Assembly: GCA_012519925.1 (NCBI GenBank)
Contig: JAAYPF010000042.1
Coordinates: 1-40,065, forward strand
DNA length: 40,065 nt
Source: Clostridiaceae bacterium
GTDB lineage: Bacteria > Bacillota > Clostridia > Acetivibrionales > Acetivibrionaceae
Direction of reading: 5' to 3'
Part shown: piece after piece, positions 1-40,065 of the stretch
Layout: the number at the start of each line of letters is the position of its first letter
How positions within the stretch are numbered: position 1 is the stretch's first letter
Notes under the pieces: model-generated
The model's database searches: none
Told to the model about the DNA's origin: nothing
Seen by the model: the letters and a program-made list of their open reading frames with translations, nothing else
Position numbers and translations under genes: made by a program

Positions 1-172
1 TTAGCGTAGAATTCCGTAGCCTTTCATGACCACAGCCAAACTGGACTATCAAGCACAACAATATTGTAAGTGACTATATATACTTAGTCTTATATTAAAA
101 TATATTGAAAAATGGGGAAACTCAAACAAATTTCGTTATTTTTACACCTTACTTCATACTGCAATTTTTACC

Positions 173-234
173 AATAAAAACTCCGGGGCGTAGAGCCCTC
201 TGTTTTTGCCTCTTTTACTTCGTTCGAAAGAAGC
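173..234 (-). repeat. family 1 repeat, copy A (stem-loop fused to terminator-like hairpin)
   Basis: This stretch is nearly identical to 26152-26215: a 33-base block (202-234) and a 17-base block (173-189) are shared, apart from one extra A in copy B, while the 12 bases between them (190-201) differ. Read on the minus strand it has a 5-bp stem GCTTC/GAGGC (234-230 with 212-208) around a 17-base loop, then a second hairpin closed by AAAAAC/GTTTTT (207-202 with 181-176) ending in a T tract like an intrinsic terminator. A diverged copy lies in inverted orientation at 283-345. I do not recognise it as a known RNA class. Confidence 0.7.
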
Positions 235-242
235 TTAATCCT

Positions 243-277
243 AAAAGACGCGGCTTATAATAATAAGCCACGCTTTT
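243..277. terminator. central hairpin between inverted family 1 copies
   Basis: A 14-bp stem with one bulged A (243-257 with 264-277), loop TAATAA, bounded by AAAA and TTTT, so it could terminate transcription in both directions. It sits at the symmetry centre (about 259) of the inverted pair 173-234 / 283-345. Copy B of the repeat at 26152-26215 also has such a hairpin 7-8 bases away. Confidence 0.6.
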
Positions 278-282
278 ATTAC

Positions 283-345
283 GCTCCCTAGAATGAAATG
301 AAAGGAGCAAAAACGAAGGGGTTCGATACCCTTTCGTTTTTATTA
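283..345 (+). repeat. family 1 repeat, diverged inverted copy C
   Basis: On the plus strand this reads like the minus strand of copy A: stem GCTCC/GGAGC (283-287 with 304-308), a 16-base loop sharing GAAyGAArT-like sequence with copies A and B, then AAAAAC/GTTTTT (309-314 with 336-341). In the 5-bp stem two base pairs differ from copy A yet pairing is kept (T-G to T-A, T-A to C-G), which argues for selection on RNA structure. Its second half doubles as the gdhA terminator. Confidence 0.5.
309..341 (-). terminator. intrinsic terminator of gdhA (bidirectional)
   Basis: Bases 309-320 pair with 329-341 around an 8-base loop, with one bulge. The stem is flanked by A and T tracts on both strands. 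It begins 18 bases after the gdhA stop codon on the minus strand. Confidence 0.85.
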
Positions 346-358
346 TAGACGTTCAAAA

Positions 359-1711
<1,353 letters not shown>

Positions 1712-1898
1712 CTAAAAAATAAACTGTTCTTCCTCTCAAGAAAACGCTTATAGCTCTCTTGCATGTCTTATACTCTATATATCCCTAAATAAACTTTTAA
1801 GGAACTTGCAAAGCAAATATCCTGATTCGGAAAAGTCTACCTTACCGAAACTCATTTAGAAAATTACAAGGTAATAAAACAATGAATTTTATAATGAA

Positions 1899-1927
1899 AT
1901 TATATCAAACATTTTTTGTAATTGCAA
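1899..1927 (-). promoter_or_regulatory. sigma-A promoter of gdhA
   Basis: On the minus strand, -35 TTGCAA (1927-1922) and a perfect -10 TATAAT (1904-1899) are separated by exactly 17 bases. Transcription would start near 1892, giving a leader of about 190 bases before the gdhA ATG. Confidence 0.75.
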
Positions 1928-2016
1928 GTATTGTTTCTAAAAATCCCATTTTATCTTTTATTATTTAAAAACATCATTATTATTTTTTCACCCTCAACCT
2001 GTTGGTTACAAGATCC

Positions 2017-2038
2017 CCCTACGTCTTTTAGGGTTTTT
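2017..2038 (+). terminator. short terminator-like hairpin without an upstream gene
   Basis: CCCTA (2017-2021) pairs with TAGGG (2029-2033), followed by TTTTT. The stem is only 5 bp and no gene on the + strand ends nearby, so it may be a relic or part of an unrecognised small RNA. Confidence 0.3.
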
Positions 2039-2337
2039 GGGTTTTATTTTCGCATTCCTATTATGCAAGTTCACACAACTACATATTTCACTTTTCGTAC
2101 ATGTACGGTGTAATAGCTCCGTTAATTTATGAAATTATTTCCTTTTGCATTATATACATCACGCTTAAATAAAATAAAAAGGTGGTAAAATAGAATAAGA
2201 TAATTTATATAAAAATAACTGCTCAATTGGTTTTTTAAAAAATTCAGATTTAGTAGGCTTTTACTAACCATAATAAATAGGCTATTTTTTGAATCGCAGA
2301 TTAAATTTTGTTTCTTTCTTAGCGAGGAGGTTTTAGA

Positions 2338-3183
2338 ATGTTCAAGATAATTAGAAAACAAATTTTGAATCCATCAGTTAAACTATTGGAAGTAAACGCT
2401 CCCCTGGTAGCAAGAAAAGCTGAACCAGGTCAGTTTATAATTTTAAGAGTTAACGATGACGGTGAGCGAATACCATTAACTATAGCAGATTACGACAGAG
2501 AAAAGGGTAGCATTACAATAATCTTTCAAGAAGTCGGCAAAACCACCAAAATCTTAGGCAGTTTAGAGGAAGGAGACACTATACTTGACTTTGTCGGACC
2601 CTTAGGAGTTGCATCACACCTTGATGGTGTAAAAAGAGCAGCTGTTATTGGCGGGGGGTTAGGTACAGCAATTGCATTTCCACAAGCTAAAAAGCTTCAC
2701 AGTTTAGGAGCTGTTGTTGATTCTATAGCAGGCTTTAGGAACAAAGACCTTATTATTTTAGAGAAAGAGTTGGAATCTGTAAGCAATAGAGTATTTATAA
2801 CTACCGACGATGGCTCAAACGGAAATAAGGGATATGTAACCGATGTATTAAAAAAGCTTATAGAAGAGGGAAATAAATATGATTTAGTAGTAGCTATTGG
2901 ACCTCTAATTATGATGAAGGTCGTAAGCAATCTTACAAAACAATATGGCATAAAGACAATAGTTAGTATGAATCCTGTAATGATTGATGGTACTGGAATG
3001 TGCGGCGGGTGCCGTGTAACAATAGGTGGCAAAACAAAATTTGCTTGTGTGGATGGTCCCGACTTTGATGGGCATGAAGTTGACTTCGATGAAGCTATGA
3101 GAAGGCAGCTTATGTACAAAAAGGAAGAACAGACCTCCCTTGAAAATCACAAGTGCAGATTAGGAGGTGCTGGCAATGCCTAA
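2338..3183 (+). CDS. nfnA: NADH-dependent reduced ferredoxin:NADP+ oxidoreductase, subunit A (NfnA)
   Basis: Small subunit of the electron-bifurcating transhydrogenase NfnAB, which couples NADH and reduced ferredoxin to the reduction of two NADP+. The 281 residues show the ferredoxin-reductase fold: FAD-binding ERIPLT (43-48), a nucleotide-binding GGGLGTA (105-111), and a C-terminal [2Fe-2S] site with D217, C222, C225 and C237 in the order D-x4-CGGC-x11-C. The ATG follows GAGGAGG at good spacing. It overlaps nfnB by 8 bases, so the two are translationally coupled. Older annotation calls this sulfide dehydrogenase SudB or a dihydroorotate-dehydrogenase electron-transfer subunit; the partner gene next door makes NfnA the better name. 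Confidence 0.88.
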   Translation: MFKIIRKQILNPSVKLLEVNAPLVARKAEPGQFIILRVNDDGERIPLTIADYDREKGSITIIFQEVGKTTKILGSLEEGDTILDFVGPLGVASHLDGVKRAAVIGGGLGTAIAFPQAKKLHSLGAVVDSIAGFRNKDLIILEKELESVSNRVFITTDDGSNGNKGYVTDVLKKLIEEGNKYDLVVAIGPLIMMKVVSNLTKQYGIKTIVSMNPVMIDGTGMCGGCRVTIGGKTKFACVDGPDFDGHEVDFDEAMRRQLMYKKEEQTSLENHKCRLGGAGNA

Positions 3184-4567
3184 TATGTCTACAAAAAAAG
3201 TATCCATGCCAGAACAAGAACCAAATATAAGAAATAAGAATTTTCTTGAAGTAGCATTAGGATATACTGAAGATATGGCGAAGGAAGAAGCCCAAAGGTG
3301 TCTTCAATGTAAGCACAAGCCTTGTGTAGCAGGATGTCCCGTCAATGTGCAGATACCTGAATTTATTAAGCTTGTGGCTGAAGGCAAGTTTGAAGAAGCC
3401 TATGAAAAAATTAAAGAAACCAACAGCCTTCCTGCAATTTGTGGTAGGGTATGTCCACAGGAAAATCAGTGCGAGCAGTTATGTGTAAGAGCCATAAAGG
3501 GTGAGTCGGTGGGCATTGGCAGACTTGAAAGATTTGTAGCCGACTGGTATATGAAAAACGCACAACAAAGGGAAGTTAAAATTAAAAAATCGAACAAAAA
3601 AGTAGCTATCATAGGTTCTGGCCCTGCAGGAATCAGCTGTGCTGGCGATCTTGCAAAAATGGGCTATGAAGTTACTATCTTTGAAGCCTTTCATACACCA
3701 GGAGGAGTACTCATGTATGGAATACCTGAGTTTAGGCTTCCAAAAGATCTGGTAAAAAAAGAAATCGACATGGTTAAAAAGCTTGGAGTAGAAATAAAGA
3801 CCAATATGGTTATTGGTAAGGTATATACGCTTGACGAACTTATGAATGAAGGATATGAAGCTATTTTCATTGGTTCAGGAGCAGGACTTCCTAGTTTTAT
3901 GGGTATAGAAGGCGAAAACCTTAATGGTGTATACTCAGCAAATGAATTTCTAACAAGAATAAACCTTATGAAAGCATATAAATTCCCTGATTGTGACACT
4001 CCTGTCTGGGTGGGCAATTCGGTGGCTGTTGTGGGGGGCGGTAATGTTGCTATGGATGCTGCTAGAAGTGCAAAGCGGCTTGGAGCAGAAAAGGTATATA
4101 TAGTATACAGACGTTCCGAATCGGAGATGCCTGCAAGATTGGAAGAAATTCACCATGCTAGGGAAGAAGGTATTATTTTCAAGCTACTAACTAATCCTGT
4201 AAAAATTGTCGGTACTGATGATGGCTGGGTTAAAGGCATGGAATGTATTGAAATGGAACTCGGCGAGCCTGATACCTCGGGCAGAAGAAGACCCGTAGCT
4301 AAAAAAGGATCCGAGCATGTCCTTGACATTGATACGGTTATTGTTGCTATAGGTCAAAGTCCCAACCCCTTAATAACGTCAACTACTGCTGGTCTTGACA
4401 GCCACAAATGGGGTGGAATAATTGCGAATGAGGAGACTGGTGCAACCAGTAAAATAGGTGTCTTCGCTGGTGGAGATGCAGTAACCGGTGCTGCAACTGT
4501 TATTCTTGCAATGGGTGCCGGTAAAAAGGCTGCAAAGGCAATCGACGAATATATTAAAAATAAATAA
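3176..4567 (+). CDS. nfnB: NADH-dependent reduced ferredoxin:NADP+ oxidoreductase, subunit B (NfnB)
   Basis: Large, bifurcating-flavin subunit of NfnAB, homologous to the small subunit of glutamate synthase (GltD type). I start it at the ATG at 3176, 7 bases after AGGAGG (3163-3168), rather than an in-frame GTG at 3167 that lies inside that ribosome site; this gives 463 residues. Two [4Fe-4S] clusters are indicated by the N-terminal CLQCKHKPCVAGCP and CGRVCPQENQCEQLC. An FAD-binding GSGPAGISCA is followed by an NADP-binding GGGNVAMDAAR and a C-terminal GGDAVTGAATV flavin motif. No gltB-type large subunit is adjacent, which supports Nfn over glutamate synthase. No clear terminator follows. Confidence 0.9.
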   Translation: MPNMSTKKVSMPEQEPNIRNKNFLEVALGYTEDMAKEEAQRCLQCKHKPCVAGCPVNVQIPEFIKLVAEGKFEEAYEKIKETNSLPAICGRVCPQENQCEQLCVRAIKGESVGIGRLERFVADWYMKNAQQREVKIKKSNKKVAIIGSGPAGISCAGDLAKMGYEVTIFEAFHTPGGVLMYGIPEFRLPKDLVKKEIDMVKKLGVEIKTNMVIGKVYTLDELMNEGYEAIFIGSGAGLPSFMGIEGENLNGVYSANEFLTRINLMKAYKFPDCDTPVWVGNSVAVVGGGNVAMDAARSAKRLGAEKVYIVYRRSESEMPARLEEIHHAREEGIIFKLLTNPVKIVGTDDGWVKGMECIEMELGEPDTSGRRRPVAKKGSEHVLDIDTVIVAIGQSPNPLITSTTAGLDSHKWGGIIANEETGATSKIGVFAGGDAVTGAATVILAMGAGKKAAKAIDEYIKNK

Positions 4568-4693
4568 TCACCTTATTAACTTTTAAGTGAAATCTTTCGA
4601 TAAAAAGATATAGAGCTTTTCAAAAAGTTTATTTTATTATTAACTATGGTTTTTGAAATAGCCTAATTATATCTATACTAGCGAGGGATGTTC

Positions 4694-7600
4694 ATGTTTG
4701 TCTATACTCTCAAAATTAAGCTTAATAAACTTTTACTGATAATATCGGTAGCATTAACTTGCTTAATAGCTACTGGTATTTCGGTAGAAGCTGCATTTGA
4801 TCTAAATATTGATAATTCAATTGCTAATTCTGACACTCAGATAAACTTAAACTGGACGTCTGTAACAAATTCCGTCTATTATAAAGTTTCAAGAAATGAT
4901 ACTGTTATAAAAATCATTGATATCAATAGCGAAAGAAATTTCTTAAGTTATTCCGATACCGGTCTGTCACCTGAGACTACATATAACTATGAAGTTTCAG
5001 CAGTAGACTCGGATGGAAACGCTATACAGACAGTAAATAAGAGTGTCACAACAGCAAAGATGAATTCACCCTCTATAGCAACATACTATGTGGATTTAAA
5101 TAGAAATTCCTTAACTTTGACTTGGATTAACAATTCTAAAGCTGTACGCAATACTTCTGTTTTTAATCTTAACAAAGATGAAATAGCTAATTTACCTAAT
5201 AACGGAACATCAATCACTTTCATAGATCAATCTCTTAAAGCAAACCAAAAGGCTACCTATATGCTAAGGTCAAATGACGGCAATGGTCATACCTCACCAT
5301 ATTCTTCTGCCGTAACCATCACTCCAATAAAGCTACCTTTTATCACTGCTACTTTAGATAATAAAAACGCTAAAATCTCATGGGATATAAATACCGATAT
5401 TGAGAAGTTTGTATTGGAACGCTCAGAATATATAGGCGATTCCTGGGGAACATGGCAAACTGTTTCACGCAATCTTGATAAAAAAAGATCCTATTTAATT
5501 GACACCCTTTCAGGCGATGGCACCTTTAGGTATAGATTGTGTGTAGATACAGATATTTACAAAGGCTATAGTAACATATCAAATCCGGTTACAAGGCTTT
5601 TTTCTCCCTCTGATTTAAAATGCGTTCCCGTCAGTTCTAAGAGAATTGACTTAAGTTGGACTAATCCTGCAGGAAACGACTATAAATTAAAGGTTGAGCG
5701 AAAGGAAGCATCCAGCAAAAGCTACTCTACATTGTCGATACTCGATAGTAATATTTCATCTTATTCGGACACTAATAATATCAAACTTGATACTAGGTAT
5801 TATTACAGAATTACGGCTTTTAATTCTAATAATGTCTCTGCCTCGAGTTCTGAGTACTACATTTACACCGGTCCTCCCCTTCCCGCTGATTCGCTAAATG
5901 CAGATATACTAAGTTACTCAAAAGTTACGCTTAATTGGGAGGATGACTCAAATAACGAACTCGGATTCATAATAGAAAGAAAAACCAACTCCTTAGATTT
6001 CACTGAAATAGCACAAGTTCCCGCAAACGTTACTACTTATACCGACACAACACTTTCAATAGAAAACACTTATACTTACAGAATAATACCCTATAATCCT
6101 TACGGAAATGCAGAATCATATACAAAGGAGCTTTCAATTTCGACATCTTTATTAAGAGAACCCCCAGATTCATTAATAGCTTCTGAAGTATCCGAAAGCG
6201 AAATTAAACTTAGTTGGACATATAAAGATTTAGCTAACTATAGTATTGTCATAGAAAGGAAAAAAGGCAGCAAAGGTGGTTGGGAGATTATAGCCACCCT
6301 TCCTCCAGGATTCACAAGCTATAGTGACACTCATCTTGATGATAATCAACAATACTTTTACAGAATTAAGACGGTCATCAAGGAAAATGTATATTCCCAA
6401 CCGTATCCTAATACACAAACTGGTGTATCTGCCCACACCAAATTGCTAGCACCTCAAGATCTTAAGGCTGAATGGCGTTCTTCTAACACTATAAGGCTGA
6501 TTTGGCTTAAGAAAAACTATGGGGCAGAACATTTTATTATTGAGAGAAAAATCGGCAATGGTCCTTTTGTTGTTATTGACAAACCATCCTCGGATGACGG
6601 TAATACTTGGTATGATTTTTCATTAAAAGCTGGAACAGATTATACCTATAGGATAAAATCTGTAAAAGGAAATTACACATCCGATTACAGTAAGGAGGTT
6701 ATGGTTGAAGGACTCACAATTTCAGCTCCAACAAACCTAACAGCTACAATCCTTTCAGAATCAAAAATTGAGTTAACCTGGAAGGACAACTCTAATGATG
6801 AAACTAGTTTTAAAATCGAACAAAAATCCGAACTTAACAATACCTGGAAAGAAATCGGTAGTGTAAAACCAAATATAACTAATTATGTGGTTGACAAACT
6901 TAAACCGGATATTTTATATACTTTCAGAGTAATATCTTATAACTCAACTAATTATTTAAGCTCTGAAAGCGAAGAGTGTGAAATATATATTAAGAACCTG
7001 TCAGCTCCGTCCGATCTTACATCAAAAGCCCTTTCATCTTCTGCAATAAACCTTGAATGGACGGATAATTCCTCAGGTGAACAAGGGTTTATTATCGAAA
7101 GAAAATCCAGCGAAGGCAACTTTGCAGAAATCGCAAGAACTGACTCAAACATAATAAAATATACAGACAAAAACCTTGATGCAGCAAAAGAATATTATTA
7201 CAGAGTAAAAGCCTTTAATGGTTCTTTAGTTTCAAATTACACTAACACTTCAGTAGCCCAGACACATTTCCCTAAAACTTTTGAAGATCTAAATTCTGTA
7301 CCCTGGGCAAAAAAAGCTATTGAAAACCTTGCTGGAAGGGATATAATTATAGGTAAGTCAACAAATCCGAATATTTTTGCACCTAATGACAAAATAACTC
7401 GAGCAGAATTTATAACCCTTGTGGTTAATAGTTTTCAATTCGATAAATCTCCAGTAGGTACCTTTGAAGATGTTAAGCCTGAACATTGGTTTTATAAAAA
7501 TGTTATAATTGCTAAGAATTTAGGTGTAGTATCAGGTATAGGAAATAATTTGTTTTATCCTAATGAATATATAAAAAGAGAAGATATGGCTGTTATATTG

Positions 7601-7831
7601 ACTAGAGCCTTGAAAATATCCGGCAATACTTTGCCTGATTATGATTTAAGTATACTTGACAAGTATTCAGACAAAAACATTATATCAAATTATGCTTTAA
7701 CAAGCATGGCATTATTGCACGGTGAAAAAATTATTAACGGTAAGACCAAAACGATTATTGCACCAAAAGATTATGCAACTAGAGCCGAGGTAGCTGTAAT
7801 ACTTTATCATACTTTGTCTACATTAAAGTGA
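4694..7831 (+). CDS. secreted protein with nine fibronectin type III domains and three SLH domains
   Basis: A cell-surface protein probably held to secondary cell-wall polymer by its SLH domains; its ligand is unknown. The ATG at 4694 lies 6 bases after GAGGG, while the in-frame ATG at 4688 abuts it, so I choose 4694 (1045 residues). A signal peptide with a long hydrophobic core ends near ISVEAA. Nine FnIII-like repeats start near residues 35, 124, 213, 304, 396, 490, 585, 678 and 770. They are recognisable by a core Trp (SWT, NWED, TWKD, EWTD), an IERK strand and a late YYYRI/YTYRI tyrosine strand. Repeats 5, 8 and 9 share the WxDxS signature. Three SLH repeats fill 862-1045 (FEDL, FEDV, YSDK starts). 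No catalytic domain is present. It stands alone, with a terminator at 7982-8017. Confidence 0.85.
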   Translation: MFVYTLKIKLNKLLLIISVALTCLIATGISVEAAFDLNIDNSIANSDTQINLNWTSVTNSVYYKVSRNDTVIKIIDINSERNFLSYSDTGLSPETTYNYEVSAVDSDGNAIQTVNKSVTTAKMNSPSIATYYVDLNRNSLTLTWINNSKAVRNTSVFNLNKDEIANLPNNGTSITFIDQSLKANQKATYMLRSNDGNGHTSPYSSAVTITPIKLPFITATLDNKNAKISWDINTDIEKFVLERSEYIGDSWGTWQTVSRNLDKKRSYLIDTLSGDGTFRYRLCVDTDIYKGYSNISNPVTRLFSPSDLKCVPVSSKRIDLSWTNPAGNDYKLKVERKEASSKSYSTLSILDSNISSYSDTNNIKLDTRYYYRITAFNSNNVSASSSEYYIYTGPPLPADSLNADILSYSKVTLNWEDDSNNELGFIIERKTNSLDFTEIAQVPANVTTYTDTTLSIENTYTYRIIPYNPYGNAESYTKELSISTSLLREPPDSLIASEVSESEIKLSWTYKDLANYSIVIERKKGSKGGWEIIATLPPGFTSYSDTHLDDNQQYFYRIKTVIKENVYSQPYPNTQTGVSAHTKLLAPQDLKAEWRSSNTIRLIWLKKNYGAEHFIIERKIGNGPFVVIDKPSSDDGNTWYDFSLKAGTDYTYRIKSVKGNYTSDYSKEVMVEGLTISAPTNLTATILSESKIELTWKDNSNDETSFKIEQKSELNNTWKEIGSVKPNITNYVVDKLKPDILYTFRVISYNSTNYLSSESEECEIYIKNLSAPSDLTSKALSSSAINLEWTDNSSGEQGFIIERKSSEGNFAEIARTDSNIIKYTDKNLDAAKEYYYRVKAFNGSLVSNYTNTSVAQTHFPKTFEDLNSVPWAKKAIENLAGRDIIIGKSTNPNIFAPNDKITRAEFITLVVNSFQFDKSPVGTFEDVKPEHWFYKNVIIAKNLGVVSGIGNNLFYPNEYIKREDMAVILTRALKISGNTLPDYDLSILDKYSDKNIISNYALTSMALLHGEKIINGKTKTIIAPKDYATRAEVAVILYHTLSTLK

Positions 7832-8139
7832 GCAGCACGAAATAATGTCCCATTTTGCTAAAATGCTAGCAGAAAAGAGTTTTTAATGTATAACCTCTGA
7901 GTAGCAGGAAAGTAATGTATTAAGCATATTTACCAAAATTACCTAGTGCATTACTTAACTCCCCTAATAAATCTTTTATTACAACCTGTACAGATATATA
8001 GCACAGGTTGTTTTTTTGCTTTGACTAATAAATATGTTGTATTCTTGGATAATATAGTATGATAAGCTATATATGTTGAAATAACTAAAATCACGGCAAA
8101 AAATTTATTGCAAAAAATATGTATTAAGGAGGCACCAAA
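7832..8139. other. intergenic region before pepF
   Basis: Contains the intrinsic terminator at 7982-8017 and, at its right end, the AAGGAGG ribosome site of pepF. AAGTAATG near 7909 can pair with CATTACTT near 7945 across a long loop. No confident promoter could be placed, although TTGACT near 8022 and A/T-rich -10-like sequences lie in the right area. Confidence 0.5.
7982..8017 (+). terminator. intrinsic terminator of the FnIII/SLH gene
   Basis: Perfect 8-bp stem CAACCTGT/ACAGGTTG (7982-7989 with 8003-8010), a 13-base loop and seven T. It lies about 150 bases after the stop codon. Confidence 0.88.
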
Positions 8140-9948
8140 ATGTCACATAAAAACGGAAGTACTCTACCTAAAAGAGATGATATTGATGAAAAATACAAAT
8201 GGAATCTTAGCGACATGTATTCTACCATTGATACGTGGGAAAATGATGTAAACACCGTAAAAACCTTTATGCAGGAGATTATTAAATACAAAGGCACATT
8301 ATGTAAGAGCCCTGAAAATCTTCTCCAATGCCTCAAAATAAGCAATGAAATGATGGCATTAAATGACATGATATATGTGTACGCAAGAATGAAAAGAGAT
8401 GAAGACAATGGAAATTCCATCTACCAAGCCCTTGCTGACAGAGCTTCAACTCTTTCTACAGAAGTTTATGCTGCAATCTCCTTTATTGTTCCGGAGATTA
8501 CATCTATTCCCGAGAGCAAACTCGAGAGTTTCATAGACAGCCATGAGGAGCTTAAAGTTTATAGACAGTTTTTTAATGAAATCATAAGACAAAAAGAACA
8601 CATACTCTCAGAAAAGGAAGAAGAACTCTTAGCTTTGTCATCAGATATGGCAGGTACGGCAAGAGATATATTTACTATGTTCAATAATGCTGATTTAAAG
8701 TTTCCCTTTATTAAGGATGAAAACGGTGGGGATATTGAATTAACCAAGGGCAGATATACAAAATTTCTTGAAAATAGCGACAGAAGAGTCAGAAAAGATG
8801 CTTTTACAGCGCTCTACGATACCTATGGTAAATATAAAAATACTCTAGCCTCCTCCTTGACGGGCAATATGAAAGCGAATAAATTTTACTCCACTGCACA
8901 AAAATACAATTCCTCTTTAGAGGCTTCTCTTGATGGAGATAATATTAGCCCTGATGTATATAATAATTTAATAGAAACTATAAATAAGAATCTTCCTTTA
9001 CTCCACCGCTATCTTAAGCTTCGTAAGAGAGCTCTAAAACTCGAGGAACTGCATATGTATGACTTATATGTACCTATTGTTGAAGAAACAAAGAAAAATA
9101 TCCCCTATGAAGAAGCTTTGAAACTAGTCGAACAAGGATTGGTACCTTTAGGTGAAGACTATATCGGGCACTTAAAAGAAGCCTTTAATTCCGGATGGGT
9201 GGACGTCTTTGAGAATCAGGGTAAAACAAGCGGTGCATACTCATGGGGAGCATATAAATCCCATCCCTACGTTCTATTAAACTATCAGGGCACAATAAAT
9301 GATGTTTTCACTATTGCCCATGAGATGGGGCATGCACTCCACACCTATTATACAAACACAACTCAACCTTATATATATTCGGAATATAAAATATTTGTCG
9401 CTGAAGTAGCATCAACTGTAAACGAATGTTTACTTATGGAACATTTGCTTAAAAATACAAACAACAAAGCAGAAAAAGCCTACCTTCTGAATCATTATTT
9501 AGAACAATTTAGAGGTACTATTTTCCGTCAGGTTATGTTTGCAGAATTTGAAAAACAAACTCACAAAATGCTAAGTGAAGGAAAAGCACTTACTTCTGAT
9601 ATTCTTTGCGATGTTTACCTTAAACTCAACCAAAAATACTTTGCAGCTGAAGTAAACGTAGACGATGCTATCAAAATGGAATGGGCAAGAATTCCTCATT
9701 TTTATACCAGTTTCTACGTCTATAAATATGCAACCGGTTTTTCATCAGCCGTAGCAATTTCAAATATGATTCTAAATGAGGGACAGTCGGCCATCGACCG
9801 ATATAAGGAGTTTTTGAAGGGTGGATGTTCCGAATATCCTTTAGACCTTCTAAAAAAAGCTGGAGTCGACCTATATACCCCCAAACCTGTTCAGGATGCA
9901 CTAAACGTGTTTGAGAAAATACTTATTGAATTGGAGGCACTTTTATGA
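8140..9948 (+). CDS. pepF: oligoendopeptidase F, M3 family zinc metallopeptidase
   Basis: Cytosolic zinc endopeptidase that cuts oligopeptides into shorter pieces. The 602 residues match the PepF/M3B family. The zinc site HEMGH lies at 394-398 in TIAHEMGHALH, and the third ligand is likely E422 in AEVAS. There is no signal peptide. The ATG follows AAGGAGG at good spacing. Its last four bases overlap the start of the M29 aminopeptidase gene (ATGA), so the two peptidases are made together as an endopeptidase/exopeptidase pair, suited to peptide turnover or use as nutrients. Confidence 0.94.
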   Translation: MSHKNGSTLPKRDDIDEKYKWNLSDMYSTIDTWENDVNTVKTFMQEIIKYKGTLCKSPENLLQCLKISNEMMALNDMIYVYARMKRDEDNGNSIYQALADRASTLSTEVYAAISFIVPEITSIPESKLESFIDSHEELKVYRQFFNEIIRQKEHILSEKEEELLALSSDMAGTARDIFTMFNNADLKFPFIKDENGGDIELTKGRYTKFLENSDRRVRKDAFTALYDTYGKYKNTLASSLTGNMKANKFYSTAQKYNSSLEASLDGDNISPDVYNNLIETINKNLPLLHRYLKLRKRALKLEELHMYDLYVPIVEETKKNIPYEEALKLVEQGLVPLGEDYIGHLKEAFNSGWVDVFENQGKTSGAYSWGAYKSHPYVLLNYQGTINDVFTIAHEMGHALHTYYTNTTQPYIYSEYKIFVAEVASTVNECLLMEHLLKNTNNKAEKAYLLNHYLEQFRGTIFRQVMFAEFEKQTHKMLSEGKALTSDILCDVYLKLNQKYFAAEVNVDDAIKMEWARIPHFYTSFYVYKYATGFSSAVAISNMILNEGQSAIDRYKEFLKGGCSEYPLDLLKKAGVDLYTPKPVQDALNVFEKILIELEALL

Positions 9949-11060
9949 AAGATCCCCGTATAGAACAGTTAGCAAATAACTTAATAACTTATTCAGTAGC
10001 ACTTAAGCCCGGTGAAAATATTCTTATAGAATGCATAGGCAATTGTACCGAGCTTGCAAAGGAGCTGGTAAAACAAGCTTATAGGGTTGGGGGAATTCCC
10101 TTTCTTACTGTAAAGAACAACGAACTTCTTAGGGTTTTATTAACTGACTGCAACGAAGAACAGATAAAAATGACCGCTTCATACGAAATATCTCGCATGA
10201 AAGATATGAAAGCATATATTGGAATAAGAGCTGGAGAAAATGTAACTGAGCTTAGTGGAGTTCCTCAAAACAAAATGCAATTATATATGGAGCATTATTT
10301 AAAACCTCTCCACTCTGACCTTAGAGTAAAAAACACTAAATGGTGTATATTAAGATATCCCAACAATTCTATGGCACAACTTGCAAATATGCCAACTGAG
10401 CATTTTGAGGACTTTTACTTCAAGGTTTGCAACTTAGACTATAAAAAGATGTCTGATGCCATGGATAATCTAGTGAAAATTATGGAGAAAACCGACAGGG
10501 TTAGGATAGTTGCAAAAGATACTGATCTTTCTTTTTCCATTAAAGGTCTTCCAGCAATAAAATGTGATGGCAAAATGAATATCCCTGATGGTGAAGTATT
10601 TACAGCTCCTGTAAAGACTTCAGTAAACGGTTTTATTACCTATAATACCCCTGCGGTATATCAAGGAGTTACCTTTGATAACATTCGCTTAGAGTTTAAG
10701 GATGGTAAGATAATAAACGCTCTTTCAAATGATACCGAAAGAATAAATCATATATTCAATACTGACGAAGGTGCAAGGTTTGTGGGCGAATTTGCTATTG
10801 GAGTAAACCCTTATATTGAAACACCTATGAAAGATACTCTTTTTGACGAAAAGATAAAGGGAAGTCTACATTTTACTCCAGGAAGCTGCTATGATGAATG
10901 TGATAACGGGAACAAATCGGCGGTTCACTGGGATCTTGTCTTGATACAAAGACCTGAATATGGTGGGGGAGAAATATGGTTTGATGACATTCTTGTTAGG
11001 AAGGATGGGCTCTTTGTGGTTGATGAGCTTAAATGTTTAAATCCAGAAAACTTAATATAA
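9945..11060 (+). CDS. M29-family metal-dependent aminopeptidase
   Basis: Removes N-terminal residues from peptides in the cytosol. The 371-residue protein fits the AmpS/PepS/AmpT (M29) family: an N-terminal domain with KPGENILIE, the GEVFTAP segment whose Glu is a metal ligand in the family, an EFAIGVNP segment with the second Glu, and the C-terminal SAVHWDLV, whose His and Asp complete the two-metal site. The start overlaps the pepF stop by four bases and has GGAGG upstream. It ends the operon, with a strong hairpin at 11125-11163. Exact substrate preference cannot be read from sequence. Confidence 0.88.
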   Translation: MKDPRIEQLANNLITYSVALKPGENILIECIGNCTELAKELVKQAYRVGGIPFLTVKNNELLRVLLTDCNEEQIKMTASYEISRMKDMKAYIGIRAGENVTELSGVPQNKMQLYMEHYLKPLHSDLRVKNTKWCILRYPNNSMAQLANMPTEHFEDFYFKVCNLDYKKMSDAMDNLVKIMEKTDRVRIVAKDTDLSFSIKGLPAIKCDGKMNIPDGEVFTAPVKTSVNGFITYNTPAVYQGVTFDNIRLEFKDGKIINALSNDTERINHIFNTDEGARFVGEFAIGVNPYIETPMKDTLFDEKIKGSLHFTPGSCYDECDNGNKSAVHWDLVLIQRPEYGGGEIWFDDILVRKDGLFVVDELKCLNPENLI

Positions 11061-11089
11061 CTGTACTAGAAATATAAAACAAACTTACT

Positions 11090-11121
11090 ATCCTAAACAA
11101 AATTAATCACTTGTTTAGGAT
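11090..11121. terminator. first hairpin of a tandem terminator region
   Basis: Perfect 11-bp inverted repeat (11090-11100 with 11111-11121) with a 10-base loop. It has no T tract of its own but lies directly before the stronger terminator. Confidence 0.5.
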
Positions 11122-11124
11122 AGG

Positions 11125-11163
11125 AAAAAAGTTCAAGGAGTTAGGTACACCTTGAACTTTTTT
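11125..11163. terminator. bidirectional terminator shared by the M29 and GH43 genes
   Basis: Perfect 14-bp stem (11125-11138 with 11150-11163) with an 11-base loop. A6 and T6 tracts form part of the stem, so it works on both strands between two convergent genes. Confidence 0.92.
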
Positions 11164-11173
11164 ATTTTAATTA

Positions 11174-12154
11174 CTATTTGTACGGTTCTATTGTTTTTAT
11201 AGTTCCATCAGGATTATGAATAAGCTCGGTATATTTTACGCATCTTTTCTGATTAACTCCGTTAGATAACGAAGAATCGTGATAGAATAAATACCACTTG
11301 TCCCCAATCTGTACAACGGATTGGTGTGTTGTCCAGCCTATAACAGGCTCAAGGATCCTTCCTTTGTATACAAAAGGTCCTTTAGGATTTTTACTAATTG
11401 CATACACAATATAATGGGTTGTACCTGTTGAATAAGTAAGGTAATAGTATCCATTATGCTTATAAACCCAAGGAGCTTCAAAAAATCTTCTTTCCTCATC
11501 TCCAGCCAAAATAGGATTACCTTCTTCGTCAACAATGGAAATCTCTTGTAGAGGTTCTTTTAAGGAAAGCATGTCATCGCTTAACTCGGCTACAACTGGA
11601 CCTAATGCTGGCTCTGTTGGAGCAGGACCTTCAGCATCGGCAATGTATTCCCTAGTCTGCCATTTTTCTAACTGTCCTCCCCATAGTCCTCCAATGTAGA
11701 TATACGCTTTGTCATCATCATCTACAAGCACAGCAGGGTCTATACTAAAAGTACCCTTCATGTAATCTGGCTGTGGAATAAAAGGACCCGCTGGAGATTT
11801 GCTTGTAGCAACGCCAATTCTAAATATGTCATCATTGTCCTTTGCTGGGAAATAAAAATAATAAGTATTATTCTTAAATGCCGCATCGGGTGCCCACATT
11901 TGCTTTTTTGCCCATGGAACATCATTAATGTGAAGCGCAACTCCATGGTCAACTACAGGAGAATTCAAATCATCCATAGATAAAACATGATAATCTTCCA
12001 TCATGTACTGATCTCCATTATCGTTTGATTCCACTTCTATATCCCTATCATGGGACGGATAAATGTAAATCTTTCCTTCAAATACATGTGCTGAAGGGTC
12101 TGCAGTATAAATATGTGTTACTAAAGGTTCTTTTTGCTTTGGAATTCTCTCCAT
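11174..12154 (-). CDS. glycoside hydrolase family 43 (arabinofuranosidase/xylosidase-like)
   Basis: A five-bladed beta-propeller glycosidase of the GH43 type, acting on arabinose- or xylose-containing oligosaccharides. The three family carboxylates are placed: general base D19 in TADPSAHVFEG, the pKa-modulating D139 in SIDPAVLVDD, and the general acid E226 in FFEAPWVYKHNGYYYLTYS. The 326 residues cover only the catalytic domain; there is no signal peptide, binding module or dockerin, so it should act inside the cell on imported sugars. The ATG follows AAGGAGAGG. A plausible promoter is at 12184-12212. No transporter or other sugar gene is adjacent. Whether the substrate is arabinoside or xyloside cannot be decided. 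Confidence 0.88.
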   Translation of the reverse strand: MERIPKQKEPLVTHIYTADPSAHVFEGKIYIYPSHDRDIEVESNDNGDQYMMEDYHVLSMDDLNSPVVDHGVALHINDVPWAKKQMWAPDAAFKNNTYYFYFPAKDNDDIFRIGVATSKSPAGPFIPQPDYMKGTFSIDPAVLVDDDDKAYIYIGGLWGGQLEKWQTREYIADAEGPAPTEPALGPVVAELSDDMLSLKEPLQEISIVDEEGNPILAGDEERRFFEAPWVYKHNGYYYLTYSTGTTHYIVYAISKNPKGPFVYKGRILEPVIGWTTHQSVVQIGDKWYLFYHDSSLSNGVNQKRCVKYTELIHNPDGTIKTIEPYK

Positions 12155-12183
12155 CTAATCCTCTCCTTAGCTTATAATCACTA

Positions 12184-12212
12184 CTATATTGTAATACATT
12201 TTTGCTCTAATA
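12184..12212 (-). promoter_or_regulatory. possible sigma-A promoter of the GH43 gene
   Basis: On the minus strand TTTATA and TACAAT are 17 bases apart about 30-60 bases before the GH43 ATG. The -35 is weak, and coordinates are accurate to a few bases. Confidence 0.4.
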
Positions 12213-12268
12213 TAAAGCCTTTTAATACTCTTTTGTTGAAAAATGAAGTATTCCTTTAAAACTTCCAA

Positions 12269-12298
12269 AAAAAGAGGGTTAGTCGTTGCGACTAACCC
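12269..12298 (-). terminator. terminator of the shikimate-kinase-like gene
   Basis: Perfect 10-bp stem (12276-12285 with 12289-12298) with a 3-base loop; on the minus strand it is followed by TCTTTTTTT. It lies about 215 bases beyond the stop codon and separates this gene from GH43. Confidence 0.85.
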
Positions 12299-12512
12299 AT
12301 GTAAAGGGGGTCAAAATGTATTTTGTGAGGTCAATATTATTATTGCCCCTACTTCGGAATTTATATACATGTTTTCAAAAATTTTTTAAATAATTTTTGC
12401 AGGGTTCTTTCAAAAAATAACCTATACCATCTTTTAAGTCAAACTTTTTAAAAGGTAAATGACTTGTTATTTTCGAAATAACCTGAAATATAAATCCGAA
12501 TACATATCGCAA

Positions 12513-13025
12513 CTAATTTTTATACCTATTAACTTTTTCAATTATCTCATAAACAATATCTTCAATACTCTTGCCCGAGCAAATAATTGTAATATCAGCA
12601 TGTCTTACATATAAGGGTACTCTTTCATTGTAAAGATCTACTAACGTCTTATTCTTTTCCTTAGCTATTCCCCTGCTTTTAAAATCCTTAAGCCTTCCCT
12701 CTAACTCATCAAATCTCAGCTTCAAATAAATAAAGATACTGTCTTTTTTTAAATGGTTAAGGGCTGAATTGCTATATATAGCACTTCCACCAGTTGCAAT
12801 CACATGATTATTTACCTTTAGCTCTATTAAAACCTTTTCCTCTATTTCAAGAAATTTTTCAATACCATACTTATCTATGATGTCCTGAAGATACATTCCA
12901 TGTTTTTGCTGTATTAATAAATCGGTATCAATAAAAGGTTTTCTCATTGATTTGGCAAGAACCACTCCCACAGTACTTTTTCCTGCCGCTGGCATCCCTA
13001 TCAACACTATGTTAGATTTGTTCAT
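12513..13025 (-). CDS. shikimate-kinase-like P-loop kinase with altered substrate site
   Basis: A 170-residue nucleoside-monophosphate-kinase-fold protein close to AroK. It has the P loop GMPAAGKST (10-18), DTD (33-35), a LID region with an RGIA arginine and the RVPLY arginine near the C-terminus. Two substrate positions differ from known shikimate kinases. The usual FRxxE that carries the shikimate-binding Arg is FLEIEE here (58-63), and the GGGA loop is GGSA (79-82). It may therefore phosphorylate another small molecule. It stands alone, with no other aro gene nearby. The ATG follows TAGGAG. Kinase fold is certain; shikimate as substrate is doubtful, so I give no gene symbol. Confidence 0.8.
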   Translation of the reverse strand: MNKSNIVLIGMPAAGKSTVGVVLAKSMRKPFIDTDLLIQQKHGMYLQDIIDKYGIEKFLEIEEKVLIELKVNNHVIATGGSAIYSNSALNHLKKDSIFIYLKLRFDELEGRLKDFKSRGIAKEKNKTLVDLYNERVPLYVRHADITIICSGKSIEDIVYEIIEKVNRYKN

Positions 13026-13118
13026 AGACAGCTCCTAAAACTCTTAATTAATGTGATTGCAATAATGTCTTAATCAAATACTATTTCCCGCTATACTGTA
13101 TTGTTTGGATTTATTTAG

Positions 13119-13149
13119 TTGACTGAGAACAGAAATAATTGACTATAAT
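13119..13149 (+). promoter_or_regulatory. possible promoter of the small 75-residue gene
   Basis: TTGACT (13119-13124) and a perfect TATAAT (13144-13149) are 19 bases apart, slightly long. A second TTGACT begins at 13139. The start codon is at 13210. Confidence 0.4.
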
Positions 13150-13209
13150 ATATATTACTCCATTTTTCATGTTTTAAACATTTTTTTATATAAAAGAGGA
13201 GGATAGAAA

Positions 13210-13437
13210 ATGAATAATAAAACTGAAATTATAAACGCCGAAAACTTAAACATTGATTCAACTTTAGAGAAACTTTATACAGAACTTAACTCAAACGATT
13301 CGTTCATACTAGACATAGGAAATAATTACTTTCATCAAACCGACAGAATTTATGAGGAACTTACAATGAAAGGGTACGATGTAAGAAAGTCCTTTAAAAA
13401 TGGCAGGAATCAAATACTTGTTAGTAAAAAACATTAA
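13210..13437 (+). CDS. small protein of unknown function (75 residues)
   Basis: I do not recognise this gene. It is probably real: GAGGAGG precedes the ATG at good spacing, a promoter-like pair lies upstream, and codon use matches the neighbours. The protein is soluble, with no signal peptide or membrane segment. It looks like a small alpha/beta domain: an acidic first half, then SFILDIGN (strand), a helix DRIYEELTMKGY, and a basic VRKSFKNGRNQILVSKK end. It is followed directly by a family 2 repeat (13444-13565), so its transcript probably contains or ends in that element. Confidence 0.65.
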   Translation: MNNKTEIINAENLNIDSTLEKLYTELNSNDSFILDIGNNYFHQTDRIYEELTMKGYDVRKSFKNGRNQILVSKKH

Positions 13438-13443
13438 AATAAA

Positions 13444-13565
13444 GCGAGATGTACAGCGTAGCGAAACGACCCTCCTGAGCACTCGCCTTATACCAGGAAA
13501 GGGGAATCCCCTTTCCAATCCCCAGTATAGAAATTTACAAAAATAGGTTTCTACAATTTCTATAC
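13444..13565 (+). repeat. family 2 repeat, copy 1 (downstream flank of rnf operon)
   Basis: The core 13455-13546 aligns without gaps to 18846-18937 with 9 mismatches in 92 positions by my count, and similarity continues to about 13565. It can fold: GCGAG/CTCGC (13444-13448 with 13481-13485), a perfect 9-bp hairpin GGAAAGGGG/CCCCTTTCC with loop AAT (13496-13516), and a 10-bp stem TATAGAAATT/AATTTCTATA near 13527 and 13556. No open frame is shared with copy 2. I do not recognise the family. Confidence 0.8.
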
Positions 13566-13571
13566 TCTAAA

Positions 13572-13595
13572 AATTTAGCTTTTTTCTAAATACTT
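13572..13595 (-). terminator. weak possible terminator of the rnf operon
   Basis: On the minus strand ATTTAG and CTAAAT (13591-13586 with 13578-13573) form a 6-bp stem with an A-rich loop followed by TTTT. It lies about 40 bases after the rnfB stop. It is weak and overlaps the edge of the family 2 repeat, which may itself contribute. Confidence 0.35.
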
Positions 13596-13629
13596 ACTAA
13601 GCAGCTATTTATAGAATAACTTTATTTAA

Positions 13630-14430
13630 TTATACACACTTATATCTATTTATTGCTTTTGTAGGGCATGCTTTCATACACTCACCACAATTAGTACAAA
13701 GCTCAGGATTAATCTTTGCTAGCGTTCCTGTAATGGTAATAGCCCCTTTAGGACAGACCTTAGCACATTTTCCACAGCCTATACAACCTACATTGCAGTT
13801 TTTCCTAACTATAGCCCCTTTGTCCATACTACTGCATGAAACAGTGTACTCATTGCATTTAGGAACCATTTCAATGATTTTTTTAGGACATACAGCAACA
13901 CACTTTTCACAAGCCTTACATTTTGACTCAATTACTCTAGCTAGACCATCTACCATATCTATTGCACCAAAAGGACATGCCCGCACACAGCTCCCAAGCC
14001 CTACACAGCCATAAGTACACGCAGAAGGACCTCCAAAAAGATTTGCTGCAGCAGTACAATCCTCTATTCCCGAATAGTCAAACTTACTCTTGCAAGAAGT
14101 GTAAGTGCCTCCACACATTACCCTAGCAGTTTTAGAGACTACCGACTCGGCTTCTACTCCTAAGATATCGCTTATTCCCTTTACAACACCTTCTCCTCCA
14201 ACCGGGCATCCATTTATACTACAATTACCTTCTACAACAGCTTCGGCAAAACCGTCACAACCTGTAAAACCGCAAGCCCCACAATTTGCACCAGGTAAGA
14301 TTTCTCTTATTTCTGCAATCTTTTCATCTACTTTTACTTCAAATTTCTTAGAAGCAAAAGCCAAACTAACCCCAAATATCAGTCCTAAGCCACCAATTAA
14401 ATATGTTGGCATCAATAACTCCTGTAGCAT
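13630..14430 (-). CDS. rnfB: Rnf complex subunit RnfB (iron-sulfur electron entry subunit)
   Basis: Membrane-anchored polyferredoxin that takes electrons from reduced ferredoxin into the Rnf complex. One N-terminal hydrophobic helix (residues 6-27) is followed by the four-cysteine CGACGFTGCDGF segment of the RnfB Fe-S domain, and then by ferredoxin-type cysteine clusters ending in CP: SCVRACP, CKACEKCVAVCP, CIGCGKCAKVCP and CTNCGECMKACP. Its 266 residues are normal for clostridial RnfB. It is last in the clostridial order C-D-G-E-A-B, 20 bases after rnfA, with an AAAGGGTG-type ribosome site. Confidence 0.95.
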   Translation of the reverse strand: MLQELLMPTYLIGGLGLIFGVSLAFASKKFEVKVDEKIAEIREILPGANCGACGFTGCDGFAEAVVEGNCSINGCPVGGEGVVKGISDILGVEAESVVSKTARVMCGGTYTSCKSKFDYSGIEDCTAAANLFGGPSACTYGCVGLGSCVRACPFGAIDMVDGLARVIESKCKACEKCVAVCPKKIIEMVPKCNEYTVSCSSMDKGAIVRKNCNVGCIGCGKCAKVCPKGAITITGTLAKINPELCTNCGECMKACPTKAINRYKCV

Positions 14431-14450
14431 TATTTCAACACCCTTTCCCT

Positions 14451-15032
14451 CTAAATTCCAAAGAGTCCTTTAAACCCTAAAAATGCCATAGAAACAAGGG
14501 ACGCCGCAATAAGAGATATGGGCAACCCTTTAAGTGACTCAGGGATATCGCTGTACTCAAGTTTTTCCCTGACACCTGCAAATAAAACCAATGCAAGTGT
14601 AAAACCTACACCTGAAAAAAATCCATATAAAGTGGAGTTTAGCACATTATAATTTTTGTCTATATTAATAAGTGCAGCTCCTAGCACCGCACAATTCGTT
14701 GTTATAAGTGGAAGATATATACCTAAAGCCTTATAGAGCGAAGGTATAAACTTCTTTAGGACAACCTCAACAAATTGAACCAACGAAGCTATAATCAATA
14801 TGAAGGTAATGGTATTAAGATATCCAAGACCATAAGGGTTTAAAAACAAATCATAAATTGCTCTTGTTACGCATGAAGAAATAGTCATAACAAATATAAC
14901 TGCACCACCCATTCCAAGAGCAGTATCCAGCTTTTTAGACACGCCAAGAAAAGGACAAATACCTAAGAACTGCGACAACACAAAATTATTTACTAATATA
15001 GCACTAATTGCAATTAACATTATATTATTCAT
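14451..15032 (-). CDS. rnfA: Rnf complex membrane subunit RnfA
   Basis: Integral membrane subunit (193 residues, six hydrophobic helices), part of the ion-translocating core and paralogous to RnfE and NqrE. Visible family features are the N-terminal NNFVLSQFLGICPFLGVSKK, whose Cys helps bind a membrane-embedded iron-sulfur centre between RnfA and RnfE in characterised complexes, and TNCAVLG in the second half. The start ATG shares one base with the rnfE stop (TAATG), so translation is coupled. Confidence 0.95.
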   Translation of the reverse strand: MNNIMLIAISAILVNNFVLSQFLGICPFLGVSKKLDTALGMGGAVIFVMTISSCVTRAIYDLFLNPYGLGYLNTITFILIIASLVQFVEVVLKKFIPSLYKALGIYLPLITTNCAVLGAALINIDKNYNVLNSTLYGFFSGVGFTLALVLFAGVREKLEYSDIPESLKGLPISLIAASLVSMAFLGFKGLFGI

Positions 15033-15697
15033 TATACCTCATCCACCTCACCTTTTCCGGCTGCACCACAGGGCAACGGGCATGATGAACAGCTCTTATT
15101 TTTTGTTAAATTCATAGATGAGAACTTATTAATAGTTCCCATAATTATTCCAAATACTAAGAAGCCTCCCGGAGGAAGTATCATAATTAACGCTGGATCA
15201 AACAAGTTTTTGGTAATAGTAATTCCAAACCATGTTCCTGCACCAAGCAATTCCCTTACAGTTCCAATTGTAAGCAACGCAACTGTAAAACCTATTCCCA
15301 TTCCTATACCGTCTATAATTGAAAGAATAGCATTATTTTTATTTGCAAACATTTCAGCCCTCGCTAGGATAATACAGTTTACAACTATCAAGGGTATATA
15401 TATGCCAAGTGCTTTGTCCAAATCAGGAAGATATGCTTTAAGAAGCATCTGTATAATTGTAACAAACCCAGAAATAATTGTTACATATGCAGGAATCCTC
15501 ACCTTATCTGGAATCACCTTTCTAAGGAGTGATATTACCAGATTTGACCCCATCAAAACTGCTGTAGTAGCAAGTCCCATACCAATTCCGTTTTTAGCTG
15601 AAGTAGTCACTGCAAGGGTAGGGCACGTTCCTAAAACCAATCTGAAAACTGGATTTTCCTTAAGAATACCGTTAGTCAGTGTCTTTATTGCTTTCAT
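15032..15697 (-). CDS. rnfE: Rnf complex membrane subunit RnfE
   Basis: Integral membrane subunit (221 residues, six hydrophobic helices), the RnfA paralogue in the ion-translocating core. It shows FRLVLGTCPTLAVTT at the N-terminus and VNCIILARAE in the middle; these carry cysteines equivalent to those of RnfA. A cytosolic tail rich in cysteine (SCSSCPLPCG) precedes the stop. Its start shares one base with the rnfG stop, and its stop shares one base with the rnfA start. Confidence 0.95.
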   Translation of the reverse strand: MKAIKTLTNGILKENPVFRLVLGTCPTLAVTTSAKNGIGMGLATTAVLMGSNLVISLLRKVIPDKVRIPAYVTIISGFVTIIQMLLKAYLPDLDKALGIYIPLIVVNCIILARAEMFANKNNAILSIIDGIGMGIGFTVALLTIGTVRELLGAGTWFGITITKNLFDPALIMILPPGGFLVFGIIMGTINKFSSMNLTKNKSCSSCPLPCGAAGKGEVDEV

Positions 15698-16290
15698 TAA
15701 GACTCCCCCCCTTTTTCTTTAACCTTATTGTCTATGTCTATTGCTTCTTGCACCGCTTCTATAACAGCTTTTGAGGATATTGTAGCACCACTTACAGCAT
15801 CAATCTCTTCTTCCTTTGGACCTCCACCCTTAACAACTGTTAATACTTCTTTTGGTGAAATTCCAATTAGCTGTGAAATAAACGGCTCATCTTGTACTTT
15901 TGAACCAAGTCCTGGTGTCTCACTAAGACTTATAATCTTAACTCCAGTTGTTTTACCACTATTGTCTATACCAACAGCTATTGAAATAGTCCCTCCATAG
16001 CCTTTATTTTCTATTGAGTAAACTCTTCCTATTACTTCTTCAGCCTTTAGGCATTTAAAGGCTTTTTTGACAAGTCTATTCTCGCTAGTAATTCCAATAA
16101 TAGAATCTAGCTCCTCAATTTCTTCAAAGTTCTCAGCTTCAGAAAAAACTTCCCTTCTTGCACTTTCCTCCTGAATTCTGGTCTGTTCAGAAATTACATC
16201 CTTTGTTGCGTAGTTTGTAAGTGCAAGTGCTAATGTAACTATTGTACATATCAAAAATAAGACTATTGTAGGTTTAATTATATCACGCAA
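15697..16290 (-). CDS. rnfG: Rnf complex subunit RnfG (covalent FMN)
   Basis: Single-helix subunit with an extracytoplasmic FMN-binding domain. The flavin is attached by a phosphoester to the Thr of SGAT in DAVSGATISSKAV near the C-terminus. The start is not ATG. I choose TTG at 16290, 8 bases after GGAGGTGA, giving 197 residues beginning RDIIKPTIVLFL. The alternative GTG at 16302 sits inside the ribosome site. With this start the gene overlaps rnfD by 8 bases. The N-terminal helix lies at about residues 7-24. Confidence 0.93.
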   Translation of the reverse strand: MRDIIKPTIVLFLICTIVTLALALTNYATKDVISEQTRIQEESARREVFSEAENFEEIEELDSIIGITSENRLVKKAFKCLKAEEVIGRVYSIENKGYGGTISIAVGIDNSGKTTGVKIISLSETPGLGSKVQDEPFISQLIGISPKEVLTVVKGGGPKEEEIDAVSGATISSKAVIEAVQEAIDIDNKVKEKGGES

Positions 16291-17242
16291 CGGCTTTTTC
16301 ACCTCCAAAACTTTTTGGAACTGTATATCTGTCAATAAGTGGCACACAAATGTTCATAAGTAATATTGCATAGGATACCCCTTCAGGATAACCGGTGTAG
16401 AGCCTTATAACAGCAGTCAGAACTCCGCAACCAATTCCCATAATTATACGTCCTTTAAATGTGACAGGAGATGTAGTGTAGTCAGTAGCCATAAAAAATG
16501 CCCCTAGCATCAAACCACCTGATAGTATATGGTATATCCAATCACCCGAAAGTAAAGTCTGTCCTCCTAGAATCCATGTCACTAAAGCAACACTACCTAT
16601 ATAAACGATAGGTATTTCCCAACCTATAACTCTCCTAAACAAAAGGTATGCCGCACCAATAAGTATTGCAATAGCAGAAGTCTCACCAATACATCCTGAT
16701 ATATTACCGACAAACAAATCCCAATAACCTGCAAGATTTGCTTCATTTCCCTTTACAAATTCCTTCATTTGGAACAACGGAGTTGCCGATGAAATTACAT
16801 CTGGACCCGGTGAAACAAAAGTTGTCATCTGAGTTACAAAAGCGTTAAGCAAAAATACTCTCGCAACCAAGGCCGGATTCATAAAGTTTTGACCTAAGCC
16901 TCCAAATAACTGCTTAACAATTACAATTGCAAAAACTCCACCCACCGCAGCCATCCATAAGGGAATTGTTGGCGGAAGATTTAATGCAAGTAGCAAACCT
17001 GTTACTACTGCACTCAAATCAGATATGGTCGATTCTTTTTTTAAAACCCGTCTTGTTAAATATTCCGAAGCTAGACATGCTAGCACTGTAACAAATACAA
17101 CCAAAATAGCTTTTAGTCCAAAAAAGTATATCCCAGCAACTGTTGCCGGAAGTAATGCTATAATAACATCTAACATTATTCTCTGTGTGTTTGCCTTACC
17201 CCTTATATGAGGTGAAGAAGACACAACCAGTCTATTTTCCAA
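16283..17242 (-). CDS. rnfD: Rnf complex membrane subunit RnfD
   Basis: Polytopic membrane subunit that carries flavin and takes part in ion translocation (NqrB paralogue). I begin it at TTG 17242, one base after the rnfC stop and 8 bases after AAAGGGGG, giving 319 residues starting ENRLVVSSSPHIRG. The longer in-frame version lies within rnfC and has no ribosome site. Features include the N-terminal SPH motif, GLLLALNLPPTIPLW, the GLGQNFMNPALVAR segment and TDYTTSPVT; the family attaches FMN covalently to a Thr in the SATPL-type region (SSATPLFQM). Confidence 0.94.
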   Translation of the reverse strand: MENRLVVSSSPHIRGKANTQRIMLDVIIALLPATVAGIYFFGLKAILVVFVTVLACLASEYLTRRVLKKESTISDLSAVVTGLLLALNLPPTIPLWMAAVGGVFAIVIVKQLFGGLGQNFMNPALVARVFLLNAFVTQMTTFVSPGPDVISSATPLFQMKEFVKGNEANLAGYWDLFVGNISGCIGETSAIAILIGAAYLLFRRVIGWEIPIVYIGSVALVTWILGGQTLLSGDWIYHILSGGLMLGAFFMATDYTTSPVTFKGRIIMGIGCGVLTAVIRLYTGYPEGVSYAILLMNICVPLIDRYTVPKSFGGEKAVA

Positions 17243-17243
17243 A

Positions 17244-18563
17244 TTATTTACCCCCTTTTGAAGTTGCTTGTCTAACCTGTGTCTTACCAAGCCTAATTGA
17301 CTGAACAAGATGTATCTTTGCTGGACACGCATAAGAACAACTTCCACACTCTATACAATCATTTACATGGTATTTCTTAAGTTCCTCAATATTTTCCTTT
17401 AATGCATTGGTGTTTAAATAAAGTGGTAGTAAATTCATTGGACAAGCCTTAACACATCTACCACACCTTATACAGGCACTAGACTTAGGTAGAACTGCCT
17501 CTTTTTCTTCAAATGCCAAAAGTGCATTTGTATGTTTGAGAACTGAAGTCTCTAAAGAAAATTGAGCAATTCCCATCATAGGACCACCCATGAGTACCTT
17601 TACAGGCGGAACTTTAAACCCTCCATTAAATTCAAATACATCGGATAGGGAAGTTCCTATAAGTACTTCTAAATTTGAGGGGTTATTTACAGCAGTACCA
17701 TCAACTGTAACTCTTTTTTTGATAAGAGGCATCCCTGTTTTTATATACTCGGAAATAAATGAAATACTGTTGACATTCATAACGATTACACCAACATCGG
17801 AAGGCAACTTTCCCGAAGGAACTTTTCTTCCAGTAGTAGCGTAAATCAGCATTTTTTCCGCCCCTTGAGGATAGCGGGATTTGAGCTTTACAACATTGAC
17901 TTTGTCACTTTTAGATGCCACATTTGTCATCTCTTTTATCGCCTGTGGCTTATTGTCCTCAATACCTATGATCACGTTGTTGATTTTTAGTGCTTCCATA
18001 ACAATGTTAATTCCATTTAGGACATTCCAAGAATTCTCAATAATCTCTCTGTAATCTGAAGTGATAAAGGGCTCGCACTCAGCCGCATTAATAATTAGTG
18101 TATCGATCTTTTTGCCCTGTGGCGGTGAAAGCTTTATATGCGCTGGAAATCCTGCTCCACCTAAACCCACTAAGCCGGACTTTCTTATGGCACCTATAAA
18201 TTCTTCACTTGTTGAATATTTTGGAGGTTCAATGCTCTTATCAACCTCCTGCTTCCCATCAGTCTTAATTTCAACAGATGTGATATAAACACCTCCAGCA
18301 TAAAGCCTTGGCGACACATCGGTTACAGTTCCTGAAACACTTGAATGCACTGGAGCCGAGACAAATTTCTCTGTGTTCCCAAGTATCTGTCCCACCTTTA
18401 CTTCATCTCCCTTTTGAACAGAAGGTTCACAAGGAGCACCAATGTGCTGAAGCATAGGGATAACAACCTTTTCAGGCACTTTCATTCTAACTGTTTCGCA
18501 ATCTTGTGTCCTTTTAAAATGCGGAGCATTTACCCCACCTTTAAACATACTTTTAAACAACAT
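17244..18563 (-). CDS. rnfC: Rnf complex subunit RnfC (NADH-binding)
   Basis: Peripheral cytosolic subunit where NAD+ is reduced; homologous to the NuoF/NqrA domain. Over 439 residues it shows an N-terminal biotinyl/lipoyl-like domain (PVHSSVSGTV), the nucleotide loop GLGGAGFPAHIKL, a soluble-ligand-binding beta-grasp domain, and two C-terminal [4Fe-4S] motifs CIRCGRCVKACP and CIECGSCSYACP. The ATG at 18563 is used; the only ribosome-site candidate is a G-rich GGGGTTGG upstream. It is first in the operon. No promoter could be placed with confidence in the long upstream region. Confidence 0.95.
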   Translation of the reverse strand: MLFKSMFKGGVNAPHFKRTQDCETVRMKVPEKVVIPMLQHIGAPCEPSVQKGDEVKVGQILGNTEKFVSAPVHSSVSGTVTDVSPRLYAGGVYITSVEIKTDGKQEVDKSIEPPKYSTSEEFIGAIRKSGLVGLGGAGFPAHIKLSPPQGKKIDTLIINAAECEPFITSDYREIIENSWNVLNGINIVMEALKINNVIIGIEDNKPQAIKEMTNVASKSDKVNVVKLKSRYPQGAEKMLIYATTGRKVPSGKLPSDVGVIVMNVNSISFISEYIKTGMPLIKKRVTVDGTAVNNPSNLEVLIGTSLSDVFEFNGGFKVPPVKVLMGGPMMGIAQFSLETSVLKHTNALLAFEEKEAVLPKSSACIRCGRCVKACPMNLLPLYLNTNALKENIEELKKYHVNDCIECGSCSYACPAKIHLVQSIRLGKTQVRQATSKGGK

Positions 18564-18729
18564 ATATCCAACCCCATTTTATCTTTATATTAGTTCTATG
18601 TAGTTTGATTTTTACCCTATACGATAATTTTTGTACACTTTTATATCAGCGAAAGTTTAGAATTAGTATAAATAATCAACTTTTTAAGTATAACAATGGT
18701 TTTCTGTGATGACTAGGTAATCACCTTAA

Positions 18730-18747
18730 CTTGACATCATTGTCAAG
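18730..18747. promoter_or_regulatory. perfect inverted repeat centred on TTGACA
   Basis: CTTGACA and TGTCAAG (18730-18736 with 18741-18747) form a 7-bp palindrome with a 4-base spacer. It could be an operator or two divergent -35 boxes. No good -10 is present at 17 bases on either strand. Confidence 0.4.
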
Positions 18748-18782
18748 AAAAATAGCTTCGGTCATGAATTATCTTTTTCGCT

Positions 18783-18822
18783 AGGGAACTCTATAGTTCC
18801 CTTCAACGGATGCTTCGCATCC
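18783..18822. other. two tandem small hairpins before family 2 repeat copy 2
   Basis: AGGGAACT/AGTTCCCT with loop CTAT (18783-18802), then GGATGC/GCATCC with loop TTC (18808-18822). They lie directly before family 2 copy 2 and are absent before copy 1. They suggest a structured RNA, of no class I know. Confidence 0.5.
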
Positions 18823-18838
18823 TAGGTTGCATAGACAA

Positions 18839-18957
18839 GCGGTGTAGCGTAGCGAAACGACCAGCCTGAGCACCCTCCTTAAACCGGGAGAGGGGAATCC
18901 CCTTTCCAAACCCCAATATAGAAATTTACAAAAATAGCTTTTTATAAATTCCTATAC
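18839..18957 (+). repeat. family 2 repeat, copy 2 (upstream flank of rnf operon)
   Basis: Same orientation as copy 1 at 13444-13565; core 18846-18937 matches 13455-13546 at 83 of 92 positions by my count. The central hairpin is kept as GGAGAGGGG/CCCCTTTCC, with a G-T pair where copy 1 has A-T. The outer TATAGAAATTTA/TAAATTCCTATA stem is kept with one mismatch. Together the two copies form direct repeats about 5.4 kb apart around the six rnf genes. Confidence 0.8.
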
Positions 18958-19503
18958 TTTAAGAAAAGCACTCTTCACTTTTGAATAAAACTTTTATAGG
19001 CGAACATCTATAATTATATTTATTACTCTGAAATAAGTCAAATGCAATATTGGACATTTATCAGATAGAAGCATTATTGAATATTGTATACACAAAGTGT
19101 TCATTGATTTTCCATAAAATTTTATGCACTTTAATTAAATATTGTTTTTTTATACTTGGACGCATCATATATTATAATGGGCTATTTATTTTTCTATTTA
19201 CTCTATATTAGTAAACTTAGGAAGGCGAATCAATCTATATATCTTTTAATGAATTTTACATTGGTTATAGATGTTGCAAAATATATATGTTGATTCATAG
19301 GCCGGGGAAAATTCGATAATCTTCTGTACATTTTATTTGCTTTAACGAAAATGGAGGCTATCTGCAGAATTTTATAGTAATATTATTTAGAAAGGTTAGG
19401 CTATTCCAAAGAATAATATTTACAATAATTTAGGTCACGAAGCCATCAAACCTTTTGAAATTACAGTTGACCAATTATTTTTGGAATAACCTTCAAACGA
19501 TTT

Positions 19504-20577
19504 ATGCAAGCTTTTGTTAAACACAACATAAAAAAACTAATTAATTTAATAGTTATTGCTATCATACTTTTAGGACTATACATAGGAATAAAATATGTTT
19601 TTATTTTCCTAGCCCCTTTTCTTATAGCTACAGTGATTTCTGCAGTTAATGAACCAATTATTCTTTTTATTGAAAAAAAAACTAATCTAAACAGAAAAAT
19701 TTCCACAGTAATAACACTTACACTTTGCATATGTTCTATCGCAACTCTTGCTATATCCATACTTTTCAAGATTTATGCAGAACTTATAAAATTGCAAAGT
19801 AATCTTCCTAACTATATAACTAGTATTTCCTACCTTATATCCAGTTACTATTCAAGGATAAATGCCCTCTATAACAATCTTCCATTAAGTGTTCAAGAAA
19901 ACTTCAAAGATAATGTACTTGTTTTGTTACCAAAATTAGAAGAAGTTATAACTATCGTAGCCAGCTCAATTATAACTAGTATATCCTCTTTGCCTAAGCT
20001 TGGAATTTTTATCACCGTCGTCCTTTTATCTTCTTATTTCATAAGTAGTGATAAAGATAATATAAGAAATTTTTTATATAGACAAATACCTCGCAATTCG
20101 CAAAAAAACTTCTACAAAGCAAAAAATGGTGCCGTATCATCCATATTTGGCTATTTTAGAGCCCAGCTAATAATAATGGCTGTAACCTTCGTTATATCCA
20201 CATTAGGCTTCGTTATAATAAATACTGAATACGCAGTCATAATGGGTTTACTAACTGCAATTGCTGATGGTATACCTCTTTTGGGGTCTGGTATTGTAAT
20301 GGTTCCTTGGATAATTTTAAACTTCATTACCGGCAATGTCCGGATAGCTTTAGGTCTTTTAAGTGTATATCTGTTTGCTATCATAGTAAGACAAATAATT
20401 GAACCAAAGATTGTTTCCTCTCAAACTGGGCTTCATCCACTTGTAGCTTTAATTTCGATGTATTTAGGTTTAATGATTTTCGGTGTGCTCGGACTATTCT
20501 TAGGTCCTATAACAATGATTTTGCTAAAAAATCTCCACTCATCTGGCATTATTACTATTTGGAAAGATTCCCAGTAA
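19504..20577 (+). CDS. AI-2E/PerM family membrane protein, YtvI-like
   Basis: Multi-pass membrane protein of the AI-2E transporter (PerM) superfamily. Its 357 residues show an N-terminal pair of helices (LINLIVIAIILLGLYIGIKY, then VFIFLAPFLIATVIS), a central soluble stretch, and a C-terminal helix bundle with the family signature GIPLLGSGIVMVPW and IVEPKIV-like IIEPKIVSSQTGLHP. The best match by memory is the sporulation membrane protein YtvI; sporulation role is inference. The ATG has no clear ribosome site (the nearest GGAA is about 18 bases upstream), and the in-frame region back to the TGA at 19468 offers no better start. Its last 23 bases overlap the 3' end of prmC on the other strand. 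Confidence 0.78.
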   Translation: MQAFVKHNIKKLINLIVIAIILLGLYIGIKYVFIFLAPFLIATVISAVNEPIILFIEKKTNLNRKISTVITLTLCICSIATLAISILFKIYAELIKLQSNLPNYITSISYLISSYYSRINALYNNLPLSVQENFKDNVLVLLPKLEEVITIVASSIITSISSLPKLGIFITVVLLSSYFISSDKDNIRNFLYRQIPRNSQKNFYKAKNGAVSSIFGYFRAQLIIMAVTFVISTLGFVIINTEYAVIMGLLTAIADGIPLLGSGIVMVPWIILNFITGNVRIALGLLSVYLFAIIVRQIIEPKIVSSQTGLHPLVALISMYLGLMIFGVLGLFLGPITMILLKNLHSSGIITIWKDSQ

Positions 20578-21400
20578 CAACACGTTCTATCCCAGCTAGG
20601 TCTTTTTTTACCTTAATATTTTCAAAATTTACTTCCATGATTTCCACAACCTTTTGAGCCTGATCAAAACCCACTTCAAAGGCTAATAGCCCCTTTGACT
20701 CTAAAAAACTTACCGATTGTTGTGTTATTCTCCTATAAAAATCAAGACCGTCCGCTCCTCCATCTAAAGCAATTTTCGGCTCGAAGTCCTTAACTTGTTT
20801 GTCAAGCGTTTCAATAACTTCAATAGGTATATATGGAGGATTAGAAACAATTATATCAAATTTCTTAGGAGGAACATTGTCAAAAAGGTTGCTCTGAACA
20901 AAAACAGTATTCTCTTCAACACCACAATTTCGAGCATTTATCCTTGCAACCTCTAGAGCACCTTTTGAAATATCAACTCCCATAACCTGAGTATTTTTGC
21001 CATAGTAAGCAAGACTTATAGCTACACAACCAGAACCTGTGCCGATATCAAGAATACTAGCATTTTCCTTTTGACCAGCATACTCAAGCACAGATTCTAC
21101 CAATATTTCGGTATCCTGTCTTGGAATTAAGACTTTACGACAAACATTAAAGTTTAAAGACATGAATTCCTGAACCCCTGTTATATACTGAAGTGGCTCC
21201 CCTTCTGCTACTCTTTTCAAACATTCACAATAATTCTCATACTCGTCATTACTTAATAAATACTCATCATGGGAATAAAGGAAAGTTCTCTCGCGGCCAA
21301 GAATATAGCACAATATTGCCCCGGCTGTAACTACCGGGGCATCAATATTTGATAATTTAAGTTTTCTAATACCCTCTGCAAAAGCATCCTTTAATATCAA
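20555..21400 (-). CDS. prmC: peptide chain release factor N5-glutamine methyltransferase
   Basis: Methylates the Gln of the GGQ motif in release factors RF1 and RF2 using S-adenosylmethionine, improving translation termination. The 281 residues have the helical N-terminal domain, LIPRQDTEIL (91-100), the SAM loop LDIGTGSG (117-124) and the catalytic NPPY (187-190). The start codon is TTG at 21400, about 6 bases after GGGAG; no ATG fits. It follows a DUF1385 gene, an association seen in many Firmicutes. Its 3' end overlaps the convergent YtvI-like gene by 23 bases. Confidence 0.93.
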   Translation of the reverse strand: MILKDAFAEGIRKLKLSNIDAPVVTAGAILCYILGRERTFLYSHDEYLLSNDEYENYCECLKRVAEGEPLQYITGVQEFMSLNFNVCRKVLIPRQDTEILVESVLEYAGQKENASILDIGTGSGCVAISLAYYGKNTQVMGVDISKGALEVARINARNCGVEENTVFVQSNLFDNVPPKKFDIIVSNPPYIPIEVIETLDKQVKDFEPKIALDGGADGLDFYRRITQQSVSFLESKGLLAFEVGFDQAQKVVEIMEVNFENIKVKKDLAGIERVVTGNLSK

Positions 21401-21482
21401 TGTAATCTCCCTTTTTATCCTTTACAAAAATTTTAACTATGAAGTGGTAACAGCAAAGTTTTTAAATAACCTTGCCTAATTT

Positions 21483-22466
21483 TCACCATTTATCCTCACC
21501 TTCATCTGTTGTTTCCAAAACATTTTTCATTGCTTCTATAGCAACTTCAACCATACTATCCTCAGGCTCTTTGGTAGTGTAGTTTTGAAACATCAAACCC
21601 GGTACATTTAGTAACTGAACAACCTTTGATTGACTTTTTCCTGCAAACTTAATAATTTCATAAGAGATTCCTGCAACAACAGGTAATAACAATAACCTTA
21701 TTATCATATTTTTCCACGCCTCATTATACCAGCCTGCAAAGGAAAACACCAAAATACTCACAATCATAACCGTAAAAAGGAACGAAGTTCCACACCTAGG
21801 ATGTCTAGTTGTGTACTTCTGAATATTCTCTACAGTAAGTTCTTCTCCATGTTCATAACAATGGATGGTTTTGTGCTCTGCACCATGATACTGCCAAACC
21901 CGCTTAATATCGTTTAGGTTTGATATTAATACAATGTAAGAGAAAAATAAAATAATCTTTACTATGCCCTCAACAAGGTTGTACAATATAACTCCTGAAT
22001 TTGTATTTCTATCAAAAGGTAAAAAGCCCGCAATAAAGTTTGGGAGCAATATAAAGAGTGCAACACTAAATATAAGCGAAATAAATACAGAAATGTATAT
22101 TAAAGCATCCTGAAGTTTGTTTCCAAAAACTTTACCTAAAACCTTCTCAAAAAACTGATCAACCTTTGATGGTTCCTTTCCCTCTTCCTCTTCTTCCTCA
22201 AGGTCTACAAACTCCGCTGAAAACATTAGTGCTTTTATGCCAACAACCATCTGTTTGAAAAGACCAACAACCCCTCTTACCAAAGGCAATTTAGAAAGCT
22301 TGCTTTTCTTTGGCAACGGCCTCTTTTCTACTATTATTTCTCCATCGGGTTTTCTAACCGCAATTGCCACATTATTAGGCCCCATCATCATCAACCCTTC
22401 AATAAGGGCCTGCCCTCCTATACTGGTCATATGCTTTGGTTTATCATATATGTCTGAATTTTTCAT
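21483..22466 (-). CDS. DUF1385 family membrane protein (YqhQ-like)
   Basis: A conserved membrane protein of unknown function. I start it at ATG 22466, 6 bases after GAGG (327 residues); an in-frame upstream extension to 22523 would run across the promoter at 22495-22523. Family marks are GGQALIEGLMMMGP near the N-terminus, a long acidic run (LEEEEEEG) and at least four hydrophobic helices. YHGAEHKTIHCYE and HPRCGTSF carry conserved His and Cys that could bind a metal (inference). It lies 82 bases before prmC, probably in one operon. Confidence 0.88.
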   Translation of the reverse strand: MKNSDIYDKPKHMTSIGGQALIEGLMMMGPNNVAIAVRKPDGEIIVEKRPLPKKSKLSKLPLVRGVVGLFKQMVVGIKALMFSAEFVDLEEEEEEGKEPSKVDQFFEKVLGKVFGNKLQDALIYISVFISLIFSVALFILLPNFIAGFLPFDRNTNSGVILYNLVEGIVKIILFFSYIVLISNLNDIKRVWQYHGAEHKTIHCYEHGEELTVENIQKYTTRHPRCGTSFLFTVMIVSILVFSFAGWYNEAWKNMIIRLLLLPVVAGISYEIIKFAGKSQSKVVQLLNVPGLMFQNYTTKEPEDSMVEVAIEAMKNVLETTDEGEDKW

Positions 22467-22494
22467 TATAGACCTCATTTCACTTTTTTCTTTA

Positions 22495-22523
22495 ATTATA
22501 CTCCATACATATTGCAAACTCAA
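22495..22523 (-). promoter_or_regulatory. sigma-A promoter of DUF1385-prmC
   Basis: On the minus strand TTGAGT (22523-22518) and a perfect TATAAT (22500-22495) are 17 bases apart. The transcript would start about 22 bases before the chosen ATG at 22466, which supports that start. Confidence 0.75.
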
Positions 22524-22603
22524 GCAAGGATATTATTGGAATTGCATGTTTTATTACTGCAACAAACAAGGACTCAAAACAGCTTTAAATATAGCATTCT
22601 ATC

Positions 22604-22653
22604 TTTTTAACCAAATTAAAAGGAGCCTAGGCTCCTTTTAATTTGGTTAAAAA
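22604..22653. terminator. 50-bp perfect palindrome, terminator of motAB
   Basis: A perfect palindrome centred between 22628 and 22629 (centre CCTAGG). It begins with T5 and ends with A5, so each strand gives a long G+C-centred stem followed by a T tract. It starts 11 bases after the motB stop on the minus strand and lies about 80 bases before the DUF1385 promoter. Confidence 0.92.
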
Positions 22654-22663
22654 ATGTTAAATA

Positions 22664-23455
22664 TTATTCTTTGTCAATAACTATATCTATTCTTCTGTTT
22701 TTCTGGCGATTCACTTCTGTATCATTAGGTGCTATAGGTCTAAATTCGCCATTACCAGTTGCCGTTAATTGGGTAGGGTCAAGGGAACATTCATCAACAA
22801 GAAAGATAACTACATTTGTTGCTCTCTTTGTAGACAACTCCCAATTAGTGGGGAAAAGACTAGTATTAATGGGCAGAGTGTCAGTGTGCCCTTGCACTAC
22901 TATATTAGTATCAAGCCGCCTCATTAATTCTGCAAGCTTCTTTATTGTTTCTTTACCCGACCCCTTTATATCTGCTTTTCCAATATCAAAAAGTATAACA
23001 GAATCAATTCTAAGTATTATGGAAGTCTTGTCATCAACCACATGCACATATTCATCAAGCTCAAGATCCGAAATAAGATCCTCTACTTGTTTCTTGAATT
23101 GTTTAATAGTAGCCTCTTTATCTTGACCCTCAGTGGCTGAGATGTTTCCGCCTTCCTTATTATCGTTATTTGTGTTTTCGTCCCCAACATCTGATGGCAA
23201 AGTTTCATCTAAAACACTATAGATATCTTTACCCTCATTAAAATAGTATAACTCACCATTGCTAACATTCATAAAAGCTGAACGCAAAGATATTGCAACC
23301 TCTTTAAATTTCTGACTATCAACAGATGCCATAGAAAAAAGCAATATAAAGAAAGTCAGCAAAAGCGTGACTAAATCGCTATATGTCGTCATCCATTCAG
23401 GTGCTCCTTCTTGAACTTCATCTTCAGAGAAGCTCCTTCTATTTGCTTTACTCAT
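22664..23455 (-). CDS. motB: flagellar stator protein MotB
   Basis: Stator subunit that anchors MotA to peptidoglycan and carries the ion-binding aspartate. The single N-terminal membrane helix reads WMTTYSDLVTLLLTFFILLF, with the essential Asp at D27. A Glu/Asp/Asn-rich linker (about residues 85-115) leads to an OmpA-like peptidoglycan-binding domain with VQGHTDTLPIN and NRRIDIVI. At 263 residues it is normal length. GAGGG precedes the ATG. The gap after motA is 24 bases. Proton or sodium use cannot be decided from this sequence alone. Confidence 0.94.
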   Translation of the reverse strand: MSKANRRSFSEDEVQEGAPEWMTTYSDLVTLLLTFFILLFSMASVDSQKFKEVAISLRSAFMNVSNGELYYFNEGKDIYSVLDETLPSDVGDENTNNDNKEGGNISATEGQDKEATIKQFKKQVEDLISDLELDEYVHVVDDKTSIILRIDSVILFDIGKADIKGSGKETIKKLAELMRRLDTNIVVQGHTDTLPINTSLFPTNWELSTKRATNVVIFLVDECSLDPTQLTATGNGEFRPIAPNDTEVNRQKNRRIDIVIDKE

Positions 23456-23479
23456 ATTTTATCCCTCTTTTATAGATTA

Positions 23480-24286
23480 TTAGCTCGCCTGACTATTTCC
23501 TTCTGCATTTTTATCTTCAGCTAATTTATCATATTCAAGTTTCTCCCTAGGTGATAAGAACGACTTTAATTTATGCTCGAGTATTTTTGGGTTTTCACCG
23601 GCTTGTATGGACAATACTCCCTCTATAATCATTCTCTTTTCCTGTATTTCCTCTTTACTCTTTAACGACAGTTTGCTTGCAATAGGATTACAAATAAAGT
23701 TTGCAAGAACACTACCATAGAAAGTTGTTACAAGTGCTACTGCCATTGCAGGACCAATACCTGAAGGGTCATCAAGGGTATTTAACAACTGAATAAGACC
23801 TATTAGAGTACCTATCATACCCCAGGCTGGAAATTGAGCTGCCATCGTTTTAAAAAGCCCCGAGCCTTTATCATGCCTTGATTTCATATTCTCAATTTCC
23901 AAATCCATGGAATCAATTATAACCTCAGGTTCTACGCCGTCAACAACAAGCTGAAGAGATTCCTTTAAGAACTCATCTTCTATATTCTCCTGTTCTGCCT
24001 CAAGAGAAAGCAAGCCATCACGCCTAGCTTTCATTGAAAGCTCGACCAATAATTTTATTGTTTTGGCCTGAGAAGTCTCTTTTCCAATAAATACTTTATA
24101 CACTACTTTCATTATAAGTTTAACTTCCGATAACTTATATGAAATTAGACTTGCTGAAATACCTCCTCCAAGAACTATAACAATTGAAGCAAAGTCATAG
24201 AAAGTCCGAAGGCCACTATTAATGAGTATTGACCAAATTATACAAAACAGTCCAAATATTATCCCAATAATCGTTGCTATATCCAT
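23480..24286 (-). CDS. motA: flagellar stator protein MotA
   Basis: Four-helix stator subunit that drives flagellar rotation together with MotB. The 268 residues show two N-terminal helices, a cytosolic loop with charged residues that contacts the rotor (KARRDGLLSLE), and two C-terminal helices with the conserved prolines: FPAWGMIGTLIGL and the GIGPAMAVALVTTFYGS segment. AGAGGCGG precedes the ATG. A sigma-D-like promoter is 50-80 bases upstream. Confidence 0.95.
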   Translation of the reverse strand: MDIATIIGIIFGLFCIIWSILINSGLRTFYDFASIVIVLGGGISASLISYKLSEVKLIMKVVYKVFIGKETSQAKTIKLLVELSMKARRDGLLSLEAEQENIEDEFLKESLQLVVDGVEPEVIIDSMDLEIENMKSRHDKGSGLFKTMAAQFPAWGMIGTLIGLIQLLNTLDDPSGIGPAMAVALVTTFYGSVLANFICNPIASKLSLKSKEEIQEKRMIIEGVLSIQAGENPKILEHKLKSFLSPREKLEYDKLAEDKNAEGNSQAS

Positions 24287-24338
24287 ATTTCCGCCTCTAG
24301 TCTAAATATTTTTTTAGGTAAATTCTCTTCCCTATACT

Positions 24339-24366
24339 TTATCGGTAATTATTCAATTTTTTTTTA
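24339..24366 (-). promoter_or_regulatory. sigma-D (sigma-28) type promoter of motAB
   Basis: On the minus strand TAAA (24366-24363), 16 bases, then ACCGATAA (24346-24339), close to the flagellar consensus TAAA-N15-GCCGATAA. It lies about 50 bases before the motA start, as expected for a class III motility operon. Confidence 0.65.
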
Positions 24367-24502
24367 TAGTTTCTATGAGAATTTATAAAATAAATAATTT
24401 TTATAAAACCACTTTCATTAAAATCGCAAATATTCCATATTTAATAAGAATGTGTTATTATATGAACGAAATATTTTATCAAGATAAAGAAAAGGAGTTG
24501 CC

Positions 24503-26020
24503 ATGTTTTCAAACAAGACAAAAAATATATTTTCGATTTCAATCTTTTTAATGTATATTACATTTATTTTATTTAACACTTTTTATTTTCTTCGCACTAA
24601 ACCCTTAAAACTATATTTTAGAGAACATCCTACAATATACTCTATATTTTTTATAATAGCAGCATCTATTTCCTGTGGAGTGATTATTTTTATTTGTAAA
24701 AAATTTCTATTTAAAATAAAGCTTGACAAACAATTACCTGTTCTACTGCTGCTACTTATTGTTACAGCGACCCCGAGATTAATTTGGATTGCTTGTATAA
24801 AAGTAACTCCACTTAGCGACTTCAACACATATCATATAATTGCTACAGCCCTTGCAAAAGGTGAATTTACTGGAGGGAGTTATATTGCCTTATTCCCACA
24901 TTATATAGGTTATCCTGTTTTATTAGCACCCTTTTATATGCTATTTGGGTCATCTCCCGATGTTGCGACTCTTTTAAATGTATTTTTAAGCTGTGGAATT
25001 TCCCTTCTCATTTATTGCATAGGATCTAATATTTTTGATAAAAGATACGGCCTTCTTAGTGCACTTATTTGGGCACTTTGGCCTTCTCAGATTTTTTATA
25101 CCGCTTTAGTATCTACTGAGATCCTATTTACATTTTTAATGCTTTTGTGTATATATTTGTTTACAAGGATCTTAAATGGTAGAAACAGTGTTTTTTTGAA
25201 TTTAATAAAGTTTATCTTTTTAGGCGTTGTGTGTTGTCTTACTAATACAATTCGACCACTTGGATTAATAGTCTTAATTGCTATATGTTTATATTACTTC
25301 ATATTTATAATAGAAAAAACAGAAATTAAAGGTAGTGCTTTTATTAGTAAAACTATTTTTTTGTCTTCTCTTTTGGTCGCTTACTTTATAACTTCAACTA
25401 TTGTAAGCATAGCCACTTCAAAGGTTGTGGGTAGAGAAATCGCGAAATATCCTTTCGGTTTTAATATATATGTAGGTTCAAATTATGCAAGTAATGGTTC
25501 GTGGAATGCCGAAGATGCAAATACACTTACTGAAATTCAAAAAACTCCTGGAATAACCCCTCAAGAAATTCATAATGAGCTTTTACGTCTTTCATGGAAT
25601 AGAATAACAAGCAGATCGTTTTCAGGTAATATAAACTTTATTTACAACAAACATTCGATGATTTGGCCTGTTGACTATGAAAGCATATTATATATTAAAT
25701 CAGGGCTTATTCAAGAAGATATAAAGTTTGACTTCTATAAATTTGAAAGTCTTCTTGTAAAGATGTCTAATTTCTACTATCACACTATACTATTACTTTG
25801 TGTTTTTGGTGGAATTATACTTGTGCTAAAGAAAAATCAAGGATTACCTTTGTTTCTTGTGATAATAATCCTAGGTATAATCTTTCTTCATATGATAGTG
25901 GAAGTTGCAGGCAGATACCATTTTCCTGCAATTTCGATTTTCTCTATGCTGGCCAGCTACGGGATTTGTTCTTTTAGCGATTATCAGAAAACAGATATGG
26001 TGCTTTCAAAGAATAAATAA
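24503..26020 (+). CDS. GT39-type membrane glycosyltransferase
   Basis: A polytopic membrane protein (505 residues, roughly ten or more hydrophobic segments) of the ArnT/PMT type, which moves sugars from a polyprenyl-phosphate carrier to an acceptor outside the membrane. The first extracytoplasmic loop carries TPLSDFNTYHIIATAL, whose acidic residue after the first helices is the family catalytic position, followed by YPVLLAPFYMLFG, ALWPSQIFYTALVSTE and a C-terminal GRYHFPAISIFSMLASYG. AAAGGAG precedes the ATG. It diverges from motAB and stands alone. Acceptor and sugar are unknown. A family 1 repeat lies about 130 bases downstream. Confidence 0.82.
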   Translation: MFSNKTKNIFSISIFLMYITFILFNTFYFLRTKPLKLYFREHPTIYSIFFIIAASISCGVIIFICKKFLFKIKLDKQLPVLLLLLIVTATPRLIWIACIKVTPLSDFNTYHIIATALAKGEFTGGSYIALFPHYIGYPVLLAPFYMLFGSSPDVATLLNVFLSCGISLLIYCIGSNIFDKRYGLLSALIWALWPSQIFYTALVSTEILFTFLMLLCIYLFTRILNGRNSVFLNLIKFIFLGVVCCLTNTIRPLGLIVLIAICLYYFIFIIEKTEIKGSAFISKTIFLSSLLVAYFITSTIVSIATSKVVGREIAKYPFGFNIYVGSNYASNGSWNAEDANTLTEIQKTPGITPQEIHNELLRLSWNRITSRSFSGNINFIYNKHSMIWPVDYESILYIKSGLIQEDIKFDFYKFESLLVKMSNFYYHTILLLCVFGGIILVLKKNQGLPLFLVIIILGIIFLHMIVEVAGRYHFPAISIFSMLASYGICSFSDYQKTDMVLSKNK

Positions 26021-26151
26021 ATTGGTATTTGGGCAAAAATTGGCTGGGCAAATTGGGCTGATTAGATAGCAAGCAATATGAGGCAACTATAATTCTTAAC
26101 CTAAACTTAAAGGGGCTAATATACCGTTTAAACCAATGTACCTTCTTAAGA

Positions 26152-26215
26152 AATAAAAAACTCCGGGGCATCGATTTCATCCGTTTTTGCCTCTTTTACT
26201 TCGTTCGAAAGAAGC
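26152..26215 (-). repeat. family 1 repeat, copy B
   Basis: Shares the 33-base block (26183-26215) exactly with 202-234 and a 17-base block at 26153-26169 with 173-189, while the 13 bases between (26170-26182) differ. On the minus strand it lies just beyond the tRNA-Arg terminator; on the plus strand it lies beyond the GT39 gene. The stem GCTTC/GAGGC and AAAAAC/GTTTTT pairs are kept. Confidence 0.75.
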
Positions 26216-26222
26216 GTAAATG

Positions 26223-26258
26223 AAAAGGCTCTTAGAATAAATATTCCAAGAGCCTTTT
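26223..26258. terminator. terminator of tRNA-Arg (bidirectional)
   Basis: Perfect 11-bp stem (26223-26233 with 26248-26258), loop of 14 bases, flanked by A4 and T4. On the minus strand the stem begins at the last base of the tRNA CCA end. Confidence 0.85.
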
Positions 26259-26334
26259 GGCGCGCCCAAGAGGAGTCGAACCCCTAACCTTCTGATCCGT
26301 AGTCAGACACTCTATCCAATTGAGCTATAGGCGC
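26258..26334 (-). tRNA. tRNA-Arg (anticodon ACG)
   Basis: On the minus strand a full cloverleaf: acceptor GCGCCTA/TGGGCGC, D arm with GCTCAATTGGATAGAGT, anticodon stem TCTGA/TCAGA around loop CTACGGA (anticodon ACG, reads CGU/CGC/CGA after wobble deamination), and T arm GGGGTTCGACTCCTC. The discriminator is G and the 3' CCA is encoded (26260-26258). Confidence 0.96.
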
Positions 26335-26513
26335 ATCCAAAAATCGAACATATACTATAATAATATATATTTATAAAAAAATCAACCACATTATTTTCTT
26401 TTTTTAGAATACTTCACCACAGATATTGAAGTATAATATATAGTAACAGTGAAATAAATTGTTTAAAATTTAGAATAACCTCCAAGAATACAATAAATGA
26501 GGTTTATTATTCC

Positions 26514-26542
26514 TGCAATTTGTTAAAGTTATATGATATAAT
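26514..26542 (+). promoter_or_regulatory. extended -10 promoter of dnaD-dnaC
   Basis: TGATATAAT (26534-26542) is a perfect extended -10. A weak -35 TGCAAT lies 17 bases before it. The start would fall about 55 bases before the dnaD ATG. The rest of 26335-26602 shows nothing else. Confidence 0.65.
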
Positions 26543-26602
26543 AAAATCGCTTTTGATTATTTAAAGGTAGTTTTCCAAACTACATATAGAGGGAGCGTAG
26601 CT

Positions 26603-27583
26603 ATGTTATTTGAATCATATAAGACAATCCTTTACTCTGACACTTTAATTCCCGACATTTTTATCACTGAGTACATGCCCTTGATGAATGCAGAAAGTTT
26701 GAAGGTTTACGTTTATTGCCTATTTTTGAGTAAGTATGGCAAAAACGCCACAGTAGAGGAGTTTGCAAAAAGCTTAGGTATGAATGTAGATGTAGTTAAG
26801 GAATGTATTTCAAACCTTGAAAATTTAGGAGTACTTACATGGAAGTTAGACGGCATTGTTCTCCATGATTTAAAGGAAAAAGAAATAAAAAAGATGTACA
26901 GACTCAAAACTACTTCTTCACCTGAGGAAGCCGTTAATAATTTTGAAACCAACAAAAAACGTAATGAAATTTTATATACAATAAATAATGCTTTTTTTCA
27001 GGGAGTAATGTCTCCTTCATGGTACACTGATATTGACGCTTGGTTTGATAGGTATAAATTTGACGAAGATGTAATGCTTGCCCTATTTCAGTACTGCTTT
27101 GATCAAAAGGGTCTTGTAAAACCGTACATAGAAAAAGTTGCCGAAAACTGGAAAAGCAGAAATATACGTAATTCTTTCGATCTTGATAATTACTCAATTG
27201 AGCAAAAAAAGTTTAAAGATGTTCGTGCAACAATAGTAAAGAAATTGAAGCTCGGAAGAAATTTGACAGAATACGAAGATGCCTATGTGGAGAAGTGGGT
27301 TATGGACTATAAGTACAATTTTGAAATAATAGAAATTGCACTTAGAAAGACAACCGCAAAATCAAACCCTAACTTCAATTACATAAACAGTATTATTACC
27401 GATTGGTATAATCATGGTTTACAGACTAAAGAAGAAATATTGGTTTATGATGCAAAGAGAAAGAAAACCTCCGCTAAATCTCAAGTAGCAGCTAATAATG
27501 CATCCGCTGCTCCACAGCAGGGTAATTTTGAACAAAGAAAATATGAAGAGGGCTATCTAAACAGCTTATACGAAAATGCTTAA
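26603..27583 (+). CDS. DnaD-domain replication initiation protein
   Basis: Primosome protein related to Bacillus DnaD/DnaB, which remodels origin DNA and helps load the replicative helicase. The 326 residues have an N-terminal winged helix (about 20-95: SLKVYVYCLFLSKYG ... NLENLGVLTW) and DnaD/DnaB_II-type domains. The last of these ends in NPNFNYINSIITDWYNHGLQTKEEI, the family YxxxIxxxWxxxGxxT pattern. A basic, Ala/Gln-rich tail follows. AGAGGGAG precedes the ATG. It is directly followed by a DnaC/DnaI-type loader gene, which supports the role. Whether it is DnaD or the DnaB equivalent is open. Confidence 0.87.
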   Translation: MLFESYKTILYSDTLIPDIFITEYMPLMNAESLKVYVYCLFLSKYGKNATVEEFAKSLGMNVDVVKECISNLENLGVLTWKLDGIVLHDLKEKEIKKMYRLKTTSSPEEAVNNFETNKKRNEILYTINNAFFQGVMSPSWYTDIDAWFDRYKFDEDVMLALFQYCFDQKGLVKPYIEKVAENWKSRNIRNSFDLDNYSIEQKKFKDVRATIVKKLKLGRNLTEYEDAYVEKWVMDYKYNFEIIEIALRKTTAKSNPNFNYINSIITDWYNHGLQTKEEILVYDAKRKKTSAKSQVAANNASAAPQQGNFEQRKYEEGYLNSLYENA

Positions 27584-27605
27584 GGCAATGTTATCTGGAG
27601 GCTTT

Positions 27606-28628
27606 ATGTACAGGAATATACATATTATAATTCAAAACGAATATGATAAAAGACAAAAAGAAATCTTCGACGAACTGATGTATAGAAAAAACGAAGTATA
27701 TTCGAAGATACCTAAAATTGAAGAAATTGATAATGAGATTCAATTTACAGGTATCAAGTATACAAAGATGATTTTACAGGATGCAAATATTGCCGACTCT
27801 TTAATTAAGGAGCTTCATACCAAACTTGAAAGGCTAAAGAGTGAAAAAACCTTGCTCCTTAATGAATTCTCCTATCCTTCTGATTATCTTGAGCCTAGGT
27901 ATAACTGTTCTTTATGTAAAGATACTGGATACATAAGCAGTAATGTGCAAACTGAAAAATGCTCTTGCTATAAGCAAAAATACATAAATAGTCTTTATAA
28001 CCAGTCAAACTTAAAACTTGCCATGTATGAGAATTTTACAATGTTTGATGAAAGCTACTATCCTGATATTGTTGATGAAGCAAAGTACGGGATAAGAATA
28101 TCTCCAAGGCGTAATATTCTTAATATAAAGAAAAGAGCTTATGAATTTATAGATAATATTGCTTCTGTAGATAATAAGAACTTGTTTTTTTGTGGTCCTA
28201 CAGGCGTAGGAAAAACTTTCATGATAAATTGTATTGCGGCAGAGTTATTAAATAGAAGTAGAACGGTTTTGTATCAGACGTCATCCTCTTTGTTTAACAC
28301 CATAAACGAACATAAAATTAAGAGTTTTAGAGAAACTGAATATGAAGACTCCACCTATAACAATATATTTGATGTTGAAGTATTGATCATTGACGATCTT
28401 GGTACTGAGTCACCTTCCGCTGCAAGGTATGCCGAGCTTTTAAACATATTAAACTCAAGGCATGACAAAAATCTCCAGCGTCCCTGTAAAACTATAATTG
28501 CATCAAATATGGGTGTTGGCGAACTCCATGAATACTACGATGAGAGAGTAGCCTCAAGAATAATAGGAAGTTTTGACCTCTTTAAATTTGCTGGTGAAGA
28601 TATACGCGTGCTAAAAAAGAATATGTAA
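27606..28628 (+). CDS. DnaC/DnaI-type helicase loader ATPase
   Basis: AAA+ ATPase that loads the replicative helicase. I start it at ATG 27606 (340 residues), which has GGAGG at 27597-27601; the in-frame ATG at 27576 has no ribosome site. A zinc-binding region (CSLCKDTGY ... CSC) precedes the ATPase domain. That domain has Walker A GPTGVGKT, Walker B VLIIDDLGTE, sensor 1 (TIIASNMG) and an arginine-finger-like ERVASRI. It follows dnaD with 22 bases between. Its stop is only 11 bases from the stop of the convergent CPBP gene, with no terminator between. Confidence 0.9.
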   Translation: MYRNIHIIIQNEYDKRQKEIFDELMYRKNEVYSKIPKIEEIDNEIQFTGIKYTKMILQDANIADSLIKELHTKLERLKSEKTLLLNEFSYPSDYLEPRYNCSLCKDTGYISSNVQTEKCSCYKQKYINSLYNQSNLKLAMYENFTMFDESYYPDIVDEAKYGIRISPRRNILNIKKRAYEFIDNIASVDNKNLFFCGPTGVGKTFMINCIAAELLNRSRTVLYQTSSSLFNTINEHKIKSFRETEYEDSTYNNIFDVEVLIIDDLGTESPSAARYAELLNILNSRHDKNLQRPCKTIIASNMGVGELHEYYDERVASRIIGSFDLFKFAGEDIRVLKKNM

Positions 28629-28639
28629 GGGAAGTTCTT

Positions 28640-29716
28640 TTATATACCTATAGACCTTAATATCTGTTCAGCGATAGGCTGACTAATTATGTTTCCCATT
28701 CTCAATATATCAATTACATATATAAACATAATTAAAACAATTCCAGGCACAAATGAAATAAAGTGTAATAACGCAGTAGGCTTTTCTTCCCTTTGTACAA
28801 CTACTTGTTTTTTACTGTTGTGTTTAGCAAAAAAACGAAGAAGAAAATATAGCCATATAGCTGAGAAACAAAACATTATACCATATATAACAATAACGCC
28901 TATAATCTCTATTTGGCTCATTTGAGCAAAAGTTGCAAATATATCTCCATTTTGTACATTCTCAGCACCTTTTATATCACTTTCTTTCAAAAATTCAGTA
29001 GCTTTTAGTGAGACAAAAGTTAAACAAACTGCTATAGAGTTGTTTGCAAAATGTGCAAATATACTGCTGAACAATGAATTGCTCTTATAAGTCAAATAAC
29101 CCAGCAAAGCTCCTAAAATAAACGTTCCTAAAAACCTCTGAAAGTCCATATGCATAATCCCAAACAAAAAAGCTGTGATAAATATCGACTTGACCGCACC
29201 AAACTTTTCAAAACCTCTTTGAATGACACCTCTAAAAAGAACTTCTTCGCAAATTCCCGCCGAAACACCTATAACAAATATCCCCACTAAAAGACCCCAT
29301 GATTCAGTAGATATAGGTGCTTGAAAAATTTCGTACCTTCCAAATATTTGCTTAATAATCCAAAAATTCAATAAGTTTAAAACTCCTATTACAGGAAGTG
29401 AAAATATCATAATACCAAAAATTAAAAGCAAATTCACAATTCCAGGATTATTAATTCTCATAACTTTTTTTACATCAAATTTGAAAAATAACAAAAATAA
29501 TACAGGTGGTAAAAGGATCAGACCAAACTCAGTTATCAATACGCCATAATTTACATTCCATGTTTGAGCACGTGTACCTAAATACAAAAAAATAATTACA
29601 ACAAAGGAAAAAAGCATTCCAACCTGCCATACAGAAGGCTTCCTAAAATCATCTTTTTTTATATCTTTATAAAATCCCACGCTATCAACATCTAAATTTT
29701 CATTTTCTTCCACCAT
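28640..29716 (-). CDS. CPBP family intramembrane metalloprotease
   Basis: Polytopic membrane protein with the CPBP (Abi, CAAX-protease-like) core. The first motif is EEVLFRGVIQRGF, the second is the FGIMHM His, and the third is SIFAHFANNS. I start at ATG 29716, with GGGGGG 5 bases upstream (358 residues); a longer in-frame start at 29761 would overlap the upstream terminator region. About eight hydrophobic segments are visible, with a charged N-terminal cytosolic tail. Substrates of such proteins are mostly unknown; in Gram-positives some process peptides or act in self-immunity. No bacteriocin genes are adjacent. Confidence 0.87.
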   Translation of the reverse strand: MVEENENLDVDSVGFYKDIKKDDFRKPSVWQVGMLFSFVVIIFLYLGTRAQTWNVNYGVLITEFGLILLPPVLFLLFFKFDVKKVMRINNPGIVNLLLIFGIMIFSLPVIGVLNLLNFWIIKQIFGRYEIFQAPISTESWGLLVGIFVIGVSAGICEEVLFRGVIQRGFEKFGAVKSIFITAFLFGIMHMDFQRFLGTFILGALLGYLTYKSNSLFSSIFAHFANNSIAVCLTFVSLKATEFLKESDIKGAENVQNGDIFATFAQMSQIEIIGVIVIYGIMFCFSAIWLYFLLRFFAKHNSKKQVVVQREEKPTALLHFISFVPGIVLIMFIYVIDILRMGNIISQPIAEQILRSIGI

Positions 29717-29994
29717 ATAACCCCCCATTTTTAAGGTATAAATACATAAATATTTAAACAAAACAGGGGCATAAAGCCCCTCATCTCTTATTATAATAGA
29801 TTTGCACCAATTATAGAAGAGTTTATTCCAAAATTATTATAAGCTGTGAAATAGCTAACTTCCATAACCAGTAAAAATCCTTCTATTGCTATAATTCCCT
29901 AAGCAGTATTTTTTACTTAGAAGCATTCCTATGAAGTCGATCAATCTATATCTCAATAATGCTCTTTCAAAGACGAAAAAATCAGCTTTTAATT
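29717..29994. other. intergenic region downstream of ypeB
   Basis: Contains the terminator at 29765-29781 and an A/T-rich stretch (29790-29990) in which I see no gene or known RNA. Confidence 0.5.
29765..29781 (-). terminator. terminator of sleB-ypeB
   Basis: AGGGGC/GCCCCT stem (29765-29770 with 29776-29781) with a 5-base loop; on the minus strand followed by GTTTTGTTT. It is about 210 bases after the ypeB stop. Confidence 0.65.
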
Positions 29995-31386
29995 CTACAT
30001 TGTAAGTATACCGTTAGGAGTATCAATAATCATAAGAATTTTTTCTTCTTTGCCTGTTTCTGCATTGATATATACCAAGAAATCTCTGTCATTTAATTTC
30101 CCTTTAAACTCATAAGTAAATATCTCTGTTTTATAATCGGTAGGTATTATTGCAAGCCCTGAACTTAAAATCTCCATCTTTGAGGTTATTAATGAACGAG
30201 CCTCCTCCATTGTCATTTTAGGAGCGGGAATATCCCTATCACTATGGGATGAAATATATCCCTTACTTTCAAACCCAACCACTTCACCGTTATCTAGTGC
30301 AACCTTAACCTTTATCAAATCAGGATATACTATTACATTGTTTTGACTATATGCATAGTTTATTACAGCTGTATTATCTTCTTTAAGATAATAAGTATCT
30401 GCCATATCTTTAAAACCATGCTCTTCTAAAAACTTTGTTGCGAATTCCTTCGCTTGATCCATATTCAATTTTTCCTCAGGAACGGGTCTGTTATAGAGTG
30501 CCCACAAAACATGTCCTCCCTTTTGCGTAACATCAATTTTGGCATCTTGTTCCTTTGGAACATTCTTAAAGGTAACATTAAAACTATAGGTTTTGATTTG
30601 GCTGGTGTCATCTTTACCTATATCGGTCACAGCTTCAACTTTATCTTTCCCAAAGAAATTTATAACAATTTCTTTTGCCTTCTCAGAACTAATATTATCT
30701 CCTGTAAGTCCTTTAGGTTCAGTAGAAGTCATATGATCGGAAAAGGGACCATCATAAATAAGTGTGGGATAATCCTGAAAAGTCTTCTCAATATTTTCAA
30801 ATTGCTCTTTAGGCATTTCTGAAGATGCCTTTTGAAATAATTTAGTTCCCTTATTTGCAAGTTCACCCCATTTTATTCTTCCCGTTGCAAGTTGGTTTTG
30901 AAGATCGTTTAAGCTTTGTTCAAGTGAAACTGAATATCCATGAAGGTTTTCAATGAGCTTGTATTGTTCATCAGTAAGCTTCTTTCCATCCATACTCTGA
31001 TTGTTAATGGAGTAGGCAAGATCCCCAACCTGTGTAAGAAATTTTGATGTGTTTGCAAGAACTTGCTGTGATACAGGCAACTGACCTAGGTTTGTCTGTG
31101 CCAAATTTGCCTGTCTCCATGCTTCCTGCAATGTTGCAGCAGTCTTAGACGGTGTAGAACTTATTAACGATTTAATTAGTAAGACCTCAACATTATTTAC
31201 ATACCCCGTCATATCGTAAAAGGCACGATTATATTGGTTATCTAGTTCTTGCCTCAAATTAGCCGCATGCTTATACTGATATATTCCCCACATTGCTACT
31301 GCTGCTATTACTACAACTACGATACTGTACATCTTTCTATCCGATAAGCGTCTCTTAAAATCCTGTAATTTTTCTCTTATACTCAT
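29995..31386 (-). CDS. ypeB: spore germination protein YpeB
   Basis: Partner of the cortex-lytic enzyme SleB in spores: each protein needs the other for stability, and YpeB restrains SleB until germination. The 463 residues have an N-terminal membrane anchor (about 20-38, SIVVVVIAAVAMWGIYQY), a helical YpeB region rich in Gln/Asn, and C-terminal PepSY-type repeats (EKAKEIVINFFG, DQAKEFATKFLEEHG, EEARSLI). Fourteen bases separate it from sleB. Expression in the forespore is known for the family; I could not place a sigma-G promoter with confidence. Confidence 0.94.
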   Translation of the reverse strand: MSIREKLQDFKRRLSDRKMYSIVVVVIAAVAMWGIYQYKHAANLRQELDNQYNRAFYDMTGYVNNVEVLLIKSLISSTPSKTAATLQEAWRQANLAQTNLGQLPVSQQVLANTSKFLTQVGDLAYSINNQSMDGKKLTDEQYKLIENLHGYSVSLEQSLNDLQNQLATGRIKWGELANKGTKLFQKASSEMPKEQFENIEKTFQDYPTLIYDGPFSDHMTSTEPKGLTGDNISSEKAKEIVINFFGKDKVEAVTDIGKDDTSQIKTYSFNVTFKNVPKEQDAKIDVTQKGGHVLWALYNRPVPEEKLNMDQAKEFATKFLEEHGFKDMADTYYLKEDNTAVINYAYSQNNVIVYPDLIKVKVALDNGEVVGFESKGYISSHSDRDIPAPKMTMEEARSLITSKMEILSSGLAIIPTDYKTEIFTYEFKGKLNDRDFLVYINAETGKEEKILMIIDTPNGILTM

Positions 31387-31400
31387 AAGTTAAGCACCTC

Positions 31401-32096
31401 CTAAATGCCAAAATTATGTTTTCCTATCTTTTTTATAATTTTTCTAGACCATATCCATTTACTAGTTGCTGTCGCAGGGTTCCAGTAATACAAACATCCG
31501 TTAGTTGGGTCCCATCCATTCAAAGCATCTCTTGCAGCTTTTAACACTGTAGACTTTGGATCTATTGGAACAGTAATCTGTCCATCAGATACTGCTGTAA
31601 ACGCTCCAGGCTGATATATTACTCCAGCAATTGTCTTTGGAAATTTTGAGTCTCTAGTTCTGTTTAAAATTACTGCACCTACTGCAACCTGTCCTTCATA
31701 TGGTTCACCTCTAGCCTCTCCGTTTATTGCTCTAGCAAGCAGTTGTTCATCACTTACTCTGTTAGCTGCCGCCATTGCTGCCCCTGATTGAGCATAAGTT
31801 GTAAGTCCCATTGATTCCAATGTTTTCCTTTCTGTTATGCCGTTTACAGGTAATTTATAAACCTTCTGAAAATCCATTACAGCAAGATAAGTTTTTAGGT
31901 CATATTTTCCATTGACATTTCCATCATAATATCCCCAGTTTTTAAGCCTTTGTTGAACCTTCATAACATCTTCATTTTCCATTCCTGGCGTCAGTTTTTC
32001 AGCTATAGGAGTAATAAACACCTGTCCATCAAAAATCAGAGAAATCCCTATAGAAAAAACTATTACAAGCATTAAAATCACTTTTATAGTTTTCAA
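31401..32096 (-). CDS. sleB: spore cortex-lytic enzyme SleB
   Basis: Lytic transglycosylase that degrades cortex peptidoglycan (muramic-lactam-containing) during germination. The start is TTG at 32096, 8 bases after AAAGGAGG. An N-terminal hydrophobic signal/anchor (IKVILMLVIVFSIGISLIF) is followed by a peptidoglycan-binding domain (DVMKVQQRLKNWGYYDGNVNG) and a hydrolase_2/CwlJ-like catalytic domain. The likely catalytic Glu is in AINGEARGEP, and the domain includes AVILNRT and the YYWNPATATSKW end. The 231 residues suit the family. It is the first gene of sleB-ypeB. Confidence 0.95.
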   Translation of the reverse strand: MKTIKVILMLVIVFSIGISLIFDGQVFITPIAEKLTPGMENEDVMKVQQRLKNWGYYDGNVNGKYDLKTYLAVMDFQKVYKLPVNGITERKTLESMGLTTYAQSGAAMAAANRVSDEQLLARAINGEARGEPYEGQVAVGAVILNRTRDSKFPKTIAGVIYQPGAFTAVSDGQITVPIDPKSTVLKAARDALNGWDPTNGCLYYWNPATATSKWIWSRKIIKKIGKHNFGI

Positions 32097-32525
32097 AACA
32101 ATTTCCTCCTTTCACATTATTAAACCCTTAAAATTATTACTACTAAAGAATACTAGCTCCTATTTAGGCATTTTAAAGAATAAACTATACAATAATTGAG
32201 CCAAAAAGACCCTAAAACCGGATTTATTTTAATGCGATTGACCAGTTTTTTGAAATCACCTTTATAATAAAAGTTAAAGGTGCAAAACTATAAGTGTTGA
32301 GCTATTTTTTACTTGAAAATCACTTTTTTATTCTCTGTGTTTTTATATGAAAATATTCACTTAGTAAAAAATATTAGAAGGTTATAGATTCTAGAAAATC
32401 AAGAAGCATTTCGTTCAAAACAAAAGAATATACCTGTATTTATAAGTAACGCAAAACATTTTATGTATATAATTCACATCAATACCAAATACTAATAATT
32501 ATTATCAATATTTAAGAGGCAAAAG
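32097..32525. other. 429-bp divergent intergenic region sleB / glycosyltransferase
   Basis: A/T-rich. It carries the sleB ribosome site (AAAGGAGG) at its left end and a possible -10 TATAAT near 32468 upstream of the right-hand gene without a good -35. GTATA near 32190 on the minus strand fits a sigma-G -35, but no matching -10 follows. No coding sequence or known RNA seen. Confidence 0.5.
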
Positions 32526-33635
32526 ATGGATGTTTTATATTTATCAATATCAATGGGTGCTGGCCATTTGAGAGCCGCTGAGGCACTGAAAGAATACGTC
32601 GAACAGAGGTATCCTGACTCGAGGTCATTAGTAATTGATACCTTTAAATACATAAACCCAATAGTGCATAAGATCTTCGTCGACGGGTATCTTAATATAA
32701 TTAAAAGTATACCTTTCGCTTATGGTACCCTTTATAGAATGTCTGAACAGATGGATAATATAAATAAGTTAAGTAATACGTTAAGTAAATTTTTTTCATA
32801 TAAACTAATAAAAGTAATCGAGGATTTTAATCCATCAATAATTGTTTGTACTCATCCATTTCCTTTGCAAATTGTATCCTGTCTAAAAAGGGATGAAAAA
32901 ATCGACATACCATCAGTGGGTATTCTAACCGACTATGTAAACCATCCTTTTTGGTTTCATGACAATATCGAGGCCTATGTAGTGGCACATAACAGCATTA
33001 AAAGGGATATGGTTAAATGCGGCATTCCTGAGAATAGGGTATACTCCTACGGTATTCCGGTTTCAAAAGTATTTCTTAGGAAAACTTCAAGGGACAAGCT
33101 TTTAGAAAAGTTTGGTCTTGAAGATAAAGTTACCGTTTTAATTATGGGGGGAAGCCTTGGATTTGGCGATATAAAAGGGGTTTTCTTCTCTTTGCTTAGA
33201 AGTAGAAGGGATATACAAATAATAGTTGTAACGGGGAAAAACAAGAGATTGAGGCAACAGCTTCAAAGGTATGTTGTTCAGTATGATAAAAAAGTGCTGT
33301 TGATTGGTTATACTGATGAAATCTGTGATTTAATGGATATATCTGATTTGATTTTAACCAAACCGGGGGGGATGACAATATCTGAAGCACTTATAAAGGG
33401 ACTTCCGATATTTTTGATGACTCCAATACCTGGGCAGGAGGAGCGTAACTCGTCTTTTTTGACAAGTAATGGGGTGGCTGAAAAGATAGATAACGAAATG
33501 GATGTTCAGAGGGTTATTAATGAAGTGTTGGATAATCGTAATAAGCTTTTATATATGAAGGATAAGTCAAAAGAATTGTCTCTTCCCAATTCGGGGTACA
33601 AAATACTTCAACTTATGGAAGAACTTGTTATCTAA
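32526..33635 (+). CDS. UgtP/MGDG-synthase-type glycosyltransferase
   Basis: GT28-type GT-B glycosyltransferase of the monogalactosyldiacylglycerol synthase / processive diacylglycerol glucosyltransferase (UgtP) family. It probably adds hexose from a UDP-sugar to diacylglycerol at the membrane. The N-terminal MGDG-synthase domain begins LYLSISMGAGHLRAAEAL and includes THPFPLQIV and TDYVNHPFWF. The C-terminal domain has the GGSLGFG loop and the donor site KPGGMTISEAL, then IPGQEERNSSFL. The 369 residues are typical, with no signal peptide. AAGAGGC precedes the ATG. Neighbours give no further hint. Use in lipoteichoic-acid anchoring or glycolipid synthesis is inference. Confidence 0.88.
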   Translation: MDVLYLSISMGAGHLRAAEALKEYVEQRYPDSRSLVIDTFKYINPIVHKIFVDGYLNIIKSIPFAYGTLYRMSEQMDNINKLSNTLSKFFSYKLIKVIEDFNPSIIVCTHPFPLQIVSCLKRDEKIDIPSVGILTDYVNHPFWFHDNIEAYVVAHNSIKRDMVKCGIPENRVYSYGIPVSKVFLRKTSRDKLLEKFGLEDKVTVLIMGGSLGFGDIKGVFFSLLRSRRDIQIIVVTGKNKRLRQQLQRYVVQYDKKVLLIGYTDEICDLMDISDLILTKPGGMTISEALIKGLPIFLMTPIPGQEERNSSFLTSNGVAEKIDNEMDVQRVINEVLDNRNKLLYMKDKSKELSLPNSGYKILQLMEELVI

Positions 33636-34101
33636 ATTAAAAAAAGTTCCTTCGCTCATGACATAAAGAAACCTAAATTGACTGTCTAAATTGGTGGGAG
33701 CTGTGATTTTGGAACCTGTGTGTGAGGGTTGCCTATTCTTTTGCGGTGAAACTTTTTAATGTTTATTGTTCTTCAACGTGATAACTGGGTATTTTGTAGC
33801 GTACAGGAAATATCGAAGAGTTTAGGGTAAATTGTAATAACTTTCTCTATTTGGCATTCTATATTCCATAGGATTATTGTGTTCTATACTCCTCATGGGA
33901 TTCTTGTGGTTATACTTCTTTACCATTAAAATATGATAGGAAAGTTCTATTGTGTTTGGTATAATGCTTATTGTTCACAATTTGTTCACAAATATGCAAA
34001 ACTTTATCCTTAAAATTATAGTTGTATTTACTTATAAAAGAGTGCCTTATTATTAATCTTATTTGATAAGGCTGGTATATATTTTATTGGAGGAACGATA
34101 T
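33636..34101. other. 466-bp intergenic region with mobile-element relic
   Basis: Contains a decayed transposase C-terminus (33822-33973), a possible element end near 33680-33705, a direct repeat TTGTTCACAA near 33970-33990, and a hairpin GCCTTAT/ATAAGGC (about 34043-34071) just before the moxR ribosome site. No terminator for the left gene and no clear moxR promoter were found. Confidence 0.55.
33822..33973 (-). pseudogene. transposase C-terminal remnant (IS3-like)
   Basis: A minus-strand frame of about 50 codons ends at a TAA (33824-33822). It holds the phrase KKYNHKNPMRSIEHNNPMEY, which resembles the YNxKRPHSSLxxxTPxEY end of IS3-type integrase transposases. In front of it the frame is closed by a stop near 33974, and no start, ribosome site or catalytic DDE region remains. 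About 120 bases beyond its stop, 33680-33705 could be the old element end. The identification rests on a short motif only. Confidence 0.45.
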
Positions 34102-35055
34102 ATGGGAAAATTGAACTTCCTTGAGGAAGCAAAAATAGTTGTTTCATTAAAAGATGAAATACACAAGGTTATTATTGGTCAAGAGTATATGATCGATAGG
34201 ATACTTATTGGTTTATTGACTGGGGGGCATATTCTTTTAGAAGGAGTTCCTGGACTTGCAAAATCTTTAGCTGCTAATACAATAGCTCAAGTTGTGGGAG
34301 TTCACTTTAAGAGAATTCAATTTACTCCGGATTTATTGCCAGCAGATATATTAGGTACTGAGATATATAATCAAAAAACGGGAGAGTTTGTAATCAAGCA
34401 AGGTCCTATTTTTAGTAATTTAATTTTAGCCGACGAGATAAACCGTGCACCAGCGAAAGTACAATCTGCCTTGCTTGAAGCGATGCAGGAAAAACAAGTT
34501 ACCATAGGTGAAAAGACCTATCAATTAGACAAGCCTTTTTTGGTAATCGCTACCCAAAACCCTCTTGAACAGCAGGGTACCTATCCCCTTCCCGAGGCAC
34601 AACAGGATCGCTTTATGCTTAAACTGAAAATAAATTATCCGGGCAGGGACGAGGAAAGAAAGATAATTGACAGTTTTACATCCGATGAATCATCAGAACC
34701 GGATTTACGAAAGATTCTAACCCGCGAAGATATTTTTAGATTGAGAAAAGTAATTGAGAGCATTCATTTAGATGAAAATATTAAAAATTATGTACTTGAT
34801 ATAGTGTTAAAAACTAGAGAGGCATCGGAGTATATCTCCTGTGGTGCTTCTCCTCGTGCTTCTATAAGCCTTATTAAGGCTGCAAAGGGTAGGGCGTTCC
34901 TAAAAGGTCGCGATTATGTTGTTCCCGATGACATTAAAGCAATGGCCTATGACGTTTTAAGGCATAGAATTATATTGTCCTATGAGGCAGAGGCGGAAGA
35001 TATTACTTCCGAAAAAATTATAGCAAATATTTTAGAACAGGTTAATTTGCCTTAG
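34102..35055 (+). CDS. MoxR-family AAA+ ATPase
   Basis: A chaperone-like AAA+ ATPase that works with VWA-domain proteins. I start at ATG 34102, 7 bases after GGAGGA (317 residues); an in-frame ATG at 34063 lies before this site. Motifs are Walker A GVPGLAKS (the MoxR form with Ala before Lys), Walker B LILADEINRAP, sensor 1 IATQNPLEQQGTYPLPEAQ and sensor 2 SPRASISLIKAA. It is first of a seven-gene run with DUF58, VWA and TPR genes downstream, the standard moxR-bat arrangement. Confidence 0.94.
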   Translation: MGKLNFLEEAKIVVSLKDEIHKVIIGQEYMIDRILIGLLTGGHILLEGVPGLAKSLAANTIAQVVGVHFKRIQFTPDLLPADILGTEIYNQKTGEFVIKQGPIFSNLILADEINRAPAKVQSALLEAMQEKQVTIGEKTYQLDKPFLVIATQNPLEQQGTYPLPEAQQDRFMLKLKINYPGRDEERKIIDSFTSDESSEPDLRKILTREDIFRLRKVIESIHLDENIKNYVLDIVLKTREASEYISCGASPRASISLIKAAKGRAFLKGRDYVVPDDIKAMAYDVLRHRIILSYEAEAEDITSEKIIANILEQVNLP

Positions 35056-35076
35056 TAATGAGGGGAAGGAGTCTAT

Positions 35077-35898
35077 ATGGTTTCGAAGGAGCTTATCAAA
35101 AAGATAAGGCACATTGAGATAAAATCAAATAAACTGGTTGAAGAGATTTTTTCTGGTGAATACCGTTCGAGCTTTAGGGGTAAGGGAGTAGAATTTGAGG
35201 ATATAAGGCAGTACTATCCCGGAGATGATGTAAGAAGTATTGACTGGAATGTTACTGCAAGGCACAATAAAGCCTTTGTTAAGCAATTCTGTGAAGAAAG
35301 GGAACTTAACATGTTCCTTTTAATTGACATGTCCCGTTCAAACAGCTTTGGTAACAAAAAGAACCTTATTGCTGAAGTAAGTGCAACTTTAGCCTTTTCA
35401 GCCAGCAAAAACAATGACAAAGTAGGAGTAATCTTCTTTACCGACAAGGTTGAGAAATTTATTCCTTCATTAAATGGCAAAAAGCATGTTTTGTCCATAA
35501 TTGAAAACATATTGACCTTCGAACCTGAACTTACGGGAACAGATCTTGCAAAAGCATTACAATATTTTAACCGCGTAGTTAAAAAACATAGTGTGGTTTT
35601 TGTAATATCTGATTTTCTTGATGACGGCTACAAAAAAGACATAGAAATTACCGCAGGAAGGCATGACCTCGTTTTAGTACGCATTATAGACAGGGCTGAA
35701 GAATTGATTCCTGCTGGTGCCATTTTTACTTTTGAAGATCTTGAAACTGGGGAAACCCTTGTTTTAGATAATATAAAAAGCGAACAAAGGCTGGATACAG
35801 ATATAGGCTTATTTAAGCGAAATCTCATCAATATATATACTGATGAAGACTATGTCAAGCCGTTAAAACAATTTTTCAGAAGAAGGGGTCAGCGATGA
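35077..35898 (+). CDS. DUF58 domain protein (VWA-like)
   Basis: Cytosolic protein of the DUF58 family, always found beside moxR and thought to be its VWA-type partner. The 273 residues show the hallmark GKGVEFEDIRQYYPGDDVRSIDWNV-type segment (residues 35-55), a degenerate metal-ion site LIDMSRS and a later VFVISDFLDDG. GGGAAGGAG precedes the ATG. It follows moxR by 21 bases and overlaps the next gene by 4 bases (ATGA). Confidence 0.92.
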   Translation: MVSKELIKKIRHIEIKSNKLVEEIFSGEYRSSFRGKGVEFEDIRQYYPGDDVRSIDWNVTARHNKAFVKQFCEERELNMFLLIDMSRSNSFGNKKNLIAEVSATLAFSASKNNDKVGVIFFTDKVEKFIPSLNGKKHVLSIIENILTFEPELTGTDLAKALQYFNRVVKKHSVVFVISDFLDDGYKKDIEITAGRHDLVLVRIIDRAEELIPAGAIFTFEDLETGETLVLDNIKSEQRLDTDIGLFKRNLINIYTDEDYVKPLKQFFRRRGQR

Positions 35899-36689
35899 AA
35901 AAAAGTAGAAATTTACTTCTTCTATTGATTATATGTTTGGTTTTGGTTGTTTCATCCGCACATGTTTTGGCAGAAGAACGAAGTATTTATGTTGGAGACT
36001 TAATTGAGTTAAAAATTCAAAGTAGAGATTTAACCCTAGACGAATTACAGGACAAGTTTAAAGATTTTGAAATAGTAAAGATTTCAAATATATCAGAGGG
36101 CTATATTCTTACCCTGCGTAGTTTTGAAACCGGTGAAAAAACAATACATCTAGGGGACAAGGAAGTTAATATTATAGTTAAGTCCACCCTTGATGAAATA
36201 GAAAGAACGGATGTCTATGATGGAGATCCAAACCCCTTAGGCACAGGTTTTTATTTAAAATGGAAATATGTTTTTTTCCCGCTTGTTGCTATATTTTTAT
36301 TAACACTCATTTTAAATATCAGGTCATTACTTAGAAAAAAGAAGGCTTCCTCATTAACACCTTATGAACGTTTTATTAAAGCAATAGGCAATTTGTCCGT
36401 TAATGAAGAGGACTATTTAGTTAAATTAACTCTGTGTTTTAAGGATTATATTGGCTCCACTTATTCTTTTCCTATAAAAGGAAAAACTTCAACAGAGATT
36501 GTCTATGAAATTAGGCGTTTGCCGGGCTTGAACGAATATTTATCGAAAATAAAATCCTGGCTTAATGAGAACGATTACTTTAAGTTTTCAGGTACAACCG
36601 CACCAATAGCCAAAAAACTTGAGCTTATGGAAAGACTTACGGAGTTGGTAAAAAGTATAGAAGCATCAAAAGAGGGAGAAATTCAATGA
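35895..36689 (+). CDS. membrane protein of the Bat cluster (DUF4381-like)
   Basis: 264 residues with an N-terminal signal sequence (LLLLLIICLVLVVSSAHVLA), about 95 residues outside the membrane, one membrane helix (about 128-148, YVFFPLVAIFLLTLILNI), then a basic, helical cytosolic domain (YERFIKAIGNL to the end). This layout, and its place between DUF58 and batA, resembles the small DUF4381/BatD-related gene of other moxR clusters; identity is inferred from position and topology more than from motifs. It overlaps both neighbours by 4 bases. Confidence 0.65.
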   Translation: MKKSRNLLLLLIICLVLVVSSAHVLAEERSIYVGDLIELKIQSRDLTLDELQDKFKDFEIVKISNISEGYILTLRSFETGEKTIHLGDKEVNIIVKSTLDEIERTDVYDGDPNPLGTGFYLKWKYVFFPLVAIFLLTLILNIRSLLRKKKASSLTPYERFIKAIGNLSVNEEDYLVKLTLCFKDYIGSTYSFPIKGKTSTEIVYEIRRLPGLNEYLSKIKSWLNENDYFKFSGTTAPIAKKLELMERLTELVKSIEASKEGEIQ

Positions 36690-37651
36690 GACTAGCAAAT
36701 TGGTATTATCTTTTGTTTATACCATTAATAATATATTTGTTTTTTAGACGCAAGAAAAAGTCTGCACTTAAATTTTCCAGTGTAAAACTTCTAAAGAATA
36801 GAGGCTTTAGGAATACCATCAAACACAAAATCGGAAAATATATTATTCTTACAAGCCTTATATTTTTAATTTTTGCTTTGGCGAGACCTCAACTAACCAA
36901 AGGAAATATTCCGGTTTTTGAACAGGGAATTGATATTGCAATAGCCTTAGATGTATCTGGCTCGATGCAATCTGTAGATTTTACGCCTAATCGTTTAGAA
37001 GTGGCCCGAAAGACAATACAGGATTTTGTCGATCAAAGACCTAACGACAGAATATCTTTAATTGCCTTTGCCGGAACAGCTTATACAAGGGTTCCTCTTA
37101 CCCTTGACCATAATGTTGTTAGAGAATCGCTGCGAGATATTAGTTTTGAATCGGTAAACGAGGATGGTACAGCAATAGGTATGGCTATTTCTGTTGGAGT
37201 TAACAGACTTAAAAAAAGCAATTCCTCATCAAAAATTATCATTCTTGTTACTGACGGTTCAAATAATGCCGGGTCTATTACTCCTGAAACTGCAAGTGAT
37301 TTGGCAATAGATTATGGAATAAAAATTTATCCAATAGGTGTAGGTTCAGATATAACCCGCATTCCCTATGAAGTTTTCGGTCGTACAGCTTATCAGCAAG
37401 TTGATGGTGACCTCAATGAAGAACTATTAAATAATATTGCAGATAAGACAAATGGAAAATATTATAGAGCTAAAGACCCGGGAGCTTTATCTAAAGTTTT
37501 TGAGGATATAAATAAGTTAGAGAAAACTGAATTTGAAAAGGACGATTTCAAGCAATATACAGAGTTAGCATTTATTTTTATATTAATTGGTCTTGCCTTG
37601 TTGGCAATAGGCATTTTTCTGGATCGGTACTATTTCATCCATATCCCATAA
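36686..37651 (+). CDS. batA: BatA-type VWA membrane protein
   Basis: VWA-domain protein anchored in the membrane. Two N-terminal hydrophobic segments (YYLLFIPLIIYLFF and YIILTSLIFLIFAL) are followed by the VWA domain with an intact metal-ion-dependent adhesion site: DVSGSMQ, the TDGSNN strand and a Thr in between (EDGTAIG). A C-terminal helix (LAFIFILIGLALLAIGIFL) follows. Length of 321 residues fits BatA/BatB. AGAGGGAG precedes the ATG. The overlap with the previous gene is 4 bases. Confidence 0.9.
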   Translation: MRLANWYYLLFIPLIIYLFFRRKKKSALKFSSVKLLKNRGFRNTIKHKIGKYIILTSLIFLIFALARPQLTKGNIPVFEQGIDIAIALDVSGSMQSVDFTPNRLEVARKTIQDFVDQRPNDRISLIAFAGTAYTRVPLTLDHNVVRESLRDISFESVNEDGTAIGMAISVGVNRLKKSNSSSKIIILVTDGSNNAGSITPETASDLAIDYGIKIYPIGVGSDITRIPYEVFGRTAYQQVDGDLNEELLNNIADKTNGKYYRAKDPGALSKVFEDINKLEKTEFEKDDFKQYTELAFIFILIGLALLAIGIFLDRYYFIHIP

Positions 37652-37680
37652 GTGGATTTTTGAAGGAGGAGCTGTTAACT

Positions 37681-38676
37681 TTGAGTTTTTTTGGATTATT
37701 TGAACTTAAATATCCTTATTATACGATATTTATTATACTACCCTTAGCAAGCTATATATTTCTATATTTAGGTATTCAAAAAAAGGAGACAATACTCCAA
37801 AGGCTTAACATTAAAACTGTGCCTAAATATAGTGTTATACGTTCTATATTAGCCATTTTAGCATTATGTTTGATTTTCATCTCGCTATTAGGGCCTCAGC
37901 GCTTTATGGGTGTTACAAAGGTACATAAGGAAGGATTAGACATCTATGTACTTATAGACACCTCCAAAAGCATGCTAGTAGATGATATCAAACCAGACAG
38001 GTTAAGTAGAGCTAAAAAAATTGTTGAAGGTATAATAGCTAAACTTGATGGGGACAGAATAGGCTTTATTCCTTTTTCATCAGCTGCATACATACAAATG
38101 CCGCTGACTGATGACTACCAGCTAGCCCGTATGTTCCTCGATGTAATAGATACGGACATGATTGGGGGAGGCGGTACAAATGTAGGTACTGCACTAAGTC
38201 TTGCACAAAAATCCTTTAATGAGGCGTCAAGTGCTGATAAGGTAGTAATTATATTAAGTGATGGAGAAGAACACACTTCAAACAGTGTTGATATATTAAA
38301 TTCAATCAAAGATGACCGTTTAAAAGTATTCACCATAGGTATAGGTACAGAAAAAGGAGGTCTTGTTCCCGATTATGATTCTACAGGAATGCAAAAAACT
38401 GGTTATAAGAAGGACAAAAAAGGTGAGTTTGTTATGTCAAAATTGAATGCCGATACTTTAAAGAGTATTGCTTCCACAGGGAATGGTGCATATTACCAAG
38501 CTTCTATGACCGGTGAAGAAATTTCTTCCCTTGCAAAGAAAATATCCTCTCTAAAGAGGGGCAATCATAACACTGACGAAATAAAAAGATTTAAACAACT
38601 TTACCAATTCTTTTTAGGTCCTGGAATACTTTTATTTTTAATAGCGTATCTTCTCCCCGAAAGGAGGAATGTATAA
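37681..38676 (+). CDS. batB: BatB-type VWA membrane protein
   Basis: Paralogue of the preceding gene with the same layout: two N-terminal helices, VWA domain with DTSKSML metal site, GGGTNVGTAL and LSDGEEH, and a C-terminal helix. I choose TTG 37681, about 9 bases after AGGAGGAG, giving 331 residues starting SFFGLFELKYPYY; the alternative TTG at 37660 lies before that ribosome site. Its stop shares one base with the batC start (TAATG). The two VWA proteins are thought to form a complex with the TPR protein BatC. Confidence 0.88.
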   Translation: MSFFGLFELKYPYYTIFIILPLASYIFLYLGIQKKETILQRLNIKTVPKYSVIRSILAILALCLIFISLLGPQRFMGVTKVHKEGLDIYVLIDTSKSMLVDDIKPDRLSRAKKIVEGIIAKLDGDRIGFIPFSSAAYIQMPLTDDYQLARMFLDVIDTDMIGGGGTNVGTALSLAQKSFNEASSADKVVIILSDGEEHTSNSVDILNSIKDDRLKVFTIGIGTEKGGLVPDYDSTGMQKTGYKKDKKGEFVMSKLNADTLKSIASTGNGAYYQASMTGEEISSLAKKISSLKRGNHNTDEIKRFKQLYQFFLGPGILLFLIAYLLPERRNV

Positions 38677-39557
38677 TGAAAATTATTTCTATTATATCAG
38701 GCATATTGATTGTTGCCCTTATGGTACTGTTTTTTACAGGAGTTATTTCTTTTGATGGCGGTGTAAATGAGTTTATTATTATGGGAAATCGGGCATATGC
38801 AGCAAATAACTATGAACAGGCTGTCCAAACTTATCAAAAGGGCTTAGAAAAAAACTCTGAGGAACCAAGGTTGAATTATAATCTAGGTCAAGCATCATAT
38901 AATTTAAGTAATTATAATGAGGCTATAAATTACTATTCAAAATCCTCCGGCAAAGTTGATAAGTATATAAATTCAGGAAATTCCAGTGTTAGGCTCGCTG
39001 AGAGCATTGATGATGCTGTTCAAAAACAGCAGCTCTATCAGCAGGCTCTTGAAACTTATAAACAGGGAATACTCGCATTTCCTCAAAATGTGCCCTTAAA
39101 GTATAATTATGAGTATGTAAAAAGCAAACTTGATAATCAACAAAATAATAACGAAGAGCAAGGGGAAAATCAAGAAAATAACGAGGAGCAAGAAAACAAT
39201 CAGAACCAACAAGACAATAATTCGGAGCAAAATCAGCAAAACGAAGATTCCTCAGAAAACGAGCAAAATAAAGATTCCGGACAGCAAGACAGCGAGGAAA
39301 ACCAACAATCTTCACAAGAGGAAAATAACAACGATCAGGATAAAGAAGGAAGTCATCAAAACGAAACACAAGAGGAAAAAGAAGACAGCGAAGAACAAAA
39401 TGCCTCTCAAATGCAAGAGTCGGATTCTTCGGACCCTGAGCAAAATGACAGCAATATTGCCCAAATACTTAAAATGCTTGAAAAACAGGAACAAGAAAGC
39501 TTAAAGAATAATCAGGAAGTGAAGAAAAGCACTAAGGAGGATGAATATGATTGGTAA
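38676..39557 (+). CDS. batC: BatC-type TPR protein with long Gln/Asn/Glu-rich tail
   Basis: N-terminal signal/anchor (IISIISGILIVALMVLFF), then TPR repeats (about 35-160: GNRAYAANNYEQAVQTYQKG, LNYNLGQASYNLSNYNEAINYY, ALETYKQGILAFPQN). From about 165 to 275 the protein is almost wholly Glu, Gln, Asn, Asp and Ser and must be disordered; the last residues (EDEYDW) return to an ordinary composition. TPR domains bind partner proteins, here probably BatA/BatB. AGGAGG precedes the ATG. It overlaps batD by 11 bases. Confidence 0.88.
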   Translation: MKIISIISGILIVALMVLFFTGVISFDGGVNEFIIMGNRAYAANNYEQAVQTYQKGLEKNSEEPRLNYNLGQASYNLSNYNEAINYYSKSSGKVDKYINSGNSSVRLAESIDDAVQKQQLYQQALETYKQGILAFPQNVPLKYNYEYVKSKLDNQQNNNEEQGENQENNEEQENNQNQQDNNSEQNQQNEDSSENEQNKDSGQQDSEENQQSSQEENNNDQDKEGSHQNETQEEKEDSEEQNASQMQESDSSDPEQNDSNIAQILKMLEKQEQESLKNNQEVKKSTKEDEYDW

Positions 39558-40065
39558 AAAAAATAAAGCGGCCTTCTTATTTTTAATAATAATCACAATT
39601 TTTATAGGGTCAACTAGTAAGGTAATAGCCAAAGATCCAGAGTTCCTTTTAGATATCGATACTTTGAATCTTCAAAAGGGAAAAAGCACCAACTTAATGC
39701 TTACATTGAAAAATGCACAGGGTGCGAAGTTATCTCAAATTAACGGACTTGAGAACTTTGATGTACTGTCAAGCAATCAATCTACATCTACCCAAATTAT
39801 TAACGGAGATATATCCTATCAAACTGATATACGCTATATCATTATGCCAAAGAGTACAGGAAAATTTACACTTGAGGGTATTGTAGAATATAAAGGCAAA
39901 GCCTATCAGACAAACCTGCTTAATATAAATGTAAGTGAAGCAAAAGACCTTCCTCAGGAAGAAGTATCTGATTTGTTTGTTAAGACTATTATATCGGATA
40001 ATGAAGTGTATTTAGGACAAAAAGTTATTCTTGCCTATGAACTTTATTCACGATATAACATCGAA
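39547..40065 (+). CDS. batD: BatD-type protein, N-terminal part (runs off window)
   Basis: Open to the window end (173 codons present). ATG 39547 lies 6 bases after AAGGAGG; the in-frame ATG at 39541 touches that site. A signal sequence (AAFLFLIIITIFIGSTSKVIA) is followed by beta-rich extracytoplasmic sequence (FLLDIDTLNLQKGKS, LENFDVLSSNQST, YIIMPKSTGKFTLEGI, DNEVYLGQKVILAYELYSR) typical of the oxygen-tolerance/BatD family, including the second-domain phrase VYLGQKV. The C-terminal membrane helix must lie outside the window. Confidence 0.85.
   Translation, partial: MIGKKNKAAFLFLIIITIFIGSTSKVIAKDPEFLLDIDTLNLQKGKSTNLMLTLKNAQGAKLSQINGLENFDVLSSNQSTSTQIINGDISYQTDIRYIIMPKSTGKFTLEGIVEYKGKAYQTNLLNINVSEAKDLPQEEVSDLFVKTIISDNEVYLGQKVILAYELYSRYNIE

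Follow-up and report, generated by a model that had tools for sequence, protein, structure and literature searches.

Group IIC introns are described as inserting right behind the hairpins of intrinsic terminators, in the T-tract, and the substrate reported for Ta.it.I1 is a stem-loop followed by TTTTTTATT (PMC7161350). Among dispersed repeats, SPRITE from Streptococcus pneumoniae has a terminator-like hairpin and AAAA/TTTT ends and is enriched at the 3′ ends of genes; it consists of one 18-bp duplex and a long U-rich tract, and its authors found no comparable empty site (PMC3049150). REP/BIME elements and REPINs are short structured extragenic repeats with a species-specific consensus (PMC3116915), IS200/IS605-derived PATEs insert next to a short T-rich site, on its 3′ side, duplicate no target sequence and have hairpin ends (PMC7290912), and MITEs, BOX and RUP are small non-autonomous repeats (PMC3049150).

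Here, we describe non-coding “post-terminator elements” of about 65 bp, which very probably spread by insertion at the T-tracts of existing intrinsic terminators. They resemble each of the above systems in the features just named, but differ from all of them. Whereas the introns are ribozymes with a reverse transcriptase (RT), the element measures 65 nt, has no coding capacity and no group II match (domain V), and brings its own terminator-like end. Going by SPRITE’s description, the element is set apart by its two hairpins, its arrays and its insertion behind a pre-existing terminator. Unlike REP/BIME elements and REPINs, it does not occur in inverted doublets, has no consistent Y1 transposase gene and lands specifically at terminators; unlike PATEs, it has no related full element that we recognised, and Y1 genes were not found in two copy-rich genomes; and in contrast to MITEs, BOX and RUP, it lacks terminal inverted repeats, with ACGC... 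at one end and ...TTTTTATT at the other, and shows no clear duplication of its target. No description of the repeat was found in the literature, judged by titles and abstract openings, and within the literature searched the family is undescribed. RepRanger includes A. clariflavus among its genomes and filters out terminator-like palindromes (PMC12306157).

The window, i.e., the whole stretch of 40,065 nt analysed, is the start of a contig in a 3.91-Mb draft genome, referred to below as the source genome. The 3′ end of its glutamate dehydrogenase gene gdhA (359–1699, minus strand; Pfam ELFV_dehydrog, 2.5e-94) is the landing site of two copies of the repeat, both recognised by sequence and covariance model. 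Copy A, of subtype I (CTTTCGAACGAAG on the loop side; 173–235, minus strand), reads from 235 to 173 as a stem GCTTC...GAGGC and then AAAAAC...GTTTTT, and copy B, of subtype II (TAGAATGAAATG on the loop side; 281–344, plus strand), as GCTCC...GGAGC and then AAAAAC...GTTTTT. Between these oppositely oriented copies lies a third hairpin centred near 260, identified by folding, empty sites and a scan as the bidirectional intrinsic terminator of gdhA (243–277), where A and B landed. Every part that an earlier sequence-only reading had described for 173–345 was found at its position. That reading named two stem pairs as differing between the arms with pairing kept; in one of them both bases change (U-A to C-G), in the other a single base does (U.G to U-A). 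Folded as RNA, copy B reaches −25.2 kcal/mol (z −4.8), and the hairpin in the centre has z-scores of −4.3 on one strand and −4.5 on the other; copy A alone folds weakly (z −1.25, with 22 of 200 shuffles equally good). A simple scan marked terminator-like sites on the plus strand in the gdhA terminator and in copy A, and on both strands in copy B. The third copy invoked by the same reading exists as copy C (26152–26217, minus strand; sequence and covariance model), directly behind the terminator hairpin (26223–26258, minus strand; read from the sequence) of a tRNA-Arg gene, its landing site. Elsewhere in the window, 18796–18921 (minus strand) matches the Clostridiales-2 RNA (RF02937) above the gathering score.

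Comparison with congeners separates these parts. In G001 and G002, which belong to the same genus, the gdhA stop codon is followed by one bidirectional terminator hairpin and by neither copy, and the covariance model of the repeat (R1) had no match at E ≤ 1 at the gdhA locus of either genome. The hairpin that the sequence-only reading had taken for the linker of an inverted pair is therefore gdhA’s own terminator, present without repeats in both congeners, and A and B are two insertions; positions 173–345 comprise the host terminator and two elements that are independent of each other, rather than a single element. For this finding the locus is decisive: each copy landed behind one of the terminator’s two U-tracts.

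Further empty sites were found in related species. In A. straminisolvens (G013), a tandem pair of copies (L230:9817–10234, minus strand) lies right behind the terminator of a T-box leader and before the genes for serine acetyltransferase (cysE) and cysteinyl-tRNA synthetase (cysS); the T-box match at this place has 87 bits (E 2.6e-19), short of the gathering score of 93. Both copies are missing in G004 and G008, a second site in the same region has a copy in G013 and G004 and none in G008, and site L233:7518 is empty in G004 and G008. When 67 flanked copies from A. straminisolvens, A. mesophilus and the MAG DTU079 were compared with 1.2 Mb of G008, both flanks aligned for 17, which read as 14 distinct sites. 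The element motif was absent from the whole G008 span at all 14, and a homologous terminator-like hairpin stood at the junction at 13, 11 of them found by script and two by eye (L245 and one of two in L246, where the script had picked another hairpin); the remaining site, L359, has no clear homologous terminator. Within the 1.2 Mb, the best R1 score was 27.2 bits (E 0.011), leaving nothing below E 0.01, and over all of G008, with 80 candidates scored, the model had no match at E ≤ 0.001. With terminators standing at the empty junctions, the terminators precede the insertions.

Landing behind terminators also holds in the source genome at large. Fully flanked copies that are solo or first in an array number 129, and in 81 of them the T-tract is immediately preceded by a terminator hairpin with 6 bp or more. 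Among control T-tracts, which were TTTTNTT sites elsewhere in about 0.6 of the 3.9 Mb, 104 of 2000 (5%) passed this strict test, as did shuffled flanks in 31 of 645 cases. Inspection by eye showed several of the 48 failing copies to follow terminators with weaker stems or longer loops, and others to follow none. In the sister-genus species, 51 of 61 copies passed a script with slightly wider limits, compared with 178 of 2000 control sites in G008 (9%). The element lies on the strand of its terminator and starts 7–10 nt past the stem in 53 of 72 measurable copies (those with G or C before the T-run among 92 source-genome copies tested). Its boundaries follow from edge profiles: the left edge reads TTTT(T)ATT followed by ACGC, with a near-background profile upstream of the T-tract (50 subtype-I copies, arrays included), and the right edge reads GTTTTTATT, then background (90 copies without a following copy). 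For 104 of the 129 copies the called gene upstream shares the strand of the element, at a median distance of 85.5 nt, and 9 of 143 copies overlap a crude ORF call. A target duplication of three or more bases is unsupported in 54 solo copies, whose left and right T-tracts do not covary at one variable position (a value equalled or exceeded by 885 of 1000 shuffles); their likeness is borderline at the next position (56/1000), so that a very short duplication may exist, and with arrays included it is slightly above shuffled (1/1000). The description of the repeat as “terminator-fused” is right in that a terminator-like hairpin is carried, but is better replaced by insertion behind an existing terminator.

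The unit consists of a T-tract followed by ACGC(T/C)TCTT(TC)GAACGAAGTGAAAGAGGC, AAAAACGAAGGGGCTCGATGCCCCGTAG and TTTTTATT, and folds into two hairpins. Hairpin A has 7–9 bp and a conserved GGAAYGAARTGA-type loop, and hairpin B is GGGRC-TCGAT-GYCCC within AAAAAC/GTTTTT or AAAAGC/GCTTTT, in the source genome a GGGGC/GCCCC stem inside AAAAAC/GTTTTT; the right end is TTTTTATT or TTTTATT. Two subtypes differ in stem A and in one loop base. In relatives the loop is kept and the stems are changed, with stem A being GCCTCTT/AAGAGGC in A. straminisolvens, A. mesophilus and DTU079, and AAGTCTT or AAGACTT with AAGACTT in A. alkalicellulosi, where all seven pairs form in only one of six counted copies and at least six in five of the six. 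RNAalifold on the first alignment found hairpin B only, because the subtypes differ by one loop base, and hairpin A was therefore counted by a script that allowed two offsets, for shuffles likewise. Across 133 distinct copies (of 200, the other 67 being duplicates or without the loop motif), its arms pair at 6.27 of 7 positions versus 5.79 when shuffled, a value reached by none of 500 shuffles. Hairpin B shows two-sided changes at all five inner pairs (26 sequences) and a covariation of 0.291 versus 0.163 shuffled (0/500); four of five measures were reached by none of 500 shuffles and the fifth, further pair types, by 51, where for both hairpins the shuffles leave the relatedness between copies in place. 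Within the Acetivibrio group, both stems covary between species around a conserved loop, which agrees with the structural constraint and compensatory changes of the earlier reading and favours a real family.

In consensus form, hairpin B has a folding energy of −15.6 to −18.4 kcal/mol and is terminator-like; its U-tract pairs with the A-tract, and an internal loop often separates off the GC stem. Over 102 real copies the median is −10.9 kcal/mol, against −15.2 in the preceding host stretch. An origin of hairpin B from a tRNA T-arm (TTCGAT loop) was considered and rejected as a resemblance only. In agreement with the absence of a named family from the sequence-only reading, the Rfam 15 covariance models gave no gathering-score match over any copy in the window and 44 loci with copies.

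The copy number is far above chance. A first pattern scan of the source genome gave 101 matches versus 70 for the reversed pattern, with an extended consensus flanking most of the 30 loci fetched, and the R1 model, built from 22 copies, gave at least 147 matches at E ≤ 0.1 among 150 candidates scored. This bears out the expectation of further genomic copies, though not in the expected REP/BIME-like layout of an inverted pair around a linker: among 143 copies extracted (four weak, truncated or contig-edge matches were left out), 116 are solo, the arrays are 12 pairs and one triple, and the neighbours within 150 bp include 15 same-orientation pairs (13 with a period of 63–66 bp) and only three inverted ones. 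In the searches of the family, of genomes outside it and of the class, filters were strict and few candidates were scored per genome. Nine of the 14 family members, the source genome included, have matches, ranging from 7 to at least 80 (at least 147 in the source genome), and five have none, one of these only 55% complete. Outside the family, three of 46 genomes have one marginal match each, and in a class-wide sample five of 291 have matches at E ≤ 1e-4, four of the same family and one other with two weak ones. An exact pattern scan of named genomes gave no match, and 84 stretches matched a second pattern. One of the two weak class-wide matches, in the middle of L386 and so in another family’s genome, may be a distant relative; its hairpin B is nearly intact, and it lies upstream of a start that is EF-Tu-like by eye.

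Some copies retain only their 5′ half behind a terminator. Copies with the 5′ hairpin alone, each behind a terminator by eye, include C6:3712, C137:12681, C218:38633, C99:2519 and C121:2046 of the source genome, and degenerate copies within a larger repeated stretch, with similar flanks, are at C19:2707, C111:7264, C142:17443, C167:9951 and C241:11742. A longer autonomous version, sought via half-copies in about 0.6 of the 3.9 Mb of the source genome, was not seen, the halves being isolated with no flanked gene noticed.

A second repeat, R2, has a sequence unrelated to the 65-bp element and spans about 125 bp (TTTCTAAGAAAGTGCATTG...GGGGCGTAGCCCCTTTTGTT). It occurs at L186:1470–1604 and 17 other places in the source genome with an identity of at least 93%, a level reached by 18 of 29 matches; by eye it stands behind a terminator at 10 of 11 left edges, and it is sometimes stacked with the 65-bp element. 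A decayed R2-like stretch follows copy C in the window (26151–26100, minus strand; by eye), and a third, longer repeat downstream of the 65-bp repeat at L034 and L047 combines the left end of R2 with another body.

We propose that the element inserts at a terminator T-tract, typically 7–10 nt past the stem, on the same strand and with no clear target duplication. As its right end is again a hairpin with a T-tract, each insertion restores a terminator-like end and thereby a new landing site, which leads to tandem arrays. Recognition may act on the hairpin together with its T-tract, either in single-stranded DNA or close to the 3′ end of the transcript, and movement may depend on a trans-acting factor or on T-tract-guided template switching. 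The effect on the host is probably small, because the insertions mostly sit past the stop signal. Judging from the pair between the T-box and cysE-cysS, RNA polymerase may be able to read through the element, provided that there is no promoter downstream.

The terminator-targeting miniature mobile element family is real: insertion, targeting, edges, stem covariation and spread across the family are all shown, and no mobilising gene was found among the two gene families searched. The Y1 transposase (PF01797) had no match in G002 (100% complete, 54 element matches) or G013 (87% complete, at least 80), and the RT (PF00078) had none in G006 (99% complete, 36) or G010 (90% complete, 39), so that neither, occurring in less than every copy-rich genome, was retained as a common mover; with G013 at 87% and G010 at 90% completeness, a mover gene may have been lost or missed. 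This distribution is one point in favour of movement without a transposase, in which a replication fork stalled at a terminator would switch template via the shared TTTTATT to an element-carrying terminator, copy the element and switch back at the right T-tract. The T-tract microhomology at both ends, the solo copies without clear target duplication, the 5′-half copies as an early switch-back would leave them, the tandem arrays with a one-unit period and the unrelated R2 likewise behind terminators all fit, but a preference for element-carrying donors would be required, the dominance of one consensus per species resembles active amplification, and the mover search covered two gene families only; we regard this route as rather improbable. 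A little less probable still is a non-autonomous element of the single-strand HUH/Y1, IS200/IS605-like kind, such as a PATE, for which the missing clear target duplication, the retained T-rich left site, the hairpins near both ends and the target-like right end would speak. Such end and target features are habits of IS200/IS605 elements. Y1, however, is without a match in the copy-rich G002 and G013, and the Y1 elements of the source genome (L031–L033) have ends that differ from the repeat by eye.

Mobilisation in trans by the RT of a terminator-targeting group IIC-type intron draws on the known insertion of IIC introns, as described, at intrinsic terminators, and on group II introns in G002 and G004 (L280 and L283; D1D4-3 matches) that start, by eye, behind a hairpin and T-tract; PF00078 is nevertheless without a match in G006 and G010, no group II family is among the Rfam matches of the 44 loci and the window, and we consider this explanation decidedly unlikely. 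The conserved loop, the covarying stems and the terminator-like fold of consensus hairpin B would also suit a functional RNA maintained by the host, a backup terminator or 3′-end stabiliser selected at each gene. Against this, the tested sites are unshared, with the gdhA copies missing in congeners and the element at 14 of 14 sites in G008, a terminator is usually already there, and five of the 14 family members (one only 55% complete) have no match, which makes host maintenance very unlikely. REP/BIME or REPIN elements moved by a RAYT transposase share small size, extragenic position, structure and high copy number with the repeat. A GTAG-type tag is a further feature of REP elements, and none was seen by eye. 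R1 had no match on the three contigs that carry the Y1 genes of the source genome. The rarity of inverted doublets (three pairs), the lack of a consistent Y1 gene and the tie to terminators weigh against this reading, the least probable of those considered, and the copy organisation together with the missing Y1 genes in copy-rich G002 and G013 led us to reject REP/BIME.

Targeted insertion of a mobile element at terminators remains the preferred reading. For a non-coding parasite it would be a safe-harbour strategy, where landing past stop signals avoids damage and the rebuilt signal keeps the site reusable. The element would explain the repeat-rich 3′ ends of Acetivibrio-type genomes and offers many presence/absence sites for studying the invasion of hairpin-plus-T-tract DNA outside introns, while the tandem pair at cysE-cysS in A. 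straminisolvens would allow a direct test of whether transcription reads through the element. A broader possibility, which we put forward tentatively and hold to be less than even, is that terminators are a universal landing pad and boundary for a distinct class of miniature mobile elements, with insertion about where the terminated transcript should end and with R2 using the same pad; terminator-directed integration would then be a general route and not an intron speciality.

Other elements in the clade adjoin similar structures. Group-II-D1D4-3 introns seem to start right behind hairpins at L280, L283 and L279 (in G002, G004 and G003), each with GTGTGCC, which we take to be the start motif of group II introns; those in G002 and G004, by eye behind a hairpin and T-tract, indicate that targets of this kind serve further elements of the clade as well. 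Matches to the RT-5 and RT-14 RNAs adjoin reverse transcriptase genes at L198:1127–1228 and L285:1120–1275.
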